Source: Streptomyces diastaticus subsp. diastaticus (lineage in GTDB: Bacteria > Actinomycetota > Actinomycetes > Streptomycetales > Streptomycetaceae). Taken from it: a stretch of 64,000 nucleotides of DNA. The stretch lies in NCBI RefSeq assembly GCF_011170125.1, contig NZ_BLLN01000005.1, positions 682,001 to 746,000 on the forward strand, written 5' to 3'. The notes below the pieces were generated by a model. It was not told the DNA's origin. It saw only the letters and a list, made by a program, of their open reading frames with translations, and searched no databases. Below, one piece after another: positions 1 to 64,000 of this stretch (positions are counted from its first letter, which is position 1; the number at the start of each line of letters is the position of its first letter). The translations under genes were made by a program, and so were the position numbers.

Positions 1-49
1 CCCGGAGCAGATTCGCCACGGGCAGATCCTCGTCGCCGGGTGTGGCCCC

Positions 50-664
50 TCACTTCCTCCGCTCCGTCTCCACGGTGGTCGTGACCCGCACCAGAGCGGG
101 CCGGCGCGGAGTGGACCCGAACCCGAAGGAGACCGGGGGCTCGACGGGCGTGAGCCGCCCCAGCTCCCGGTCCTGCCAGGTGGCCCGCGCGGAGGTGATC
201 CGCCGCAGGTCGTGGGCGCCGTACCACTCACGGCGCCCCCCGCCGGCGCTGCCCCGGGTCCGGACGCCGGGGAGCAGCCGCGCGGGAGTGTCGAGCAGGG
301 CCGCCCAGGCGGGCCGCCGGGCGAGGCGCACGGGTACGGCGCGCAGCAGCGTCCCCAGCAAGGGCCGGCGTCCCACCGCGAACCCCAGCGCGAGCGAGCC
401 GGCCGTCACCCGCCACTCCGCCCCGTCCACCGACACCCGGACCGGGACGACCCGCACGTCCTCGAAGCGGTAGGTGGCGGCGACGTGGGCCGCGACCTCT
501 CCGGTGGGGGCGAGCAGGGTGCGGCGCCCGTCGGCCCCCTCCACCATGACGTCGCTGAACGCGCCGAACGGCGACCGCTCCCAGTGCCCGAGCACCAGGC
601 GGGTCCCGGAGTCCGTACCGACCCCGGCGATCCAGCCCTCGAAACGCTGCCGCCGCTCTCCCAC
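50..664 (-). CDS. Conserved hypothetical protein, 204 aa
   Basis: I do not recognise a named domain. The reading frame shows strong third-position GC and a coherent protein: an N-terminal stretch reading WIAGVGTDSGTRLVLGHW, a middle part of short beta-like segments rich in Val, Arg and Leu, and a C-terminal GGGRREWYGAHD followed by VSFGFGSTP. It has no signal peptide and no clear membrane segment, so it is probably cytoplasmic. The start used is GTG at 664. No good ribosome site precedes it, so the true N-terminus may differ. It lies 86 bp downstream of rheA on the same strand and could be cotranscribed with it. The protein looks like a conserved actinobacterial protein of unknown role. Confidence 0.6.
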   Translation of the reverse strand: MGERRQRFEGWIAGVGTDSGTRLVLGHWERSPFGAFSDVMVEGADGRRTLLAPTGEVAAHVAATYRFEDVRVVPVRVSVDGAEWRVTAGSLALGFAVGRRPLLGTLLRAVPVRLARRPAWAALLDTPARLLPGVRTRGSAGGGRREWYGAHDLRRITSARATWQDRELGRLTPVEPPVSFGFGSTPRRPALVRVTTTVETERRK

Positions 665-750
665 AGCCGCAGTCTGCGGTACGGTGCCCCGCCGCGCACC
701 CGGTGCGCCGGCCCGGCCGACGGCGCGGGCCCCACGGAACGGCCGCCGGC

Positions 751-1419
751 TCAGGGCCGGTCGCCGGCCGCCGGATCGCCCGGGCCGGGCAGCGCGTCGA
801 GCCGGCCGGCCAGTTCGGGGTGAGCGACGCGGAGGGCCGGTCCGGCCTCGCGCAGCGGGTCCAGGAGAGCGGCCGGGTCGTCGTGGGCGAGGGCCTCGTC
901 GAGGCGGGCCACGGGTGGCCGGGCCGCCGGGGGGAGGCCGGTGAGGCTGGTGACCTGGGCGGCGAGGCGGCGCAGGTCGGCGGCGTGCTGCCGGGCCCAG
1001 GCGCTCCGGCCCCGGTCGGCGGCCCGGCGTACGCGGGTGGCCTGCACGCGCTGCTCGCCGGTGGTGCCCGCGGCTCCCGGGCGGTTGCGCAGGTAGCGGC
1101 GCTCGGCGGCCTGGCGGCTGGAGACGCCGAGCGGGCGCGCCAGCTCGGCCCAGCTCGCGCCCGCCTCGCGCGCCGTCTCGACCAGGCCCGGTTCCCAGAC
1201 GGCGAGCTGCTCCCGCAGTCGCCGCAGCAGGAGCAGGCTGGCGAGGACCTCCTCGGCGCCCGCTCCCTCACGGGAGGTGCCGGTGGTGCCGGACTCGGCC
1301 GCGTCCACGGCGTCCCGGATGGCTTCCAGCGCCCCGGCGACCGCCAGGAAGGAGGCCGGGCCGGGGGTGAAGGGCGTCGAGGTCCGCCCGGCGGGGCCGG
1401 GCCGGTCGGCGGTGGTCAT
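751..1419 (-). CDS. rheA: RheA-like repressor of hsp18
   Basis: Predicted thermosensing repressor of the small heat-shock gene hsp18. The start chosen is ATG at 1419, six bases after AGGAGG, giving 222 residues; an in-frame extension to 1524 would run through the operator and has no ribosome site. The sequence is Ala/Arg-rich and helical, with a helix-turn-helix-like part reading WAELARPLGVSSRQAAERRYL at about residues 90-110. RheA of Streptomyces albus is known to be encoded divergently from hsp18 and to bind an inverted repeat between them; here both the divergent arrangement and a perfect copy of that repeat are present. The gene name rests on context plus this operator; the protein itself was identified by resemblance only. 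Confidence 0.75.
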   Translation of the reverse strand: MTTADRPGPAGRTSTPFTPGPASFLAVAGALEAIRDAVDAAESGTTGTSREGAGAEEVLASLLLLRRLREQLAVWEPGLVETAREAGASWAELARPLGVSSRQAAERRYLRNRPGAAGTTGEQRVQATRVRRAADRGRSAWARQHAADLRRLAAQVTSLTGLPPAARPPVARLDEALAHDDPAALLDPLREAGPALRVAHPELAGRLDALPGPGDPAAGDRP

Positions 1420-1518
1420 GGGGCCTCCTGTTACCGCGCGGGGCCGCGTACCGCGCACGGTGCGTCCGTCGTCGTACGGGTGACATCCGGGGCGTCGCCG
1501 CCTGGACGACACTCTGCT

Positions 1519-1537
1519 TGTCATCGTTGCGATGACA
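1519..1537. promoter_or_regulatory. RheA operator between rheA and hsp18
   Basis: Perfect inverted repeat TGTCATC-GTTGC-GATGACA, seven-base arms with a five-base centre. This matches the operator described for RheA at the S. albus hsp18 promoter (TGTCATC-N5-GATGACA, recalled from the literature). It lies 65 bp upstream of the hsp18 start and 100 bp upstream of the rheA start, so one site could control both divergent promoters. Confidence 0.9.
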
Positions 1538-1601
1538 TGTTACAACGGTGTCAGGTGAAGCGCATGGCATCAACTGCCTGGACTTCTGGAGGTGTTCACC
1601 C

Positions 1602-2033
1602 ATGCTGATGCGCACCGACCCCTTCCGCGAGTTCGACCGGATCGCCCGGGAACTGGCCGGACCCGGCACCTGGAGCCGCCCGTCGGCGATGCCGATGGAC
1701 GCCTACCGCGAGGGCGACACGTACGTGGTCTCCTTCGACCTGCCGGGCGTCGACCCGGAGGCGATCGAGGTCGACATCGAGCGCAACATGCTCACCGTCA
1801 AGGCCGAGCGGCGCCCGTCCGCCAAGGCCGAGGACGTGCAGATGGAGCTCTCCGAGCGGCCCCTCGGGGTCTTCTCCCGCCAGCTCGTCCTGGCCGACAC
1901 CCTGGACACCGAGCACCTGCGGGCCGACTACGACACGGGCGTCCTCACCCTGCGGATCCCGATCGCCGAGCGCGCCAAGCGCCGCCGGATCAAGATCGGC
2001 CACGGCGAGTCCCGCAAGGAGATCACCGGCTGA
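1602..2033 (+). CDS. hsp18: Small heat-shock protein Hsp18 (Hsp20/alpha-crystallin)
   Basis: ATP-independent holdase chaperone that binds unfolding proteins during heat stress in the cytoplasm. The 143-residue product is the family size. It has a short N-terminal arm (LMRTDPFREFDRIARELAG), an alpha-crystallin domain from about residue 35 to 135 with the usual PMDAYREGDTYVVSFDLPGV opening, and the conserved GVLTLRIPIAE strand near the end, followed by a basic tail. The start at 1602 is preceded by GGAGG 8-10 bases upstream; the longer in-frame ATG at 1548 would begin inside the promoter and is rejected. It is transcribed divergently from rheA, with a perfect RheA operator upstream, so heat-inducible repression by RheA is the expected control. 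Confidence 0.95.
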   Translation: MLMRTDPFREFDRIARELAGPGTWSRPSAMPMDAYREGDTYVVSFDLPGVDPEAIEVDIERNMLTVKAERRPSAKAEDVQMELSERPLGVFSRQLVLADTLDTEHLRADYDTGVLTLRIPIAERAKRRRIKIGHGESRKEITG

Positions 2034-2038
2034 TCCGC

Positions 2039-2086
2039 CCGGAGCCGCGGGCCGGTATCCATCCGGAGCCGCGGGTCCGTATCCCT
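2039..2086. repeat. Tandem 24-bp direct repeat after hsp18
   Basis: Two adjacent 24-base units (2039-2062 and 2063-2086) differ at only three positions. Each begins CCGGAGCCGCGGG and ends TATCC plus two bases; CCGG at 2087 starts a possible third copy. The repeat begins five bases after the hsp18 stop codon. It does not form an obvious rho-independent terminator, and its function is unknown. Confidence 0.7.
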
Positions 2087-2234
2087 CCGGCGTACGGCCG
2101 GCCGTGCCCCCGCCCCACCGCCCCGCCCGGGGCCTCCGCGGACGCCTCAGGTGTCCCGGGGCCCCGGGCGCCGCGTGCCCGTCCTCCCCGCCGCACCCCG
2201 GCGGGCCGCCCTCCGACACGAAAGGCGACCAGCA

Positions 2235-2675
2235 GTGCCGTACGGCCCCCACCAGACCACGTTCCCCACCCCGTCGCCCGGCTGGACGCAGTTCCTGGAG
2301 GCCGTCCGCTACCGCGGGGTCTACCCGACCCGCGCACGGGCCGAGGAGGCCGTCCGCCTGGTGCTCGCCGGGCTCGGCCGCCAGCTCGACGGGGACCACC
2401 GCGCCGCACTGGCCGCGCGGCTGCCGGCCGAGGCGGCCCGTCTCCTCACCCGCGAGACCCCGGACACCACCGCGCTGACCGGCCAGGAACTGGTGGCGGA
2501 CCTGGCCGCGCGCACCGGCGCCTCGCTCGCCACCACCCGCTGGGACACCGGCTCGGTCCTCACGGTCGTCGCCGAGCTGGCCGGCCCCGTCCTCCTGGAG
2601 CGGCTGCTCGACCGCCTCCCGCCCGGCCACGCCCTGCTCTTCGGCCGCGCGGAACTGAGTCAGCCCGCCGCCTGA
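2235..2675 (+). CDS. DUF2267 domain protein
   Basis: A 146-residue protein with the features of DUF2267: helical repeats that include a pattern of the type TRARAEEAVRLVLAGLGRQL followed by ALAARLPAEAARLL. The family is common in actinobacteria, often near stress genes, and its biochemical role is not known. The start chosen is GTG at 2235, preceded by GAAAGG; the longer in-frame start at 2151 translates into low-complexity Arg/Pro sequence and is unlikely. It follows hsp18 by about 200 bp on the same strand. Its last 16 bp overlap, tail to tail, the end of the isomerase gene on the other strand. Confidence 0.8.
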   Translation: MPYGPHQTTFPTPSPGWTQFLEAVRYRGVYPTRARAEEAVRLVLAGLGRQLDGDHRAALAARLPAEAARLLTRETPDTTALTGQELVADLAARTGASLATTRWDTGSVLTVVAELAGPVLLERLLDRLPPGHALLFGRAELSQPAA

Positions 2676-3778
2676 TCCCGCTCTCCTCCCCCGTCCCGCG
2701 TGGACGGCGCACCGGCCGTCAGGGAACGGATCACGGGGAGGGCGTCGGCCGCGAGCAAGGGGGCGCGCACATCGCGGTCCAGGCCGGGGAGGTAGCCGAG
2801 GAGCACGTCGGCCGGCCCGGTGACCTCGACCTCGCCGAGGACGGCGGGCAGCAGCACGGTCTCGGCCCGGCCGGGCTCCCCGCTCCACGCCCCGCTGCGC
2901 ACCCGCACCGGAGCGCCGACGTTGGTGAGGATCTGCGCGGTGGCGAAGGCGTGCCGCAGCGGCTCTGCCGTCCCGGCGGTCCAGCGTTCGAGGGCGAAGT
3001 GACGGCTCGCGGTCAGAAAGACCCGCTCGACCCCGTCCCCGGCGGCGATCCGCAGACCGGGGGTGAACTCCGGCCGCGACGCGAGGTCCACCTGCCGCAT
3101 CAGCATGTCGAGGTTGGCCGCGAACTCCTCGTCCCCGACCGGTGAGCCGTCCTCCATGTTCCAGCGCATGGCGTGCTGCTGGATGTCGGAGGTCTGCTCG
3201 ATCTCGTGGACGAGGGTGGCGGGACCGAAGCTGTGCGGGGTCCCGCCGGGCACGTGGACGGTCCGTCCCGCCCGGACCGGCAGCCGGCGGAGGACCCGGT
3301 CGGACTCCTGGGCCTCCAGCGCGGTCCGCAGCTCATGTGCCGTCACCCCTTCCCTGACCCCGCACAGGGCGGTCGCCCCCGGAGCGGCGTCGAGGATGTG
3401 CCACGCCTCGGTCTTGCCGTTGGGCTGCCCCTCCAGGCGGCGGGCGGCCTCGTCGTCCGCGTGCAGATGGACCGGCAGGGCACCGGAGGCGTCGATGAAC
3501 TTGGTCAGCACCGGGAAGCGCGTCCCCGACCAGCCGGGGCCCATCAGTTCCTCGGGCCGGTCGGCGACCACCTGGCGCAGCGACCGGCCGGCCAGCGGCC
3601 CCTCCTGGACCGTCGCGACGGCGCCCGAGACGTCGCTGCACTCCCACGTCTCGGCGATGCTCCATTGCGGCAGGCCGGTCTTTCCCAGATGCCGGGCGAT
3701 GGCCTGGCCGCCGAAGACCAGCGGTTTGGCGAGGGCCGTCAGCCGCAGCGGGTACAGGCCGGGGAGGCGCCCTTTCAC
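2660..3778 (-). CDS. Type I mannose-6-phosphate isomerase-like protein
   Basis: Probable zinc-dependent cupin-fold sugar-phosphate isomerase, interconverting mannose-6-phosphate and fructose-6-phosphate or a similar pair. The 372-residue protein has the family's metal site: LPVHLHADD followed by EGQPNGKTEAWHIL in the N-terminal half, and VHVPGGTPHSFGP about 90 residues later. A C-terminal beta-rich part follows. The start is GTG at 3778, overlapping the stop of the upstream dehydrogenase by GTGA, so translation is probably coupled. The pairing with a dehydrogenase suggests a small carbohydrate-processing operon. True substrate is not readable from sequence. Length and metal ligands look intact. 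Confidence 0.8.
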   Translation of the reverse strand: MKGRLPGLYPLRLTALAKPLVFGGQAIARHLGKTGLPQWSIAETWECSDVSGAVATVQEGPLAGRSLRQVVADRPEELMGPGWSGTRFPVLTKFIDASGALPVHLHADDEAARRLEGQPNGKTEAWHILDAAPGATALCGVREGVTAHELRTALEAQESDRVLRRLPVRAGRTVHVPGGTPHSFGPATLVHEIEQTSDIQQHAMRWNMEDGSPVGDEEFAANLDMLMRQVDLASRPEFTPGLRIAAGDGVERVFLTASRHFALERWTAGTAEPLRHAFATAQILTNVGAPVRVRSGAWSGEPGRAETVLLPAVLGEVEVTGPADVLLGYLPGLDRDVRAPLLAADALPVIRSLTAGAPSTRDGGGERDQAAG

Positions 3779-4614
3779 AGGATCGGCTGGCCGCCGGTGA
3801 CCGCGATCCGGGCGCCGGAGACGTAACTGGCCTCGTCCGAGGCGAGCATCACGTGGACGGGCGCCAGTTCGGCCGGCTGGCCGGGCCGTCCGAGCGGCAC
3901 CTCGGCCCCGAAGCTCTCCACCTGGTCCGCCGGCATGGTCGCCGGGATGAGCGGGGTCCAGATGGGTCCCGGCGCCACGCTGTTCACGCGGATGCCCTTC
4001 GGCCCGAGCAGTTGCGACAGCGAGCCGGCCATGTTCGCGATGCCTGCCTTGGTCACGTTGTACGGGAGCAGTTGCGGCGGCGGGGCGTCGGAGTTCACCG
4101 AGGTGGTCGCGATGATCGTCGCTCCGGGCCGCAGGTGCGGGACGGCGGCCTTGGCGAGGTGGAAGAAGGCGCTGATGTTGATCGCCAGGGTCCGGTCCCA
4201 CTCCTCGTCGGGGATGTCCTCGACGGAGTTCCGGGTCATCTGGAAGGCGGCGTTGCTGACCAGGACGTCCAGCCGCCCGAACTCCCGGATCGCGGTGTCG
4301 ACGACGGCGCGGCAGTGGGCCGGGTCGGCGAGGTCCCCGGGGGCCGGCACGCACCGGCGGCCGGCCTCCTCGACCCAGTGCCGGGTCTGTTCGGCGTCCT
4401 CGTGTTCGTCGAGGTAGGAGACGAGCACGTCGGCGCCCTCGCGGGCGAAGGCGATCGCCACGGCGCGGCCGATGCCGCTGTCACCGCCGGTGATCACCGC
4501 CGTCTTCCCGGCGAGCCGCCCCGAGCCTCGGTAGCTCTCCTCGCCGTGGTCGGGCTCGGGGCGCATCCGGGCGGTGGAGCCGGGCGGCGTCTGCTGCTGA
4601 CGGGGCTGGGACAT
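3775..4614 (-). CDS. SDR family oxidoreductase (YghA/YhxC-type)
   Basis: NAD(P)-dependent short-chain dehydrogenase of 279 residues. A roughly 35-residue N-terminal extension (rich in Gln/Pro, then EESYRGSGRLAGKTA) is typical of the YghA/YhxC/YdaD general-stress subgroup. The cofactor loop GGDSGIGRAVA lies at about residue 43, NAA at about 125, the catalytic Ser in TTSVNSDAP and the YNVTK catalytic Tyr/Lys at about 185. The protein ends with VTGGQPIL, as the family does. Start ATG at 4614 follows GGGGAG. The stop overlaps the start of the isomerase-like gene by four bases. Likely acts on a small carbonyl or polyol; the substrate cannot be read from sequence. Confidence 0.9.
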   Translation of the reverse strand: MSQPRQQQTPPGSTARMRPEPDHGEESYRGSGRLAGKTAVITGGDSGIGRAVAIAFAREGADVLVSYLDEHEDAEQTRHWVEEAGRRCVPAPGDLADPAHCRAVVDTAIREFGRLDVLVSNAAFQMTRNSVEDIPDEEWDRTLAINISAFFHLAKAAVPHLRPGATIIATTSVNSDAPPPQLLPYNVTKAGIANMAGSLSQLLGPKGIRVNSVAPGPIWTPLIPATMPADQVESFGAEVPLGRPGQPAELAPVHVMLASDEASYVSGARIAVTGGQPIL

Positions 4615-5037
4615 GGCACTCCCCGGAGGTGGTCGTGCGGGCAGGGGCCGCGCCCGCTCCGGCGACGGGCCCGGGGTCGCGCGCCGGCACCATGCTCACC
4701 CGCCGCCGGGGAGTGCGCCATCGGGCGGGGGCTGCCCGGCCCGCGTCGTCCGGCGTGCGGGCGGGGAGTCCCGGGCCTGGCGGTACGCCGTCGACGGACC
4801 GGCCCCGGGGAGCCGGTGACCGCCGTCGACCAGGCGGGGTCCGGCGACCAGGTGGCCGCGAGGGCAGGCACGGACGGCGCCCCCGGCCATACAGCCGTCC
4901 CGCAGGCCCGGACGACGGGAGTGGGCGGCCGGTCCTCGCGAGAAATCCGTTCGGGCCGCTCGCGTGCGCGTGCCAAGATGAAGAGCTTCACCCTCAACTC
5001 CCGCTCACACAGCCTGAGATCGAACGGAAGCAAGCGC
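4615..5037. other. Intergenic region, divergent promoters expected
   Basis: This 423-bp stretch separates the leftward dehydrogenase operon from the rightward membrane-protein pair. Open frames in it have poor codon character. I see only the GGGGAG ribosome site of the dehydrogenase at its left edge and a possible upstream in-frame ATG (4978) for the next gene. No hairpin or repeat stands out. Confidence 0.5.
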
Positions 5038-5922
5038 GTGCCCGACGCCCCGGACCGAGAGACCACCGAGCCGGACGACTCCCCGTCGCCGGAGGACGAC
5101 GCGCCCCCGCGGCCTGCCGCCGAAGAGGCCACCGAGGGGCCCTCCGACCGGAGCTCCGGGACCTCTCGGCCTGGCCGGGCCCGGACGAGGACGTGGGCCG
5201 CCGCCGCACTGGGCGTCGTCGCCAGCACGCTGCTGGCGACGGCCGTCACCACCTACTTCGACGTGTGGAGCAGCAGCCGCTCCCCCGTACCCGCGGGTCA
5301 GGGCCTGCACGTGGAGTCGGAGGTCTGGTGGGACCTGACCCGGGACACCAAGGCGGTGCGCGTGGCCGGTGCCGTGGACGTGGCGAAGCTGGAACAGGAC
5401 GCCATGGACAGCGGCACGGCTCTGGACGGGCTGGTCGACGGCGGCAGCACCTACGCGGGAATGATGCGGGTCAGGGTCACCCTGATGAACTTCACCAAGG
5501 TCCCCGTCTCCGTCACCGAGGTCCGCGCCCGGGTCACCGGCGAGACGCCGGCACCGGGGGGAGACCTGCTCTCCTGCGGGGGCGCCGAGGGCAGCATCGG
5601 CATCACCCGCCTCCGCGTCGACCTCGGCAGCTCGGACAAGGCCGCGCAGGAGTACGACGGGGAGAAGGTCGTCGGGCACTACCCGGTCCAGGAGATGCAG
5701 CTCGCCAAGCAGGACGAGCCCGCCGTCTTCGACCTCCGGGTGGAGGCCGGCGACACGACCGCCTCCTACGTGCTGGACGTGGTCTACCAGCAGGGCACGG
5801 AGAAGGGCCGGGTCGTGGTGGACAACGGGGGGAAGCCGTTCGTCCTGGCGCCCGCCGAGGGCGAGGTCGACAGCGCGTACCGGTGCGACGAGGCCATGAC
5901 CGGCTGGAAGAGGGTCCGGTGA
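5038..5922 (+). CDS. Membrane-anchored extracytoplasmic protein, unknown family
   Basis: A 294-residue protein with an acidic, Pro-rich N-terminal region (about 45 residues), one transmembrane segment around TWAAAALGVVASTLLATAVTT (residues 56-76) and an extracytoplasmic domain of about 210 residues. The domain carries a central Cys (DLLSCGG) and a second near the end (YRCDE), and ends with VVVDNGGKPFVLAP. The same ending motif occurs twice in the next gene. Start GTG at 5038 follows CGGAAG; an in-frame ATG at 4978 is possible. Its TGA overlaps the next GTG start, so the two are translationally coupled. No function can be assigned; a cell-surface role is likely. Confidence 0.7.
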   Translation: MPDAPDRETTEPDDSPSPEDDAPPRPAAEEATEGPSDRSSGTSRPGRARTRTWAAAALGVVASTLLATAVTTYFDVWSSSRSPVPAGQGLHVESEVWWDLTRDTKAVRVAGAVDVAKLEQDAMDSGTALDGLVDGGSTYAGMMRVRVTLMNFTKVPVSVTEVRARVTGETPAPGGDLLSCGGAEGSIGITRLRVDLGSSDKAAQEYDGEKVVGHYPVQEMQLAKQDEPAVFDLRVEAGDTTASYVLDVVYQQGTEKGRVVVDNGGKPFVLAPAEGEVDSAYRCDEAMTGWKRVR

Positions 5923-7358
5923 ACGGGCGCCGGGTCTTCCTCGTGGCCTTCCTCGTCACCGCTGCCGTATGGGCGGGTGTGGCGGTTCCGTGGGCGAGTA
6001 CCGCCCGTGCCCCGGGCCCCGCCGCCGCGCCGGGACCCGGCGCCTCCGCCGGGCCGAACATCGCCGTCGAGGGCCGGGACCGGGCGGCCGGACGGCAGGC
6101 GCTGGGCCTCGCCTGGTCCTCCACCTGGTCCGCCACCGTCCCGAAGGGCTCGGCCGTGCCGGACCGGGCACTCGGCGCCGGCCGGTGTGCCGAGCTGTTC
6201 CGGTGGGCGACCGGCCGGTCCGCCGTCGCCCGGGGCACGGCCACCGCCGCGTTCACCCTGACGGCGCCCGAGGACCGCGGCCTGGTGGTGCGCTCGTTGC
6301 GCGTCGTCAAGGGCCGGGAGCTGCCCCCGCCCGAGGGGACGGACGTAGAATGTCTGGGAGCCGCCGACCACGGCCTCCCCCAGTCGATGGAGAGCTGGGG
6401 AAGGCTCAGCCTGGACCACCCGCGCGAGCTCAAGCTGAGCCGTTCGGCCGGTCCGGGCGGCACCGTCGGCGGCGTGATCGAGACGCGCACGGCCGACTGC
6501 TCCTGCGAGTGGTGGATCGAGCTGGAGGTCTGGGAGGGCGACAAGCGGCGGACCGTACGGATCGACGACGCCGGAGCGCCCTTCACCCTCGCGCCGCCGG
6601 TGGCGAGGATCGGCACCCCGGCCGACGGCGGCGCGCTGAAGTACGGCACCACGGACCTGGCGCTGGCCCGCGAGGGCGGTGCCGCCGACCGCCCCCCGAA
6701 GGGGCTGTCGGTGAGCGCCTCGCGGCTCCTGGCCGGCAACCTCCAGGAGATGTGGATGGTCGCGGACCGCGAGCTGCCGGAGGTCGGCCGCCTCACCGCC
6801 AACCTGGACGTGCCCGGCGCCGTCTGCCAGCACGTGGAGCGGATCCTCGTCGCCGACGGCGCCCTTCCGGCGGGGCGCGCCGCCTACGCCGTCAGCATCG
6901 TGGACCCCTCCGGACGCCAGGACCTCGACGGGATCGTCGACGTCTCCCTGAACGTCCGGAAGACCGTCCGCCAGGGCGCCCCGCCCACGGGTTACGGCTG
7001 CTACCCGGACAAGTGGGTACTGCGGAGCAACGACGGCCAGACGGCCGGGACGGCCCGCCTCTCCGGTGACACCCCCCACCTGCCGGTCCTCAGCGGCGAG
7101 CCCGTACGGCTCACCCGTGAGACCGAGGGCGCCCCCGCCACCGACGCGCTCTTCCTCGGTGTCGAGGCGTGGGGCCCCGACGAGGTCGAGTACCACTTCA
7201 CCCTCGACGTCACCGTCGTGGACGGGTCCGGGAAACGCGCCCGCCACACCGTCGACGACGCGGGCCGCCCCTTCGTCCTCGCCGCCCGCCCGGACGGCAT
7301 GGCTCCACGGCACGAGAAGCACGCCTCCTACGAGACCGGGCACCGGCTCGGCGGCTGA
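5919..7358 (+). CDS. Secreted protein with two copies of the neighbour's domain
   Basis: A 479-residue protein with an N-terminal signal or anchor segment (VFLVAFLVTAAVWAGVAV). The rest appears to hold two diverged copies of the domain in the preceding gene: the first ends RTVRIDDAGAPFTLAPP at about residue 225, the second HTVDDAGRPFVLAARP near the C-terminus. Each copy contains a strand of the type SLRVVKG...P..G...C. It lacks a lipobox and catalytic motifs that I know. The GTG start overlaps the upstream stop by four bases. The gene pair probably encodes one surface complex. A 16-bp hairpin follows the gene. Confidence 0.7.
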   Translation: MNGRRVFLVAFLVTAAVWAGVAVPWASTARAPGPAAAPGPGASAGPNIAVEGRDRAAGRQALGLAWSSTWSATVPKGSAVPDRALGAGRCAELFRWATGRSAVARGTATAAFTLTAPEDRGLVVRSLRVVKGRELPPPEGTDVECLGAADHGLPQSMESWGRLSLDHPRELKLSRSAGPGGTVGGVIETRTADCSCEWWIELEVWEGDKRRTVRIDDAGAPFTLAPPVARIGTPADGGALKYGTTDLALAREGGAADRPPKGLSVSASRLLAGNLQEMWMVADRELPEVGRLTANLDVPGAVCQHVERILVADGALPAGRAAYAVSIVDPSGRQDLDGIVDVSLNVRKTVRQGAPPTGYGCYPDKWVLRSNDGQTAGTARLSGDTPHLPVLSGEPVRLTRETEGAPATDALFLGVEAWGPDEVEYHFTLDVTVVDGSGKRARHTVDDAGRPFVLAARPDGMAPRHEKHASYETGHRLGG

Positions 7359-7387
7359 CCCCGGCCCGGGCGGCTTCCGGACACGAC

Positions 7388-7423
7388 GAAGGGCCGGTTC
7401 GGATCCCTCCGAACCGGCCCTTC
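7388..7423. terminator. Strong bidirectional hairpin
   Basis: Inverted repeat with 16-bp arms (7388-7403 and 7408-7423) and a four-base loop, arms reading GAAGGGCCGGTTCGGA and its complement. It sits between the end of the membrane-protein pair and the 3' end of the leftward tRNA gene, so it can terminate both. Confidence 0.85.
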
Positions 7424-7438
7424 CACGACTCTGACGAG

Positions 7439-7512
<74 letters not shown>

Positions 7513-7611
7513 GTGCCCGCCTGACCTGGGGGTTTCCCCCTGGTCGAACGCGCAGGAAAACCATACCTCACTTGGGTCGGTGGTCGCGCACCCCTTTCCC
7601 GCGGGGCCCTC

Positions 7612-7642
7612 TTGACCTCAAGTGGAGTTGAGGTCGCACGGT
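7612..7642 (+). promoter_or_regulatory. MerR/SoxR-type promoter of the transketolase pair
   Basis: A TTGACC -35 hexamer (7612-7617) and a CACGGT -10-like hexamer (7637-7642) are 19 bp apart. The spacer holds the palindrome GACCTCAA-GTGGAG-TTGAGGTC (7614-7635). An over-long spacer filled by a dyad is the hallmark of MerR-family-activated promoters, and the arms resemble SoxR sites (CCTCAAG...CTTGAGG). Initiation would fall at or next to the ATG at 7649, giving a leaderless mRNA. Confidence 0.7.
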
Positions 7643-7648
7643 GTCCGT

Positions 7649-8344
7649 ATGACGACGATCACTTCGGACACGGCCCCGTCCTACGAGGACATCCCCCGGC
7701 TCATGAGCCTCCAGACCGGCGACGAGAAGCACGGCGCGGCCGCCACCTCCACACTCGACCCGCTGTGGGTGCTGTACGACCGGGTGCTCCGCGTCACCCC
7801 CGGCACCGCCGACGACCCGGGCCGGGACCGCTTCCTGCTCTCCAAGGGCCACGGCCCGATAGCGTACTACGCGGTCCTCGCCGCCCGGGGCTTCTTCCCC
7901 GAGGAGTGGCTGAGCGGATTCGGCGGGTTCGGCTCCCCGCTCGGCCACCACCCGGACCGGACGCTCGTACCGGGCGTGGAGATCGGCAGCGGGTCGCTCG
8001 GCCACGGGCTGCCGATCGGCGTCGGGGTGGCGCTCGGGCTGCGCGCACAAGGGCTGACGGAGCCGAAGGTGTGGGTGATGACGGGGGACGCGGAGCTGGA
8101 CGAGGGGTCCAACGATGAGGCGATCACCTTCGCCGGCCTGACCGGGCTGGACTCGCTGCACGCCGTGGTGGTCGACAACGCCTCGGCCAGCCATGCCGCC
8201 CCCGGTCACCTCGCGGCCCGCTTCGCGGTGGCCGGCTGGTCCGCGCGGACCGTCGACGGCCACGACCACGAGGCACTGCACCGGGCCTTCACCGCGCCCC
8301 ACGCGGGCCGCCCGCACGTCGTCATCGCCCAGGTCGGCCACTGA
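7649..8344 (+). CDS. Transketolase, N-terminal (ThDP-binding) subunit
   Basis: First half of a two-gene transketolase; the family transfers two-carbon ketol units between sugar phosphates using thiamine diphosphate. The 231-residue product contains SKGHGPIAYYAVLA, GSLGHGLPIGVGVALG and the ThDP/Mg loop as TGDAELDEGS, followed by VVVDNASASH. The usual GDG of that loop reads GDA here. The start ATG at 7649 is chosen over the earlier GTG-like start at 7622 because 7622 lies inside the operator. There is no ribosome site, and a -10 hexamer lies six bases upstream, so a leaderless transcript is likely. The C-terminal half follows 58 bp downstream. It is shorter than typical split N-halves. Confidence 0.85.
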   Translation: MTTITSDTAPSYEDIPRLMSLQTGDEKHGAAATSTLDPLWVLYDRVLRVTPGTADDPGRDRFLLSKGHGPIAYYAVLAARGFFPEEWLSGFGGFGSPLGHHPDRTLVPGVEIGSGSLGHGLPIGVGVALGLRAQGLTEPKVWVMTGDAELDEGSNDEAITFAGLTGLDSLHAVVVDNASASHAAPGHLAARFAVAGWSARTVDGHDHEALHRAFTAPHAGRPHVVIAQVGH

Positions 8345-8402
8345 GCCCTCCGGCTCCGCCCTCCCCTCCCCCTCCGCCCAGCTTCTTCGAAAGGACCACC
8401 CC

Positions 8403-9323
8403 GTGGACTCCATGCGTGACCGCTTCGCGGACACCGTGCACCAACTGCTGGACACGGACCCGCGCGTCGCCCTGGTCATCGCCGAGATCAGCCGCGACCG
8501 GCTCCAGGGCGCCATCGCCGCCCACCCGGACCGCGTCGTCAACGTCGGCATCCGGGAGCAGCTCCTCGTCTCGGCGGGCGCCGGACTCGCCCTCTCAGGA
8601 CTGCGCCCGGTGCTGCACACCTTCGCCTCGTTCCTGGTGGAGCGGCCGTTCGAACAGGTCAAACTCGACTTCGGCCACCAGGACGTGGGCGGCGTGCTGG
8701 TCAGCTCCGGCGCCTCCTACGACATGGCGTCGGGCGGCTACACCCACATGTCCCCCGGGGACGTGGCCCTCCTCGACACCCTTCCCGGCTGGACCGTGCA
8801 CGTGCCGGGCCACGCCGACGAGGCAGAGGCACTGGTCCGCGCCGCCGTCGGCGCCGGGGACGACAAGGTATACGTACGCCTCTCCGAACGCGCCAACGCC
8901 GAGGGGCGCGCCCTGGACGGCACCCGGTTCCGGCAGGTGCGTGAGGGCCGAGCCGGGGCCGCCGTGGTCGCCGTGGGGCCGATGCTGGACCCGGTCCTGG
9001 CGGCGACCGAGGGACTGGACCTGACCGTGCTGTACGCGACGACCGTGCGGCCCTTCGACGCGGCCGGGCTGCGCCGGGCCGCGGTCGACCCTGACCGGGG
9101 CACGGCCGAGGTGGTACTGGTCGAGCCGTACCTGGCGGGGACCTCGGTACGGGCCGTCGGCGAGGCGCTCGCCGTGGTGCCGCACCGGCTGCTGGGACTC
9201 GGAGTGGGCAGGGAGGAGCTGCGGCGCTACGGGCGGCCGGAGGAGCACGACGCCGCGCACGGCCTGGACGCGGCCTCCCTGCGCCGGGACATCAGCGCCT
9301 TTCTGGCGCCGGGGCGGGGCTGA
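8403..9323 (+). CDS. Transketolase, C-terminal (pyrimidine/C-domain) subunit
   Basis: Second half of the split transketolase, 306 residues. It has the Pyr domain with VNVGIREQLLVSAGAGLALSG (the Glu that activates the thiamine pyrimidine ring lies in GIREQ), PVLHTFASFLVERPFEQVKLD, and a C-terminal transketolase_C-like domain from about residue 190. The GTG start at 8403 has AAGGA seven bases upstream; an ATG three codons later is an alternative. It would form a heteromer with the upstream subunit. Its last 32 bp overlap, tail to tail, the end of the MFS gene on the other strand. It is likely cotranscribed with the N-half from the MerR-type promoter. Confidence 0.88.
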   Translation: MDSMRDRFADTVHQLLDTDPRVALVIAEISRDRLQGAIAAHPDRVVNVGIREQLLVSAGAGLALSGLRPVLHTFASFLVERPFEQVKLDFGHQDVGGVLVSSGASYDMASGGYTHMSPGDVALLDTLPGWTVHVPGHADEAEALVRAAVGAGDDKVYVRLSERANAEGRALDGTRFRQVREGRAGAAVVAVGPMLDPVLAATEGLDLTVLYATTVRPFDAAGLRRAAVDPDRGTAEVVLVEPYLAGTSVRAVGEALAVVPHRLLGLGVGREELRRYGRPEEHDAAHGLDAASLRRDISAFLAPGRG

Positions 9324-10602
9324 CCTCGGTGGCGGGCCCGGGGGAACCCGCCACCGTGCGGTCGTCGGCGCGTTCCAGGTTCCGGATGGCGGGGACGCCG
9401 AGCAGGAGCGCGCCGACGACCAGGGTCAGCAGGCCGCCGGAGACCAGGACCACGTCGGTGCCGAGGAGGCCCGCGGCGGGGCCCGCGAGCGCCTGGCCGA
9501 CGGGCATCATGGCCAGTGATCCGGCCACGTCGTAGGCGTGGATGCGGTTGAGCACCTCGGGACGTACCTGGGTCTGGACGCTGGTGGCCCACATCACGCC
9601 CCAGAAGGACATGCCCGCGCCCGCCACGGCGGCGCCCGCGCACATCGCGGGCACCCCCAGCCCCGCCCCGACGGTGCCGGGGAAGAGCCCGAAGCCGATG
9701 ACCGCGACGGCCCCGGCGCGCAGCATCCGGCGCGGCCGGGCGCGCAGCGCCAGCAGGCCGCCGACGACGGTGCCGGCACCGAGGGCGGAGTTGACCAGAC
9801 CGTAGGCGCGCGGGCCGTGTTCCTGGACCACGTCGGCGGCCACCAGCGGCACCGCCGGGCCGGAGACCGCCACCATGAACAGGCCCCAGATGGCGATGAC
9901 GCCCCACAGCCAGGTGCGGGAGCGGAACTCCCGCCAGCCTTCGACCAGGTCGCGGCGGAACGCCGCCCCGCCCTTCCCCGAGGAGGAGCGTGGCGCGGCG
10001 GGCGGCAGGCGCAGCAGGACCAGGCAGAGGCCGCTGAGGCCGTAGGTGGCGGCGTGGGCGAGGAAGACGCCGCCGGGCGAGACGAAGGCGACGAGCATAC
10101 CGGCGGCGGCGGGACCGGCGAGGGACGTCACGGACTCGGCGACGCGGATGGCGCCGTTGGCGCCCTGCACGTCGCGGGCGAGGCGGGGGACGGTGCTGGC
10201 GACACCGGGCTGGAAGACGGCGGCGGCCGCGCCGTTGAGAGCGCCGATGACGCAGAGCTGCCAGAGGACGACGTGGCCGGTGAAGAACATGACGGCGGCC
10301 AGCGTCTGGGTGACCAGCCGGACGGCGTCGGCCCCGATCATCAGCAGCCGGGTGCTGACCCGGTCGGCGATCACCCCGCCGAAGATGACCAGCCCCGCGA
10401 AGCAGGCGACCGAGGAGGCCATGGCGAGACCCACCGCACCCGCCCCGTGGCCGTGCAGGAGGAGGCCGGTGGCGAGGGCGACGGGGAGCATGGTGTCGCC
10501 GAGCTTGGCCACGGCTCGGGCGGTGAAGAAGAGACCGAAGTCCCGGGACCAGAATCCCCGGCGGGGGTCCGGTTCGGTCTCCTTGCGGGTCGCTGCGGCC
10601 AT
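9292..10602 (-). CDS. MFS transporter (drug/siderophore exporter type)
   Basis: Major facilitator superfamily protein of 436 residues with about 12 predicted membrane helices. The N-terminal WSRDFGLFFTARAVAKLGDTMLPVALATGLL and the A-motif-like GGVIADRVSTRLLMI between helices 2 and 3 place it in the EntS/MFS_3-like exporter group. A long cytoplasmic loop with basic residues lies between helices 6 and 7. Start ATG at 10602 follows GGAGGA. Substrate is unknown; exporters of this group move small hydrophobic compounds or siderophores out of the cell using the proton gradient. No regulator gene lies beside it. Confidence 0.88.
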   Translation of the reverse strand: MAAATRKETEPDPRRGFWSRDFGLFFTARAVAKLGDTMLPVALATGLLLHGHGAGAVGLAMASSVACFAGLVIFGGVIADRVSTRLLMIGADAVRLVTQTLAAVMFFTGHVVLWQLCVIGALNGAAAAVFQPGVASTVPRLARDVQGANGAIRVAESVTSLAGPAAAGMLVAFVSPGGVFLAHAATYGLSGLCLVLLRLPPAAPRSSSGKGGAAFRRDLVEGWREFRSRTWLWGVIAIWGLFMVAVSGPAVPLVAADVVQEHGPRAYGLVNSALGAGTVVGGLLALRARPRRMLRAGAVAVIGFGLFPGTVGAGLGVPAMCAGAAVAGAGMSFWGVMWATSVQTQVRPEVLNRIHAYDVAGSLAMMPVGQALAGPAAGLLGTDVVLVSGGLLTLVVGALLLGVPAIRNLERADDRTVAGSPGPATEVSPAPAPERR

Positions 10603-10701
10603 GGCCGTCCGTCCTCCTCACGGTGGGCCGGGCCCGGGCGGGCGCCGCCCCGCGGGATCATGCCACGCGCGGGGCAGGACGGCTCGGGAATTTCCGGCCG
10701 G

Positions 10702-11061
10702 TCAGGCGCCGCCGGGGGCGGCCAGCTCCGGGTGCGCCTCCAGGAGGCGTCCGGGGGCGGCCTGCCGCCAGGAGTCGGTGAGGATGTCGCGGAGTTCGGC
10801 GAGGTCCTCGACGGCGGCGAGACGGACCCGGACCCACGCCGAGGACGCCTCGTGGTCGGCCACCCAGAACTTGTCCGGTTCGGCGAGGACCAGTTCGCCG
10901 CGTTCCTCCTTCGGGCAGCGGACGGCGACGGAGGTCTCGTCCTCGGGCATCGTGACGTACATCTTTCCCGCGACCCGGAAGGTCGGCATGGACCAGGCGA
11001 TCTTCTCCGTGGTCTCGGGCAGCGAGAGGGCGATGGTGCGGGCGTCCTGGGCTTCGGCCAT
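10702..11061 (-). CDS. MmcQ/YjbR family protein
   Basis: A 119-residue protein of the MmcQ/YjbR family (double wing-like fold, often annotated as DNA-binding). It shows the typical ALSLPETTEKIAWSMPTFRVAGKMYVTM opening and the AVRCPKEERGELVLAEPDKFWVADH core, ending in a Trp-Arg-Gln C-terminal helix. The start chosen is ATG at 11061. No ribosome site precedes it; a TACCCT hexamer ends six bases before the ATG, suggesting a leaderless mRNA. Function of the family is unsettled. It is on the same strand as, and lies between, the hydrolase gene and the MFS gene, with gaps of 45 and 99 bp. Confidence 0.85.
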   Translation of the reverse strand: MAEAQDARTIALSLPETTEKIAWSMPTFRVAGKMYVTMPEDETSVAVRCPKEERGELVLAEPDKFWVADHEASSAWVRVRLAAVEDLAELRDILTDSWRQAAPGRLLEAHPELAAPGGA

Positions 11062-11067
11062 GGCCGG

Positions 11068-11073
11068 AGGGTA
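11068..11073 (-). promoter_or_regulatory. Leaderless -10 hexamer of the MmcQ/YjbR gene
   Basis: On the minus strand TACCCT is followed by six bases (CCGGCC) and then the ATG at 11061. No Shine-Dalgarno sequence is present. The spacing fits transcription starting on the A of the start codon. Confidence 0.5.
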
Positions 11074-11105
11074 GGCGACGGCACCGACAAGGCCCGCCGC
11101 CCCGG

Positions 11106-12053
11106 TCACAGGGCGTGCGCGTCGAGCCAGCGGGTGAGGTCCTCGTGGACCTCGTCGCGGTTGGTCTCGTTGAGGATCTCGTGCCGGGCGCCCTGGTACA
11201 CCTCGCAGGTGAGGTCCTCGACACCCGCGCCGCGCAGATCGGCGAGGAGGGCGTCGACCTGGGCCATCGCCTGGTGGCAGGGGTCGTCGGAGCCGACCGC
11301 GACGTGCACGGGCAGGTCGGCGGGCATCCGGGCGAGGCCGGCCGGGTCGTTGACCTTCTGGGAGGCGCGGAGCCAGTCGAGGCTGAAGCCGGCGCTGAAG
11401 GGGAAGCCGCACGCCTCGTCGGCGGCGTAGGCGTCGACCTCGGCCTCGTCGCGGGAGAGCCATTCGTAGCCGGTGCGGTGCGGGTAGGGCTCGTTGAAGG
11501 CGGCGAAGAGTTCGGGGACGAAGGACGAGACGTACGCGGGGCCGTGGGCCTCGATCTCCTGCTCCAGGCGGGCGGTGTCGCGTTCGGCGTCGGCACCGGG
11601 CAGGTCGCGGAAGGTGCCGGAGAGGAGGAGACCGGCGAGGTCGTCCGGGTACTCCTGGACGTAGTCGCGGGCCAGCATGGAGCCCATGCTGTGGCCGAGC
11701 AGCAGGACCGGGGCGCCCGGGTACAGGGCCCTGATCTGGTCGCCGACGGCCTTGAGGTCGGCGACGACGGCGCGCCAGCCGTCCTGTCCGGTGACGCCGA
11801 AGCCGCCGGTGAGCGGGGCGGTCGCGCCGTGACCGCGGTGGTCGGAGGCGACGACGCCGAAGCCGTGGCCGGTGAGGTGGCGGGCGAACCGGTCGTACCG
11901 CTGGGCGTGTTCCGCGGCGCCGTGGGCGATCTGGAGGAAGGCGCGGGGGCGCCCCTCGGGCAGCCAGGTGTAGGTGGCGACGGCGACTCCGTCGTGCGCG
12001 CTGAGGACCCCGGGACGGTGAGCGTTGCTGCCGGGTGCGGACGGGCTGGTCAT
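11106..12053 (-). CDS. Alpha/beta hydrolase, monoacylglycerol-lipase/lysophospholipase type
   Basis: A 315-residue serine hydrolase. It has the oxyanion region QIAHGAAEHAQRYDRFARHL near residue 40, the nucleophile elbow GHSMGSM at about residue 121, and a late Asp/His pair (VGSDDPCH and YQGARHEILNE), which matches the monoacylglycerol lipase/PldB family. It has no signal peptide, so it acts in the cytoplasm or at the inner face of the membrane on acylglycerols or similar esters. The ATG at 12053 was used. Its start is divergent from the DinB-like gene 181 bp away. Catalytic triad residues all appear present. Confidence 0.88.
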   Translation of the reverse strand: MTSPSAPGSNAHRPGVLSAHDGVAVATYTWLPEGRPRAFLQIAHGAAEHAQRYDRFARHLTGHGFGVVASDHRGHGATAPLTGGFGVTGQDGWRAVVADLKAVGDQIRALYPGAPVLLLGHSMGSMLARDYVQEYPDDLAGLLLSGTFRDLPGADAERDTARLEQEIEAHGPAYVSSFVPELFAAFNEPYPHRTGYEWLSRDEAEVDAYAADEACGFPFSAGFSLDWLRASQKVNDPAGLARMPADLPVHVAVGSDDPCHQAMAQVDALLADLRGAGVEDLTCEVYQGARHEILNETNRDEVHEDLTRWLDAHAL

Positions 12054-12222
12054 CGTAAGGGCTCCCCTGGGTCGGCGTCGTCGGTGGCGCCCGGCCGGTG
12101 CCGGGCGTGCTCTGGCTGCCCCTCCCCGGTGCCGGGCCTCCTCATTCCTCGGCTGCGCCGACGGCCTGACGACCGCGGGGCCGACGGGCGGAGAACGGGT
12201 CGGCGCGACCGGGCGCGCGTGT

Positions 12223-12228
12223 CAGGAT
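12223..12228 (+). promoter_or_regulatory. Leaderless -10 hexamer of the DinB-like gene
   Basis: CAGGAT is followed by six bases (CGCCCG) and the ATG at 12235. No convincing ribosome site lies upstream, so the mRNA may begin at the start codon. Confidence 0.45.
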
Positions 12229-12234
12229 CGCCCG

Positions 12235-12759
12235 ATGAGCACTTCACGGACCGAGTTGCTGGCCTGGCAGTCGGAGCTGACCTGGGCGCTGTTCACCCAC
12301 CACCTGGACCGGCTGGAGCCGGAGGACTTCCTCCGGGAGCCCACCGCCCTCTGCTGGACGGTGCGTCAGGACACGGACGGCCGCTGGTGGCCGGACTGGG
12401 CCGAGACCGAGCCGGACCCGGTGCCCGTCCCGACGATCGCCTGGCTGACCTGGCACATCGGCTGGTGGTGGACGACCGCCACCGCCGTCGTACGCGGCGC
12501 CCGGCCGCCGGAACGGACGGAGATCGCCTGGCCGGGTGACGGGGCGACGGCCGTCGCCTGGATGCGCCGGCTGCGCGAGGAGTGGGCGGCGGCCCTCGAC
12601 GGGCTGGACGACGCGGCGCTGGACGCCCCCTCGGCGTATCCCTGGGGCGCGGAGGCCGGTCTGACCGTCGGGCACACGGCGGCCTGGGTCAACGCGGAGC
12701 TGATGAAGAACGCCGCCGAGATCGGCCAGCTCCGGCTCCGGTACGCCGTATCCCGGTGA
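12235..12759 (+). CDS. DinB-superfamily protein
   Basis: A 174-residue protein of the DinB/YfiT-like four-helix bundle superfamily, whose members bind a metal through three His and often act as thiol-dependent transferases. Visible here are IAWLTWHIGWWW at about residue 80 and LTVGHTAAWVNAELMKNAAEIGQL near the C-terminus, which supply His residues in the usual helix positions. The start at 12235 lacks a ribosome site but follows a CAGGAT hexamer by six bases. Many frames extend further upstream, but their sequence is not protein-like. It is convergent with the GAF gene (9 bp apart). The exact substrate is unknown. Confidence 0.8.
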   Translation: MSTSRTELLAWQSELTWALFTHHLDRLEPEDFLREPTALCWTVRQDTDGRWWPDWAETEPDPVPVPTIAWLTWHIGWWWTTATAVVRGARPPERTEIAWPGDGATAVAWMRRLREEWAAALDGLDDAALDAPSAYPWGAEAGLTVGHTAAWVNAELMKNAAEIGQLRLRYAVSR

Positions 12760-12768
12760 CCGTGGTGC

Positions 12769-13323
12769 TCAGGGGCCTCCCGGGTCGCGGCGCTGGAGCT
12801 GTTCGGTCAGCTCGGCCGCCATCGCCTTGATGGTGTCGAGTCCGGCCCGGCCCCAGGGACGGGGCCGGGTGTCGACGACGCAGACGGTGCCGAGCACCAG
12901 GCCGGTGCGGTCGATGAGCGGGGCGCCCAGGTAGGAGCGGATGCCGATCTCGTCGACCACCGGGTTCCCGGCGAACCGCGGGAAGTCGCACACGTCCTCC
13001 AGCACGAGCGCCTTGCGCCGTGCCACCACGTGCGGGCAGTAGCCGTGGTCGCGGGCCATGTGCCGGAAGGCGCTCGCGGGTGGCGCTCCCCCGGCGAGCG
13101 GCCCGGCCGGGGTGTGCAGCCCGGCGAAGAACTGGCCCCCGGTGCCTATGAAGTTGACCATCGCGTACGGGGCGAGGGTGAGGTCGGCGAGCCTGGTGGC
13201 GAACGCGTCGAGCCCCGCGTCGGCGTGCCGGCCGAGGCCGAGCACTCCCAGCCGCTCCTCACGGGCCGGGGCCTCGGGGTCGGCGGGGGTCAGCAGCAGG
13301 TGGCCGAGCGGGTCGTACGTCAC
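12769..13323 (-). CDS. GAF domain protein of the conservon operon
   Basis: A 184-residue single GAF domain protein. It has the typical ALVLEDVCDFPRFAGNPVVDEIGIRSYLGAPLIDRTGLVLGTVCVVDTRP segment in the C-terminal half, where GAF domains bind small ligands or redox cofactors. The GTG start overlaps the cvnD stop by four bases (GTGA), so translation is coupled. It closes a five-gene operon cvnA-B-C-D-GAF. In Streptomyces conservons a fifth gene is often a cytochrome P450 (cvnE); here a GAF sensor takes that place, which suggests an input or output module for the GTPase complex. Confidence 0.88.
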   Translation of the reverse strand: MTYDPLGHLLLTPADPEAPAREERLGVLGLGRHADAGLDAFATRLADLTLAPYAMVNFIGTGGQFFAGLHTPAGPLAGGAPPASAFRHMARDHGYCPHVVARRKALVLEDVCDFPRFAGNPVVDEIGIRSYLGAPLIDRTGLVLGTVCVVDTRPRPWGRAGLDTIKAMAAELTEQLQRRDPGGP

Positions 13324-13913
13324 AGCCGTACTCCTCGGCTCTCGGCGGGGTACGCGGCGAGCAGGTGCCGGACGAGGGTGAGCAGGGCCTGCACGGCCGA
13401 GCTGGAGATCCGGGCGTCACAGCGGACGACGGGGACGTGCGGGCCGAGGTCGAGCGCCGCGCGTACCTCTTCGGGCCCGTAGCGGTGCGCGCCGTCGAAC
13501 TCGTTGACGGCGACGACGAAGCTCATGCCGCGCTGCTCGAAGAAGTCGACGGCGGCGAAGCAGTCCTCCAGGCGGCGGGTGTCGGCGAGGACGACGGCGC
13601 CCAGCGCGCCTTCGGACAGCTCGTCCCACATGAACCAGAAGCGTTCCTGGCCGGGGGTGCCGAAGAGGTACAGGACGTGCCGGCTGTCGAGGGTGATGCG
13701 CCCGAAGTCCATGGCCACGGTGGTGGTGGTCTTGTTCTCCACTCCCTCCAGGCTGTCGGTCTCGGCGCTGATGGTGGTGAGGAGCTCCTCGGTGCTGAGC
13801 GGGGCGATCTCGCTGACCGCACCCACGAAGGTGGTCTTCCCGACCCCGAACCCGCCCGCGACCAGGATCTTGAGCGCGGTGGGAAAGGGGTCAGAGCCGT
13901 CGTCGTAGTCCAT
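13320..13913 (-). CDS. cvnD: Conservon GTPase CvnD
   Basis: A 197-residue ATP/GTP-binding protein of the CvnD family. The P-loop GGFGVGKTTFVGAVSEI is at about residue 20, the switch/DxxG region is represented by FGTPGQERFWFMW, and VVAVNEFDGA fills the base-recognition position, with FD in place of the usual NKxD. CvnD proteins form a membrane-associated complex with CvnA, CvnB and CvnC that resembles a eukaryotic G-protein system. The start at 13913 overlaps cvnC by 23 bp. The downstream GAF gene overlaps its stop. All core motifs appear present. Confidence 0.93.
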   Translation of the reverse strand: MDYDDGSDPFPTALKILVAGGFGVGKTTFVGAVSEIAPLSTEELLTTISAETDSLEGVENKTTTTVAMDFGRITLDSRHVLYLFGTPGQERFWFMWDELSEGALGAVVLADTRRLEDCFAAVDFFEQRGMSFVVAVNEFDGAHRYGPEEVRAALDLGPHVPVVRCDARISSSAVQALLTLVRHLLAAYPAESRGVRL

Positions 13914-14259
13914 CGAGCACTGCCTCCAGCAGGGACCGGTCGGTGGGGTGGAAGTAGTCGGGGGCCCGCGTGGTCAGGGCGCCGCAGTCGACCAGGTCGG
14001 AGAGGAGCACCTTGGTGACGACGGCGGGCAGCCGCAGCTGCCCGGCGACCTCGGCGACGGAGGTCGGCACCTCGCAGAGCCCGAGGACGTCGCTGTGTTC
14101 GGGGCCGAGGTGGCCGAGCGGCCGGGTGCCGGTGGACATCACCAGGGACATCAGGTCGAGTGCGGTGGTCGGTCTGGTCCGGCCGCCGCTCACGGTGTAC
14201 GGACGGACGAGGCGCCCGGCCGCCTCGTCCAGCCAGGGCCCGTCCTGCGGGAGGGCCAT
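13891..14259 (-). CDS. cvnC: Conservon DUF742 protein CvnC
   Basis: A 122-residue DUF742 protein with the family signature LVRPYTVSGGRTRPTTALDLMSLV near the N-terminus and a winged-helix-like part (CEVPTSVAEVAGQLRLPAVVTKVLLSDLVDCGAL) in the second half. In conservons it binds the GTPase complex; a DNA-binding role has been proposed but not shown. The start ATG at 14259 is preceded by GAGGA. It lies two bases after cvnB and overlaps cvnD, so all four are one operon. Confidence 0.93.
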   Translation of the reverse strand: MALPQDGPWLDEAAGRLVRPYTVSGGRTRPTTALDLMSLVMSTGTRPLGHLGPEHSDVLGLCEVPTSVAEVAGQLRLPAVVTKVLLSDLVDCGALTTRAPDYFHPTDRSLLEAVLDGLRRRL

Positions 14260-14261
14260 GG

Positions 14262-14696
14262 TCAGTTCCTCATCGCCGTGGGTTCGGGGGCGGGCCGGCG
14301 CGGCGGGGTCACCAGATAGGGCCGCACGCTCTTGACCAGCATCGCCATCTCGTAGCCGAGGACGGCGGCGTCCGCCTCCCGGCCGGCCAGCACGGTCAGG
14401 CAGGTGCCGGACCCCGCGGTGGAGACGAAGAGCAGGCTGGTGTCGAGTTCGACGACGACCTGCCGTACGTCGCCGCCGCCGCCGAAGCGCGCACCCGCGC
14501 TGCGGCCGAGGGAGTAGAGACCCGAGGCGAGGGCGGCGAGGTGGTCGGCGCTGTCCGGGTCGAGGCCGTGCAGGGCCTTGACCAGGCCGTCGGCGGAGAG
14601 CAGCACGGCACTGTGGGTGTGCGGGACCCGCTGGACCAGTCCGCTCAACAGCCAGTCGAGGTCGGAGGCATGGCCGGTCGGCGCATCGCTCGCCAT
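14262..14696 (-). CDS. cvnB: Conservon roadblock/LC7 protein CvnB
   Basis: A 144-residue roadblock/LC7 domain protein. The segment DLDWLLSGLVQRVPHTHSAVLLSADGLVKA is the usual start, followed by the beta-strand HVVVELD-like VVVELDTSLLFVSTAGSG. Such proteins bind and regulate the partner GTPase, as MglB does for MglA. The start ATG at 14696 is preceded by AAGGAG at ten bases; an upstream in-frame ATG at 14720 lacks this. It lies between cvnA and cvnC with gaps or overlaps of a few bases. Confidence 0.93.
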   Translation of the reverse strand: MASDAPTGHASDLDWLLSGLVQRVPHTHSAVLLSADGLVKALHGLDPDSADHLAALASGLYSLGRSAGARFGGGGDVRQVVVELDTSLLFVSTAGSGTCLTVLAGREADAAVLGYEMAMLVKSVRPYLVTPPRRPAPEPTAMRN

Positions 14697-14782
14697 GGTG
14701 GATCGACTCCTTGCATACATGGGGGAACCTGTGGGGCTACGGGTACGTGGAGACTCTCGGGAACGGGCCCGGGCGCCCGGCC

Positions 14783-16711
14783 TCACCCGGACCGGTGCGC
14801 GGGGCCGGCCTCGGGCGCGGGGCCGGCGGGCCGCTCGTCCTGGGCCTCGGCGAGGCCGATCCCCCGGCGGAAGGCCGCCATCAGCCCGGGATCGTGGCCG
14901 ACGTGGGGCAGTTCGCCGGTGCGGGCGACAGGGCCGTTCCGCAGTTGCGGGGCGAGGTGTTCCTGGGCGCGGCGGCGGGGCAGGGCGGGCCGCTCGGGCG
15001 GCCGGTCCTGGAGGGCGTTGCCGAGGACCAGGGGGGAGGCGGCATTGGCCTCGACGGTGTCGCGGTGCTCCGGCCGGATGCCGGGGCGGGCCTCGGCGGG
15101 GGTCGGCCGCTGCTCCCCGGCGTCACGGACCGGCAGCGTACGGGGCCCGGGCACGGCGGGGCGGACCGTCGGGGCGGGTTCCGGCGGCGCGGCGTGCTGC
15201 CTCCGGGACACCGTCTGACGGCGGGTGGCGCGGGTCGGGAGGGGCGGCGGGGTGCCCTCGGCGGGGGCGGACGACCGGGCCGGGGCCTCGCCCGGGACGG
15301 CCCGCACCGACGGTTCGGGGACGTGGTGCGGCGGGCTCGGCGCGGGCTCCTCGTCGACGGGGAACGGGTCCGCGGCGGGCGGGCCGAGCGGCTGCTGGGC
15401 CGCCGACCCGGCCGACGGCGCCTCGGGGCCCTCACCGGTGGGCGCCGGCACGCCGGTGAGGGCCGCCGGAGCGGCGGCGTCGGGGACGGGCTCGGGGGCG
15501 GCCGGCGCGTCGGGCACGGTACCGAGCAGGGTGGCGGGCAGGACCAGGACGGCCTGGGTGCCGCCGTAGATGTTGGACTGGAGGCGGACGGCGACGCCGT
15601 GGCGGCGTGCGAGGGTGGCGACCACGTACAGGCCGATGCGACCGTCCTGGAGGAGGCTGGCGACGTTGACCTGGTCGGGGTCGGCGAGCAGCTCGTTCAT
15701 CCGGCGCTGCTCGTCGCCGGGCATGCCGAGCCCGCGGTCCTCGACCTCGACGGCGACCCCGGCGGCGACGCGGCTGGCGCGCAGCAGCACCTGGGTGTGC
15801 GGGGCGGAGAACACGGTGGCGTTCTCGACCAGTTCGGCCAGCAGGTGGATGGTGTCGGCGACGGCGTGGCCGCGTACGTCGCCGTCGATCGGAGGTACCA
15901 GCTTGACCCGTGAGTACTGCTCGACCTCGGCGATGGCGGAGCGCAGCACCTCGGTCATGGAGACGGGCCTGCTCCACTGGCGGCGGGACATCGCACCGCC
16001 GAGGACCGCGAGGTTCTCGGCGTGGCGGCGGATGCGGGTGGAGAGGTGGTCGACGTGGAAGAGGCCCTTGAGCAGATCGGGGTCCTCGACCTGGTTCTCC
16101 AGTTCGTCCAGGAGCTGGATCTCGCGGTGGACCAGCGACTGGAGGCGGCGGGCGAGGTTGACGAAGACCTCGACCTTCTGTTCGCTGCCGGCCTGGCTGG
16201 AGAGCTGGGCCGCCTGGGACACCGCCTGCACGGCCATCCGGTGGGAGCGGTGGAGTTCTTCGCCGAGCAGGTCGAAGCCGTCCCCGCGCGGTGCGAGGGG
16301 ACGGGGCTCGGCGGTGGGCCGCTCGCCCCGACGCAGGGCGTCGACGACGTCGCGCAGCTCGGCCTGGTTGCGGACGCTGGTGCGGCGCAACTGCCCGGCC
16401 CGGTCCAGGATGTTCCGCGCGGTGCGGTCGGCGGCCACGGCCGCGACGGCGATCCCGGTGAGTGCCACGGCGGCGGCTCCGGCGAGGATCGCCCAGAGCA
16501 GGTGGGGGCTTCCGCCGCCGCCGGCCGACCGGAGCGCGTAGAGCACCGCGGCGGCGCCGCTGAGGGATACCGCGACGGCCGGAAGGACCGCGATCCGCAA
16601 CAGCTGAGGCCGTATGTGCGCCTCGGGGAGCTGCTGGGCGGCTCTGCCGTGCCGGCCGCCGCCCTCACGGCGGTCCGCCCGGGTGGCGGCCGGTGCGCGT
16701 AGTTGTGACAT
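14783..16711 (-). CDS. cvnA: Conservon sensor ATPase CvnA
   Basis: A 642-residue histidine-kinase-like membrane ATPase. Two membrane helices lie near the N-terminus (about residues 40-62 and 69-93) with only a short external loop, so it lacks the large nitrate/sensor domain of many CvnA proteins. A HAMP-like/coiled stretch follows, then an HATPase_c domain with LLAELVENATVFSAPHTQV (N box), EDRGLGMPGDE (G1) and DGRIGLYVVATLARRHGV (G2). The last 200 residues are Pro/Ala-rich and disordered. Start ATG at 16711 was chosen because the upstream extension is Arg/Pro-rich noise. It is the first gene of cvnA-B-C-D-GAF. Confidence 0.92.
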   Translation of the reverse strand: MSQLRAPAATRADRREGGGRHGRAAQQLPEAHIRPQLLRIAVLPAVAVSLSGAAAVLYALRSAGGGGSPHLLWAILAGAAAVALTGIAVAAVAADRTARNILDRAGQLRRTSVRNQAELRDVVDALRRGERPTAEPRPLAPRGDGFDLLGEELHRSHRMAVQAVSQAAQLSSQAGSEQKVEVFVNLARRLQSLVHREIQLLDELENQVEDPDLLKGLFHVDHLSTRIRRHAENLAVLGGAMSRRQWSRPVSMTEVLRSAIAEVEQYSRVKLVPPIDGDVRGHAVADTIHLLAELVENATVFSAPHTQVLLRASRVAAGVAVEVEDRGLGMPGDEQRRMNELLADPDQVNVASLLQDGRIGLYVVATLARRHGVAVRLQSNIYGGTQAVLVLPATLLGTVPDAPAAPEPVPDAAAPAALTGVPAPTGEGPEAPSAGSAAQQPLGPPAADPFPVDEEPAPSPPHHVPEPSVRAVPGEAPARSSAPAEGTPPPLPTRATRRQTVSRRQHAAPPEPAPTVRPAVPGPRTLPVRDAGEQRPTPAEARPGIRPEHRDTVEANAASPLVLGNALQDRPPERPALPRRRAQEHLAPQLRNGPVARTGELPHVGHDPGLMAAFRRGIGLAEAQDERPAGPAPEAGPAHRSG

Positions 16712-17205
16712 CGACGTCCTCGGAAGAAACCCCCCGGTCCGGCGTGGGGCGGGGGTGCGGTAGCGGGGCTCCTGGTGGGGCGCGGCGCCGGGGTGCGCGA
16801 TGCGTGGCGGGCATGCGGCGCCGGTCCGCGAGGGCAGCGCGGACACCCTGGCGTGGGCTCCGCGCTACCTGACGGACACACACGGTAGTCATCAAAGCAT
16901 CCCGCGTGGTGGGCGGTTGACCACTTGGACGGACAGCACCCCACTCCCGGACGACAGTTCGCACACCAGCACGAACCCTCGGTGGGGGCAGGCGTTCGAA
17001 GGCTCGCGGAGGCCGGCGCGGAGAGGAGCCGGACGACGCGCGGCTGCCCTGGCAGGGCTGTGCTCCGCACACACGTCCGGCGTGGACCACACAGGTGCGG
17101 GCGCTGTGCGCGAGCGCGCGAAGCGAAGGCACGGGCGACACCTCCCCGACGCGCCCCGGGAGCCGAAGCGTCAGGGCGACCGCGAGGCGGAGGGACCCGA
17201 GGGGG
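16712..17205. other. Intergenic region upstream of the conservon
   Basis: About 490 bp between the cvnA start and the remains of a hydrolase gene. A 66-codon minus-strand frame (16892-17092) is open but has no ribosome site and no recognisable content. The conservon promoter must lie near 16720-16900, where the sequence is less GC-rich (around 16875-16905). I see no repeat or hairpin. Confidence 0.4.
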
Positions 17206-17730
17206 GTGGCCGAGGTCGTGCGGTTCTCTCACCCGCGGGGCCTGACTCGCGGCGTCGTCGCCTGGGCCGACGCACTGCGCACGGCAGGCCACACGGCCCA
17301 CACGCCCGACCTGTTCGAGGGGGCACCTTCAGCTCGCTGGAAGAGGGCGGCGATCACGCCGGGGGCGTCGGCTCCGGCGAGATCACCGAACGCTGCGCGC
17401 GGGCGGCCGGGCACCTGCCCGGGGACGTCCTCCACGCCGGCCCGTGCTGCCCGCCCAGCAGCTCGCCCGGACCCGGCGGGGCACGCTGGGCGCGCCCCCG
17501 GTCCGTGCCCGTGTCCCCGTCCCGGAGTTCGGCACCGCCCGGCCACGCGGCGTACCGGTGCAGGTCCACGCGACGGAGGGCGACCCGCTTCTCCCGAGGA
17601 CATCGAGCCGCCCGCGCACTCGTCGCCGGCCACGCCGGCACGCAGCTGTTCCCGTTCCCCGGGGACCAGCACCTCTTCGCGGACGCTTCGCCGCCTTCCG
17701 ATCGCGGCGGGCGGGGTGACGACGGTGCCG
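17206..17730 (+). pseudogene. Decayed dienelactone hydrolase family gene
   Basis: Fragments of a dienelactone-hydrolase-like protein occur in order but in three different frames. A GTG start at 17206 gives VAEVVRFSHPRGL then GVVAWADALRTAGHTAHTPDLFEG; a second frame continues FSSLEEGGDHAGGVGSGEI (17335-17390); a third reads VLPAQQLARTRRGT and GVPVQVHATEGDPLLP (17444-17600); the second frame then resumes with AGTQLFPFPGDQHLFADAS (to about 17690). The nucleophile motif region is destroyed. At least three frameshifts make it non-functional unless the sequence is wrong here. End point is approximate. Confidence 0.8.
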
Positions 17731-17880
17731 GACAGCGGCGGCCGCCACGGCCACGGCGGGCGGGCGGCGTGGGCGGTGGGCTTGAGGCCCGGTCGTCGAC
17801 GACGGCGGAGCGCGCCCGCGCCGAGCGTCTCGGCGCGGGCGGGCGGGGCGGCTCGCTCGGCCGTCCCACCCGGGCGGGGC

Positions 17881-19110
17881 TCAGCTCTCCGGGGCCGCCA
17901 GGTCCAGCGCCACCCGCGGTTCCTCGGCGGGCGGCCAGGTCTCCCAGCCCCCCTGGGGTGCATTCGCGGCCACGGCCCGCCACCAGGGATCGGCGGCGGG
18001 GGCGCGGGCCGGGACGACCGGCTCGCCGGGGCGCGGTGTGATGACCTGCTGGCCCGCCCGGCGGGCGGCGGACAGGGTGCGCTCGGCCGGTTCCTCCCAG
18101 GGGTGCAGGGCGAGGTTGAAGGTGCCCCAGTGGATCGGCAGCAGCACACCGTGCGGCGAGCCGCCCTGGAGGTCGAGCTGGGCGCGCAAGCCCTCGTCGG
18201 GCGTCATGTGGATGTCCGGCCAGGGCCCGGGGTCCCGCGTGGCGCCACCCCGGCTGTACGGCAGGAACTCGCTGTACGCGCCGATCTGGATCATGGTCGC
18301 GTCGAACGGGCCGTGCTCGGCGCCGATGTCCCGGAAGCCGGGGAAGTAACCGGTGTCGCCGCTGTGGAAGACCCGGTGGTCGCCGCCGCGCACGGACCAG
18401 GAGGCCCAGAGGGTGTGCTGCTGGTTGCGCAGGCCGCGCCCGCAGAAGTGACGGGCCGGGGTGGCGGTCAGGGTGACCCCGGCGACCTGCGTGGCCTCGC
18501 GCCAGTCCAGCTCCCGCAGCCGGCCGGCGGGGACGCCCCAGCGCTCCAGGTGCGCGCCGACGCCGAGGGGGACCACGAAGACCGTGCCGGTGCGCAGCAG
18601 TGCCCGGATGGTGGGCATGTCGAGATGGTCGTAGTGGTCGTGGGAGATCACCACGGCGTCGACCGCCTCCAGGGCCCGCAGCGGCACCGGCGCCGGGTGC
18701 AGGCGGCGCGGCCCGGCGAACCCGAACGGGGAGCAGCGCTCGCCCCAGACGGGGTCGAAGAGCAGCCGCGCGCCGTCGATCTCGACGAGGACACTGGAAT
18801 GGCCCATCCAGGTGAGCCGCAGCCCCTCGGCGGGCGGCCGGGCCAGGTCCGCGACGGTGGTGGGGTGCAGCGGGACCGGGCCCGCCGGAGCCCGACGCGC
18901 GCGGGCCTCCTTGCCCAGGTAGGCACGGACCAGGTCGCGCGGCGTCGCCTCGGACGGGGTCGGCGGCCCCCCGTCCGGGTTGCGGAACGAGCCGTCCGCG
19001 AAATTCGGCGAGCTGCGGATACGCCGCAGGCGCTCCCCCGAGGGGTCGCCGCCGAACGAGGCGGGCCGCAGAGCGCGGAGCGCGGGATTCGGGCTACGGA
19101 AACCGGACAC
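17881..19110 (-). CDS. MBL-fold hydrolase, NAPE-PLD/UlaG-like
   Basis: A 409-residue metallo-beta-lactamase-fold hydrolase of the kind related to N-acyl-phosphatidylethanolamine phospholipase D. The metal-binding signature ISHDHYDHLD is at about residue 155, a later His is in TPARHFCGRG, the bridging Asp in FHSGDTGYFPGF, and a final His in LLPIHWGTFNLALHPWEEP. The N-terminal LTWMGHSSVLVEIDGARLLFDPVW is also typical. The start is GTG at 19110, preceded by GGAGG. It has no signal peptide. Substrate may be a phosphodiester lipid, but family members vary. It stands alone on its strand. Confidence 0.88.
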   Translation of the reverse strand: MSGFRSPNPALRALRPASFGGDPSGERLRRIRSSPNFADGSFRNPDGGPPTPSEATPRDLVRAYLGKEARARRAPAGPVPLHPTTVADLARPPAEGLRLTWMGHSSVLVEIDGARLLFDPVWGERCSPFGFAGPRRLHPAPVPLRALEAVDAVVISHDHYDHLDMPTIRALLRTGTVFVVPLGVGAHLERWGVPAGRLRELDWREATQVAGVTLTATPARHFCGRGLRNQQHTLWASWSVRGGDHRVFHSGDTGYFPGFRDIGAEHGPFDATMIQIGAYSEFLPYSRGGATRDPGPWPDIHMTPDEGLRAQLDLQGGSPHGVLLPIHWGTFNLALHPWEEPAERTLSAARRAGQQVITPRPGEPVVPARAPAADPWWRAVAANAPQGGWETWPPAEEPRVALDLAAPES

Positions 19111-19533
19111 GGTGCCTCCAGAACTGCGGTCAGATGTTCCATTGTCGACCAGACCACCGCACGGGGCCGGTGCGACGTCCTCCGCTCAGGCCGTCGCACC
19201 GGCCCCCCACGACCCGGCCGCGCACCGCCGACCACCGACGCCTTCCACCCTTTCCCCCGCCGAAACGGACCGGCCACGGGCCACGGCGGCGGCCCGGGAG
19301 AGCCTCGCCCGAAACCTCCGGACACGTCCACGCGGAGCGGGCGACGCCCGCACCGCCGGCCGCCCGCACCGCAGTCGGAGTCCGGCCCGGGCGGGCCGGA
19401 CCGCGGCCGCCTCGCGCCTCCGCGCCGACGGCGGATCCCTGTACCGTGAGCCGCGGTCGGCCGCTCTTCGTCGTCCACACACTCGCGACGACCAGCCGTG
19501 CCCCCGTCCGTCCGTCTCGACAAGGAGCGTCGC
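19111..19533. other. Intergenic region, nothing recognised
   Basis: A 423-bp stretch between two divergent genes. Frames here are open by GC bias but not protein-like. The only signals I can name are the GGAGG site of the leftward hydrolase and AAGGAG of the rightward NTF2-like gene at either end. Confidence 0.4.
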
Positions 19534-19953
19534 GTGACCGATCGTCCAGACACCCAGGAAGCCCGGACCGACGAGGACGACGTGCGCCTCATCGAGGAGA
19601 TCTTCGCCGAGCTGGGCTCGGCCTTCGCCGAGCACGACGCGGCGAGGTTCGACGAACGGTTCACCGCGGACATCGTCTTCACCGCGGTGAACGGCGTGCG
19701 TTTCTTCGGGTGGGAGGAGATCCACGCGTATCACCGCGAGCGCCTGACGGGACACGCGGAGGGAATCAGCACCTGGTACGAGATCGAGCGCGTCACCTTC
19801 CCGGCCCCGGACGTCGCCGTGGTCTTCTTCCGGCAGCCCGTCGTCGTGTCCGGCCATGAGCGCGCCAACGTGGGGACGTGGGTGCTGGTGAAGAGGGAAG
19901 GACAGTGGTGGATCTCCGCGGGCCAGAACACCGGTGTCGCCGTGACCGCGTGA
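19534..19953 (+). CDS. SgcJ/EcaC-type NTF2-like protein (DUF4440)
   Basis: A 139-residue SnoaL/NTF2-like protein. The pattern EEIFAELGSAFAEHDAARFDERFTADIVFTAVNGVRFFGWEEIHAYHRERL followed by a beta-rich half ending GTWVLVKREGQWWISAGQNT is the DUF4440/SgcJ family. Members form small cone-shaped dimers with a ligand pocket; many have no proven enzyme activity. The start is GTG at 19534, six bases after AAGGAG. The gene stands alone. No membrane segment or signal peptide is visible. Confidence 0.85.
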   Translation: MTDRPDTQEARTDEDDVRLIEEIFAELGSAFAEHDAARFDERFTADIVFTAVNGVRFFGWEEIHAYHRERLTGHAEGISTWYEIERVTFPAPDVAVVFFRQPVVVSGHERANVGTWVLVKREGQWWISAGQNTGVAVTA

Positions 19954-20172
19954 CCAGGCGCCAGGCGCGCGGGCCCGTCACGCGCTCCCCTCAGGGTCCG
20001 CGCGAGGCCGTGCCCTCCGGCAGGGGCCGGCGCGCGGCCTGCGGCACGGCCGCGCGCCCCCGAGCGAAGCGCGCGGCGCCGCCGCCCGGGAAAGCCCGGC
20101 CGGCGCCGGGGCCACCGCGTCCCGCGCCGCCGGGTACGCCACACGCCCGGCGCCCGGTCCGGAGCCGCGGGC

Positions 20173-20970
20173 TCAGAGCGGCAGCAGGTCGGGCCGCTTG
20201 GCGGTGACGTGGTCGCCGGAGGAGACCCCGCGCAGCCGCCGGCCGATCCACGGCACCAGGTACTCGCGGGCCCACTGGATGTCGTCGCGGCGCCCGTCGA
20301 GCGGAGTGCGCGGCGGCTGGGCGGGCCACTCCTGCTCGGGGTCGGCGGGGACGTCGAGCCCGAGGATCTGGGCGGCGCGCAGCGCCACCCGGGTGTGGCC
20401 CTCGGCGGAGAGGTGCAGCCGGTCGGTGTCCCAGGCCCGCCGGTCCTGCACGGAGCGCAGCGACCAGAGGTCGAGGACGGGGCAGCCGTACCGGTCGGCG
20501 ATGGCCCGGACGTGACCGTTGTACGTGGCGACCTTGCCGCGCAGGTGCTTGAGGACCGGGACCCCGCGGGTGTCGAAGCCGGTGGTCAGCATCACGGTCC
20601 CGACGTCCGAGGTGAGGGCGGTGACCGCCTTCTCGAACCGCTCGGCCAGGTCGTCGGGGTCGGTGCCCGGGCGGATCACGTCGTTGCCCCCCGCGCAGAA
20701 GGTCACGAGGTCGGGCGAGAGTTCACGGGCCCGCGGCACCTGGTCGGCGACGATCTGGTCGAGCAGCTTCCCGCGCACCGCCAGGTTGGCGTACCGGAAG
20801 GCGTGTTCGGGCTGCCGGTCGGCGAGCAGGACGGCCAGGCGGTCCGCCCAGCCCACGAAGGCGCCGTCGGGGCCCGGGTCCCCCACCCCTTCGGTGAAGC
20901 TGTCGCCGACTGCCGCGTAGGAGGTGAAATCTGGAGGAAGGGAAGTCGTCTCTGCTGTCACGCCGCACAT
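20173..20970 (-). CDS. SGNH/GDSL-family hydrolase
   Basis: A 265-residue SGNH hydrolase (esterase or lipase-type). Block I is YAAVGDSFTEGVGDP (catalytic Ser in GDS), block II has a Gly in NLAVRGKLL, block III is FCAGGNDVIRPG (Asn), and block V is TDRLHLSAEGHTRVA with Asp and His. No signal peptide is seen, so it is probably intracellular. Of two adjacent ATG codons (20973 and 20970) the second has better spacing from GAGG. A promoter with TTGTCA and TACGGT, 18 bp apart, lies upstream at 20998-21027. The substrate is unknown. Confidence 0.88.
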   Translation of the reverse strand: MCGVTAETTSLPPDFTSYAAVGDSFTEGVGDPGPDGAFVGWADRLAVLLADRQPEHAFRYANLAVRGKLLDQIVADQVPRARELSPDLVTFCAGGNDVIRPGTDPDDLAERFEKAVTALTSDVGTVMLTTGFDTRGVPVLKHLRGKVATYNGHVRAIADRYGCPVLDLWSLRSVQDRRAWDTDRLHLSAEGHTRVALRAAQILGLDVPADPEQEWPAQPPRTPLDGRRDDIQWAREYLVPWIGRRLRGVSSGDHVTAKRPDLLPL

Positions 20971-20997
20971 CATTCACCTCGTGAAGTGAGTTACGCC

Positions 20998-21027
20998 ACC
21001 GTAGGAAGGGGTTGACGCGGGTGACAA
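20998..21027 (-). promoter_or_regulatory. Sigma-70-type promoter of the SGNH hydrolase
   Basis: On the minus strand TTGTCA (21027-21022) and TACGGT (21003-20998) are separated by 18 bp, about 30 bp upstream of the start codon. Both hexamers are close to the Streptomyces housekeeping consensus. Confidence 0.55.
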
Positions 21028-21259
21028 ACACCACCGCGCGAAGTCGCCCCGGAGCGGAATAGATGCACGGGGCACCCAGGCGGCCGGGAGGGCGGTCGCT
21101 CGGCCCGGCGTGCGCCCCGCCCGTGCCGCCGCCGCGCCCCCTGTGCCCGGGTCGGGGCGGACCGGGGCACGTCCGCGCCGGCCACGGGTGCGAACACCTG
21201 TCGTATCGTCGAGGCGCGCCCGCCCGCACCCGAGCGGCGGCCGACCGGGAGGAGCCCAC

Positions 21260-22075
21260 GTGACGCAGCAGTCCCCGTCGACGAGGTCGGAGTCGATGCC
21301 GGAGCCGGAGCTGACCGGGGTGCGGAACTTCCGTGACGTCGGTGGCCTGCCGACGGCCGACGGGCGCCGGGTGCGCGCCGGGCAGCTCTTCCGCAGCGGC
21401 CACCTGGCCCACGCGACCGAGGCGGACTCGGGCTTCCTCAGCGGGCTCGGCCTGCACACCGTCTTCGACTTCCGCAACAGCGCGGACCGGGCGCTGGACG
21501 GCCTCGACGTCGAGCTGCCCGGGGTACGCAACGTGAACATCCCGCTGAGCGACCCGGCGGACGGCGCGGGCTTCTGGAAGATGGTCCGCGAGGGCGACCT
21601 GCCGCAGCTCCGCTCGCTGCTGGGCGACGGCAAGGCCGAGCTGCGGATGACCACCTCGTACCGCGAGATGGTCACCGGGCGCACCGCCGAGCACAGCCGG
21701 GTCCTGCGCGCGCTCGCCGAGGAGAGTGTCCCGGCACTGATGCACTGTGCGGCGGGCAAGGACCGCGCGGGGCTCTCCGTCGCGGTCACCCTGCTGGCGC
21801 TCGGCGTCGGCCGCGAGGCGATCGAGGCGGACTACCTGGAGTCCAACGCACTGCACCGCCGCTACCGGATACGCCGCGCCTCCGACTCCCCCGACGCGCT
21901 GTCGCCGGAGGTGATGGAGCTGCTCAGCCCGCTCTTCGAGGCCCGCACCACCTACCTCGCGGCGGCCTTCGAGACGATCGACGCCACCTGGGGCGGCACC
22001 GAGCGGTACCTGACCGAGGGGCTGCGGCTCACTCCCGGACTGCGGGAGCAGCTGCACGGCCGCCTGCTGGAGTGA
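21260..22075 (+). CDS. Tyrosine-protein phosphatase (IphP/PtpB type)
   Basis: A 271-residue dual-specificity-like phosphatase. The catalytic P-loop HCAAGKDRAG at about residue 160 has the CX5R pattern (Cys nucleophile, Arg phosphate-binding), with the AGKDR form found in IphP and mycobacterial PtpB. The N-terminal VRNFRDVGGLPTADGRRVRAGQLFRSGHL is also diagnostic of this family. The start is GTG at 21260 with GGAGGAG upstream; longer in-frame starts translate into Arg/Pro noise. Such enzymes hydrolyse phosphotyrosine or phosphoinositides. It is divergent from the SGNH gene and ends 10 bp from the small membrane protein gene on the other strand. Confidence 0.92.
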   Translation: MTQQSPSTRSESMPEPELTGVRNFRDVGGLPTADGRRVRAGQLFRSGHLAHATEADSGFLSGLGLHTVFDFRNSADRALDGLDVELPGVRNVNIPLSDPADGAGFWKMVREGDLPQLRSLLGDGKAELRMTTSYREMVTGRTAEHSRVLRALAEESVPALMHCAAGKDRAGLSVAVTLLALGVGREAIEADYLESNALHRRYRIRRASDSPDALSPEVMELLSPLFEARTTYLAAAFETIDATWGGTERYLTEGLRLTPGLREQLHGRLLE

Positions 22076-22084
22076 GCCGGGGGC

Positions 22085-22270
22085 TCACTGGGCCCTGCTG
22101 CCCACCTCGAAGAGCAGGTAGAGGAAGCCGCCCAGGAGGTGGCCGACCACCACGTAGACCAGGAGCCTGATCCACAGGCTCGGCGGCAGGCGCTCCTCCA
22201 TGTCGCGGCGAGGGCGGGCCCGCTCCCCCTCGGTGGTCACGGCGGTCTCGGGTTCGGGTCGCTCGCTCAT
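22085..22270 (-). CDS. Small one-helix membrane protein (DUF6126-like)
   Basis: A 61-residue protein with an acidic/basic N-terminal tail of about 35 residues and one predicted membrane helix (WIRLLVYVVVGHLLGGFLYLLFEV). The start at 22270 overlaps the stop of the XRE-cupin regulator by four bases (ATGA) and has GAAAGG upstream. Small proteins of this type (I recall DUF6126) are repeatedly found coupled to XRE-cupin genes in Streptomyces. A role in membrane tethering or in sensing for the regulator is a guess. Confidence 0.75.
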   Translation of the reverse strand: MSERPEPETAVTTEGERARPRRDMEERLPPSLWIRLLVYVVVGHLLGGFLYLLFEVGSRAQ

Positions 22271-22884
22271 GCGGGGCCTTTCGGGTTCGGGTGTCCCGGG
22301 CCGAGGCACGGGGCGCCCGGGCTCTGGAGCAGGGTGTGGACGAAGAGGAGTTCGGCGCCGTCGTCGTCGGCGGCGCCGATCCGGTGCGGGGTCAGCGAGT
22401 CGAAGTGGGCCCCGTCACCGGGGTGCAGCAGGTGGTCGCTGTCGCCCAGCCGCAGCCGCAGCCGCCCCCGCAGGACGTGCAGCCACTCCTCGCCCGGGTG
22501 GACCCGCACCATGTCGCCCTGCGCGCCGTAGGGCACCCGCACCCGCAGCGCCTGCATGGCGCGGCCGGAGCCGCCGGCCGGCCAGTAGGTCCAGCCCCCG
22601 GCGGGGGCCGGCTCGGCCTCGGCGCCCCGGATCACGGCGTGCCGGTCGCCCCCCGTCTCGCCGAGCAGTGCGGAGACGGTCGTACCGTAGACACGGGCCA
22701 GTGCGAGCAGCATCGGCAGGGAGGGCTGGCGCTGCCCGGTCTCCAGCCGGGAGAGGTGGGCGGCCGAGAGTCCGGCACCGCGGGCCGCCGTCTCCAGGGT
22801 GTGGCCGGCGCGGCGCCGCAGCTCACGCAGGTGGGGTGCGACGGCGGGGAGGTCGCCCGGGACGTCCGGACGGTCGCTGCTCAT
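22267..22884 (-). CDS. XRE-family regulator with C-terminal cupin
   Basis: A 205-residue transcription factor. An N-terminal XRE helix-turn-helix (LRELRRRAGHTLETAARGAGLSAAHLSRLETGQRQPSLPMLLALARVY, residues 17-65) is followed by a cupin_2 sensor domain (PGEEWLHVLRGRLRLRLGDSDHLLHPGDGAHFDSLTPHRI). Regulators of this type control a neighbouring transporter or metabolic gene in response to a small ligand bound by the cupin. Start ATG at 22884. It is coupled to the small membrane protein downstream and lies 97 bp from the end of the hopanoid operon, with which it is unlikely to be cotranscribed. Confidence 0.92.
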   Translation of the reverse strand: MSSDRPDVPGDLPAVAPHLRELRRRAGHTLETAARGAGLSAAHLSRLETGQRQPSLPMLLALARVYGTTVSALLGETGGDRHAVIRGAEAEPAPAGGWTYWPAGGSGRAMQALRVRVPYGAQGDMVRVHPGEEWLHVLRGRLRLRLGDSDHLLHPGDGAHFDSLTPHRIGAADDDGAELLFVHTLLQSPGAPCLGPGHPNPKGPA

Positions 22885-22980
22885 ACCGTCATTGAGCCAG
22901 ATTCATGCCTCCGGGGCAAGTTTCTTACCTGAGAGGCAAACCGCCCGCCGTCATGCGGCGGCCGGGTCGGCGCCCGCAGG

Positions 22981-24402
22981 TCAGCGGGTCACCGCCTGCC
23001 TGACCAGGGTCCGCCCGAACTCCCACAGCAGCCCGCCCTCGTGCGCCTCGTCCATGACCTGGGTGAACGCGTCCACGAAGCGGTCCACGTCCGCCTCGTC
23101 CACCACCAGCGGCGGGATCAGCTTGATCACTTCCAGGTGGTCGCCGGAGACCTGGGTGAGGATGCGGTGGCGGTGCAGCAGGGGGGCCACCACCATCTGC
23201 GCGAAGAGCCCCTTGCGGGCCGCCTGGAGCATCGCCCACCTGCTGCGCAGCCGCAGTGACCGGGGCCGGCCGAACTCGATGCCGATCATCAGCCCGCGCC
23301 CGCGTACCTCGTGCAGCAGTTCGTAGCGCGGGACGAGGGCGGCGAGGCGGGAGCGCAGCCGCTCCCCCACCCGGCGGACGTGCGCCACGGTGTCCTCGCT
23401 CTCCATGACGGCGAGGACGGCGAGCCCGGCGGCCATCGCCTGGGCGTTGGCGCCGAAGCTCGCCGAGTGGACGAGGACCCGGTCCATCGAGGAGTACACC
23501 TTGGTGAAGACCTCGTCGGTGCCGAGCGTGGCGCCGACCGGGACGTACCCGCCGGAGAGCGCCTTCGCCAGGCAGACCAGGTCGGGTTCCACACCGGCTT
23601 CGTGCTGGTGGGCGTGGAAGTCGCCGGTGCGGCCGAGCCCGGTCTGCACCTCGTCGGCGATGAGCAGCGCCTTGTGGCGGTGGAGGAGTTCCTGGGCGGC
23701 ACGCAGGTAACCGGGCGGGGCGGCGTGCACGCCCTTGCCCTGGATCGGCTCGACGATGAGAGCGGCCACGTCCCCGGCCCGCAGTTCGCGGCGGAGCGCG
23801 TCGAGGTCGCCGAGGGGCACGGCCGTGTCGGGGAGCAGCGGCCCGAAGCCGTCGCGGAACGAGCGTTCGCCGTTGACGGAGAGGGATCCGGTGGTCAGGC
23901 CGTGGAAGGAGTGGGCGCAGTGCAGGACGCGCGGCCGGCCGGTGGCGCGGCGGGCGAACTTCAGCGCGGTCTCGACGGCCTCGGTGCCGCTGCTGGAGAA
24001 GAAGGCGCGGTGCAGGTGCGGGGTGTGGGCGAGGAGCCGCTCGGCGAGCAGGCCCGGCAGTGGCGGGCAGTCGAAGCGGGTGAGGTCGGCGAGGGAGAGG
24101 TCGAGGACGTCGTGCAGGGCCTGGCGGATCACCGGGTGATGGCGCCCGAGGCCCATCACGCCGAACCCGGCGAGCATGTCGAGGTGGTCGTTGCCCTCGG
24201 CGTCCCAGAAGTGGGCGCCCTCGGCGCGCTCGTAGACCTTGTCGAAGCCCAGGGTGCGCAACATGCGGGGCAGCTGCGGGTTGAGGTGGCGGGCGTGCAG
24301 CGCGTACCGCTCACCACCGCGCTCGGTGAGGAGCCGCCGCAGGTCGAAGGCGGGGGCGGGCCCGGCGCCGGTCGCCGGTGTGCCGCCGTCGACGGTGGTC
24401 AT
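22981..24402 (-). CDS. hpnO: Class III aminotransferase of the hopanoid operon (HpnO-like)
   Basis: PLP-dependent aminotransferase, 473 residues, of the acetylornithine/ornithine family. The PLP Lys is in LVCLAKALSGGYVPVGA, the Asp partner in LIADEVQTGLGRTG, and the phosphate-binding GTEAVETALKFARRATGR is present. The family member placed at the end of hopanoid operons is thought to aminate the ribosyl-hopane side chain to form aminobacteriohopanetriol. Start ATG at 24402, with an AGGGGGA site upstream. It lies 68 bp after hpnH. In S. coelicolor, as I recall, ispG- and dxs-like genes sit between these two; they are absent here. Confidence 0.9.
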   Translation of the reverse strand: MTTVDGGTPATGAGPAPAFDLRRLLTERGGERYALHARHLNPQLPRMLRTLGFDKVYERAEGAHFWDAEGNDHLDMLAGFGVMGLGRHHPVIRQALHDVLDLSLADLTRFDCPPLPGLLAERLLAHTPHLHRAFFSSSGTEAVETALKFARRATGRPRVLHCAHSFHGLTTGSLSVNGERSFRDGFGPLLPDTAVPLGDLDALRRELRAGDVAALIVEPIQGKGVHAAPPGYLRAAQELLHRHKALLIADEVQTGLGRTGDFHAHQHEAGVEPDLVCLAKALSGGYVPVGATLGTDEVFTKVYSSMDRVLVHSASFGANAQAMAAGLAVLAVMESEDTVAHVRRVGERLRSRLAALVPRYELLHEVRGRGLMIGIEFGRPRSLRLRSRWAMLQAARKGLFAQMVVAPLLHRHRILTQVSGDHLEVIKLIPPLVVDEADVDRFVDAFTQVMDEAHEGGLLWEFGRTLVRQAVTR

Positions 24403-24470
24403 GGGTGGGTCCCCCTCTCGGTGGCGCGCGCCGGGGCCGGGCGGCGGGTGCCGCACGGCCCCGGCGGGCG

Positions 24471-25493
24471 TCAGGCGCGGTTGCTGGTGACGGTCTCGCG
24501 GGCGGCGCGCAGCGACTCCTTGAGGGAGCCCATGGTCGCGAGGACCGCCGTCGGTTCGTAGCCGCAGTGCGCCATGCAGTTGGCGCAGCGGGGGTCCTTG
24601 CCCCGGCCGTACTTGTCCCAGTCGGTCTCCTCGATGAGCTGGCGGTACGTGGGGACGTAGCCGTCGCTCATCAGGTAGCAGGGGCGCTGCCAGCCGAAGA
24701 GGGAGTAGTTGGGGATGGCCCAGGCGGTGCAGGCGAAGTCCGCCTTGCCCTCCAGGAAGTCGAGGAAGAGCGGCGAGTGGTTGAGGCGCCAGCGGCGGCG
24801 GTTGCCGTCCGCGAAGGTCTTCCGGAACAGCTCGCGGGTCTGCTCGACGCCGAGGAAGTGCTCCTGGTCGGGCGCCTTCTCGTAGGCGTAGGCCGGCGAG
24901 ATCATCATCTCGTCGACCTTGAGGTCGTCGTTGAGGTAGTTGAGCACCTCGATGATGGTCTGCGGGGTGTCGGTGTTGAAGAAGGTCGAGTTGGTGGTGA
25001 CGCGGAAACCGCGGCGCTTGGCCTCCTTGATCGCCGCGACGGCCTCGTCGAAGACGCCCTCCTTCGCCACGGACTCGTCGTGCCGCTCCCGCAGCCCGTC
25101 GATGTGCACGGCGAACGCGAAGTACGGGGAGGGGGTGAACTTGTCCATCTTCTTACGCATCAGCATGGCGTTGGTGCAGAGGAAGACGTACTTGCGTTTG
25201 GCGACGAGCTGGTTCACGATCTCGTCGATCTGCGGGTGCATCAAGGGCTCACCGCCCGCGATGGACACCATCGGCGCGCCCGACTCCAGAACCGCGCCGA
25301 CGGCCTGGGCCACCGGCATGCGCTGCTTGAGGACTCCGGCGGGGTGCTGGATCTTTCCGCACCCCTCGCAGGCGAGGTTGCAGGCGAACAGGGGCTCCAA
25401 TTCGACGATCAGCGGGAACTTCTCCCGCCTGCGCAGCTTCTGTTCGGCGAGATACGTCGCCACCTTGATGGTCTGGCGGAGCGGCATGGCCAT
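24471..25493 (-). CDS. hpnH: Adenosyl-hopene transferase HpnH (radical SAM)
   Basis: Radical-SAM enzyme, 340 residues, that joins the 5'-deoxyadenosyl group to hopene to make adenosylhopane, the first step in extending the C30 skeleton. The [4Fe-4S]-binding motif CNLACEGC (CX3CX2C type) is near residue 38, with a later Cys-rich tail (RCANCMAHCGYEP) typical of a SPASM-like C-terminus. GGEPLMHP is the usual SAM-binding GGE motif. Start ATG at 25493 has GGAGG eight bases upstream; the longer start at 25532 would overlap hpnG. It lies five bases after the hpnG stop. Confidence 0.95.
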   Translation of the reverse strand: MAMPLRQTIKVATYLAEQKLRRREKFPLIVELEPLFACNLACEGCGKIQHPAGVLKQRMPVAQAVGAVLESGAPMVSIAGGEPLMHPQIDEIVNQLVAKRKYVFLCTNAMLMRKKMDKFTPSPYFAFAVHIDGLRERHDESVAKEGVFDEAVAAIKEAKRRGFRVTTNSTFFNTDTPQTIIEVLNYLNDDLKVDEMMISPAYAYEKAPDQEHFLGVEQTRELFRKTFADGNRRRWRLNHSPLFLDFLEGKADFACTAWAIPNYSLFGWQRPCYLMSDGYVPTYRQLIEETDWDKYGRGKDPRCANCMAHCGYEPTAVLATMGSLKESLRAARETVTSNRA

Positions 25494-25498
25494 CTGGC

Positions 25499-26167
25499 TC
25501 ACCTCCGGGGGAGCAGCGAGGAACGGTGCCATTCATGGAAAGCGGGGATCACGGCACGAAGTACACGGAAAGCCGATATTCCACCGCGTACCGTTCCGAT
25601 CCGGACCAGCTCATGCTCTGGAGCGTCCACGACCACCCGGACGGCCGCAACCCGGCGCGGTCCGGTGCGGCGGGCCGTGTACAGCGTCGCGGCCGACTCC
25701 ATGTCGACGGCGACGGCCCCCTGGGACCGCAGCCGGGCCCGCTCCGGGCCGCGCACCACGTGGTCGCAGCCGGTGAGCGGGCCGGTGTGCACGGTGCGGC
25801 CCGGCACCGCGCGGGCCACGGCTGCGGCCAGTACGTCGGCCTCGGCGCAACGGGTGACGCCGCGCGGATCGCGGACCTCGTCGGCGACGACCAGGTCGCC
25901 GGGGCGCATGCCGGAGCCGAGGCCCGCGCAGAACCCGGTGGCGACCACCGCGGCCCCGGCCAGCGCCGGGTCGCGCAGCGCCTCGGCGACGGCCCGGTCG
26001 GCGGCCTCGGGCCCCATCCCGGTCCGGAGCACCCGGGCCGGCGCGGCCCGGACACGGGTACCGGTGCGCAGGGCCAGCCGCTCGATGGTGAGGGCGCAGG
26101 CGATGACCAGGGGCGCCGGGCCGGCCGCCGGATCCGGCAGGGGCCCGGCGGTCGTGGGGCGCGTCAT
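25499..26167 (-). CDS. hpnG: Hopanoid-associated phosphorylase HpnG
   Basis: Purine-nucleoside-phosphorylase-like enzyme, 222 residues, expected to remove adenine from adenosylhopane to give ribosylhopane (phosphate). It has the MTAN/PNP-like strand FCAGLGSGMRPGDLVVADEVRD and the GAVAVDMESAA motif that places Glu on the ribose. The ATG start at 26167 overlaps the shc stop (ATGA), and its stop lies five bases before hpnH, so translation of all three is linked. Length matches the family. Confidence 0.93.
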   Translation of the reverse strand: MTRPTTAGPLPDPAAGPAPLVIACALTIERLALRTGTRVRAAPARVLRTGMGPEAADRAVAEALRDPALAGAAVVATGFCAGLGSGMRPGDLVVADEVRDPRGVTRCAEADVLAAAVARAVPGRTVHTGPLTGCDHVVRGPERARLRSQGAVAVDMESAATLYTARRTGPRRVAAVRVVVDAPEHELVRIGTVRGGISAFRVLRAVIPAFHEWHRSSLLPRR

Positions 26168-28152
26168 CAGGCGGCCTCGGGTGCTGCTCCGCGGGTGTAC
26201 CGGCCCAGCGCCGTCAGCGGGAAGACCTGCCGGTACAGGTGGTAGTTGATGGAGAAGTCCCAGGGGAAGCCGGTGCCGGTGTAGTAGGGCTCGTCCCAGC
26301 TTCCGTCCTCGTGCTGGGTGTCGGCGAGGAAGGCGACGCCGCGCCGGGCGGCGGCGCTCTCGCGTTCCCCGGCGGCGAGGAGGGCCATCAGGGCCCAGCC
26401 GGTCTGGGAGGCGGTGGAGGCGCCGCGGGCCATCCGGCCCTGGTCGCGGTAGGAGCGCAGGTCCTCGCCCCAGCCGCCGTCGTCGTTCTGCACGGACTCC
26501 AGCCAGGCCACGGCACGGCGGATCGCCGGGTGGGTGGCGGGCAGCCCGGCGTCGATCAGGGCGGGGACGGCCGAACCGGTGCCGTAGAGGTAGTTGACCC
26601 CCCAGCGGCCGAACCAGGCGCCGCTCGGTTCCTGCTCGGCGAGGAGCCAGTCGACGGCGCGGCGGGTCCGGGGGTCGGCGCCGAGCCCTTCGGCGGCGAG
26701 CATCTCCACGACGTGCGCGGTGACGTCGGCCGAGGGCGGGTCGACGACCTCGCCGAAGTCGCAGAAGGGCAGCCGGTTGGGCAGCGAGCTGGTGTTGTCG
26801 ACGTCGAACGCGCCCCAGGCGCCGTTCTTCGACTGCATACCGAGGTTCCAGCGCACCCCCAGCGAGATGGCGCGCTCCAGCCGCGCGGTGTCGGGGTGGC
26901 GGACCCGGCGCAGGGCGAGCACCACCTCGGCGGTGTCGTCGATGTCCGGGTAGTTGTCGTTGTGGAACTCGAAGGCCCAGCCACCGGGTGCCAGGTGCGG
27001 GCGGCGCACCGACCAGTCGCCGGGCCGCTCGATCTGCTCGTCCAGCATCCAGTCGGCGGCGCGGACGAGCTGCGGGTGGTCGGCGGGGACGCCCGCGTCG
27101 GCGAGGGCGATGGTGGCGAGGCAGGTGTCCCAGACGGGTGACTGGCACGCCTCGACCATCCGGGAGCCGTCCTCGCGGGTCAGCGTGAAGCGGTCGAGCG
27201 ATTCGAGGCCGGCCCGCATCACCGGGTGGCCGAGGTCGTAGCCGAGCAGGTGCAGGGCGATCATCGAGTAGACGGCCGGCGGCTGGATGCCGCCCCAGCA
27301 GCCGTCGTTCTCCTGGCGCTCGATGATCCACCGCCCGGCCGCGGCCATGGCGGCCCTGCGCAGGGCGCGGGGGGCGACCTTGCGGTATGTGTGCAGGGCC
27401 CGGTCCAGCCGCTGGAAGGCGCCGTTCCAGCTGGCCAGAGGGGCGAGACGGGTGCGGGGCGCCGGGTTCGCCGGGTCGGTGTGCAACTCGTCCAGGGGGA
27501 ACGGGGCGGGGCGCACCGGGCGCTTGGCGGAGACGACGGTGAGCGGCACGATGGTCTGCCGGGCCCAGCAGCCGAAGTCGTAGATGTTCAGCGGCACCCA
27601 CGGCGGCAGGAAGATCAGCTCGGGCGGGAGTTCCGGCAGCCGGTCCCAGGGCCACCAGCCGAAGAGGGCGAGCCAGATCCGGGTGAAGACCCGGGCCTCG
27701 GCGATACCGCCCCGGGCCCGGACGAAGTGGGCGGCACGGGTCATGTGCGGCGCGTCGGGGCTGTCACCGGCGAGCCGCAGCGCGACGTACGCCTCCACGG
27801 TGGTGGAGAGGTCGGGGGGGCCGCCGTGGAAGGTGGCCCAGGTGCCGTCCTCGCGCTGTTCACCGCGGATGAAGAGGGCGGCGGCGCGGGTGGTGGCCTC
27901 GTCGCGGATGCCGAGGAACTGGCGGAGCAGCAGGTCCTCGGCGTCCATCGTGACGTTGGTGTCGAGGTCGCCCTTCCACCAGCCCTCGGGGCTCTGGAGG
28001 CCGAGCAGGTGGTCGGCGGCCCGGGCCCGGGCCCGTTCCGCGGCGGCCTCGACGGTGGCGCTGTCGGGGGCGGTGGTGGTGTCGGTGGTGGGCCGGGCCG
28101 GGGCGGGGCGGGAGGGCGCGGCCCCGGCCGGTCCGTTGGTCGTCGCTGTCAT
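26167..28152 (-). CDS. shc: Squalene-hopene cyclase
   Basis: Cyclises squalene to hopene and hopanol at the cytoplasmic membrane. The 661-residue protein has the DxDD acid motif (PDIDDTAEVV, about residue 402) that starts the cascade, and several QW repeats, for example QENDGCWGG, QNDDGGWGE and QHEDGSWDEPYYTGTGFP near the end. An Ala/Thr-rich tail of about 40 residues precedes the alpha/alpha barrels. Start ATG at 28152 follows AAGGGGA. The gene is fourth in function order, downstream of the squalene-making genes. Its stop overlaps hpnG. Confidence 0.97.
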   Translation of the reverse strand: MTATTNGPAGAAPSRPAPARPTTDTTTAPDSATVEAAAERARARAADHLLGLQSPEGWWKGDLDTNVTMDAEDLLLRQFLGIRDEATTRAAALFIRGEQREDGTWATFHGGPPDLSTTVEAYVALRLAGDSPDAPHMTRAAHFVRARGGIAEARVFTRIWLALFGWWPWDRLPELPPELIFLPPWVPLNIYDFGCWARQTIVPLTVVSAKRPVRPAPFPLDELHTDPANPAPRTRLAPLASWNGAFQRLDRALHTYRKVAPRALRRAAMAAAGRWIIERQENDGCWGGIQPPAVYSMIALHLLGYDLGHPVMRAGLESLDRFTLTREDGSRMVEACQSPVWDTCLATIALADAGVPADHPQLVRAADWMLDEQIERPGDWSVRRPHLAPGGWAFEFHNDNYPDIDDTAEVVLALRRVRHPDTARLERAISLGVRWNLGMQSKNGAWGAFDVDNTSSLPNRLPFCDFGEVVDPPSADVTAHVVEMLAAEGLGADPRTRRAVDWLLAEQEPSGAWFGRWGVNYLYGTGSAVPALIDAGLPATHPAIRRAVAWLESVQNDDGGWGEDLRSYRDQGRMARGASTASQTGWALMALLAAGERESAAARRGVAFLADTQHEDGSWDEPYYTGTGFPWDFSINYHLYRQVFPLTALGRYTRGAAPEAA

Positions 28153-28346
28153 GGCGTCCCCTTGGTGCAGTGGTCGGTCTGCTGTGCTCGGGGGTGTGCC
28201 GTCGGTCCGCGTCGTCTCAGGACGCGGACCGCCGACAGCGCGTCATATGTGGCGGAGGGTGCGGGTGCTGCCGGTGACCGGGGACGGAGGGAGCGGGCGC
28301 GAGGCCGGGCGGGCGGCGCGCGTCGCGGGTGCGGTGGCGATGGTGA

Positions 28347-29414
28347 TCATCTCTTCCGTACGACGACGAAGTCGGCGAGGGCGGTGAGCTGCTCGCGTAC
28401 GTGGTCGGGCATGCTGACGCCGGCGAGGGCCTCGATGGCGACGGTGTGCTGGCGGCGGGCCTCCGCCTCGGTCCAGGCGCGGCCGCCGGCCTCCTCGATG
28501 AGAGCCGCGCGGGCGGCGAACTCGTCCTCCGAGAAGTTCTCGAAGTCGTTGGCCTTGGCGTCGGCGGCGAGCAGGGAGCCGAGCCGCTCGGCGGCGGGGC
28601 CGTCGGCGGCGAGGGCGGCGACGACCGGCAGCGACTTCTTGCGCTGCCTCAGGTCGCTCCAGGTCTGCTTGCCGGTGGCCTCCGGGTCGCCCCAGATGCC
28701 GAGGAGGTCGTCGACGGCCTGGAAGGCGAGGCCGAGGTGGTAGCCGTACCGCTCCAGGGCGTCGGCGGTGCGGTCGTCGGCACCGCCGAGAACGGCGCCG
28801 ATGGAGACGGCGCAGGCGAGCAGGGCGCCGGTCTTGTTGCCCTCCATCTCCAGGCACTCCTCGACGCTGACGCGCTCGCGGTGCTCGTAGGCGATGTCCT
28901 GGGCCTGGCCGTCGATGAGGGCGCGGCTGGCGGTGGTCAGGCGGCGGGCGGCGCGCCCGGCCTCCAGGGTGCCGAGCTCCAGCAGGACCTCGTTGGCGAG
29001 CGCGAAGAGGGCGTCGCCGACGAGGATGGCCTGGGCGGGGCCGTGCACCTTCCAGACGGTGTCGCGGTGGCGGCGCTGCTCGTCGCCGTCCATGAGGTCG
29101 TCGTGGAGGAGCGAGAAGTTGTGGACCAGCTCCACGGCGACCGCGCCGGGGACACCGGCCTCGGGCGCCGCGCCGGCCGCCTCGGCGGAGAGCAGGGCGA
29201 GGGCGGGCCGGACGGCCTTGCCGCCGTCGCCCTCGGCGGGGTGGCCCGCGGCGTCGATCCAGCCGAAGTGGTAGGCGGCGACGGTGTCCATGGGCGGGGC
29301 GAGACGCTCGATGGCGGCCTTGAGCACGGGCGTGGCGAGGGTACGGCCACGCTCCAGCAGGGCGGCCACGTCCGTGGTGTCACGGTCCGCGTCGGCCGTG
29401 GGCACAGTCGGCAC
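28347..29414 (-). CDS. Polyprenyl (farnesyl/geranylgeranyl) diphosphate synthase
   Basis: Trans-prenyltransferase, 355 residues, supplying farnesyl diphosphate to the hopanoid pathway. It has both Asp-rich motifs: HDDLMDGD (FARM, near residue 103) and DDLLGIWGD (SARM, near residue 235), plus the Lys/Arg sites in GGKAVRPALALL. Residues before FARM (FSLLHDDLMD) suggest a short-chain product. The start is GTG at 29414, five bases after AAAGGAG. It lies 73 bp after hpnE and about 195 bp before shc, so a secondary promoter for shc is possible. Confidence 0.93.
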   Translation of the reverse strand: MPTVPTADADRDTTDVAALLERGRTLATPVLKAAIERLAPPMDTVAAYHFGWIDAAGHPAEGDGGKAVRPALALLSAEAAGAAPEAGVPGAVAVELVHNFSLLHDDLMDGDEQRRHRDTVWKVHGPAQAILVGDALFALANEVLLELGTLEAGRAARRLTTASRALIDGQAQDIAYEHRERVSVEECLEMEGNKTGALLACAVSIGAVLGGADDRTADALERYGYHLGLAFQAVDDLLGIWGDPEATGKQTWSDLRQRKKSLPVVAALAADGPAAERLGSLLAADAKANDFENFSEDEFAARAALIEEAGGRAWTEAEARRQHTVAIEALAGVSMPDHVREQLTALADFVVVRKR

Positions 29415-29486
29415 AGTTGCTCCTTTGTTTCCGGGACGGAGGGCTGGGGTGTCAGGGGCGCGCCGGGGCGGCCCTGGGCGGGCGGC

Positions 29487-30878
29487 TCACGCGGCCTCCT
29501 CGAAGACGGGGGCGGGCCGGGGCCTGCCGAGCGCGCCGAGGGCGTCCGAGGCCGCGGTCAGTCCGCTGCGCACGGCACCTTCCATCGTGGCGGGCCAGCC
29601 GGTGGCCGTCCACGCCCCGGCCAGATGCAGGCCGGGCAGGCGGGTGGCGGGACCGGGGCGCAGGGATCCGACGCCGGGGCTGGGCGCGAAGGTGGCGGTG
29701 CGCTCACGGGTGACGAAGAAGTCCTCGACACGGGCGGTGCGGGCGGCGGGCAGCAGCCGCTCCAGCTCCGGCAGGTAGCGGGCGCGCAGGTCGGCGACGG
29801 GGGTGTCGATCTCGGCCTGCGCGGTCGACTGGGAGAGCGCGAGGTACTGGCCGCGGCCCAGCCCGGAGGCCTCGGTGCGGTCGAAGACCCACTGCACGGG
29901 GCCGTCGAGCGCGGTGAAGAAGGGGCGCCGGACGACCTTGCGGTCGTAGAGGACGTGGATGTTGATGATGGGGGCGGTGCCGATCCGGGTGAGCTTCTCC
30001 GGCTCGTCGAGGGCTCCCTCGGGCAGGAGGCCGTGCGTCTCGGCCGGGGGGACGGCGAGGACGACGGTGTCGGCGGTGAGCGTCTCGCCGCCGGTCTCCA
30101 CGCGCCAGCGGGCGCCCCCGCCGTGGTCCTGGGTGACGCCGCGCACCCGGGCGCGCAGCACGGTGCGTACGCCCGCCTTGTCGAGGGAGGTCAGCGTCCG
30201 GGTGTGGTGCAGCTCGCCGAGGGGGACACGGGCCCAGCCGATGTCGGCTGCGCCGGGGGCGGAGAGCAGGCCCGTGCGGAAGACCTTGGCGGCCAGGGCC
30301 AGCGAGGCGTCGTCGGCGACGGCGTTGAGCGTGGCGACGCCGACGAGGTCCCAGAGGGCGGCGACGGCGCGGGGGCTCTGCCCGTGGCGCCGCAGCCAGC
30401 CGCCGAAGTCCTGCCGGTCGAGGGCGGGGTCGGCCGGGTCCAGGCGGCCGAGGGCGAGCGCGGCGCGGCCGACGGCGGCCTTCTCGGCGAGGCTCAGGTG
30501 CGGGTAGCGGGCGAGGCTCGGGCCGAGGTGGAAGGGGACGGGCAGGGCGTTGCGCCGCAGCCGTCCGAGGCGGCCCCGGCCGGCGTCGATGACGGGGACG
30601 TCGAGGCGGTCCTGGACAGGGGCGAGGGCGGCGCAGTCGACCCGGTCCAGGAGCCAGCGGTAGGCGGTGCAGCAGCGCAGGTGGACGTGCTGGCCGTTGT
30701 CGACGGTGAGGTCGCCGCGCTGGAAGGAGAAGGCCAGGCCGCCGAGGCGGGGGCGGCCTTCGAGGAGGGTGACGCGCAGTCCCGCGTCGGCGAGGGCGAG
30801 GGCGGCCGCGGTGCCGGCGAGGCCGCCGCCGACGACGACGGCCTCCCGGGCGGCGGCCCGCTCGTGCTCGGTGTTCAT
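29487..30878 (-). CDS. hpnE: Hydroxysqualene dehydroxylase HpnE
   Basis: FAD-dependent enzyme, 463 residues, that reduces hydroxysqualene to squalene, third step of the HpnCDE route. The dinucleotide-binding VVVGGGLAGTAAALALADAGLRV is at residues 14-36, followed by the amine-oxidase-type GRPRLGGLAFS and a C-terminal FAD-contact segment (LPGLHLAGAWTATGWPATMEGAVRSG). Start ATG at 30878 follows GGAGG and overlaps the stop of a 33-codon ORF (ATGA). Lies between hpnD and the prenyl synthase gene. Confidence 0.95.
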   Translation of the reverse strand: MNTEHERAAAREAVVVGGGLAGTAAALALADAGLRVTLLEGRPRLGGLAFSFQRGDLTVDNGQHVHLRCCTAYRWLLDRVDCAALAPVQDRLDVPVIDAGRGRLGRLRRNALPVPFHLGPSLARYPHLSLAEKAAVGRAALALGRLDPADPALDRQDFGGWLRRHGQSPRAVAALWDLVGVATLNAVADDASLALAAKVFRTGLLSAPGAADIGWARVPLGELHHTRTLTSLDKAGVRTVLRARVRGVTQDHGGGARWRVETGGETLTADTVVLAVPPAETHGLLPEGALDEPEKLTRIGTAPIINIHVLYDRKVVRRPFFTALDGPVQWVFDRTEASGLGRGQYLALSQSTAQAEIDTPVADLRARYLPELERLLPAARTARVEDFFVTRERTATFAPSPGVGSLRPGPATRLPGLHLAGAWTATGWPATMEGAVRSGLTAASDALGALGRPRPAPVFEEAA

Positions 30879-30976
30879 CGGTCCTCCGCTCGGGCGCGGT
30901 CCCGGGGTGCGTCCGGTCCGGTGCGGGTGCCGGTCGCCCCGGGCGCGGCCGCGGTGCTGGTGACGGTGGGCGGCAT
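30875..30976 (-). CDS. 33-residue coupled ORF between hpnD and hpnE
   Basis: A 33-codon ORF, Thr/Ala/Pro-rich at first (MPPTVTSTAAAPG) and Arg/Asp/Ala-rich at the end. Its ATG overlaps the hpnD stop (ATGA), and its TGA overlaps the hpnE ATG. A GGAG ribosome site lies seven bases upstream, inside hpnD. The double overlap and the ribosome site argue that it is translated, at least to couple hpnD and hpnE. It has no recognisable domain. Small hypothetical proteins are annotated at this position in some Streptomyces genomes, as far as I recall. Confidence 0.55.
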   Translation of the reverse strand: MPPTVTSTAAAPGATGTRTGPDAPRDRARAEDR

Positions 30977-31923
30977 CAGCGTCTCCGCCCTGCCTGACGG
31001 CCGATCTGCCGGGCGTCGAAGCCGGAGAGACCGCGCACCGCCACGTACGCCTTCTCGTGGCCGGGGAGCGAGACGCGGCCGCGTAGGACGGCCAGCGGGT
31101 CGCGCTCGATGCGGTCGAGCAGGCGGCGGTAGATCCCGGCCATGGCGGCGACACAGGCGCCGCTGCGGCGGTCGAGCATCGGCAGCAGCCGGTACCCCTC
31201 GGCGAACAGGGCGCGGGCGCGGCGGACCTCGAAGTGGACCAGTCCGGCGAAGTCCGACCCGGCGGGCGGGTTGGGCCCCTCGAAGCCGTCGGAGCAGCCG
31301 AACTTGGCGAGGTCGTCGGCGGGCAGGTAGGTGCGGCCGTTGCCGGCGTCCTCGCGCACGTCGCGGAGGATGTTGGTGAGCTGGAGGGCCAGGCCGAGGG
31401 TGTCGGCGTACTCGGGGGCCCGCTCGGCCTGCGGGGCACCGGGGGTGGTGCCGAAGATGCCGAGCGAGAGCCGGCCGATGGCCCCGGCGACGCAGCGGCA
31501 GTACAGCTTGAGGTCGTCCCAGCTCTCGTAGGTGACGCCCTTGACGTCCATGAGGACGCCGTCGATCAGCTCGTCCAGGCCGCCGAGCGGGATCGGGAAG
31601 CGGCGGGCGGCGTCGGCGAGGGCGACCGCGACCGGGTCGGTGTCGTCCTCGTCGACCTTGCCGTCGCGGATCCGGTCGAGGATGTCGCGGGTGGCGCCGA
31701 GCCGGTCGGCCTTCACCCCGGGCGCCAGGGTGCCGTCGCCGATGTCGTCCACCCGCCGCGAGAACGCGTAGAGCGCGGACATCGCGCGGCGCTCGGCGAC
31801 CGGCAGCAGCCGGATGCCGTAGGCGAAGTTACGGGCCTCGGACCCGGTGACGGTCTCGCAGTAGCTGTACGCGGCGAGGACCGGTGCGGGCAGGGAGATG
31901 CTGTCCTCCACGGTCGGGCTCAC
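30976..31923 (-). CDS. hpnD: Presqualene diphosphate synthase HpnD
   Basis: Squalene/phytoene-synthase-family enzyme, 315 residues, that condenses two farnesyl diphosphates to presqualene diphosphate. Two Asp-rich motifs are present: SRRVDDIGDG near residue 60 and NILRDVREDAGNGRTYLP near residue 195. YCRCVAGAIGRLSLGIFG is also typical. The GTG start at 31923 overlaps the hpnC stop (GTGA). The downstream 33-codon ORF starts on its stop. It is distinguished from HpnC by order and by stronger similarity to the phytoene-synthase pattern. Confidence 0.94.
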   Translation of the reverse strand: MSPTVEDSISLPAPVLAAYSYCETVTGSEARNFAYGIRLLPVAERRAMSALYAFSRRVDDIGDGTLAPGVKADRLGATRDILDRIRDGKVDEDDTDPVAVALADAARRFPIPLGGLDELIDGVLMDVKGVTYESWDDLKLYCRCVAGAIGRLSLGIFGTTPGAPQAERAPEYADTLGLALQLTNILRDVREDAGNGRTYLPADDLAKFGCSDGFEGPNPPAGSDFAGLVHFEVRRARALFAEGYRLLPMLDRRSGACVAAMAGIYRRLLDRIERDPLAVLRGRVSLPGHEKAYVAVRGLSGFDARQIGRQAGRRR

Positions 31924-32831
31924 CTCTCTCCTCGCAGGGCCGCTCCCACCTCGCGCAGGAGCCTGGGCTTGGCCGGCCGCGGCGGGCCGGGCAGAACGTC
32001 GTACCCGGCGTCGGTGACGGCGGCCAGCGCGGCCCGGCCGCCGCCGACGAACCCGGCGAGCAGCAGCCGCAGCCGGCCGTGCACGCTCGCGACCAGCGGG
32101 CCGCCCTCGGCCAGCAGCTCCCCGGCGCGCGACGCCTCGTAGGCGATCAGGGCGCGGACGGAGGCGGAGGCGGTGGGGGCGGCGAGGTCGGCCTCCTGGA
32201 CGCGGAAGCGCTTCAGGTCCTCGGCGGGCAGGTAGATCCGGTCGCGGCCGAGGTCCTCGGCGACGTCCTGGAGGTGCTCGACGATCTGCAGGCCGGTGCA
32301 GACGGCGTCGGAGTGGCGCAGACGCTCTGGGCTGGTGGTGCCGGTGAGGCCGAGGACGAGGTGGCCGACCGGGTTGGCGGAGAGTTCGCAGTAGGCGGCC
32401 AGGTCGTCCCAGGTCTCGTACCGCGTGACCAGCTGGTCCTGGCGGTTGGCCTGGATCAGGGCGTGGAACGGGCCGGGGGTGAGGCCGTGCTCGCGGACCA
32501 CCGGGCGCAGGGCGGCGACCAGCGGGTGGGCGGGGCCGGGACCGGTGGTGGCGAAGACCCGGGCGAGGTCGGCCTCCAGGGCGTCCAGCAGGGTGAGCCG
32601 GTCGTCGGCGGCGCTCCCCTCGACGCCGAGCAGGCGGGCGTCGGCGCCGCCGGGGGCGAGGTCGCCGTCACCGATGTCGTCGACGAGACGGGCGTAGCCG
32701 TAGACGGCCATCAGGCCCCGGCGCCAGGCGCGGGGGACGAAGAAGGGGGCCACGGGGAAGTTCTCCGCGGCGGCCTTGTCGAGGGTGGCGCGTGCCGGGG
32801 CGCCGTGCCGCGTCCTGTCCAGTGCGGTCAT
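31920..32831 (-). CDS. hpnC: Hydroxysqualene synthase HpnC
   Basis: Second squalene/phytoene-synthase-type enzyme, 303 residues, converting presqualene diphosphate to hydroxysqualene. It opens with AAENFPVAPFFVPRAWRRGLMAVYGYARLVDDIGDGD, characteristic of HpnC, and has a second Asp-rich motif EHLQDVAEDLGRDRIYLP. ATG at 32831 is the likely start, but the ribosome site is weak. It is the first gene of the hopanoid operon; the promoter must lie in the 385 bp upstream. Its stop overlaps hpnD. Confidence 0.94.
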   Translation of the reverse strand: MTALDRTRHGAPARATLDKAAAENFPVAPFFVPRAWRRGLMAVYGYARLVDDIGDGDLAPGGADARLLGVEGSAADDRLTLLDALEADLARVFATTGPGPAHPLVAALRPVVREHGLTPGPFHALIQANRQDQLVTRYETWDDLAAYCELSANPVGHLVLGLTGTTSPERLRHSDAVCTGLQIVEHLQDVAEDLGRDRIYLPAEDLKRFRVQEADLAAPTASASVRALIAYEASRAGELLAEGGPLVASVHGRLRLLLAGFVGGGRAALAAVTDAGYDVLPGPPRPAKPRLLREVGAALRGER

Positions 32832-33216
32832 GGCCGGCTGCCCCGTGCCGGAGCGGCACCAGCCTCGCGGAACCGGAGATCACCCGTAGCCATTGCCGTC
32901 ACATCTCCCGTTCTACACTGCCGACCCAAAACATCCCTTTTCGGACACGCCGCCCGTCATGGCGGTGATCGCCACCTGTTCGACTCGGGACACCTGTGCC
33001 ATATCGCCGCAACCACCGCGAATCAGCACCGGTACAGCTTACGCGGCACGCGCGCCCGTGGTGCGCCGGGGTGTTCGGCAAGTCACAGCGCGCCCCCCGA
33101 CCTGGGCAACTCCCGGCCCGCCCGCCGAGTTCCCGCGCGCCGGGGCCCCGGCCCGCCCCGGTGCGGGAGGCGTGGCCGGGGCCCCGGTGGACGCCGTGCG
33201 CCGGACGGGCGCGCCG
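32832..33216. other. Intergenic region with the hopanoid operon promoter
   Basis: This stretch separates the end of the export operon from hpnC. Its left part is less GC-rich (around 32895-32960, with AAACATCCCTTTT on the plus strand), which fits a promoter region reading leftwards. I cannot choose a -35/-10 pair with confidence. No terminator hairpin for the export operon is obvious. Confidence 0.45.
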
Positions 33217-34014
33217 CTACTTGCCGGTGAACTTGTCGTACTCCTTGAGGACGTCCCCCGTCGGGCCGTCCATCCGCAGCTCCCCGTGTTCCAGCCAGAT
33301 CACCCGGTCGCAGGTGTCCCGGATGGACTTGTTGTTGTGGCTGACCAGGAAGACCGTGCCGGCCTCCTTGCGCAGCTCGCGGATGCGCGCCTCGGAGCGC
33401 TTCTGGAACTTCTTGTCGCCGGTGGCCAGCGCCTCGTCGATCATGAGGACGTCGTGGTCCTTGGCGGCGGCGATGGAGAACCGCAGCCGGGCCGCCATGC
33501 CCGAGGAGTAGGTGCGCATCGGCAGGGTGATGAAGTCGCCCTTCTCGTTGATCCCGGAGAAGTCGACGATGCCCTGGTAGCGCTCCCTGATCTGCTCACG
33601 GGTCATGCCCATGGCAAGGCCGCCGAGCATCACGTTCCGCTCGCCGGTCAGGTCGTTCATCAGCGCCGCGTTGACGCCGAGCAGCGAGGGCTGGCCGTCG
33701 GTGTAGACCTTGCCGCTCTCCGCGGGCAGCAGGCCGGCGACCGCCTTGAGCAGGGTCGACTTGCCCGAGCCGTTGGAGCCGATCAGCCCGATCGCCTCGC
33801 CCCGGTACGCGGTGAAGCTCACGCCCTTGACGGCGTGCACCTTGCGCACCCCGCGCTCCTCACCGCGCTTCAGGATGCGGCTGAGCGCGGCGGTGGCGCT
33901 GCCCTTGCCGCCCTTGGTGCCGTTGACCCGGTAGACGATGTGAAGGTCGTCCGCGATCACCGTGGGGGTGCGGGCACCGCTCCGGGCTCCCTGGTCCACG
34001 TCAGCCTCGGCCAT
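33217..34014 (-). CDS. ABC exporter ATPase, TagH/Wzt-like
   Basis: ATP-binding subunit, 265 residues, of a polysaccharide/teichoic-acid-type exporter. Walker A is GLIGSNGSGKSTLLKAV, the signature is YSSGMAARLRFS, and Walker B is VLMIDEALATGD, followed by the switch VFLVSHN. A long insertion before the Walker A (RILKRGEERGVRKVHAVKGVSF) matches TagH/RfbE proteins, but the C-terminal glycan-binding domain of Wzt is absent. Start ATG at 34014 has GGAGGAG upstream and overlaps the permease gene by 14 bp. It is the last gene of a seven-gene operon. Confidence 0.93.
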   Translation of the reverse strand: MAEADVDQGARSGARTPTVIADDLHIVYRVNGTKGGKGSATAALSRILKRGEERGVRKVHAVKGVSFTAYRGEAIGLIGSNGSGKSTLLKAVAGLLPAESGKVYTDGQPSLLGVNAALMNDLTGERNVMLGGLAMGMTREQIRERYQGIVDFSGINEKGDFITLPMRTYSSGMAARLRFSIAAAKDHDVLMIDEALATGDKKFQKRSEARIRELRKEAGTVFLVSHNNKSIRDTCDRVIWLEHGELRMDGPTGDVLKEYDKFTGK

Positions 34015-34942
34015 AGCGCTCCTCCGACTTCCAGAAGTAGACGAATCCGGCGGCGCCCGCGAGGAGCGCCCAGCCGAGGGCGAGGGCCCACACGTGCGAG
34101 GGCAGGTAGCCGGCGGTGTAGTCGTCGATCAGGGCGAACCGGACCAGGTCCATGTAGACGGCGGCCGGGTTCCACTGGAGGACGTCGGCCAGCCAGTGTG
34201 GCAGCTGGTCGTTGCGGGCGAGCATCGCCGGGATGGAGAACATGACGCCGGAGGCGTACATCCAGGTGCGCAGGATGAACGGCATGAGCTGGGCGAGGTC
34301 CGGGGTCCTGCTGCCGAGCCGGGCGAAGATCAGCGCGAGCCCGGTGTTGAAGACGAACTGGAGCGTCAGCGCCGGGACGATCAGCAGCCACGACCAGGTC
34401 GGGTACGAACCGAAGGCCATGACGATCGCGAACAGCACGATCATCGAGAAGAGCAGTTGCTGGAGCTGCTGGAGCGAGAAGGAGATCGGCAGCGAGGCCC
34501 GGGGGAAGTGCAGCGCCCGCACCAGACCGAGGTTGCCCGAGATGGAGCGGACGCCGGACATCACCGAGCTCTGGGTGAAGGTGAAGACGAAGACACCGGT
34601 GACCAGGAACGGCACGTAGACGTGCTCCGGGATGCCCCGCTTGGCGTTCAGCAGCATGCCGAAGATGAAGAAGTAGACCGCCGCGTTGAGCAGCGGCGTC
34701 ACCACCTGCCACAGCTGGCCGAGCTTCGCCTGGCTGTACTGGGCGGTGAGCTTGGCCTGCGAGAAGGCCAGGATGAAGTGGCGGCGGCCCCAGAGCTGCT
34801 TGACGTAGGTGAGCAGGCCGGGGCGTGCCCCGCTGACCGACAGACCGTACTTCTCCGCGAGCTGGGCCGGGGAGAGCCCGTCGTCGGGGGAGGGCGGAGC
34901 AGCACTCACCGCGACACCACCGTCCTGCGTTGTCTCACTCAC
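34001..34942 (-). CDS. ABC-2 exporter permease, TagG/Wzm-like
   Basis: Membrane subunit, 313 residues, with about six helices; residues 40-75 hold the amphipathic stretch LLTYVKQLWGRRHFILAFSQAKLTAQYSQAKLG that ABC-2 polysaccharide exporters use as interfacial gate helix. It pairs with the ATPase next door. The GTG start at 34942 is the first in-frame start after a run of weak ribosome-like sequence, so the N-terminus is uncertain. The two together should move a lipid-linked glycan or polymer across the membrane. Confidence 0.92.
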   Translation of the reverse strand: MSETTQDGGVAVSAAPPSPDDGLSPAQLAEKYGLSVSGARPGLLTYVKQLWGRRHFILAFSQAKLTAQYSQAKLGQLWQVVTPLLNAAVYFFIFGMLLNAKRGIPEHVYVPFLVTGVFVFTFTQSSVMSGVRSISGNLGLVRALHFPRASLPISFSLQQLQQLLFSMIVLFAIVMAFGSYPTWSWLLIVPALTLQFVFNTGLALIFARLGSRTPDLAQLMPFILRTWMYASGVMFSIPAMLARNDQLPHWLADVLQWNPAAVYMDLVRFALIDDYTAGYLPSHVWALALGWALLAGAAGFVYFWKSEERYGRG

Positions 34943-35058
34943 AAGGGGAAACTTTCGTCTTCGGGATACACCGGCGGACCCCCTGGCAGCACCGGGCGGC
35001 ACGGGGAGGTCCGCGGTCGGGGACCGGTACGGGCCGAATGCTCTCAGACCCGAGCTTG

Positions 35059-35946
35059 TCAGATGACGGGAGGTCGGCCCAGCCGGGTGAGCCGCCACAC
35101 GGTGCGCCACCTCATGGGCCGCCGGGGCCCCGCGGAGGAGGTCCAGCCCTCCTTGAAGCCACCGAACCACGCCTTCAGGGCGGGCCCCGAGGGCCGCCGC
35201 AGCAGGGTCAGCAGCAGCCAGCTGCCGAGGTAGACCGGGATGAGCGGCAGAGGCAGGTTGCGGCGGGCCAGCCAGACCCGATTGCGGGCCACCATGCGGT
35301 GGTAGACCGCGTGCCGGGAGGGGGCCGTCGTCGGGTGGTACAGCACCATGTCGGAGCGGTAGTCGATCTGCCATCCGGCGTTCAGCGCCCGCCAGGCCAG
35401 GTCGGTCTCCTCGTGGGCGTAGAAGAAGTCGGCGGGCAGCAGGCCCGCGTCGGCGAAGACGCGGGTGCGCACCGCGTTGGCGCCGCCGAGGAAGGTCGTC
35501 ACCCGCGAGGAGCGCATCGGGTCCGAGGCCCGCAGCCTCGGGACGTGCCGCCGCTGGGTCTCCCCCGTGTCGGGGTCGGCGATGCGGAAGGAGACGATGC
35601 CCAGCCGGGGGTCGGCCGAGAACGCCTGGCGGCACAGCTCGGCGGTGTCGGTGCGGGCGAGGAGGCCGTCGTCGTCGAGGAAGAGCAGGATGTCGACGTC
35701 GCGTCCGGCGGGGCCGAACATCTCGATGCCGACGTTCCGCCCGCCGGGGATGCCGAGGTTCTCGGGCAGCTCGGTGGTGCGCACGCCCTCGGGGACCTCG
35801 GGCACCGGGGCGCCGTTGCCGACCACGGCGATCCGGACCGGGTCGCCGTCCTGCTTGACGACCGAGTCGATGAGCGCGCGCAGCTCCTCGGGCCGGTTGC
35901 CCATGGTGATGATGACGGCGCCGACCGTCGGGGAGGTGCTGTTCAC
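35059..35946 (-). CDS. Family 2 glycosyltransferase
   Basis: GT-A-fold glycosyltransferase, 295 residues. The nucleotide-binding start VGAVIITMGNRPEELRALIDSVV is followed by LFLDDDG, the DxD-type metal/nucleotide site, and ANAVRTRVFADAGLLPADFFYAHEETDLAWRAL, the acceptor/ED motif. A C-terminal hydrophobic stretch (IPVYLGSWLLLTLL) may touch the membrane. Start GTG at 35946 has AGGTG upstream, five bases after the CDP-alcohol gene stop. It may add sugar to the phospho-polyol carrier. Sugar and linkage are unknown. Confidence 0.92.
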   Translation of the reverse strand: MNSTSPTVGAVIITMGNRPEELRALIDSVVKQDGDPVRIAVVGNGAPVPEVPEGVRTTELPENLGIPGGRNVGIEMFGPAGRDVDILLFLDDDGLLARTDTAELCRQAFSADPRLGIVSFRIADPDTGETQRRHVPRLRASDPMRSSRVTTFLGGANAVRTRVFADAGLLPADFFYAHEETDLAWRALNAGWQIDYRSDMVLYHPTTAPSRHAVYHRMVARNRVWLARRNLPLPLIPVYLGSWLLLTLLRRPSGPALKAWFGGFKEGWTSSAGPRRPMRWRTVWRLTRLGRPPVI

Positions 35947-35951
35947 GCCGG

Positions 35952-36731
35952 TCACCTCAGCCTGCTCGACACGAGGATGGACACCAGGTGCAGCAGGGTC
36001 TGCAACAGGGCGATGCCGGCCAGGACGGCGATGCCCAGGCGGGTGAAGAACAGGTCGCCGCGGATCTGGTCGGCCACCGCCAGCACGATGATCAGCAGCG
36101 ACGCCTCGATGCCGAGGACCAGGCGGTGGAACTTGAGTGCCGCGGCGGCCTTGCGGGCGAGGGCCACCTTGGCGGAGCGCGGCTCGGCGGCCGCCTCCTT
36201 GACCGGCGGCAGCCCGCCCTGGTGCCGGGCGACGCCGACCAGGTCGGTCTCGGCCTTGATCAGGATCGCGCCGAGCGCCGCCAGGGTGCCGAGGAACGCC
36301 CAGAGCCAGTCGATCCGCCCGCTCCCCCACAGGTCGGCGCCGCGCAGGCCGAGGCCGACCAGGACCGCGGCGTCGCACAGGTAGGCGCCGACGCGGTCCA
36401 GGTAGACACCGCCGAGGGAGAACTGCTTCTTCCAGCGGGCGACCTCGCCGTCCACGCAGTCCAGCAGCAGGTACAGCTGGACCATCAGGGCACCGAGCAC
36501 GGCGCCCCAGATGCCCGGCACCAGCAGCGCCGGGCAGGCCAGCACGCCGAAGACCGTCATCAGGTAGGTCAGCTGGTTGGGCGTGATGCGGGTGGGCACC
36601 ACGTACCGGTCGACCCGCAGCGAGATCTCCCGCATGTACAGGCGTCCCGCCCAGTGCTCACCGCTGCGCCGGTCCTTCACCCCGGCGGGGTGCACGACCG
36701 GGCGGAGTTCAGCTACCGATGGCCTTGGCAT
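35952..36731 (-). CDS. CDP-alcohol phosphotransferase with variant active site
   Basis: Membrane protein of 259 residues in the CDP-alcohol phosphatidyltransferase family, which moves a phospho-alcohol from CDP-alcohol to an acceptor alcohol. The motif reads DCVDGEVAR, then eight residues, then GVYLDRVGA. The family consensus D-X2-DG-X2-AR-X8-G-X3-D-X3-D would end in Asp, but an Ala occupies the last position. Six hydrophobic segments follow the usual pattern. Start ATG at 36731 overlaps the dehydrogenase gene by 23 bp; an inner start is possible. Substrate is unknown. Confidence 0.88.
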   Translation of the reverse strand: MPRPSVAELRPVVHPAGVKDRRSGEHWAGRLYMREISLRVDRYVVPTRITPNQLTYLMTVFGVLACPALLVPGIWGAVLGALMVQLYLLLDCVDGEVARWKKQFSLGGVYLDRVGAYLCDAAVLVGLGLRGADLWGSGRIDWLWAFLGTLAALGAILIKAETDLVGVARHQGGLPPVKEAAAEPRSAKVALARKAAAALKFHRLVLGIEASLLIIVLAVADQIRGDLFFTRLGIAVLAGIALLQTLLHLVSILVSSRLR

Positions 36732-37770
36732 AGTCGGCGTAAGCGTCCTTGATCTGGTCGGTGGAGAGGTTGAGGTGCTCCAGGATCGTGTACCGGCCCG
36801 GCCGAGTCTGCGGAGCGAACTCCACGGCCTGGACGAACTCGTCCACGGTGAAACCGATGTCCGCCGGCACCACGGGCAGCCCGTGCCGCCGCAGGACCTC
36901 GGCCATCTGCGCCGACTGGGCGGGCGCCCCGCGCAGGTGCATCGCGAACGCCGCCCCCATCCCGCACTGCTCGCCGTGGCTGGCGGCGCGCTTGGGGAAG
37001 AGCAGGTCGAAGGCGTGGTTGATCTCGTGGCACGCGCCGGAGGCGGGGCGGCTGTCGCCCGCCACCGACATGGAGATGCCGGTGAGCACCAGTCCCTCGG
37101 CCAGGACCTGGAGGAAGGAGTCGTCGCCGACGTCCCCCGGGTGGCGGAGCACCGCCTCGCCGGCCTGGCGGGCCATGGCGGCCGCCAGGCCGTCGATGTC
37201 CTCGCCGCGGACCCGGGCCGAGAGCTCCCAGTCCGCGACGGCGGAGATGTTCGACAGGGCGTCCCCGATGCCCGAGCGCACGAACCGCGCCGGGGCCTCG
37301 CGGATGATGTCCAGGTCGATGACGACCCCGATGGGGTTGGGCACCCCGTACGACCCGCGGCCCGCGTCGTTGTCCAGGGTGGCGACCGGCGAGCAGAGGC
37401 CGTCGTGCGACAGGTTGGTCGCGACGGCGACCAGCGGCAGGCCGATGCGGGCCGCGGCGAACTTGGCGCAGTCGATGATCTTGCCGCCGCCGAGGCCGAC
37501 GACCGCGTCGTAGCGGCCCGACTTCATGGCGTCGGCCAGCTTGACCGCGTCGTCCAGGGTGCCGCCGCCCACCTCGTACCAGCTCGCCCCGGGCAGCGCC
37601 GGGGAGAGCCGCTCGCGCAGGCGGGCGCCCGAGCCTCCGCTGATCGCTATCGCGAGTTTGCCGGAGGAGGAGATCCGCTGGTCGGCGAGGACCGCGGCGA
37701 GGTCGTTGAGAGCGCCGCGCCGGATGTCGACGACGAGGGGCGAGGGGATCAGGCGCGTCAGTACCGGCAC
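36709..37770 (-). CDS. Glycerol-1-phosphate-dehydrogenase-like (AraM/EgsA) enzyme
   Basis: Iron-containing-ADH-fold enzyme, 353 residues, closest by eye to sn-glycerol-1-phosphate dehydrogenases. NAD(P) is bound by VVGLGGGKIIDCAKFAA, and metal ligands are suggested by VATNLSHDGLCSP, GACHEINHAFD and ASHGEQCGMG. These enzymes reduce dihydroxyacetone phosphate to glycerol-1-phosphate, the archaeal-type backbone, also used by a few bacteria (AraM). Start GTG at 37770 follows AGGGAG and overlaps the nucleotidyltransferase gene by 13 bp. A polyol phosphate other than G1P cannot be excluded. Confidence 0.85.
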   Translation of the reverse strand: MPVLTRLIPSPLVVDIRRGALNDLAAVLADQRISSSGKLAIAISGGSGARLRERLSPALPGASWYEVGGGTLDDAVKLADAMKSGRYDAVVGLGGGKIIDCAKFAAARIGLPLVAVATNLSHDGLCSPVATLDNDAGRGSYGVPNPIGVVIDLDIIREAPARFVRSGIGDALSNISAVADWELSARVRGEDIDGLAAAMARQAGEAVLRHPGDVGDDSFLQVLAEGLVLTGISMSVAGDSRPASGACHEINHAFDLLFPKRAASHGEQCGMGAAFAMHLRGAPAQSAQMAEVLRRHGLPVVPADIGFTVDEFVQAVEFAPQTRPGRYTILEHLNLSTDQIKDAYADYAKAIGS

Positions 37771-38510
37771 GCGATCTCCCTGCCCTTGGCGAGGTCGTCG
37801 TGGTTGTCGATCTCGACCCAGCTGACCTCACCGATGGGGGCCACGTCGATCTTGAAACCGCGGTTGACGAGCTCCTGGTAGCCGTCCTCGTAGTACAGCT
37901 GCGGGTCGCGCTCGAAGGTGGTGCGCAGCGCGTCGGCCAGCTCCTCGGCCGCCTCGCCCTCGATGAGGGTGACACCGATGTACTCGCCGGTGGCCTCGGA
38001 CGGGTCCATCAGCTTGGTGATGCGCTGGACGCCCTTGTCCGCGTCGACGACGACCTTCATCTCCTCGTCGGCGAGGTTCTTCACCGTGTCGAGGGCGAGG
38101 ATGATCTTCCGGCCCTCGCCGCGCGCGGCGAGCAGCGTCTTCTCGACGGAGACGGGGTGGACGGTGTCGCCGTTGGCGAGGATCACGCCGCCCTTGAGGG
38201 CCTCACGGCCGCACCACAGGGAGTAGGCGTTGTTCCACTCCTCGGCCTTGTCGTTGTCGATCAGCGTGATCTTCAGGCCGTACTTGGCCTCCAGCTCGGC
38301 CTGGCGCTCGTAGACGGCCTCCTTGCGGTAGCCGACGATGACGCCGACCTCCTCCAGGCCGATCTCGGCGAAGTTGCCGAGGGTGAGGTCGAGGACGGTC
38401 AGGCTCTCCTCGTCACCCTCGGGACCCACCGGCACCAGGGCCTTGGGCAGGGTGTCGGTGTAGGGACGCAGACGCCGTCCGGCGCCGGCCGCCAGCACGA
38501 GGCCGATCAT
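37758..38510 (-). CDS. Nucleotidyltransferase (sugar/choline-phosphate type)
   Basis: Rossmann-like NTP transferase, 250 residues. The start MIGLVLAAGAGRRLRPYTDTLPKALVPVG is the signature nucleotide-binding loop (GXGXRL...PK), and LANGDTV holds the metal-binding Asp. The LicC/IPCT-like size suggests it makes a CDP- or NDP-alcohol or sugar, the donor for the CDP-alcohol phosphotransferases beside it. Its ATG overlaps the stop of the upstream large gene (ATGA) and has GGAG nearby. It is followed by the G1P-dehydrogenase-like gene. Confidence 0.9.
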   Translation of the reverse strand: MIGLVLAAGAGRRLRPYTDTLPKALVPVGPEGDEESLTVLDLTLGNFAEIGLEEVGVIVGYRKEAVYERQAELEAKYGLKITLIDNDKAEEWNNAYSLWCGREALKGGVILANGDTVHPVSVEKTLLAARGEGRKIILALDTVKNLADEEMKVVVDADKGVQRITKLMDPSEATGEYIGVTLIEGEAAEELADALRTTFERDPQLYYEDGYQELVNRGFKIDVAPIGEVSWVEIDNHDDLAKGREIACRY

Positions 38511-40312
38511 GCGGGTTCTCCTTCATCGTGTACGGCGGGTGCTCCTGCGGAGACCCAGAAACGGATGCTCTCGACGAGCACCACGAGGGCCACGACCACG
38601 GCGAGGACCGTGAGCGCGACGGTGAAACCTGAGGGGGCCAGCAGCGAGGCGGCCGTCACGAGGAGGACGCGGCCCTCGTGCCCGCCGGTTGCGCGGACCA
38701 GCGCCCGGGGCGGCGCGCCGCTGCCGCCGCGGATGCGGTAGACCGTGTCGTAGTGATGGTAGGCGACCGCCGCGACCAGCCCGAAGGCCGCCGGAAGAGC
38801 CCCGGAGTCGGCCGTGCGGGACGCGAGCAGCAGGATCACGCCGTACTCGGCGGCCCGGAAGAAGGGCGGCACCAGCCAGTCCAGCGCGCCGGTGAGCGGC
38901 CGGGAGACGGCGAGCGCGGAGCACAGGACGTAGCCCACGGCGCCGAGCAGCGGGCCGGCCGAACCGGACGGGGTGAGGGCGGTCACCGCGATGAGGACCG
39001 CGCCGCCGAGCGCCGCCACGGCCGGGGCCGGGAACCTGGCGAGGGAGCGCAGGCGCGGGACGAGGGCCTCGGTGAGCGGGCCGCTGTCGGCGAGGTCGGC
39101 GAGGGCCCGGGCGGCTCGGTCGGTGCGCCGGGCCTTGCGGGCCAGCGACCGCAGCAGGCGGCCGGCGGTGGTGTAGCAGGCGGCCAGCACGCAGCCGGCC
39201 AGCAGGACGACGAAGGTGATCCGGGGCGTGGTGACGGCCGTGAGGACGGCGATCAGCGCCCAGCGCTCGCCGATGGGCAGCACGACCATGCGGCGCAGCC
39301 ACACCGTCCAGCCGACGCTGTCGAGGCGGCCGGAGAGGGAGGCGGTGGGGCTGGTGTTGGCCTCGGCGTCGTGGTTCGCCTCGTTGAAGGAGAAGTCCAC
39401 GACGTGGCGGCAGGTCTGGAGGACCATCGCGCCGAGCGCCAGCGCCCACACGTCGTCCCCGCCGCGCGCCGCGCCGAGGGCGAGCCCCGCGTAGTACGCG
39501 TACTCCTTGGCCCGGTCGAAGGTGGCGTCGAGCCACGCACCGAGGGTGGAGTACTGGAGCGAGTAGCGGGCGAGCTGGCCGTCGGTGCAGTCCAGCACGA
39601 AGGAGAAGAGGAGGAGCAGACCGGCGGCGACGAAGCCGCCCCGGGTGCCGGTGGCCGCGCAGCCCGCCGCGATCAGCGCGGTGAGCAGCGAGGCGGTGGT
39701 CACCTGGTTCGGAGTGAGACCGCGCCGGGCGCACCAGCGGGCCAGGTACCGCGAGTACGGGCTGACGCAGTGGGTGGTGAAGAACCCGTCGCGGGACTTC
39801 ACGGCGGTCCGCAGCCGGATCGCCTCGTCGTCGACGGCGGCGACGGCCTGCCGGGCCTCGCTGCGCTCCTGCGGTGCACGCGGGACGCGGGCGACGAGGT
39901 CGCCGAGCTCGGGCCGGTGCACGGCGACCCCCTCCGCCTCCAGGGCGCCGGCCAGGCGGTCGGGCAGGCCGGTGCCGGTGCGCAGTGCGGTGTCGCCGCC
40001 TGGAGCGGGCGCCGCGGCCTCGGACTCCAGGGCCCGGACGAGTGCGGCGCGGGAGGGGTCCTGCACGGTGACGGCGCCGGGCACGGCGCCGGCCGGGAAG
40101 CGGGGGTCGGTCAGACCCAGGCGCAGAGCGTGCGGGTGGCCGACGAAGCTCGCGTCGACCAGGGCGACGCGGCCGGCGGGCGGCGCGTCACGGAGCAGGG
40201 CGACTGCCTCGGCGGCGTCGGAGGCGGTCCGCACGTCGAAGCCCAGCGTCCGCAGTTCGCCCTCGATCGGCGACCCGGGGACCGGCTGACCGGTGACGAT
40301 GGCGGTCGACAG
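38507..40312 (-). CDS. Large CDP-alcohol phosphotransferase with DUF5941-like ends
   Basis: A 601-residue protein, first gene of the export operon. Residues 1-150 are a soluble N-terminal domain; the middle carries a complete CDP-alcohol phosphotransferase motif, DCTDGQLAR-X8-GAWLDATFD, with several membrane helices on both sides; the C-terminal part is helical membrane domain. The start is probably CTG at 40312: it gives a protein beginning STAIVTGQPV and sits nine bases after AAGGAG, and an in-frame TGA lies just before it. The next in-frame start, GTG at 40234, has no ribosome site. Its last bases overlap the nucleotidyltransferase. Confidence 0.85.
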   Translation of the reverse strand: MSTAIVTGQPVPGSPIEGELRTLGFDVRTASDAAEAVALLRDAPPAGRVALVDASFVGHPHALRLGLTDPRFPAGAVPGAVTVQDPSRAALVRALESEAAAPAPGGDTALRTGTGLPDRLAGALEAEGVAVHRPELGDLVARVPRAPQERSEARQAVAAVDDEAIRLRTAVKSRDGFFTTHCVSPYSRYLARWCARRGLTPNQVTTASLLTALIAAGCAATGTRGGFVAAGLLLLFSFVLDCTDGQLARYSLQYSTLGAWLDATFDRAKEYAYYAGLALGAARGGDDVWALALGAMVLQTCRHVVDFSFNEANHDAEANTSPTASLSGRLDSVGWTVWLRRMVVLPIGERWALIAVLTAVTTPRITFVVLLAGCVLAACYTTAGRLLRSLARKARRTDRAARALADLADSGPLTEALVPRLRSLARFPAPAVAALGGAVLIAVTALTPSGSAGPLLGAVGYVLCSALAVSRPLTGALDWLVPPFFRAAEYGVILLLASRTADSGALPAAFGLVAAVAYHHYDTVYRIRGGSGAPPRALVRATGGHEGRVLLVTAASLLAPSGFTVALTVLAVVVALVVLVESIRFWVSAGAPAVHDEGEPA

Positions 40313-40861
40313 ACGAACTCACTCCTTGGGTGCCGGTGCGGTCCGCGCCGGACAGCTCGGGTGCCGGTGACAACGGCCTGGCGGCACGTCGGCTGAGGCT
40401 ATCGGACGGTGGGGAGCCCGCGTTCACCGCCCGTTCGGTACCTGTTCGCATCCCGTGCGGGGGCACGCAGGGCGGGCGCGGCCTGGTGCGCGCGGCTTCC
40501 CTGGAGGGGGGCGCGGCGCGGGGCCGCCGCCATCATGGTCGATCAACGGCCCGGCCGACAAACCGCGTCCCGCCCTCCGTCGCTGGTCGCGGCGCATGGC
40601 CCCGCTTCGGTGGCGTTCGCCCGTTCTCTCCGCACACCGGCCGGAAGGCACGATTCCGCCAGGCGGCGGCAGGGGTGCCACGAACGGGTCGGACGGGCCC
40701 TTCGAAGGGCGTCCGGCGCGCTGACCTGCCAGGAGTTTTCGCAGGTCAGGGGGAATGACAACGGTATTCAGCGCCGTGTTGCCGGATACCCCCCACCCGT
40801 AGTTCACTGTGGTCGGCCGACGGCATCGCCGTGCAGACCGACGAGGCGGAGGACACCTCCC
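40313..40861. other. Intergenic region between export operon and zitB
   Basis: About 550 bp separating divergent genes. Next to the left end is the AAGGAG site of the CDP-alcohol gene. Near 40722-40747 is an inverted repeat (GACCTGC...GCAGGTC, arms of seven), and at 40756-40770 a Zur-box-like site. Long frames here are not protein-like. Confidence 0.5.
40756..40770 (+). promoter_or_regulatory. Zur-box-like site upstream of zitB
   Basis: TGACAACGGTATTCA matches 11 of 15 bases of the Zur consensus as I recall it (TGAAAATGATTTTCA), with dyad arms GAAT/ATTC. It lies about 92 bp upstream of the zitB start. In S. coelicolor zinc-bound Zur is known to activate zitB, the orthologous exporter gene, from upstream sites. 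Confidence 0.6.
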
Positions 40862-41800
40862 ATGGGGGCTGGGCACGACCACGGGCACACACACGGACCG
40901 ACCACCGGCACGGCCGCCGCGGCGCACCGGGGGCGGCTGCGGATCGCGCTCGGCATCACGCTCTTCGTGATGGTGGCGGAGATCGCCGGCGGTCTGCTGG
41001 CCGACTCGCTGGCGCTGATCGCCGACGCCGCCCACATGGCGACCGACGCCCTGGGGCTCGGCATGGCGCTGCTCGCGATCCACTTCGCGAACCGCCCGGC
41101 GAGCGAGAGGCGCACCTTCGGCTTCGCCCGCGCGGAGATACTGGCCGCCCTCGCCAACTGTCTGCTGCTGCTCGGCGTAGGCGGCTACGTGGTCTACGAG
41201 GCGGTGGAGCGGTTCTTCTTCGCCCCCGCCGAGACCTCGGGACCGCTGGCACTGGCCTTCGGCGCGGTGGGCCTGCTCGCCAACCTGATCTCGCTCTCCC
41301 TGCTGATGCGCGGCCAGCGGGAGAGCCTCAACGTGCGCGGGGCCTTCCTGGAGGTGGCCGCCGACGCGCTGGGCTCGGTGGCCGTCATCCTCTCGGCGCT
41401 CGTCATCATGGCCACCGGATGGCACGCGGCCGACCCGATCGCCTCGCTGCTGATCGGCGCCATGATCGTGCCGCGCACCCTGCGGCTGCTGCGGGAGACG
41501 CTCGACATCCTGCTGGAGGCCGCGCCCAAGGACGTCGACATGGCGGAGGTGCGGCGGCACATGGAGGAGCTGCCCGGCGTGGTGGGCGTGCACGACCTGC
41601 ACGCCTGGACGATCACCTCGGGCATGCCGGTCCTCTCCGCGCACGTGGTGGTCGAGGCCGACCACCTGGACGCCGCCGCCCACGAGAAGCTGCTGCACGA
41701 ACTCCAGGAGTGCCTGGGCGGTCACTTCGACGTGGAGCACTGCACCTTCCAGCTGGAGCCCTCGGGCCACGCGCCGCACGAGGCGGGGCTCTGCCACTGA
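40862..41800 (+). CDS. zitB: Zinc exporter ZitB (cation diffusion facilitator)
   Basis: A 312-residue proton-driven divalent cation exporter with six membrane helices. The N-terminus is His-rich (HDHGHTHG), and the zinc site in helices 2 and 5 is visible as ADSLALIADAAHMATDALG and EVAADALGSVAVILSALV (HxxxD/DxxxD type). The cytoplasmic C-terminal domain ends with HVVVEADHLD and a His/Cys-rich tail. Start ATG at 40862 with GGAGG nine bases upstream. A Zur-like site lies upstream, and an S. coelicolor counterpart (SCO6751, zitB) is Zur-activated under zinc excess. A hairpin terminator follows. Confidence 0.92.
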   Translation: MGAGHDHGHTHGPTTGTAAAAHRGRLRIALGITLFVMVAEIAGGLLADSLALIADAAHMATDALGLGMALLAIHFANRPASERRTFGFARAEILAALANCLLLLGVGGYVVYEAVERFFFAPAETSGPLALAFGAVGLLANLISLSLLMRGQRESLNVRGAFLEVAADALGSVAVILSALVIMATGWHAADPIASLLIGAMIVPRTLRLLRETLDILLEAAPKDVDMAEVRRHMEELPGVVGVHDLHAWTITSGMPVLSAHVVVEADHLDAAAHEKLLHELQECLGGHFDVEHCTFQLEPSGHAPHEAGLCH

Positions 41801-42185
41801 CCCGGTGCGGGCGGCCGGGGATGTCACAGGCTCGTCACAGGCCACCGGGGGGCGGCGGGGCGCCGGCAGCGGCTCCCGGGCGCGCCGGGGGCCGTCCCCG
41901 GCCCCGGGCCACCCGCGAGAGCCGGCCCGTCGGGCGGTACGCCCCCGGGCCGGCTCTCTGCGGCCGACCGGCGCCGTCCGCGCCGGTCCGCGGCGGCCCG
42001 CGCGCGGTCGCCCCCTCGGCCCCGCGCGGGCCCGAGCGCTCCTGACCGGCGAGTACGGCACCGCCCGCCGCCGCCGGAGAACGGACGGGTAGCGTCCGTT
42101 CCGGGCACACCGGGCACGGCAGGTGCCCAGAGCGCCGGATTTGTGCGGCAGACTTGGTCGCTCAGGACCGAAGCGAAGGATGGGT
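41801..42185. other. Intergenic region between zitB and idi
   Basis: Holds a zitB terminator hairpin (41917-41958) and, toward the right, the idi ribosome site AAGGA. I see no coding content. The idi promoter must lie within the last 200 bp. Confidence 0.5.
41917..41958. terminator. Hairpin downstream of zitB
   Basis: Inverted repeat with 13-bp arms (41917-41929 and 41946-41958; GAGAGCCGGCCCG and complement) and a 16-base loop, about 120 bp after the zitB stop. Confidence 0.65.
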
Positions 42186-42782
42186 ATGCCGATCACACCT
42201 GCCACCGCGGTGAGCCGCTCGTCGGACGACTCCCCGGAGGCCGTCATTCTGCTCGAACTGGTCGACGAGGACGGCAACACCATCGGCACGGCGGAGAAGC
42301 TCTCCGCCCACCAGGCGCCCGGCCGCCTGCACCGGGCCTTCTCCGTCTTCCTCTTCGACGAGCGCGGCCGCCTGTTGCTCCAGCAGCGCGCACTGGGCAA
42401 GTACCACTCCCCCGGCGTCTGGTCCAACACCTGCTGCGGCCACCCCTACCCGGGCGAGGCACCGTTCGCCGCCGCCGCCCGGCGCACCTTCGAGGAGCTG
42501 GGGGTCTCCCCCGTGCTGATGGGCGAGGCCGGCACGGTCCGCTACAACCACCCGGACCCCGCCTCGGGGCTGGTGGAGCAGGAGTACAACCACCTCTTCG
42601 TCGGGCTGGTCCGCGGGCCGCTGCGCCCCGACCCGGAAGAGGTCGGTGACACCGCCTTCGTCACCCCGGCCGAGTTGGCCGAGCGGCACGAGGCCGGGCC
42701 GTTCTCGGCCTGGTTCATGACGGTCCTGGACGCGGCCCGTCCGGCGATCCGCGAGCTGACCGGGGACTCCGCGGGCTGGTGA
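42186..42782 (+). CDS. idi: Isopentenyl-diphosphate delta-isomerase, type I
   Basis: Converts isopentenyl to dimethylallyl diphosphate, the first prenyl primer for hopanoids and other isoprenoids. The 198-residue Nudix-fold protein has the catalytic Cys in WSNTCCGHPYPGE, the Nudix-like FEELGV and the EYNHLFVG segment with the catalytic Glu. Start ATG at 42186 follows AAGGA by six bases; an ATG two codons earlier is less well spaced. It is on the plus strand, near but not within the hopanoid operon. It ends a few bases before a bidirectional hairpin. Confidence 0.95.
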   Translation: MPITPATAVSRSSDDSPEAVILLELVDEDGNTIGTAEKLSAHQAPGRLHRAFSVFLFDERGRLLLQQRALGKYHSPGVWSNTCCGHPYPGEAPFAAAARRTFEELGVSPVLMGEAGTVRYNHPDPASGLVEQEYNHLFVGLVRGPLRPDPEEVGDTAFVTPAELAERHEAGPFSAWFMTVLDAARPAIRELTGDSAGW

Positions 42783-42789
42783 GGGTCAC

Positions 42790-42814
42790 GGGTGTCCGGG
42801 CCTCACGGACACCC
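42790..42814. terminator. Bidirectional hairpin between idi and the ATPase gene
   Basis: Nine-bp arms GGGTGTCCG (42790-42798) and complement (42806-42814) around a seven-base loop. The loop contains the stop codon of the leftward gene. It can end both idi and the ATPase transcript. Confidence 0.75.
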
Positions 42815-43399
42815 CTGGGCCCCGGGGGCCGGGAGCACCGGAGAGCCGCCCGCCCCCGGGGCCAGCGGCAGCGCGGCCCAGATGATCTTCCCGCCGGTGG
42901 CGGTGTGCTCGACGTCGCAGACACCGCCCGCCTCGGCGGTGATCTCGCGGACCAGCAGCAGCCCCCGGCCACCGGTCCGCCCGTGGTCGGCGACGAGCGC
43001 GGCCGGGCGGTAGGGGTGGCTGTCCTCGACCGCCACCCGTACCCAGGCGGCGCCGACGGCCACCTCGACACCGACGGTGGGCGACAGCAGGGCCGCGTGC
43101 CGCACGGCGTTGGTGACCAGCTCGGAGACGATGAGCAGCAGCCCGTGCACCAGATCGGGCGGCGCCGGAACGTTTTGGCGGCGCAGCAGGTCCCGCACGG
43201 CGTGCCGGGCGTGCGGGACCGCGGCGTCCTCGGCGGCGGCGGTGAAGCGCCAGACACCCTCGTACGGCGGCGGGGCCGGGGGCGCGGGCGGGGCGAGGGC
43301 CTGCGGAGGCGGCCCCGCCGGGCCGCCACGTGCGCCGTCATCCATGTTCCGGTTCCCGTCCTCGGTCTGCCCGGCGTCCTGGGCCTCGGTGGCTTCCAC
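42803..43399 (-). CDS. Regulatory ATP-binding protein (anti-sigma/HATPase type)
   Basis: A 198-residue protein whose C-terminal 130 residues are an HATPase_c domain of the anti-sigma-factor/RsbW kind: ELVTNAVRHAALLSPTVG (N box), VADHGRTGGRGLLLVREI (G1/G2-like). The N-terminal 50 residues are Pro/Ala-rich and disordered. Such proteins in Streptomyces act on anti-anti-sigma factors or unknown partners; no sigma or anti-sigma-antagonist gene is adjacent. The start is GTG at 43399, six bases after an AACACT hexamer and without a ribosome site; an ATG at 43345 is an alternative. Confidence 0.82.
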   Translation of the reverse strand: MEATEAQDAGQTEDGNRNMDDGARGGPAGPPPQALAPPAPPAPPPYEGVWRFTAAAEDAAVPHARHAVRDLLRRQNVPAPPDLVHGLLLIVSELVTNAVRHAALLSPTVGVEVAVGAAWVRVAVEDSHPYRPAALVADHGRTGGRGLLLVREITAEAGGVCDVEHTATGGKIIWAALPLAPGAGGSPVLPAPGAQGCP

Positions 43400-43669
43400 A
43401 GTCCGAGTGTTGGGAAGCGCCGGCCCTGAGGCCGGTACCTGACCACAAAAAGCCGCGTATCGAGCGGATGCGACCGCGCCGGGACGGGAAGCGCCCTGAT
43501 TCGACCGGCACTCCGGGGGGCGGCCCTTGGCAGCCTTCCCTCCGGCCGCGTTCCGCCCCGCTCCGCCGGACCGGGGACCACGCCGCTCCCGCCCGCCCGG
43601 TGGAGATGGGCGGCAGGCCGCCGCGGAGCCGGGACAGCGAGGAGAAGCACCGACCACGTCCTGGCTGCC

Positions 43670-44080
43670 GCCGGGCCGGCCGGCGAGCGCCAGGGCTCCC
43701 GGGGCGAGCGCGAAGAGACCCCGGAGCGCCCCGTCGCAGAGTCCGGCCCGGCTACGGGCCGCGTACCCACAGGCCGCCGCCCAGGCGGAAGAGGCCGCCG
43801 GTGAGCAAGAGGAGCACGGCGCGCACGGGGAGCGCCTCGCCCACGGCATGGGAGGGGCGCAGGCGACCACGCCGGCCGCGACACTGACGGCGGCGCCCCA
43901 CGGCGAGCCGGACGCGGTCCGAGCCGCGCGCCCGGACGGCCTCGGACGACCCGGCCACACCGCCGGTCAGCGACGGCCGGCCGAAGAGCGGCACCGAGGT
44001 GCGGGCGCGACGCCGACGTGCGCCGGGCCGACGGCTCCGGCGGCCACCAGCACCACACCGCGGAAGGCGGGCGGGCCGAA
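43670..44080 (-). pseudogene. Possible remnant of a small membrane protein gene
   Basis: Hydrophobic pieces occur in order on the minus strand but in different frames: FRGVVLVAAGAVG (near 44060), AVSVAAGVVA (near 43885), HAVGEALPVRAVLLLLTGGLFRLGGGLWVRG (near 43800) and LCDGALRGLFALAPGALALAG (near 43700). The first and third look like transmembrane helices. I cannot name the family. The frame changes suggest a decayed gene. Confidence 0.3.
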
Positions 44081-44223
44081 GTCCCTGCTGAGCCGGCGGC
44101 GCTCGCGACCCCGCCCGTCCCGGGGCCGTACTGCGTGGGCCGGGGGACGCGGGTGCCTCCTCGCCTCCGGGCGCCCCCGCCTGTCGAGCGCGGGCCGGAG
44201 GCGGGGGTCGCGCCCGGCGCGGA

Positions 44224-44229
44224 TACCAT
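44224..44229 (+). promoter_or_regulatory. Leaderless -10 hexamer of the enoyl-CoA hydratase gene
   Basis: TACCAT is followed by seven bases and the ATG at 44237. There is no ribosome site, so transcription may begin at the start codon. Confidence 0.45.
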
Positions 44230-44236
44230 CCGCGCC

Positions 44237-45001
44237 ATGGAGCCGCAGCTGACCCACACCGTCGCCGAGGGCGTCGCCACGGTCGTCATCGACCACCCGG
44301 CCAAGCGCAACGCCATGACCGCCGCGATGTGGCGCGCGCTGCCGCCGCTGCTCGCGGAGCTGGCGGCGGACCCCTCGGTGCGGGCCCTGGTGCTGACCGG
44401 GGCGGGGGCGACCTTCTGCGCGGGGGCGGACATCTCCTCGCTGGGCGCCTCCGCGGAGGGCGGCGACGCGCCGCAGCGGCTCGCGGTCCTGGCGGAGGAG
44501 GCGCTGGCGGCGTTCCCCCGGCCGACGCTGGCGGTGGTACGCGGGTACTGCGTGGGCGGCGGCGCGCAACTGGCGGCCGCCTGCGACCTGCGGTTCGCCG
44601 AGGAGGGCAGCCGGTTCGGGGTCACCCCGGCCAAGCTGGGCATCGTCTACCCGGCCTCCTCCACGGCCCGGCTGGCCGCCCTGACCGGGCCCGCGACGGC
44701 GAAGTACCTGCTCTTCTCGGGCGAGCTGATCGACGCCGGGCGGGCGCTGCGCTGCGGCCTGGTGGACGAGGTGCTGCCGGCCGGCGAGCTGGAGGCGCGG
44801 GTGGCAGGCTTCACCCGGACGCTGGCCTCCCGTTCCCCGCTGACCCAGGCGGCGGCCAAGGAGTTCACGGCGGGCCGTACCGACCGGATCGCCCACTGGG
44901 AGGACGAGGCCCGACGCAGCACGGAGGCGGCCGAGGGGGTGGCGGCCTTCCTGGAACGCCGTACGCCCCGCTTCACCTGGGTGCCAGCGGCGCGGGAGTG
45001 A
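44237..45001 (+). CDS. Enoyl-CoA hydratase/isomerase
   Basis: Crotonase-fold enzyme, 254 residues. The oxyanion hole residues are seen in GAGATFCAGADISSLG and RGYCVGGGAQLAAACDLRFAEEGSRFGVTPAKLGIVYP; the latter also contains the region where the catalytic Glu residues sit in hydratases. The first Glu position (here near AAACD/EEGSRFG) is not the exact canonical pattern, so isomerase or lyase activity is also possible. Start ATG at 44237, probably leaderless. It lies 65 bp before the SCO6745-type gene. Cytoplasmic. Confidence 0.9.
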   Translation: MEPQLTHTVAEGVATVVIDHPAKRNAMTAAMWRALPPLLAELAADPSVRALVLTGAGATFCAGADISSLGASAEGGDAPQRLAVLAEEALAAFPRPTLAVVRGYCVGGGAQLAAACDLRFAEEGSRFGVTPAKLGIVYPASSTARLAALTGPATAKYLLFSGELIDAGRALRCGLVDEVLPAGELEARVAGFTRTLASRSPLTQAAAKEFTAGRTDRIAHWEDEARRSTEAAEGVAAFLERRTPRFTWVPAARE

Positions 45002-45040
45002 CCGGGGGCCGGCAGGGGCCGCCGCCCCCTTCCCTCGCAA

Positions 45041-45059
45041 ACCGACCGGTCGGTAACGT
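45041..45059 (+). promoter_or_regulatory. TetR-type palindrome and -10 of the SCO6745-type gene
   Basis: ACCGACCGGTCGGT (45041-45054) is a perfect 14-bp palindrome of TetR-operator type. It abuts a TAACGT hexamer (45054-45059) that ends seven bases before the ATG at 45067. The arrangement suggests a repressed, leaderless promoter. Confidence 0.65.
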
Positions 45060-45066
45060 CTGGGTC

Positions 45067-45930
45067 ATGAGCACCCTTCCCGCACGCGCCGGACGCCGCT
45101 GCCACCACGCCGTCAACCCGTTCCACTCCGCCGTCTACTTCTCCTCCGACCTGCGGGAGGAGCTGGCCGCGATCGGCGTCACCGACGCCGACGCCGCCTA
45201 CTTCGCCTCCCGGTCGGCCGCGCTGGGCGCCGTCGGCCCCGGCGCGGTGACCGCGACCTTCTACAACTTCCGCCACGACCTGATCGCCCGCCACCTGCCC
45301 GCCGTGTGGGAGACGGTCACCCCCGCGCAGGTCCTGGACGCCCGGCTGCGCGCCGCCGACCGCACCCTCAGGCGGCTGCTCGGCGAGGAGGCCCTGGCCG
45401 CCCCGGAGATGGCCGAGGCCGCCGAGCTGGCCCTGCGCGCCACCGAGGGGTGCGGCCGCCCCGGCCGCCCGCTCTACGCGGCCCACGCCGACCTGGCGGT
45501 CCCCGCCGAGCCGCACCTCGCGTACTGGCACGCCGCGACCCTGCTGCGTGAGCACCGGGGCGACGGACACCTGGCCGCACTGCTGGACGCGGAACTCGAC
45601 CCGCTGGAGGCCCTGATCAGCCACACCGCGACCGGATTCGGGATGGCGCCCAAGTGGGTGCTGGCGACGCGCGGCTGGACGCAGGAGGAGTGGGACGCGG
45701 CGAGCACCCGGCTGGTCGCGCGCGGCGTCCTCGACCAGGAGGGCGCGCTCACCGAGCAGGGTTCCGCGCTGCGGGCCGAACTGGAGGAGCGGACCGACCG
45801 GTTGGACGCCGGGCCGTACGAACACCTCGGCGCCGAGGGGACCCTGCGGCTGACCGAGCTGGCCAAGGACCTGCTCGGACGGCTCTTCGCGGCCGGGGCC
45901 TTCCCGGAGGGCATGCTCGGACGCGGCTGA
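45067..45930 (+). CDS. SCO6745-family protein
   Basis: A 287-residue protein that matches, by eye, the SCO6745 family of unknown function. It opens CHHAVNPFHSAVYFSSDLREELAAIGV and is mostly helical. The C-terminal third (GWTQEEWDAASTRLVARGVLDQEGALTEQGSALRAELEERTDRL) resembles a MarR-like winged helix, so it may bind DNA or a small molecule. The start at 45067 lacks a ribosome site and lies seven bases after a -10 hexamer. A TetR palindrome overlaps the promoter. A 17-bp perfect hairpin follows the gene. Confidence 0.8.
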   Translation: MSTLPARAGRRCHHAVNPFHSAVYFSSDLREELAAIGVTDADAAYFASRSAALGAVGPGAVTATFYNFRHDLIARHLPAVWETVTPAQVLDARLRAADRTLRRLLGEEALAAPEMAEAAELALRATEGCGRPGRPLYAAHADLAVPAEPHLAYWHAATLLREHRGDGHLAALLDAELDPLEALISHTATGFGMAPKWVLATRGWTQEEWDAASTRLVARGVLDQEGALTEQGSALRAELEERTDRLDAGPYEHLGAEGTLRLTELAKDLLGRLFAAGAFPEGMLGRG

Positions 45931-45942
45931 GCGCCTCGCGCA

Positions 45943-45982
45943 CCGTGTCACCCCCACGGAACCGGCCGTGGGGGTGACACGG
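45943..45982. terminator. Strong hairpin after the SCO6745-type gene
   Basis: Perfect 17-bp arms (45943-45959 and 45966-45982; CCGTGTCACCCCCACGG and complement) with a six-base loop. Confidence 0.88.
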
Positions 45983-46064
45983 CCGGGTGGACGGGTGTGC
46001 GGGACCGGCGGGCGAGGCTGCCACAATTGCGGCGCACCCTCAGTGAGAAGGCGGTACGGAGATC

Positions 46065-48491
46065 GTGACCACACCCAGCACCGGGTCCATCGAGAGCAGG
46101 ATCGCCGAGCAGCTCGGCGTGCGGGAACGACAGGTGAGGGCAGCCGTCGAGCTGCTGGACGGCGGCGCCACGGTGCCGTTCATCGCGCGCTACCGCAAGG
46201 AAGCGACCGAGATGCTGGACGACGCCCAGCTCCGCACCCTCGAAGAGCGGCTGCGGTACCTGCGGGAACTGGAGGAGCGGCGCGCCGCCGTCCTGGAATC
46301 CGTCGCCGAGCAGGGCAAGCTGACCGACGAGCTGCGGGCGGCGATCGAGGCGGCCGGGACGAAGGCACGGCTGGAGGACATCTACCTCCCGTTCAAGCCG
46401 AAGCGGCGCACCAAGGCGCAGATCGCCAGGGAGGCGGGGCTGGAACCGCTGGCGGACGCGCTGTTGGGCGACCCCTCGGCGGAGCCCCTGTCTGCGGCGG
46501 CCGCGTTCGCCGGCCCGGAGAAGGGCGTGGCCGACGCGCAGGCCGCGCTGGACGGCGCCCGGGCTATCCTCGCCGAGCGGTTCTCCGAGGACGCCGACCT
46601 GATCGGCACGCTCCGCGAGCGGATGTGGGGGCGCGGACGGCTGGCGGCCAAGGTCCGGGAGGGCCAGGAGGAGGCGGGGGCGAAGTTCTCCGACTACTTC
46701 GACTTCGCCGAGCCGTTCACCGAACTCCCCTCGCACCGCGTGCTGGCGATGCTGCGCGGCGAGAAGGAGGGCGTGCTGGACCTGGCGCTGGAGCCGGAGG
46801 AGCCGCAGGCCGACCCGTCGGCGCCGTCCTCGTACGAGGTGGAGGTGGCGTCCCGGTTCGGCATCGCCGACCGGGGGCGTCCCGGCGACAAGTGGCTGCT
46901 GGACACGGCCCGCTGGGCCTGGCGGACGCGGATCATGGTGCATCTCGGCATCGACGTGCGCAGCAGGCTGCGGACCGCCGCCGAGGACGAGGCGGTGCGG
47001 GTCTTCGCCGCCAACCTGCGGGACCTGCTGCTGGCCGCGCCGGCCGGGACCCGGGCGACGCTGGGGCTCGACCCGGGGTTCCGGACCGGGGTGAAGGTGG
47101 CCGTGGTGGACGCCACCGGCAAGGTGGTGGCGACCGACACCGTCTACCCGCACGTGCCGCGCAACCAGTGGGACGGGGCGCTGGAGAAGCTGGCCGCGCT
47201 CGCCAAGGCGCACGGCGTCGAACTGGTGGCCATCGGCAACGGCACCGCCTCGCGCGAGACGGACAAGCTGGCCGGCGAGCTGATCGCGGCCCACCCGGAG
47301 CTGAAGCTGACCAAGGTGATGGTCTCCGAGGCGGGCGCCTCGGTCTACTCGGCCTCGGAGTTCGCCTCCCAGGAGCTGCCGGAGCTGGACGTGTCGCTGC
47401 GCGGCGCCGTCTCGATCGCCCGGCGGCTCCAGGACCCGCTGGCGGAGCTGGTGAAGATCGACCCGAAGTCGATCGGTGTCGGCCAGTACCAGCACGACCT
47501 CTCCGAGGTGAAACTCTCCCGGTCGCTGGACGCGGTCGTGGAGGACTGCGTCAACGGCGTCGGCGTGGACGTCAACACGGCCTCCGCGCCGCTGCTGGCC
47601 CGCGTCTCGGGCATCGGCTCGGGGCTCGCCGAGAACATCGTGGCGCACCGGGACAGCAACGGCCCGTTCGTCTCCCGCAAGGCGCTCAAGGACGTCTCCC
47701 GGCTGGGCCCGAAGGCGTACGAGCAGTGTGCGGGCTTCCTGCGCATCCGGGGCGGGGACGACCCGCTGGACGCCTCGGCGGTGCACCCGGAGGCGTACCC
47801 GGTGGTGCGGCGGATGGCGAAGGCGGCGGGCGGTGTCGACGTGCTGATCGGGTCGGCGGCGACGCTGCGCTCGCTGCGCGCCGAGGAGTTCGTCGACGAG
47901 AAGTTCGGGCTGCCGACGGTGACGGACATCCTGCGGGAGCTGGAGAAGCCGGGGCGCGACCCACGACCCGCCTTCCGCACGGCCACCTTCCGCGACGGTG
48001 TGGAGAAGCTCTCCGACCTGGAGGCGGGCATGGTGCTGGAGGGCGTGGTCACCAACGTGGCCGCGTTCGGTGCCTTCGTGGACGTCGGCGTCCACCAGGA
48101 CGGCCTGGTGCACGTGTCGGCGATGTCGCGGAACTTCGTGAAGGACCCGCGCGAGGTGGTCAAGCCGGGCGACATCGTGAAGGTCAAGGTCATGGAGGTG
48201 GACGCGGCGCGCAAGCGCGTCTCGCTCACCCTGCGGCTGGACGACGAGCCGGGCGCGGCCGGCGGCGGCCGTGAGCGGCGCGGCGGCGGCGAGGGCCGCT
48301 CCGGCCCGGGCCGTCCGGCGCAGGGCCAGGGCGGCGGGGGCCGCCAGGGCGAGCGGCGCGGCGGCGCACGCGCCCCGCAGCAGCGGCAGGGGCGGGGCGG
48401 CGGCCGGGGCCAGTCGGCTCCGCCGCCGGCCAACGACGCGATGGCCGACGCGCTGCGGCGGGCCGGGCTGGTCGACCCGAAGCGGCGCTGA
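46065..48491 (+). CDS. tex: Tex-family RNA-binding transcription accessory protein
   Basis: An 808-residue protein. The order is typical: N-terminal helix-rich domain (RQVRAAVELLDGGATVPFIARYRKEATE), YqgF/RNase H-like domain (LGLDPGFRTGVKVAVVD near residue 345), helix-hairpin-helix (SGIGSGLAENIVAHRDSNGPF and RLGPKAYEQCAGFLRI) and an S1 RNA-binding domain (GMVLEGVVTNVAAFGAFVDVGVHQDGLVH). A Gly/Arg-rich tail of about 50 residues follows S1 and is longer than in many homologues. The start is GTG at 46065 with GGAG upstream. It acts on RNA, probably in transcription and RNA quality control. Confidence 0.95.
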   Translation: MTTPSTGSIESRIAEQLGVRERQVRAAVELLDGGATVPFIARYRKEATEMLDDAQLRTLEERLRYLRELEERRAAVLESVAEQGKLTDELRAAIEAAGTKARLEDIYLPFKPKRRTKAQIAREAGLEPLADALLGDPSAEPLSAAAAFAGPEKGVADAQAALDGARAILAERFSEDADLIGTLRERMWGRGRLAAKVREGQEEAGAKFSDYFDFAEPFTELPSHRVLAMLRGEKEGVLDLALEPEEPQADPSAPSSYEVEVASRFGIADRGRPGDKWLLDTARWAWRTRIMVHLGIDVRSRLRTAAEDEAVRVFAANLRDLLLAAPAGTRATLGLDPGFRTGVKVAVVDATGKVVATDTVYPHVPRNQWDGALEKLAALAKAHGVELVAIGNGTASRETDKLAGELIAAHPELKLTKVMVSEAGASVYSASEFASQELPELDVSLRGAVSIARRLQDPLAELVKIDPKSIGVGQYQHDLSEVKLSRSLDAVVEDCVNGVGVDVNTASAPLLARVSGIGSGLAENIVAHRDSNGPFVSRKALKDVSRLGPKAYEQCAGFLRIRGGDDPLDASAVHPEAYPVVRRMAKAAGGVDVLIGSAATLRSLRAEEFVDEKFGLPTVTDILRELEKPGRDPRPAFRTATFRDGVEKLSDLEAGMVLEGVVTNVAAFGAFVDVGVHQDGLVHVSAMSRNFVKDPREVVKPGDIVKVKVMEVDAARKRVSLTLRLDDEPGAAGGGRERRGGGEGRSGPGRPAQGQGGGGRQGERRGGARAPQQRQGRGGGRGQSAPPPANDAMADALRRAGLVDPKRR

Positions 48492-48507
48492 CACCCGCTC
48501 CCGCCAG

Positions 48508-48545
48508 CGCGCCCGTCCCGGTCCCCACGGACCGGGACGGGCGCG
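48508..48545. terminator. Hairpin downstream of tex
   Basis: Perfect 17-bp arms (48508-48524 and 48529-48545) with a four-base loop, CGCGCCCGTCCCGGTCC and complement, 16 bp after the stop. Confidence 0.88.
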
Positions 48546-48692
48546 CCCGTTCCCGCCCACTTCACCGCGGCCCGCACACGAACGGACGCGAGGACTCTCA
48601 CAGCATGAACGGGCCGGAGTCGCGGCACCGCACCCTTCGGTCCCGTTATGCCCGGTTTTGCCGGGTGAGGTGCCGTCGGTTGAGCGGCAGTT

Positions 48693-48717
48693 GAAGCGGA
48701 AGCAAATTTTCCGCTTC
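48693..48717. repeat. AT-rich inverted repeat upstream of the symporter gene
   Basis: GAAGCGGAA-GCAAATT-TTCCGCTTC, perfect nine-base arms around an AT-rich seven-base centre. The AT content stands out in this genome. It is a candidate operator. Confidence 0.5.
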
Positions 48718-48841
48718 TGTGGCGGAGCTGATACACAATTCCGGAACGTTTTTCGATGATCCCGGCCGGCGCGACCCGCCCGCCCGGATTCCCCCCACTC
48801 GACACGGTCCCCACGAGGGACCCGGGCCTTCCGGAGCCTGT

Positions 48842-50218
48842 ATGACTTTCACGCCCTGGTCGCTGCTGAGCGACGCCGGTCTGCTCGCCGCCCTCCTGGT
48901 CACCGGTACCGTGCTGCGGGCCCGTGTCCGGCTGGTGCAGCGCCTGATGCTTCCCGCCAGCGTCATCGCCGGCTTCCTCGGCCTGGCACTCGGTCCCGAG
49001 GGGCTCGGGCTGCTGCCCTTCTCCGACCAGCTCGGCACCTACGCGTCGGTACTGATCGTGGTCGTCTTCGCCTGCCTGGCGCTGACCGACGGACTCTCCT
49101 TCAAGGGCATGGGCCGCTCCGCCGGCGCCTACGGTTCGTACAGCGTCGCCGCGTACGCCCTCCAGGTCGGTCTCGGCATGATCTTCGCCCTGGTGGTGCT
49201 CGGTCTCTTCTGGGACGTGCCGAACGGCTTCGGCACCCTGCTCTTCGCGGGGTGGGCGGGCGGCTTCGGCACCGCCGCGGCCCTCGGTTCCGCCTTCGAG
49301 GCCTCGGGCTGGGAGGGCGCCTCCTCGCTCGGCTTCACCGCGGCCACGGCCGGGATGCTGGCGGGCGTCGTCGGCGGGATCGTCCTCAACAACTGGGGTG
49401 CCCGCAAAGGCCACACCCGGGGCATGGGCCGCTTCGAGACGCTTCCCGAGGAGCTGCGGACCGGCCTGGTGAGCAGCTCCGACGAGCGGACCGCGACCGG
49501 GTTCGCCACCACCTCCCCCTCCTCGGTGGAACCGCTCGGCCTCCAGATCTGCGTGGTCCTGATCATCTCCGCCGTCGCCTACGGCATCTCCGAGTGGTTC
49601 ACCGGGCTGTTCCCCTCGCTGATGGTGCCGGTCTTCGCCCTCGCCTTCATCGTCGGCCTCGCCCTCCGCGCCGTGCTGGTCCGCACGCCCGCCTGGGGCT
49701 ATGTGGACGGCGAGTCGCTGAAATCGGTCTCCGGCACCGCCACCGACGTCCTCATCACCTGCGGCATCGCCTCGATCGTGCCGAGCTTCGTCGCCGACTG
49801 GTGGCTGCCGCTGCTCGGCATGTTCGCCCTCGGCCTCGCCCTGTGCCTCTTCCTCTTCCTGTGGGTGGCACCGCGGCTCTTCGAGGGCAACTGGTTCGAG
49901 AAGGCCGTCGTCACCTGGGGCTGGTCGACCGGCGCCGCCGCCACCGCCATCGCGCTGCTGCGCATGGTGGACCCGAAGCTCAAGAGCGGCACGCTGGAGG
50001 AGTTCGGGGTGGCGTACATCCCGGTCGCGCCGGTCGAGACGCTCACCGTCACCTTCGTGCCCGTCCTGGTGACCGCGGGGGCCGTCTGGGTGGTCGGCGG
50101 GGTGTGGACGGCCGTCGGACTGCTCGCGCTGCTCCTGCCCTGGCTGCTCGGCTGGGCGCCCGGGCGGCGCGCGGACGCGAAGGCGGCCGCGACGCCACGC
50201 GAGAAGGCGGGCGTCTGA
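48842..50218 (+). CDS. Sodium/glutamate symporter-family (GltS-type) transporter
   Basis: A 458-residue membrane protein with about 12 helices. Residues 40-75 read MLPASVIAGFLGLALGPEGLGLLPF, and there is a duplicated pattern with GWAGGFGTAAALGSAFE and WGWSTGAAATAIALLRMVDP in the two halves, as in GltS-like and related carboxylate symporters. It moves glutamate or a similar organic anion with sodium. Start ATG at 48842 follows GGAG; an upstream in-frame start at 48719 encodes no plausible helix. It is convergent with the ABC-F gene. Confidence 0.8.
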   Translation: MTFTPWSLLSDAGLLAALLVTGTVLRARVRLVQRLMLPASVIAGFLGLALGPEGLGLLPFSDQLGTYASVLIVVVFACLALTDGLSFKGMGRSAGAYGSYSVAAYALQVGLGMIFALVVLGLFWDVPNGFGTLLFAGWAGGFGTAAALGSAFEASGWEGASSLGFTAATAGMLAGVVGGIVLNNWGARKGHTRGMGRFETLPEELRTGLVSSSDERTATGFATTSPSSVEPLGLQICVVLIISAVAYGISEWFTGLFPSLMVPVFALAFIVGLALRAVLVRTPAWGYVDGESLKSVSGTATDVLITCGIASIVPSFVADWWLPLLGMFALGLALCLFLFLWVAPRLFEGNWFEKAVVTWGWSTGAAATAIALLRMVDPKLKSGTLEEFGVAYIPVAPVETLTVTFVPVLVTAGAVWVVGGVWTAVGLLALLLPWLLGWAPGRRADAKAAATPREKAGV

Positions 50219-50221
50219 CCT

Positions 50222-50240
50222 CGCGGCCTCCCCGGCCGCG
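50222..50240. terminator. Weak hairpin between convergent genes
   Basis: CGCGGCC (50222-50228) and GGCCGCG (50234-50240) with a five-base loop lie between the symporter and ABC-F stops. Arms are short. Confidence 0.45.
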
Positions 50241-50247
50241 GCTCGGC

Positions 50248-51885
50248 TCAGACCTCGGTGACCCGCCCGTCCGCCACGCGCAGGCGGCGGGTCACCCGCA
50301 CCGCCTCCAGCATCCGGCGGTCGTGGGTGACCAGCAGCAGCGTGCCGGTGAACGCCTCCAGCGCGGACTCCAGTTGTTCGATGGCGGGCAGGTCGAGGTG
50401 GTTGGTGGGCTCGTCCAGGACCAGCAGATTGACGCCCCTGCCCTGGAGCAGGGCGAGCGCCGCCCGGGTCCGCTCCCCCGGCGAGAGGGTCGCCGCCGGG
50501 CGCAGCACGTGGTGCGCCTTGAGACCGAACTTGGCCAGCAGGGTCCGCGCCTCGGCCGGGTCCATGTCGCCGGCCGCCGCCCGGAACGCCTCCAGCAGCG
50601 GTTCGGGCCCGTCGAAGAGCAGCCGCGCCTGGTCGACCTCGCCGGTCAGCACGCCCGAGCCGAGGGCGGCCGCCCCTTCGTCGACCGGGACGCGGCCCAG
50701 CAGGGCGGCGAGCAGGGTCGACTTGCCCGAGCCGTTGGCGCCGGTGATGGCGATCCGGTCGGCCCAGTCGACGCGGAGCGTGACGGGGCCGAGCTGGAAT
50801 TCGCCCCGGCGCAGCACCGCGTCGCGCAGGGTGGCGACGACCGCGCCCGAGCGCGGCGCGGCGGCGATCTCCATCCGCAGCTCCCACTCCTTGCGCGGCT
50901 CCTCGACCTCGTCCAGCCGCTCGATCATGCGCTGCGTCTGACGGGCCTTCGCGGCCTGCTTCTCGCTCGTCTCGCCGCGGAGGTTGCGGCCGAGCTTGTC
51001 GTTGTCCCCGGCCTTGCGGCGGGCGTTCCTGGTGCCCTTGTCCATCCAGGCCCGCTGGGTGCGCCCGCGCTCCTCCAGGGCCGCCTTCTTCCCCGCGTAC
51101 TCCTCGTACTCCTCGCGGGCGTGCCGCCGGGCGGTGGACCGTTCCTCCAGGTACGCCGCGTAGCCGCCGCCGAAGAGGTGGACGCGCTGCTGGGCCAGGT
51201 CGAGTTCGAGGATCTTGGTGGTGGTGCGGGTGAGGAACTCCCGGTCGTGGCTGACGACGACGGTGCCGGCGCGCAGCCCGGTGACGAACGCCTCCAGCCG
51301 GTCCAGGCCGTCGAGGTCGAGGTCGTTGGTGGGCTCGTCCAGCAGGAAGACGTCGTACCGGGACAGGAGCAGGGAGGCGAGCGAGGCGCGGGCGGCCTGT
51401 CCGCCGGAGAGCGCGGTCATGGGGTGGTCGAGGCCGGTGGTGAGGCCGAGCGTGGCGGCCGTCTCCTCGGCGCGCTCGTCCAGGTCGGCGCCGCCCAGCG
51501 CGAGCCACCGCTCCAGTCCCGCCGCGTACGCGTCGTCGGCGCCGTCGGCCCCCGCGACCAGCGCCTCGGTGGCGGCGTCCAGCTCCCGCTGGGCCCGCGT
51601 CACCCCGGTGCGGCGGGCCAGGAAGTCCCGTACGGACTCGCCCGGGCGCCGGTCCGGTTCCTGCGGCAGGTGGCCGACGGTCGCGGCGGGCGGGGTCCGG
51701 CCGACCGTGCCCCGGCCCGGGGCGTCGAGCCCGGCGAGCAGACGCAGCAGGCTGGACTTGCCGGCGCCGTTGGCACCGACCAGCCCGATGACGTCGCCCG
51801 GGGCGACGACGAGGTCGAGCCCCTCGAACAGGGTGCGGTCACCGTGCTGGGCGCTGAGGTCCTTGGCGACGAGTGTGGCAGTCAC
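50248..51885 (-). CDS. ABC-F family ATPase
   Basis: A 545-residue soluble protein with two ABC domains in tandem and no membrane segment. The first has GLVGANGAGKSSLLRLLAG, LSGGQAARASLA and FLLDEPTNDLDL; the second ITGANGSGKSTLLAALLG, LSPGERTRAALAL and LVLDEPTNHLDL. The linker between them (about residues 235-330, rich in Lys/Arg/Glu) is the arm that enters the ribosomal exit site in antibiotic-resistance ABC-Fs. The true start is probably GTG at 51885, not ATG at 51897: TATGCT ends seven bases before it and no ribosome site exists. Likely a translation-protection factor. Confidence 0.88.
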   Translation of the reverse strand: MTATLVAKDLSAQHGDRTLFEGLDLVVAPGDVIGLVGANGAGKSSLLRLLAGLDAPGRGTVGRTPPAATVGHLPQEPDRRPGESVRDFLARRTGVTRAQRELDAATEALVAGADGADDAYAAGLERWLALGGADLDERAEETAATLGLTTGLDHPMTALSGGQAARASLASLLLSRYDVFLLDEPTNDLDLDGLDRLEAFVTGLRAGTVVVSHDREFLTRTTTKILELDLAQQRVHLFGGGYAAYLEERSTARRHAREEYEEYAGKKAALEERGRTQRAWMDKGTRNARRKAGDNDKLGRNLRGETSEKQAAKARQTQRMIERLDEVEEPRKEWELRMEIAAAPRSGAVVATLRDAVLRRGEFQLGPVTLRVDWADRIAITGANGSGKSTLLAALLGRVPVDEGAAALGSGVLTGEVDQARLLFDGPEPLLEAFRAAAGDMDPAEARTLLAKFGLKAHHVLRPAATLSPGERTRAALALLQGRGVNLLVLDEPTNHLDLPAIEQLESALEAFTGTLLLVTHDRRMLEAVRVTRRLRVADGRVTEV

Positions 51886-51892
51886 GGTCGGG

Positions 51893-51898
51893 AGCATA
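51893..51898 (-). promoter_or_regulatory. Leaderless -10 hexamer of the ABC-F gene
   Basis: On the minus strand TATGCT is followed by seven bases and the GTG at 51885. Without an upstream leader, attenuation control would not apply. Confidence 0.5.
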
Positions 51899-51979
51899 GC
51901 CCTGTGAGCAGGGAGGTCCCGCGGCGCGGTGGCGAGCGGGTTCTCCTCCCCGGCGGGTTCTCCCCCGCAGCAGGCACGG

Positions 51980-52630
51980 TCAGTCCGTCGGGCGGTGCGC
52001 CGCCACGAGCAGGGTGCCCGCCGCGCGCGGCCCGTGCGCCGGTGGCCCGCGGGACCTCCGTACCGACGCCGGTGAACCCCGCCTGCGCCAGGGCCCCTGC
52101 CAGGCCCCCTCCCTCAGCACCCAGCCGCGCATCGAGACCCACACCGCCCCGGGCGTCCGCGCGAGGATGCCGACGCCCGGGGCCGGGCGGGCGCGCCTCC
52201 CGGGTGGTGCGCGAGGGTGGCGGACACCAGCCGCCCACCGGGCCGGGGCGCCGCGCACGCCGCCGGGGGCAGGGTCCGGGGCGCGGTGAAGCCGACGGCG
52301 CCGATGACGTTGTACAGCACGTCGTAGCCGCCCGCCCTGCCACGCGGGCGCGGGGCGAGACGGCCGTACAGGTCGCGGGCCGGGGCGTGCCGCGCCGGCG
52401 AGGCGTCGACCGCCGCGACCCCGGCGGGCGGTGGTGCGCGACCAGGTGCGCCGCGTGCCGGGCGGCCCCGGCACCGAGTTCTGCGACCACGCCTCCGTCC
52501 GGCTCACGAGGCCCTCCGCGCCCGGGCCGCTCTCCTGCCCCCGGTCCCGGCGGAAGTACGCGGGAACGGCCCGGTCGCGGGCGGCGCGGACGCGGCCGTA
52601 GTGGTGCCAGGGGTCCGGGGCGACGGTCAT
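51980..52630 (-). pseudogene. Decayed SAM-dependent methyltransferase gene
   Basis: Pieces of a class I methyltransferase appear in order but change frame at least four times: MTVAPDPWHHYGRVRAARDRAVP then ESGPGAEGL in one frame, VVAELGAGAARHAAHLVAHHRP in a second (the GxGxG-like SAM site), YDVLYNVIGAVGFTAPRTLPPA and GGRLVSATLAHH in a third, MRGWVLREGAWQ in the first, and RAAGTLLVAAHRPTD back in the first to the TGA at 51980. The ATG at 52630 is the start. Net frame is restored at the end. Function is almost certainly lost. Confidence 0.8.
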
Positions 52631-52672
52631 GCGCCGCATCCCGCCGGATTCGGCTCGGCGGCGGGCGGGGGT

Positions 52673-54334
52673 TCAGATGAGCCGGAAGAGATCCGCCGCC
52701 GCGCGTACGTCCGTCAGGTCCTCGATCGAGCGGAGGTTGTCGCACAGGGCCTCCAGGACCGAGCCCGGGGCGGTGGCGGGCGGGGCGCCGACGGCCAGGC
52801 CGAAGAGGCGGAAGCCGAGGCGGTGTCTGGCCTCACGCCAGTGGCGGGTCCACTCCTCGCTCACCCCGCACTCGTCGTCGGTGATCAGCACGATGTCGCC
52901 GCGGCCGCGTGCCGCCGCGTCGAACTCCTCCGCCAGCAGGTCGGTGGCGGCCGACAGGGGAGCCTGGTAACTGGTGCCGCCGCCGAGGAAGGTCTCGGCG
53001 AACTCCAGGACCCGCTCGGCCGGGGCGGGCCGGTCCGCGGGGAAGCGGAAGACCCGGAGCTTGTCGGCGGCGGAGAACAGGATGCCGACGAAGTCCCGGC
53101 GGGCGTGCCGGGCCTGGTCGAGCAGGGCGAGGGCGCACGCCTTGGACCACGCCTCGCGGGTGATCCCGCCGGGGCCCTCCTCGTACATGGAGTGCGAGGT
53201 GTCCACGCAGGCGACCACCGCGCCCCGGCCCGTCGTCTGCTCGCCGCGACTGTCGTAGAGCATCAGCTCCCCGGCCGCGTACCGGGCGGCGAAGACGGCG
53301 CGCAGTTCCGGCAGGCCGAGGTGGGCCAGTTCGGAGGGGAGGACGCGGGAGAGGTCGTCGCCGAGGGTCACGCCGATGAGTTCACCGTTGGCGTGCTCGA
53401 CCTTGCGGGCCCGCTCGCCGTCCGCCATCTGCCGGAAACGGCCGATCAGTTCGGCCCAGCGCGCCAGACGGCTGGTGCGCAGCCGCTCCGCGAGTCCGGC
53501 CCGCTGCTCGTACGGCATGCGTTCCAGCTCGCCGTGGCCCACTCCCCAGGCACGCGTCAGCGCCGCCTCCTCGCGGGTGACCCGGGCCGCCTGCGCGGTG
53601 GCGGTGCGGGCGGCGGCGCGAATGCCGGGGGCCGCCGCCTCCAGCGCCTGCGCGGCGGCGGCCGCGGCCCGGCGGGCGGCCTCGCCGCCGGCGGGGGCGG
53701 AACCTGCCGCGCCGACGGCCGGCGCGCCTCCCGCCGCGCCCGCCGCTTGCGGGGGCCCGGCGGTGGCACCGCCCCGCTGGGCCGTCCCGGCCACCGTCGG
53801 CGCCGAGTGGCCGGCGTCCCCGCGGGCCGCCTCCGCCCGCTCGGCCGCCCGCTGGGCCCGGGCGGTCCTCTCCAGCAGCAGCCGCAGGGCGGCGGCCTGG
53901 GCCAGTACGGCCAGGGCGGCGGCGTACGGATCGCCGACGGTCTCCCGGCGCAGCGCCGCCGACTCCGGTGACGCGGCCAGCTCCGCGACGACCTGTCGGT
54001 TGAGGAGTCGGGAGGGCGCCATCTCGGCCGGCTCGCGCACCCGGGGCGCGGCCAGGTAGGCCGCGAGGAAGGCGTCGGCCAGCAGGTCGGCGGCGTGGGC
54101 GTGGCGGGCCCCCAGCTCGGCGTCGAGTTCCCGCAGCGCGGCCGACTGCGCGTACGTGTCCCGCCAGGCCATCCGGTCGTACGGGTGCGCGGCGACGGCG
54201 CCGGTGTGTCCGGCGAGGGGGTCCGGGCGGTCGGGGCGGCCCGTGGCCGGGGTCGCCGGCGCGGAGGCGGTGCCCGGCGGGACGGCCCGGTCCGCCCCGC
54301 CCGCCGTGTCCGGCGTCCTCGTGGCGTCTGCCAT
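52673..54334 (-). CDS. VWA-domain protein (ViaA-like)
   Basis: A 553-residue protein. The N-terminal 160 residues are Ala/Arg-rich helices, then a low-complexity Gly/Ala/Pro linker, then a von Willebrand A domain in the last 190 residues with a complete MIDAS: VACVDTSHSMYE (DxSxS), GGGTSYQAPL (Thr) and LITDDECGVS (Asp). The layout recalls ViaA, the partner of the RavA ATPase. The start ATG at 54334 is preceded by a GGGGGAC site. It lies 17 bp after the ATPase gene on the same strand. The pair may act as chaperone or metal-insertase. Confidence 0.88.
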   Translation of the reverse strand: MADATRTPDTAGGADRAVPPGTASAPATPATGRPDRPDPLAGHTGAVAAHPYDRMAWRDTYAQSAALRELDAELGARHAHAADLLADAFLAAYLAAPRVREPAEMAPSRLLNRQVVAELAASPESAALRRETVGDPYAAALAVLAQAAALRLLLERTARAQRAAERAEAARGDAGHSAPTVAGTAQRGGATAGPPQAAGAAGGAPAVGAAGSAPAGGEAARRAAAAAAQALEAAAPGIRAAARTATAQAARVTREEAALTRAWGVGHGELERMPYEQRAGLAERLRTSRLARWAELIGRFRQMADGERARKVEHANGELIGVTLGDDLSRVLPSELAHLGLPELRAVFAARYAAGELMLYDSRGEQTTGRGAVVACVDTSHSMYEEGPGGITREAWSKACALALLDQARHARRDFVGILFSAADKLRVFRFPADRPAPAERVLEFAETFLGGGTSYQAPLSAATDLLAEEFDAAARGRGDIVLITDDECGVSEEWTRHWREARHRLGFRLFGLAVGAPPATAPGSVLEALCDNLRSIEDLTDVRAAADLFRLI

Positions 54335-54351
54335 CTCCAGGTCCCCCGGCC

Positions 54352-55551
54352 TCAGAGCTGTGCCCGCACCGTGCTGGCGTCCACGCCCAAAGCCTCGGTG
54401 AGGACGCGGGCCCGAACCGCCTGCTGGCGTCCGGTGACGCGTTCGATGGCGGCGGTGGAGCGGCCGGCGGCCGCGGCCTCCTCGCGCAGTCTCTCCAGCC
54501 GCTTTCCGGCCAGGGCCAGCTTCTGGTGGGCGTTCTTGATCACCCACTCGCTGAGTGCCTCGCGGGACTGGCCGGCCATGGAGTCGAGCTGGGTCTCCAG
54601 TTCCTCGATGGTGTCGGCCAGGTCGAGTGCCTCCCTGGCGTCGGGGTTGACCAGTTGCAGCACTTCGCGTTCGACCGTCGGGCGCTGCGCGGGCGAGTCC
54701 CACAGGACGTGGGTGAGGACGGGGAGGTCGGTCTCGGCCACGGCCGGGCGGCCGTCGAGGTAGGCGGTGGCCTGGAGCAGCCGTACGGACTGCCGCCAGC
54801 GACGGTCGGAGGCGATCAGTTCCTTGCGGCGCAGGGCGGCCCGCAGGGTGCAGAGCGCGTCCACCACCGCGTCCGGGACCGGTATCGCCGGCACCTCCTC
54901 GGTCACGGCCCGGCGCAGCGCGTCCAGGGTGACGGTGGTGCGCCGCGGCGGGTCGGGCCGGCTGACGGCGGAGCGGATCAGGGACGCGAAGTTGGAGGGG
55001 TCGGCGAGGTAGCCGACCTCGATCCGCACCAGCAGCCGGTCGTAGACGGCGGCGCTCTCCTCGCCGGAGGGCAGCTCGTTGCTGGCGGTGATGGCGCCGA
55101 TGAGCGGGCAGCGGATGGGCTCGCCGCCGTTCTCGGGGTGGTAGATCCGCTCGTTGAGGAAGCCGAGGGTCTCGTTGAGCGCCGCGGTGGAGCACTTGAA
55201 GATCTCGTCGATGAAGGCGATGTGCGCGGTCGTGGCCCGGCCCTCGTAGACCTGCCGGTACTCGCCCCGGGCCAGCGCCCCGACGTCGACCGGCCCGAAC
55301 ATCCGGGTCGGCGCGGTGAACTTCGAGAGCAGGATCTCCCAGTACGCGGCGCCCTCCACCCGGCCGGTGACCTCCCGGGCCAGCTCCGACTTGGCGGTAC
55401 CGGGCGGCCCGAGCAGCAGTGAGTGCTGCCCGGCCAGCAGTGCGGCCCACAGGGTCCGCACCACGTCGGCCCGTTCGTGGAAGCGCTCCGACAACTCGCC
55501 GCAGACCGCCCGCAGCCGCTCAGCCGTGCCCGGCTCCTGAAGTTCCGCCAT
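54352..55551 (-). CDS. MoxR/RavA-type AAA+ ATPase
   Basis: A 399-residue AAA+ ATPase. Walker A GPPGTAKSEL is near residue 50, sensor and Walker B are visible in HIAFIDEIFKCSTAALNETLGFLNERIYHPENGGEPIRCPLIGAITASNELPSGEE. The lid domain follows, then about 120 residues of helices without the LARA insertion of E. coli RavA. Start ATG at 55551 has GGAGGAG upstream; the longer in-frame start lacks this. Its partner is the VWA-domain gene downstream. Such pairs remodel or mature protein targets. Confidence 0.9.
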   Translation of the reverse strand: MAELQEPGTAERLRAVCGELSERFHERADVVRTLWAALLAGQHSLLLGPPGTAKSELAREVTGRVEGAAYWEILLSKFTAPTRMFGPVDVGALARGEYRQVYEGRATTAHIAFIDEIFKCSTAALNETLGFLNERIYHPENGGEPIRCPLIGAITASNELPSGEESAAVYDRLLVRIEVGYLADPSNFASLIRSAVSRPDPPRRTTVTLDALRRAVTEEVPAIPVPDAVVDALCTLRAALRRKELIASDRRWRQSVRLLQATAYLDGRPAVAETDLPVLTHVLWDSPAQRPTVEREVLQLVNPDAREALDLADTIEELETQLDSMAGQSREALSEWVIKNAHQKLALAGKRLERLREEAAAAGRSTAAIERVTGRQQAVRARVLTEALGVDASTVRAQL

Positions 55552-55633
55552 CGCGGCTCCTCCCCCTCTGTCGGCCGCCATGGTCACACAGACGGGGACC
55601 GGCCCCGCCTCCCCACGGCGGCGGCCGTTCCGT

Positions 55634-55639
55634 TACCGT
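55634..55639 (+). promoter_or_regulatory. Leaderless -10 hexamer of the D-amino-acid oxidase gene
   Basis: TACCGT is followed by CCGGCC and the ATG at 55646, identical in layout to the MmcQ/YjbR gene. No ribosome site is present. Confidence 0.5.
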
Positions 55640-55645
55640 CCGGCC

Positions 55646-56593
55646 ATGGACGGCGAAACGATCGTGGTGGGTGGCGGAGTCATCGGTCTGACCTCGGCGG
55701 TGGTGCTCGCGGAAGCGGGCCGCCGGGTGCGGCTGTGGAGTCCGGAGGAACCGCGGGCGACGACCTCGGCCGTGGCGGGCGGCCTGTGGTGGCCGTACCG
55801 CATCCAGCCGCAGGAGCGGGTCGGCGCGTGGGCGCTGCGCTCGCTGGAGGTCTACACCGGGCTGCTGGACCGCCCCGAGGAGACCGGCGCGCGGCTGGTG
55901 TCCGGGGTGCACGCGGCCACCCGCCTCGACGGACTCGGCACGTGGGCCGCCGAGGTGGACGGGCTGCGGGCGGCTACCGAGGCGGAGTACGCGCCGGGCG
56001 ACGGCCTGTGGGCCCGGCTGCCGGTGCTCGACATGCCGACGCATCTGGTCTGGCTCAGGCGGCGGCTGGAGGCGGCCGGCGGACGGGTCGAGCGGCGGGC
56101 CGCCGCCTCGCTCGCGGAGGCGGCCGCGGAGGCCGGGGTGGTGGTCAACTGCACGGGGCTGGGCGCGGGCCGGCTCGTCCCCGACGCGGGGATGCGGCCG
56201 GTGCGCGGCCAGTTGGTGGTGGTGGAGAACCCGGGGGTGGACACCTGGTTCACCCGCACCGACGCGGGCGCCGAGTCGACGTACTTCATCCCGCAGCCGG
56301 GCCGCCTGCTGCTGGGCGGGACCGCCGAGGCCGGGGCCGGCTCGCTCGAGCCCGATCCGAGGACCGCGCGGGCCATCGTCGCCCGCTGCGCCGAGCTGCG
56401 CCCGGAGATCGCGGGGGCGCGGGTGCTCGGGCACCGCGTGGGGCTGCGCCCGGAGCGGGCCGGCGGGGTCCGGCTGGAGCGGGAGGAGCTGCCCGGCGGC
56501 ACCGTGCTGGTGCACAACTACGGGCACGGCGGGGCCGGGGTGACCGTGGCCTGGGGGTGCGCCCGGGAGGTGGCGGAACTGCTGGCCGCGTAG
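55646..56593 (+). CDS. D-amino-acid oxidase-like FAD enzyme
   Basis: A 315-residue FAD-dependent oxidase. The N-terminal ETIVVGGGVIGLTSAVVLAEAGRRVRLWS is the dinucleotide-binding fold, and the C-terminal VLVHNYGHGGAGVTVAWGCA is the DAAO signature. GGLWWPYRIQP near residue 49 and RPVRGQLVVVENPGV are also family-like. It deaminates D-amino acids to keto acids with hydrogen peroxide formed. The start ATG at 55646 has no ribosome site, but a -10 hexamer ends six bases upstream. It lies divergent from the MoxR gene, 94 bp away. Confidence 0.92.
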   Translation: MDGETIVVGGGVIGLTSAVVLAEAGRRVRLWSPEEPRATTSAVAGGLWWPYRIQPQERVGAWALRSLEVYTGLLDRPEETGARLVSGVHAATRLDGLGTWAAEVDGLRAATEAEYAPGDGLWARLPVLDMPTHLVWLRRRLEAAGGRVERRAAASLAEAAAEAGVVVNCTGLGAGRLVPDAGMRPVRGQLVVVENPGVDTWFTRTDAGAESTYFIPQPGRLLLGGTAEAGAGSLEPDPRTARAIVARCAELRPEIAGARVLGHRVGLRPERAGGVRLEREELPGGTVLVHNYGHGGAGVTVAWGCAREVAELLAA

Positions 56594-56624
56594 ACGGGGC
56601 GGCCGCGCGTCTCCGGACGCCGGA

Positions 56625-56669
56625 ACGCCGGTGCCCGCCGCGCCGGGGAGGCGCAGCGGGCACCGGCGT
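56625..56669. terminator. Bidirectional hairpin between the oxidase and BCCT genes
   Basis: Fourteen-bp arms ACGCCGGTGCCCGC (56625-56638) and complement (56656-56669) with a 17-base loop, between convergent gene ends. Confidence 0.78.
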
Positions 56670-56683
56670 CTCGCGACGCGGGG

Positions 56684-58459
56684 TCAGGACTTGACGTGGA
56701 TGCGCTCCCCGCCGTCCCCGTCGTCCTCGGGACCGGTGATGCCGATGGGGTCACCGGCGCTCTCGGGCCCCTGACCGGGGCCGATGCGGATCTCGAAGTC
56801 GCCGTCGTACTTCTCGTGACCGGCGACGACGGCCATCTCGACCGCCTCGTTGCCCATCACGCCCCGCACGATGAGCGGGTCGCGGCGCAGGTCGCGCATG
56901 AGGGCGACGCACATGCCGATCATCACCAGGACGAACGGCGCGGCGACCAGGATGGTGAGGTTCTGCAGTCCGGTCAGAGCGTCGCCCTCACCGTCGCCGA
57001 TCAGCAGCATGATGGCGGCGACCGCTCCGGTGACGACGCCCCAGAAGATGACGACGAACCGGCCCGGCTCCAGGCGGCCCTTCTGCGAGAGGGTGCCCAT
57101 CACGATGGAGGCGGCGTCGGCGCCGGAGACGAAGAAGATGCCGACCAGGAGCATCACCAGGACGCTGGTGACGGTGGCGACCGGGTACTCGGCGAGGACG
57201 CCGAAGAGCTGGGCCTCCTGGGAGGCGTCGGCGGCGAGCCGGCCCTCCTCCGACAGGCTCATCGCGCTGGTGCCGAAGATCGCGAACCAGATGAGGCTGA
57301 CGGTGCTCGGCACCAGGATGACGCCGCCGACGAACTGGCGGATGGTGCGGCCCCGGCTGATCCGGGCGATGAACATGCCCACGAACGGCGTCCAGGAGAT
57401 CCACCAGGCCCAGTAGAAGACCGTCCACGAGCCGAGCCAGTCGCCGACCCCCTCGCCGGCGGCGGCCTCGGTGCGGCCGATGAGCTGCGGAAGGTCCTGG
57501 AGGTAGGCGCCGATGGAGGTCGGCAGCATGTCCAGCATGATGACGGTCGGCCCGGCGACGAAGACGAAGAGGGCGAGCAGCAGGGCCAGCACCATGTTGA
57601 TGTTGGAGAGCCACTGGATGCCGCGTTCGACGCCGGAGACGGCGGAGGCGACGAAGCCCAGGGTCAGCACGGCGATGATGACGACGAGCAGGCCCGTCCC
57701 GGCCACCGAGAGCCAGTCCAGCTCCTCGATGCCGCTGCCGATCTGGAGGGCGCCGAGGCCGAGCGAGGCGGCCGAGCCGAAGAGGGTCGCGAAGATGGCG
57801 ATGATGTCGATGACGCGGCCCCAGACGCCGCGGGCCCGCTTCTCACCGATGAGCGGCTCGAAGACCGCGCTGATGGTCTGGCGACGGCGCCGCCGGAACG
57901 TGCTGTAGGCGATGGCGAGGCCGACCACGGCGTAGATCGCCCACGGGTGGAGCGTCCAGTGGAAGAGGGTGGTCGCCATCGCTGTCTGCATGGCCTCGCC
58001 GGCGTCGGCCGGGTCGGTGCCGGGCGGCGGATCGGCGAAGTGGGCGAGCGGTTCGCTGACGCCGAAGAACATCAGGCCGATGCCCATGCCGGCGCTGAAC
58101 ATCATGGCGATCCAGGAGACGGTCCGGAACTCCGGCTCCTCCCCCTCGGCGCCCAGGGTGATCTTGCCGTAACGGCTCATCGCCAGCCAGAGGGCGAAGA
58201 CGACGAAGCCGGTGGCGGCCAGCATGAAGGCCCAGCCGCCGTTGTGGATGAGCCAGTTCAGCATCGTGCTGGAGGCGGACTCCAGCGCGTCGGTGGCCAG
58301 CGCGCCCCACAGGACGAAAGCCAGGGTGAGGGCCGCGGTGACACCGAACACGATGCGGTCGGTGGTCGGCCCGCTACGTTCGGCGGGGCCGCCGGGCGGG
58401 GTGTCAGGCGCGAGCTTGGGGCCGTCGCCGGCCTCTGGTGTGTGCTTGTCGCGCGTCAC
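56684..58459 (-). CDS. BCCT-family betaine/choline/carnitine transporter
   Basis: A 591-residue sodium-coupled transporter for quaternary ammonium compounds, usually taken up as osmoprotectants. It has 12 helices, with the family's Trp-rich substrate segment WTVFYWAWWISWTPFVGMFIARISRGRT (helix 8), the Gly-rich MMFSAGMGIGLMFFGVSEPL (helix 3), and the FHWTLHPWAIYAVVG motif. A hydrophilic C-terminal tail with acidic residues may sense osmolarity. Start: GTG at 58459, eight bases after AAAGG, is preferred to the GTG at 58468. It is divergent from the MerR gene with a 42-bp palindrome between them. Confidence 0.94.
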   Translation of the reverse strand: MTRDKHTPEAGDGPKLAPDTPPGGPAERSGPTTDRIVFGVTAALTLAFVLWGALATDALESASSTMLNWLIHNGGWAFMLAATGFVVFALWLAMSRYGKITLGAEGEEPEFRTVSWIAMMFSAGMGIGLMFFGVSEPLAHFADPPPGTDPADAGEAMQTAMATTLFHWTLHPWAIYAVVGLAIAYSTFRRRRRQTISAVFEPLIGEKRARGVWGRVIDIIAIFATLFGSAASLGLGALQIGSGIEELDWLSVAGTGLLVVIIAVLTLGFVASAVSGVERGIQWLSNINMVLALLLALFVFVAGPTVIMLDMLPTSIGAYLQDLPQLIGRTEAAAGEGVGDWLGSWTVFYWAWWISWTPFVGMFIARISRGRTIRQFVGGVILVPSTVSLIWFAIFGTSAMSLSEEGRLAADASQEAQLFGVLAEYPVATVTSVLVMLLVGIFFVSGADAASIVMGTLSQKGRLEPGRFVVIFWGVVTGAVAAIMLLIGDGEGDALTGLQNLTILVAAPFVLVMIGMCVALMRDLRRDPLIVRGVMGNEAVEMAVVAGHEKYDGDFEIRIGPGQGPESAGDPIGITGPEDDGDGGERIHVKS

Positions 58460-58725
58460 AGGCGGCACCTTTCGGGGTGGACGTGGATGGGGGACAAAGG
58501 GACATGTACGCGCTGACGCCTACCACAGAGCCGCGCCCGGACGGGTCGGCGACGGCGGGTGTCGAACGGTTCCCGCCGTCAGGCGGTACGTACGGCCTGC
58601 CGGCCGGGGGACCTGGGCGGGCGCGGGCCCAGGGGCCGCAGCACTTCGCCCCTGCCCAGACCGGCGCTCCTTGCACCTGTGAAAAGCGGGGATTCTGTGC
58701 GGGTGCGGACGCTCCCCTCCGGCCA

Positions 58726-58767
58726 CGCGGCGGCCAAGGCCGGACATGTCCGGCCTTGGCCGCCGCG
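58726..58767. repeat. 42-bp perfect palindrome without spacer
   Basis: Every base from 58726 to 58767 pairs with its mirror; the centre is ACATGT and the arms (21 bases) begin CGCGGCGGCC. It lies between two divergent gene starts, where a terminator is not expected. Confidence 0.9.
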
Positions 58768-58804
58768 GTACGCGCCACTCCGCCTCCTCGTGCGCCGTGG
58801 CCAC

Positions 58805-58833
58805 TTTCACCACACTGGTGAGACAGCAATACT
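58805..58833 (+). promoter_or_regulatory. MerR gene promoter with palindromic operator
   Basis: TTTCAC (58805-58810) and AATACT (58828-58833) are 17 bp apart. The palindrome TCACCA-CAC-TGGTGA (58807-58821) overlaps the -35 and spacer, suggesting autoregulation of the MerR gene that follows. Confidence 0.6.
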
Positions 58834-58858
58834 GTTGCACTCCAGAGGAGGCGCTGAC

Positions 58859-59599
58859 ATGACGACGGAGACCGGCGAGCCCACGCTCACGATCGACGAG
58901 CTGGCCGCCCGGACGGGCGTCACCGTCCGCACCATCCGCTTCTACTCCACCCGCGGCCTGCTGCCGCCCCCGGTGATCGGCCCTCGCCGGGTGGGCCGCT
59001 ACGGCCCGGCGCACCTGTCGCGGCTGGCGCTCATCGAGGACCTCCAGCACCAGGGCCTGACCCTGGCCGCGATCGAGCGGTACCTGGAGCGGCTCCCCGC
59101 CGACCTGAGCGACCAGGACCTGGCGCTGCACCGGGCGCTGGTCGCCGCCTGGGTGCCGGACAGCGCCGAGGAGGTTTCGCGGGCGGAGCTGGAGCGCCGG
59201 GCCGGGCGGCCGCTGTCCGGGCAGGACGTGGCGCGGCTGACCGCGATGGGGTCGCTGGCGGGCACCGGGGCCCCGGAGACCTTCCTGGTCGACCCGGGGA
59301 TGCTGCGGCTCGGGCTGCAACTGCTGGACGTGCCCATCGCGCACGAGGCGACCCTGGCGGCCCGGGCCATCCTCATGGAGCACGCCCGCTCGGCCGCGGC
59401 GGAGCTGTCACGGCTGTTCAAGGACGAGGTGTGGGGGGCGGCCGAGTCCTCCGGCGACCCGGGCGAGGTGGAGCGGATCAAGTCGCTCTCGGCCCACATG
59501 CAGCCGCTGGTGGTGCAGGCGCTGGTGACGACTTTCCAGCGCTCCCTCCGCGACGAGCTGCGGAGCTGGCTCCCGGCGGGCCGGGACCGGCAGGTGTAG
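58859..59599 (+). CDS. MerR-family transcriptional regulator
   Basis: A 246-residue regulator. The N-terminal winged helix reads LTIDELAARTGVTVRTIRFYSTRGLLPPPVIGPRRVGRYGPAHLSRLALIEDLQHQGLTLAAIERYLERL (residues 10-80), the MerR fold. A 160-residue C-terminal ligand domain follows with no Cys cluster, so it is not a metal or SoxR-type sensor. ATG at 58859 has AGGAGG seven bases upstream. It is divergent from the BCCT gene. A palindrome over its own promoter suggests autoregulation. A hairpin terminator follows. Confidence 0.9.
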   Translation: MTTETGEPTLTIDELAARTGVTVRTIRFYSTRGLLPPPVIGPRRVGRYGPAHLSRLALIEDLQHQGLTLAAIERYLERLPADLSDQDLALHRALVAAWVPDSAEEVSRAELERRAGRPLSGQDVARLTAMGSLAGTGAPETFLVDPGMLRLGLQLLDVPIAHEATLAARAILMEHARSAAAELSRLFKDEVWGAAESSGDPGEVERIKSLSAHMQPLVVQALVTTFQRSLRDELRSWLPAGRDRQV

Positions 59600-59615
59600 G
59601 GCGGGACCGACGCGA

Positions 59616-59651
59616 GTGCCCCCGTACGCCGCGGCATGCGTACGGGGGCAC
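59616..59651. terminator. Bidirectional hairpin between MerR and fadB-like genes
   Basis: Fourteen-bp arms GTGCCCCCGTACGC (59616-59629) and complement (59638-59651), eight-base loop, between convergent stops. Confidence 0.82.
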
Positions 59652-59669
59652 CGGTGCGAGGGGAGCGGG

Positions 59670-61850
59670 TCAGTCGGTGAAACGCTCGCCCTTCTCTGCC
59701 TTGGCCACCAGCAGCGCCGGGGGCGCGAACCGCTCGCCGTAGGTGGCGGCCAGCTCCTCGGCGCGGGCCACGAAGCCGGGCAGGCCGCCCTCGTAGCCGT
59801 TGATGTACTGGAGGATGCCGCCGGTCCAGGCGGGGAAGCCGATGCCCATGATGGAGCCGATGTTGGCGTCGGCGACCGACGTGAGCACGCCTTCCTCGAC
59901 GAGGCGGACGGTGTCCAGGGCCTCCGCGAAGAGCATCCGCTCCTGCATGTCCCGGAACGGGATGGTGGTGCCCGGGCGGGTGAAGTGCTCGCGCAGGCCC
60001 GGCCAGAGCCCGGCGCGGGAGCCGTCCTCGGCGTAGTCGTAGAATCCGGCGCCGCCGCTGCGGCCGGTGCGGCCGAACTCGTCGACCATCCGGTCCACCA
60101 CGGCGTCGGCGGGGTGGCCGGGCCAGGTGCCGCCGGCCTCCTCGATCGCCTTCTTCGTCTCGTTGCGGATCTTGCGCGGCAGGGTGAGGGTCAGCTCGTC
60201 GACCAGGGAGAGGACCTTGGCCGGGTAGCCGGCCTGGGCGGCGGCCTGCTCCACGGAGACCGGGTCGAGGCCCTCGCCGACCATGGCGACGCCCTCGTTG
60301 ATGAAGTGGCCGATGACCCGGGAGGTGAAGAAGCCCCGGGAGTCGTTGACCACGATCGGGGTCTTCTTGATCTGCCGGACCAGGTCGAAGGCGCGGGCCA
60401 GCGCCACGTCGCCGGTCCGCCCGCCCTTGATGATCTCCACCAGCGGCATCTTGTCGACCGGCGAGAAGAAGTGCAGCCCGATGAAGTCCTCCTGCCGCTT
60501 CACGCCCTCGGCGAGGGCGGTGATGGGCAGGGTGGAGGTGTTGGAGCACATAAGTGCGTCGGGGGCGACGACGTCCTGGATCTCCTGGAACACCTTGTGC
60601 TTGAGCGAGGTGTCCTCGAAGACGGCCTCGATCACCGCGTCGCACCCGGCGAGGTCGGCGGCCTCGGCGGTCGGCGTGATCCGGGCGAGCACCGCGTCCG
60701 CCTTCTCGCGGGTGGTACGGCCCCGCGAGACGGCCTTGTCGCAGAGCTTCTCGGAGTACGCCTTGCCCTTGGCGGCCGCCTGCGGGGTGACGTCCTTGAG
60801 GACGACCTCGATGCCGGCGCGGGCACAGGAGTAGGCGATGCCGGCGCCCATCATCCCGGCACCGAGGACGGCGACCTTGCGGACGGTGGAACGCTCCACG
60901 CCGGCGGGCCGGTTGGCGCCGGAGTTGACGGCCTGGAGGTCGAAGAAGAACGCCTGGATCATGTTCTTGGCGATCTGCCCGGTGACCAGCTCGGTGAAGT
61001 AGCGGGCCTCGATGACCTGGGCCGTCTCGAAGTCGACCTGCGAGCCCTCGACGGCGGCCGCCAGGATGTTGCGCGGGGCCGGGTAGGGGGCGCCGGAGGT
61101 CTGCTTCTTGAGGTTGGCGGGGAACGCCGGCAGGTTGGCGGCGAACTTGGGGTGCGCCGGGGTGCCGCCGGGGATGCGGTAGCCCTTGACGTCCCAGGGC
61201 TGGGCCGACTCGGGGTTCGCGTCGATGAAGGCGCGGGCGTCCACCAGCATCTGCTCGGGCGTCTCGGCGACCGCGTGCACGAGGCCGTTGTCGAGGGCGC
61301 GGCGGGGGCTGTACTGGGTGCCCTTCAGGAGCAGCTTGAGCAGCGCGTCGGTGACGCCGAGCAGCCGCACGGTGCGGGTCACGCCGCCGCCGGCCGGCAG
61401 CAGGCCGAGGGTGACCTCGGGCAGGCCGATCTTGGAACCGGGGGCGTCCAGGGCGATGCGGTGGTGGCAGGCGAGGGCGATCTCGTAGCCGCCGCCGAGG
61501 GCCGCGCCGTTGATGGCGGCGACGACCGGCTTGCCGAGGGTCTCGATGCGGCGCAGCGCCTTCTTGATGGCGAGGCCGCGCTCGAAGATCTCCTGGGCCT
61601 GTTCGGGCGTGGCCCGGATCATGTCCTTGAGGTCGCCGCCGGCGAAGAAGGTCTTCTTCGCGGAGGTGACGATGATCCCGCGGATGGTGTCCTTCTGGGC
61701 CTCCGCGCGGTCGGCGATCTCGCCGATCGAGCGGATGAAGGCCGCGTTCATGGTGTTGGCGGACTGGGCCGGGTCGTCGAGGACGAGCGTGACGACGCCG
61801 GTGTCGTCCTGCTCCCAGCGGATGGTCGACGCGGTGGTGGACTCACTCAT
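59670..61850 (-). CDS. Trifunctional-type beta-oxidation enzyme (FadB/FadJ-like)
   Basis: A 726-residue fusion: an enoyl-CoA hydratase domain (residues about 12-190, with TFFAGGDLKDM and the Glu pair in GGGYEIALACHHRI/LPEVTLGLLPAGGG), then the 3-hydroxyacyl-CoA dehydrogenase NAD domain (VAVLGAGMMGAGIAYSCARAG near residue 330) with the catalytic His in GLHFFSPVDKMPLVEI, then two C-terminal 3HCDH domains. It performs hydration and oxidation of enoyl-CoA in fatty-acid beta-oxidation. Start ATG at 61850 follows GGAGCAG. The thiolase gene lies directly upstream, so this is a fadBA-type operon. Confidence 0.95.
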   Translation of the reverse strand: MSESTTASTIRWEQDDTGVVTLVLDDPAQSANTMNAAFIRSIGEIADRAEAQKDTIRGIIVTSAKKTFFAGGDLKDMIRATPEQAQEIFERGLAIKKALRRIETLGKPVVAAINGAALGGGYEIALACHHRIALDAPGSKIGLPEVTLGLLPAGGGVTRTVRLLGVTDALLKLLLKGTQYSPRRALDNGLVHAVAETPEQMLVDARAFIDANPESAQPWDVKGYRIPGGTPAHPKFAANLPAFPANLKKQTSGAPYPAPRNILAAAVEGSQVDFETAQVIEARYFTELVTGQIAKNMIQAFFFDLQAVNSGANRPAGVERSTVRKVAVLGAGMMGAGIAYSCARAGIEVVLKDVTPQAAAKGKAYSEKLCDKAVSRGRTTREKADAVLARITPTAEAADLAGCDAVIEAVFEDTSLKHKVFQEIQDVVAPDALMCSNTSTLPITALAEGVKRQEDFIGLHFFSPVDKMPLVEIIKGGRTGDVALARAFDLVRQIKKTPIVVNDSRGFFTSRVIGHFINEGVAMVGEGLDPVSVEQAAAQAGYPAKVLSLVDELTLTLPRKIRNETKKAIEEAGGTWPGHPADAVVDRMVDEFGRTGRSGGAGFYDYAEDGSRAGLWPGLREHFTRPGTTIPFRDMQERMLFAEALDTVRLVEEGVLTSVADANIGSIMGIGFPAWTGGILQYINGYEGGLPGFVARAEELAATYGERFAPPALLVAKAEKGERFTD

Positions 61851-61897
61851 GTGTGGCTGCTCCGTGTGGGCGGGCGGAAGGGCGGGGGCGCGGGCGG

Positions 61898-63112
61898 TCA
61901 GAGGCGTTCGACGATGGTGGCGACGCCCATGCCGCCGCCGACGCAGAGGGTGGCCAGGCCGTACCGCTTGTCCTGCCGCTCCAGTTCGTCGATGAGGGTG
62001 CCGAGGATCATCGCGCCGGTGGCGCCGAGGGGGTGCCCGAGCGCGATGGCCCCGCCGTTGACGTTGACCTTGTCCAGGCTCAGCCCCATGTCCTTGACGA
62101 AGCGCAGGACCACACCGGCGAACGCCTCGTTGATCTCGACGAGGTCGATGTCGTCGATGGTCAGCCCGGCCTTGGCGAGCGCCTTGCGGGTGGCCGGGGC
62201 GGGGCCGGTGAGCATGATGGTGGGCTCCGAGCCGGAGACGGCGGCGGAGACGATCCGGGCGCGCGGCGTCAGGCCGTACCGCTCGCCGGTCTCGCGGTTG
62301 CCGACGGCGACCAGGGAGGCGCCGTCCACGATGCCGGAGGAGTTGCCCGCGTGGTGGACGTGGTCGATCTTCTCCACCCAGTGGTACTTCTGGAGCGCCA
62401 CGGCGTCGAAGCCGCCGAGGTCGCCGATGCCCGCGAAGGACGGCTTGAGGGCGGCGAGGGAGTCGGCGGTGGTGCCGGGCCGCAGGTGCTCGTCGTGGTC
62501 GAGGACGGTCAGGCCGTTGCGGTCGCGGACGGGCACGACCGAGCGGGCGAACCGGCCCTCCTTCCAGGCGGTGGCGGCACGCTCCTGGGAGAGAGCGGCG
62601 TACTCGTCCACGTCGCGGCGGCTGAAACCCTCGATGGTGGCGATGAGGTCGGCACCGATGCCCTGCGGGGCGAAGCCGGTCTCGAAGCTGGTCATCGGGT
62701 CCATCGCCCAGGCGCCGCCGTCGGAGCCCATGGAGACACGGGACATCGACTCGACGCCGCCCGCGAGGACCAGGTCCTCCCAGCCCGAGCGGACCTTGGC
62801 GGCGGCGAGGTTGACCGCTTCCAGACCCGAGGCGCAGAAGCGGTTCTCCTGGACGCCCGCGACGGTGTCCGGCAGCCCGGCGGCGATGGCCGCGATCCGG
62901 GCGATGTCGGAGCCCTGGTCGCCGATGGGGCTGACCACGCCGAGGACGATGTCGTCGACGGCCGCCGGGTCGAGGTCGGGGAAGCGGGCGCGGATCTCGC
63001 GGATGAGGCCCACGACGAGGTCGATCGGCTTGGTGCCGTGCAGGGAGCCGTTGGCCTTGCCGCGACCGCGCGGGGTGCGGATCGCGTCGTAGACGTACGC
63101 TTCGGTGGTCAA
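61898..63112 (-). CDS. Acetyl-CoA C-acyltransferase (thiolase)
   Basis: A 404-residue thiolase that cleaves 3-ketoacyl-CoA. The first catalytic Cys is in [16 protein letters not shown], the later ones in [25 protein letters not shown] (His) and CVGGGMGVA (second Cys). The likely start is TTG at 63112, eight bases after AAAGG, which gives [16 protein letters not shown], the normal thiolase opening; the longer frame is Arg/Pro noise. It lies upstream of the FadB-like gene (47 bp) and downstream of the acyl-CoA dehydrogenase. Confidence 0.93.
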
Positions 63113-63150
63113 GACTTGAGCCTTTCGGGGAGTGCGGAGCGGCGGGCCGG

Positions 63151-64000
<850 letters not shown>

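Follow-up and report, generated by a model that had tools for sequence, protein, structure and literature searches.

We propose that seven genes of Streptomyces diastaticus subsp. diastaticus, which form an operon on the minus strand from 40312 to 33217 of the 64,000-nucleotide stretch of DNA analyzed here (the window), constitute a teichoic-acid-type module that would transfer a CDP-activated polyol phosphate to a lipid-linked glycan or lipid, add a sugar and export the product to the cell wall. The evidence leans, on balance, toward this reading. Non-textbook enzymes of the operon would make the product, probably a cell-wall polymer that contains phosphate or the lipid-linked beginning of one, and the activated polyol is perhaps CDP-sn-1-glycerol. 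A literature search retrieved no described product or tested function for the operon, as an earlier sequence-only reading of this DNA had stated, and a search on Streptomyces lipoteichoic acid polyglycerophosphate retrieved no paper. However, a 2026 synteny study already lists the region as teichoic-acid-associated, with no product given in the accessible part of its text (PMC13118837).

Organization and conservation of the operon

All seven genes are encoded on the minus strand. Gene A (38507-40312) matches Pfam PF01066 and PF19365 (DUF5941), gene B (37758-38510) encodes a LicC-like nucleotidyltransferase (NTP_transferase) and is the proposed CDP-polyol maker, and gene C (36709-37770) encodes a glycerol-1-phosphate-dehydrogenase-like (G1PDH-like) oxidoreductase (Fe-ADH_2). 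Gene D (35952-36731) is a CDP-alcohol phosphotransferase homologue (PF01066) that lacks the fourth Asp of the family motif, gene E (35059-35946) is a family 2 glycosyltransferase (PF00535, Glycos_transf_2, E 2.7e-8), gene F (34001-34942) is an ABC-2 permease of the TagG/Wzm type (ABC2_membrane) and gene G (33217-34014) is an ABC ATPase of the TagH/Wzt type (ABC_tran). For F the Pfam scan used a longer frame, and F by itself was used in a separate family search. The gene positions and Pfam results agree with the sequence-only reading on the strand and on the enzyme families. Its description of the genes as overlapping applies to A/B, B/C, C/D and F/G (4, 13, 23 and 14 bases) and is untrue for the other pairs, since 5 bases separate D from E and 116 bases separate E from F. 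The start at 40312 is a CTG preceded by AAGGAG nine bases upstream; the next in-frame ATG, GTG or TTG start of gene A is the GTG at 40234. None of the NCBIfam matches listed for the seven proteins (for G, the best 25 of 180) reached its curated cut-off. Scanning for promoters and terminators was uninformative, with no promoter-like site and one terminator-like site, which falls within gene F (1.4 expected).

All seven genes were found in order at 73 of 80 Streptomyces loci and the remaining 7 are interrupted by contig ends, so the grouping of these genes is not due to chance. Of the in-order loci, 64 read from A to G and 9 read B before A owing to the overlap of the stop-to-stop frames. DUF5941 was present in all 181 sampled Streptomyces genomes and gene C in 61 of 61. 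The comparison of neighborhoods across Streptomyces that the sequence-only reading had suggested as a check therefore found the module conserved.

The PHO-box-like element GTTCACCGnCCGTTCA lies at 40422..40454 on the plus strand, opposite to gene A and 110 bases upstream of its start, and is composed of three 11-base direct repeats starting with GTTC; 11 bases is also the repeat period of the PHO box. Allowing up to 2 mismatches, the element was found at 76/80 Streptomyces loci and at 0/80 at each of two control places, the pattern having been derived from the same 80 related loci in which it was then counted. A simpler test, GTTC-7-GTTC, was positive at 53/80 loci versus 0.38 expected from single-base shuffles. 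With up to 3 mismatches the pattern matches the window 3 times versus 2.1 expected, so a match in a single window proves nothing, and the case is carried by the position, the further repeat and the conservation. By gene numbering, SCO6753 is presumably a member of the Streptomyces coelicolor copy of the operon. A published study gives GTTCA as the PhoP motif and lists SCO6753 among the predicted PhoP targets; it reports that SCO6753 carries a PHO box or dyad and is altered when phoP is mutated, which is suggestive of PhoP control (PMC4173021). The upstream element, which is a new observation of this work, suggests that the operon may be controlled by PhoP and the phosphate supply.

Protein families within the operon

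Protein A has three domains. The first (residues 1 to about 160) is cytidylyltransferase-like but degenerate, the second (about 174 to 392) is a CDP-alcohol phosphotransferase with an intact motif, and the third is DUF5941 (about 394 to 601), for which AF2 models and structure comparison indicate another CDP-alcohol phosphotransferase fold, made of six helices and lacking the motif. The motif tested, D1xxD2GxxAR...GxxxD3xxxD4, is complete in A, and the PF01066 match exceeds the Pfam cut-off. Asp4 is present in 239/239 homologues among the matches listed (at most 120 per list) and in 26/26 distant copies with a best score as A above 100 bits. The N-terminal domain and DUF5941 are apparently dead, a point absent from the sequence-only reading. 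A second class of DUF5941 loci also exists, family f19 (L125-L129, L161 and L162), where the A motif was found in none of the 7 split copies and genes B to F all went undetected.

Two groups of solved proteins resemble the A model. IPCT-DIPPS and AF2299 ranked first with Foldseek, and the eukaryotic choline/ethanolamine phosphotransferases CHPT1/CEPT1 ranked first with VIA-align. The former are archaeal, with a soluble N-terminal domain, and share with A the fusion of a cytidylyltransferase-like domain to a CDP-alcohol phosphotransferase; they differ from A in that its cytidylyltransferase-like domain lacks the LAAG..PK signature, a third domain (DUF5941) is present and its operon contains an exporter and a reductase. 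The A model may share with CHPT1/CEPT1 an arrangement in which a motif-less unit comes after the active one, whereas identity is 11 to 12%, A is bacterial with an extra soluble domain, and their ExxDHxxD signature is missing from A, which has GAWLDATFD. When DUF5941 alone was the structure query, CHPT1/CEPT1 were not among the matches listed, and the CEPT1 likeness therefore depends on the whole-chain A model. Sequence proof for DUF5941 as a CDP-alcohol phosphotransferase was sought and set aside: a profile comparison with D, using shallow profiles, was not significant (E 0.21), and in Pfam scans of two free-standing DUF5941 proteins PF01066 did not match either. The identity of DUF5941 is put forward here as a new proposal from structure models.

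Protein D retains D1 to D3, lacks D4 and still scores over the PF01066 cut-off; the missing Asp is a new observation, not made in the sequence-only reading. The D4 position is Ala in 120/120 D homologues (the best 120 of 2157) and His in 22/22 distant D copies; in 76 Streptomyces loci it is Ala in 74 and His in 2. We considered an A-D heterodimer because the A motif is lost in one lineage and D4 in all D copies examined.

The nearest solved relative of B is LicC, a CTP:phosphocholine cytidylyltransferase. This and the whole motif of A bear out the CDP-alcohol logic of the sequence-only reading, with the qualification that the top NCBIfam match of B is a UTP-using uridylyltransferase, AglF (57.8 of 400 bits). 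That C is G1PDH-like, as also claimed there, agrees with its NCBIfam and PDB relatives. C matches PRK00843 (G1PDH) with E 2.5e-70 and 237 of 413 bits, below the cut-off, versus 93 bits for glycerol dehydrogenase models. Its best solved relative is 3ce9, labelled glycerol dehydrogenase by the depositors, and it shares with the G1PDH chain 4rgq the catalytic-region blocks DGxxSP, SRPxSGxxH and HGE, which we take to be metal and substrate holders and which are conserved in 11/11 sequences, except HGE in 10/11 (one HGD). TarI/TarJ are the cytidylyltransferase and reductase that make the CDP-polyol for ribitol teichoic acid; B and C would likewise pair a reductase with a cytidylyltransferase for a CDP-polyol, although the families differ (LicC-like for B, Fe-ADH_2/G1PDH for C). 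Because the S. diastaticus genome contains no TagD over the cut-off (best 34.7 bits, partial) and one strong IspD, B is the best candidate for a CDP-polyol synthase that we found in it. TagD was above the cut-off in 0/61 Streptomyces genomes (best 70 of 165 bits); a divergent TagD is possible in 25 of the 61, S. diastaticus not among them, since these have a full-length match to the TagD model of 58-70 bits against the 165-bit cut-off.

No NCBIfam match at 1e-10 was found for E. For G the top NCBIfam family is TagH (E 6.5e-53, 179.8 of 320 bits, below the cut-off) and the third match is the mycobacterial galactan Wzt (153 of 400 bits), while the best permease match of F is the mycobacterial galactan Wzm (65.5 of 380 bits); no second close homologue of F was found in the genome. 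These matches, all of glycan or polymer type, are in keeping with the TagG/TagH-type exporter recognized previously. The galactan exporter is among the best family matches of F and G, but both fall far below the family cut-offs, and no galactan polymerase was found among the seven genes by Pfam or NCBIfam.

Wall-polymer genes in other actinobacteria

Outside Streptomyces, 22 of 38 DUF5941 places have an LCP gene no more than 10 kb away, where 0.69 were expected, and none was found within that distance at the other 16; the 38 places come from 31 genomes (35 had a match and 4 were left out). At 35 non-Streptomyces loci we found an IspD/TarI-like cytidylyltransferase in 11, a GDPD phosphodiesterase in 8, an LCP match in 16 and a match extending into the TagF domain in 4, these counts including the loci that supplied the queries. 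Locus L135, whose main TagF match is limited to the glycosyltransferase part, is outside the 4. In scanned representatives Pfam confirmed LCP, GDPD, IspD, PF04464 and a TarS-linker glycosyltransferase. This neighborhood is absent from the sequence-only reading. Gene C was near A in 14/35 of these loci, and B was present in all 14; B was not found near A in 20/35 and C in 21/35, some of the loci being short. The S. diastaticus genome has 10 LCP matches, 9 of them above the cut-off, and three TagF-like genes about 1.7 Mb away, and no LCP or TagF-like gene was found in the window.

The module resembles the Tag/Tar wall teichoic acid pathway in its CDP-polyol logic, in its TagGH-type exporter and in the LCP, TarI-like and TagF-like genes that adjoin it in other actinobacteria. 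It differs in that TagD over the cut-off is absent and a LicC-like nucleotidyltransferase and G1PDH-like reductase stand in its place, in that membrane CDP-alcohol phosphotransferases are found in the operon whereas Tag/Tar uses TagB/TagF, and, if C is a G1PDH, in the use of sn-1 instead of sn-3 glycerol.

Proposed pathway and alternative products

Gene content, conservation, the wall-gene neighborhood of the relatives, motif changes and the upstream element were seen directly; the chemistry is inferred throughout. C, judged by its family and conserved blocks, would reduce dihydroxyacetone phosphate to sn-glycerol-1-phosphate, from which B would make CDP-sn-1-glycerol with CTP. The membrane part of A, as modelled, is similar to cholinephosphotransferase, and A would then use the CDP compound to attach phosphoglycerol to a putative lipid-linked acceptor, through one of its hydroxyls, at the inner membrane face. 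Its sister protein D, without the usual base, may perform a second transfer or serve as the partner of A. E would add a sugar, F and G would carry the product out, and LCP ligases encoded elsewhere in the genome may join it to peptidoglycan. Counting against a teichoic-acid module, C and G score under the NCBIfam cut-offs and D is without a catalytic residue. The 3ce9 label, the AglF match of B, the lack of LCP and TagF-like genes in the window, the 16 places with no LCP gene found nearby, the loci where B and C were not found near A and the possible divergent TagD in 25 genomes also weigh against it.

The CEPT1-like fold would also suit a plain phospholipid product. The foremost alternative, which we regard as unlikely, is a membrane phosphoglycolipid, in which a cholinephosphotransferase-like A would place sn-glycerol-1-phosphate or another phospho-polyol onto diacylglycerol or a glycolipid, E would glycosylate it and the ABC pair would flip it to the outer leaflet; the LCP, IspD-like and TagF-like neighbors in other actinobacteria and the polymer-type best matches of the exporter (TagH, galactan Wzt/Wzm) argue against it. 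The CDP-alcohol might also not be glycerol. B could activate another polyol or inositol phosphate, with the glycerol-1-phosphate from C as the acceptor, as in di-myo-inositol-phosphate synthesis, to give a polyol-phospho-glycerol head. IPCT-DIPPS is among the nearest solved relatives of both A and D, and many loci carry A and D with B and C not nearby; yet B accompanies C in 14/14 loci, which fits a reductase and a cytidylyltransferase acting on one substrate, and no inositol enzyme was found by Pfam among the seven genes. We consider this version improbable. Compatible-solute synthesis of the DIPPS type is not favored, an exporter and a glycosyltransferase being present.

The sequence-only reading had tentatively linked the operon to a hopanoid-rich membrane or wall and had brought up an archaeal-type backbone. 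Hopene genes do flank 64/64 full Streptomyces loci, but hpnC/hpnD matches were found at 0/35 loci outside Streptomyces (up to 20 kb was read at each, and less at some), so the hopanoid link is not supported and was rejected. An archaeal-type prenyl ether lipid was rejected likewise, as the genome has no PcrB/GGGPS match. A role in hopanoid decoration or export, or in making such an ether lipid, is in our judgment highly improbable.

Taking the teichoic-acid-type module further, Streptomyces and its relatives might use CDP-sn-1-glycerol to make an sn-1 glycerol phosphate wall polymer or linkage unit that mirrors the usual wall teichoic acid in its stereochemistry. A would be a bacterial CEPT1 counterpart with a built-in dead partner and would act on hydroxyls, D would prime the chain on a phosphate acceptor such as polyprenyl phosphate, having lost its base because such an acceptor needs no deprotonation, and PhoP would tune the process to the phosphate supply. 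To our knowledge, CDP-sn-1-glycerol is a component of racemic commercial CDP-glycerol, with no known role as a natural precursor. This scheme is speculative and, taken as a whole, quite unlikely.

Streptomyces is a main source of antibiotics, and its wall is poorly known. The module offers a concrete candidate route for polyol activation in Streptomyces without TagD over the cut-off, DUF5941, a domain of unknown function, gains a proposed identity, and in D the catalytic motif of a large enzyme family occurs in a naturally altered form. If PHO-box control is true, the wall would be tied to phosphate, the supply of which also bears on antibiotic production, and if the pathway is true, 'archaeal' glycerol-1-phosphate chemistry would be joined with the bacterial wall.

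Organization and conservation of the operon

The operon comprises seven genes, A to G, which run along the minus strand of the window from 40312 down to 33217. Gene A, with a CTG start at 40312, encodes a CDP-alcohol phosphotransferase carrying DUF5941 (601 aa), followed by a LicC-like nucleotidyltransferase (B, 250 aa), a glycerol-1-phosphate-dehydrogenase-like protein (C, 353 aa), a second CDP-alcohol phosphotransferase homologue (D, 259 aa), a family 2 glycosyltransferase (E, 295 aa), a TagG/Wzm-type ABC-2 permease (F, 313 aa) and a TagH/Wzt-type ABC ATPase (G, 265 aa). Neighboring genes from A to E overlap or stand 5 bases apart, E and F are separated by 116 bases, and F overlaps G. Pfam and NCBIfam returned the same enzyme classes that the sequence-only reading had assigned, with none of the NCBIfam matches listed for the seven proteins at or over its cut-off. 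The 3' flank carries a pair of squalene/phytoene synthase genes together with genes for a polyprenyl synthase and a squalene-hopene cyclase; the 5' flank carries a divergent cation-efflux gene plus a NUDIX gene.

The operon is real and is found across the whole genus as sampled. In the best 80 of 556 relatives, taken as our Streptomyces locus set, the seven-gene order is complete at 73 loci and interrupted by contig ends at the remaining 7; the aligned start codon of A is TTG in 38 of the 80, CTG in 26 and CGG in 16. DUF5941, the mark of gene A, occurs in 185/197 genomes of the order (181/181 within the genus of the window) and, class-wide, in 51/197, 16 of those 51 belonging to that genus, while gene C is present in all 61 genomes of the genus sampled. 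Published work already foreshadows the operon in part, as regards synteny: the cited part of a study of 929 Streptomyces genomes (PMC13118837, 2026) describes clusters for CDP-alcohol phosphotransferase, glycosyltransferase and nucleotidyltransferase in a syntenic region that also holds crtB, tagH, tagG and araM, is labelled teichoic-acid-associated, and has no functional test reported there. Our literature search found no paper naming DUF5941.

Upstream of A, a GTTC-7-GTTC pair is present at 53/80 loci versus 0.38 expected from shuffles; the sole other such pair in the window is at 15821. The PHO-box-like element in the window, three 11-base direct repeats (GTTCACCGCCC GTTCGGTACCT GTTCGCATCCC; 40422-40454, strand opposite to A), lies 110 bases upstream of A between the divergent genes and is oriented away from A. 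The consensus GTTCACCGnCCGTTCA, derived from the same 80 loci on which it was counted, occurs with <=2 mismatches in 76/80 upstream regions versus 0/80 at each of two control places, and the base frequencies hint at a weaker third repeat. By sequence, these repeats look like a candidate PhoP box. Judging by gene numbering (the hopanoid genes begin at SCO6759), SCO6753 presumably sits inside this operon. The cited portion of PMC4173021 gives SCO6753 as a predicted PhoP target, changed in a phoP mutant, with PHO box or dyad evidence.

Wall-polymer genes around and apart from the operon

We read 35 loci outside Streptomyces (20 + 15), scoring gene content by protein comparison with thresholds. 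D was found at 22, G at 21, F at 19, E at 18, B at 15 and C at 14, and every locus with C also has B. With the query-source loci counted, the neighbors include LCP ligases, which attach polymers to peptidoglycan (16/35), IspD/TarI-like cytidylyltransferases (11/35), GDPD phosphodiesterases (8/35), UDP-glucose dehydrogenases (5/35), matches extending well into the TagF domain (4/35) and a TarS-linker glycosyltransferase (1/35); Pfam upheld these classes in the representatives scanned. Whole-genome LCP searches of 31 genomes (4 of 35 genomes with matches being omitted, and related genomes not being independent) placed an LCP gene <=10 kb from 22/38 DUF5941 places, versus 0.69 expected under uniform placement. 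The sequence-only reading had suggested a link to hopanoids; hpnC and hpnD matches lie near the operon in 64/64 full-length Streptomyces loci versus 0/35 of the others. Together with the LCP and wall-gene neighbors, this argues that the lasting partner in relatives is the wall and not hopanoids. A second class of DUF5941 locus, seen in genome family f19 (L124, L153, L155, L157-L160), has a canonical A with its DUF5941 and conserved flanks; B, C, D, E and F were not detected there and the G match is weak at most.

Searches of the window's own genome gave 10 LCP matches, 9 exceeding the cut-off, and three TagF-like genes ~1.7 Mb from the window, with no gene of either kind inside it. Five LCP genes lie mutually within 10 kb (G000 C5:2492568-2501967, L148), ~73 kb from the three TagF-like genes. 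IspD gave one strong match and one weak match barely over the cut-off, and the search for a close duplicate of permease F in this genome found none (next match, E-value 0.32). No TagD exceeded the cut-off in this genome (best 34.7 bits, partial) or in any of 61 Streptomyces genomes (top score 70 versus 165 bits required), which makes B the strongest CDP-polyol synthase candidate found here. Full-length matches of 58 to 70 bits to the TagD model in 25/61 genomes may represent a divergent TagD. The cited part of PMC11481543 describes CglA as a Streptomyces wall glycopolymer ligase that matters for shape; nothing on this operon was found in that part.

Predicted activities of the enzymes

The four aspartates (D1-D4) of the phosphotransferase motif D1xxD2GxxAR...GxxxD3xxxD4 are all retained by A in 239/239 homologues among those listed and in 26/26 distant copies scoring >100 bits. 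D keeps D1-D3 and has Ala at D4 in 120/120 homologues among those listed; at 76 Streptomyces loci this position is Ala in 74 and His in 2, and in distant copies it is His (22/22). According to the cited passages, M. tuberculosis PgsA1 is presumed to use the fourth Asp as its base, and this residue also binds Mg-2 (PMC6506517), and Ala at any one of the four leaves Xenopus CHPT1 with <20% activity (PMC10182977). By this analogy D would either be a partner with little or no activity, or act on an acceptor that needs no base. At seven f19 loci (L125-L129, L161, L162) A is split, its phosphotransferase piece is without the Asp motif in 7/7, and D of the same lineage keeps D1-D3 and His, the reverse of the usual pattern; we read this as the decay of A from enzyme to pseudoenzyme within a single lineage.

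The nearest solved relatives of B are LicC (CTP:phosphocholine), nucleotidyltransferase 4jd0 and PntC, with IPCT also among those listed; its top NCBIfam match is the uridylyltransferase AglF, far under the cut-off. The catalytic half of C scores 145.7 bits against 3ce9 (labelled glycerol dehydrogenase, which we take to be AraM-like), up to 138.4 bits against archaeal G1PDHs and <=71 bits against other glycerol dehydrogenases. DGxxSP and SRPxSGxxH are kept in 11/11 aligned sequences and HGE in 10/11.

Product class and glycerol stereochemistry

Glycerol teichoic acids can occur in Streptomyces walls. CDP-sn-1-glycerol would be the donor provided that C is a genuine G1PDH whose product serves as substrate for B; from the literature titles searched, we know of no in vivo case of an sn-1 polymer built from a CDP donor. 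The wall teichoic acid of B. subtilis is sn-3 and derives from CDP-glycerol, and its lipoteichoic acid is sn-1 and derives from phosphatidylglycerol (PMC7086022, cited part). CDP-glycerol in vivo is reported as sn-3 in the cited part of PMC5974469, but two capsule polymerases there used both enantiomers of racemic CDP-glycerol in vitro; use of the sn-1 form by a polymerase is therefore possible in principle. The B. bifidum tag cluster, as given in the cited part of PMC12286996 (two tagB, tagGH and an IspD-like gene), is a more classical actinobacterial cluster. We lean modestly towards a product in the wall-polymer class, our confidence being slightly lowered by the AglF match of B, the divergent TagD-like matches and the 3ce9 label, and we hold the sn-1 form of the donor glycerol less firmly than that class. 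Taken together, the evidence is most readily accounted for by a module of the teichoic-acid type that would make its own CDP-polyol and have an exporter of the polymer type to itself.
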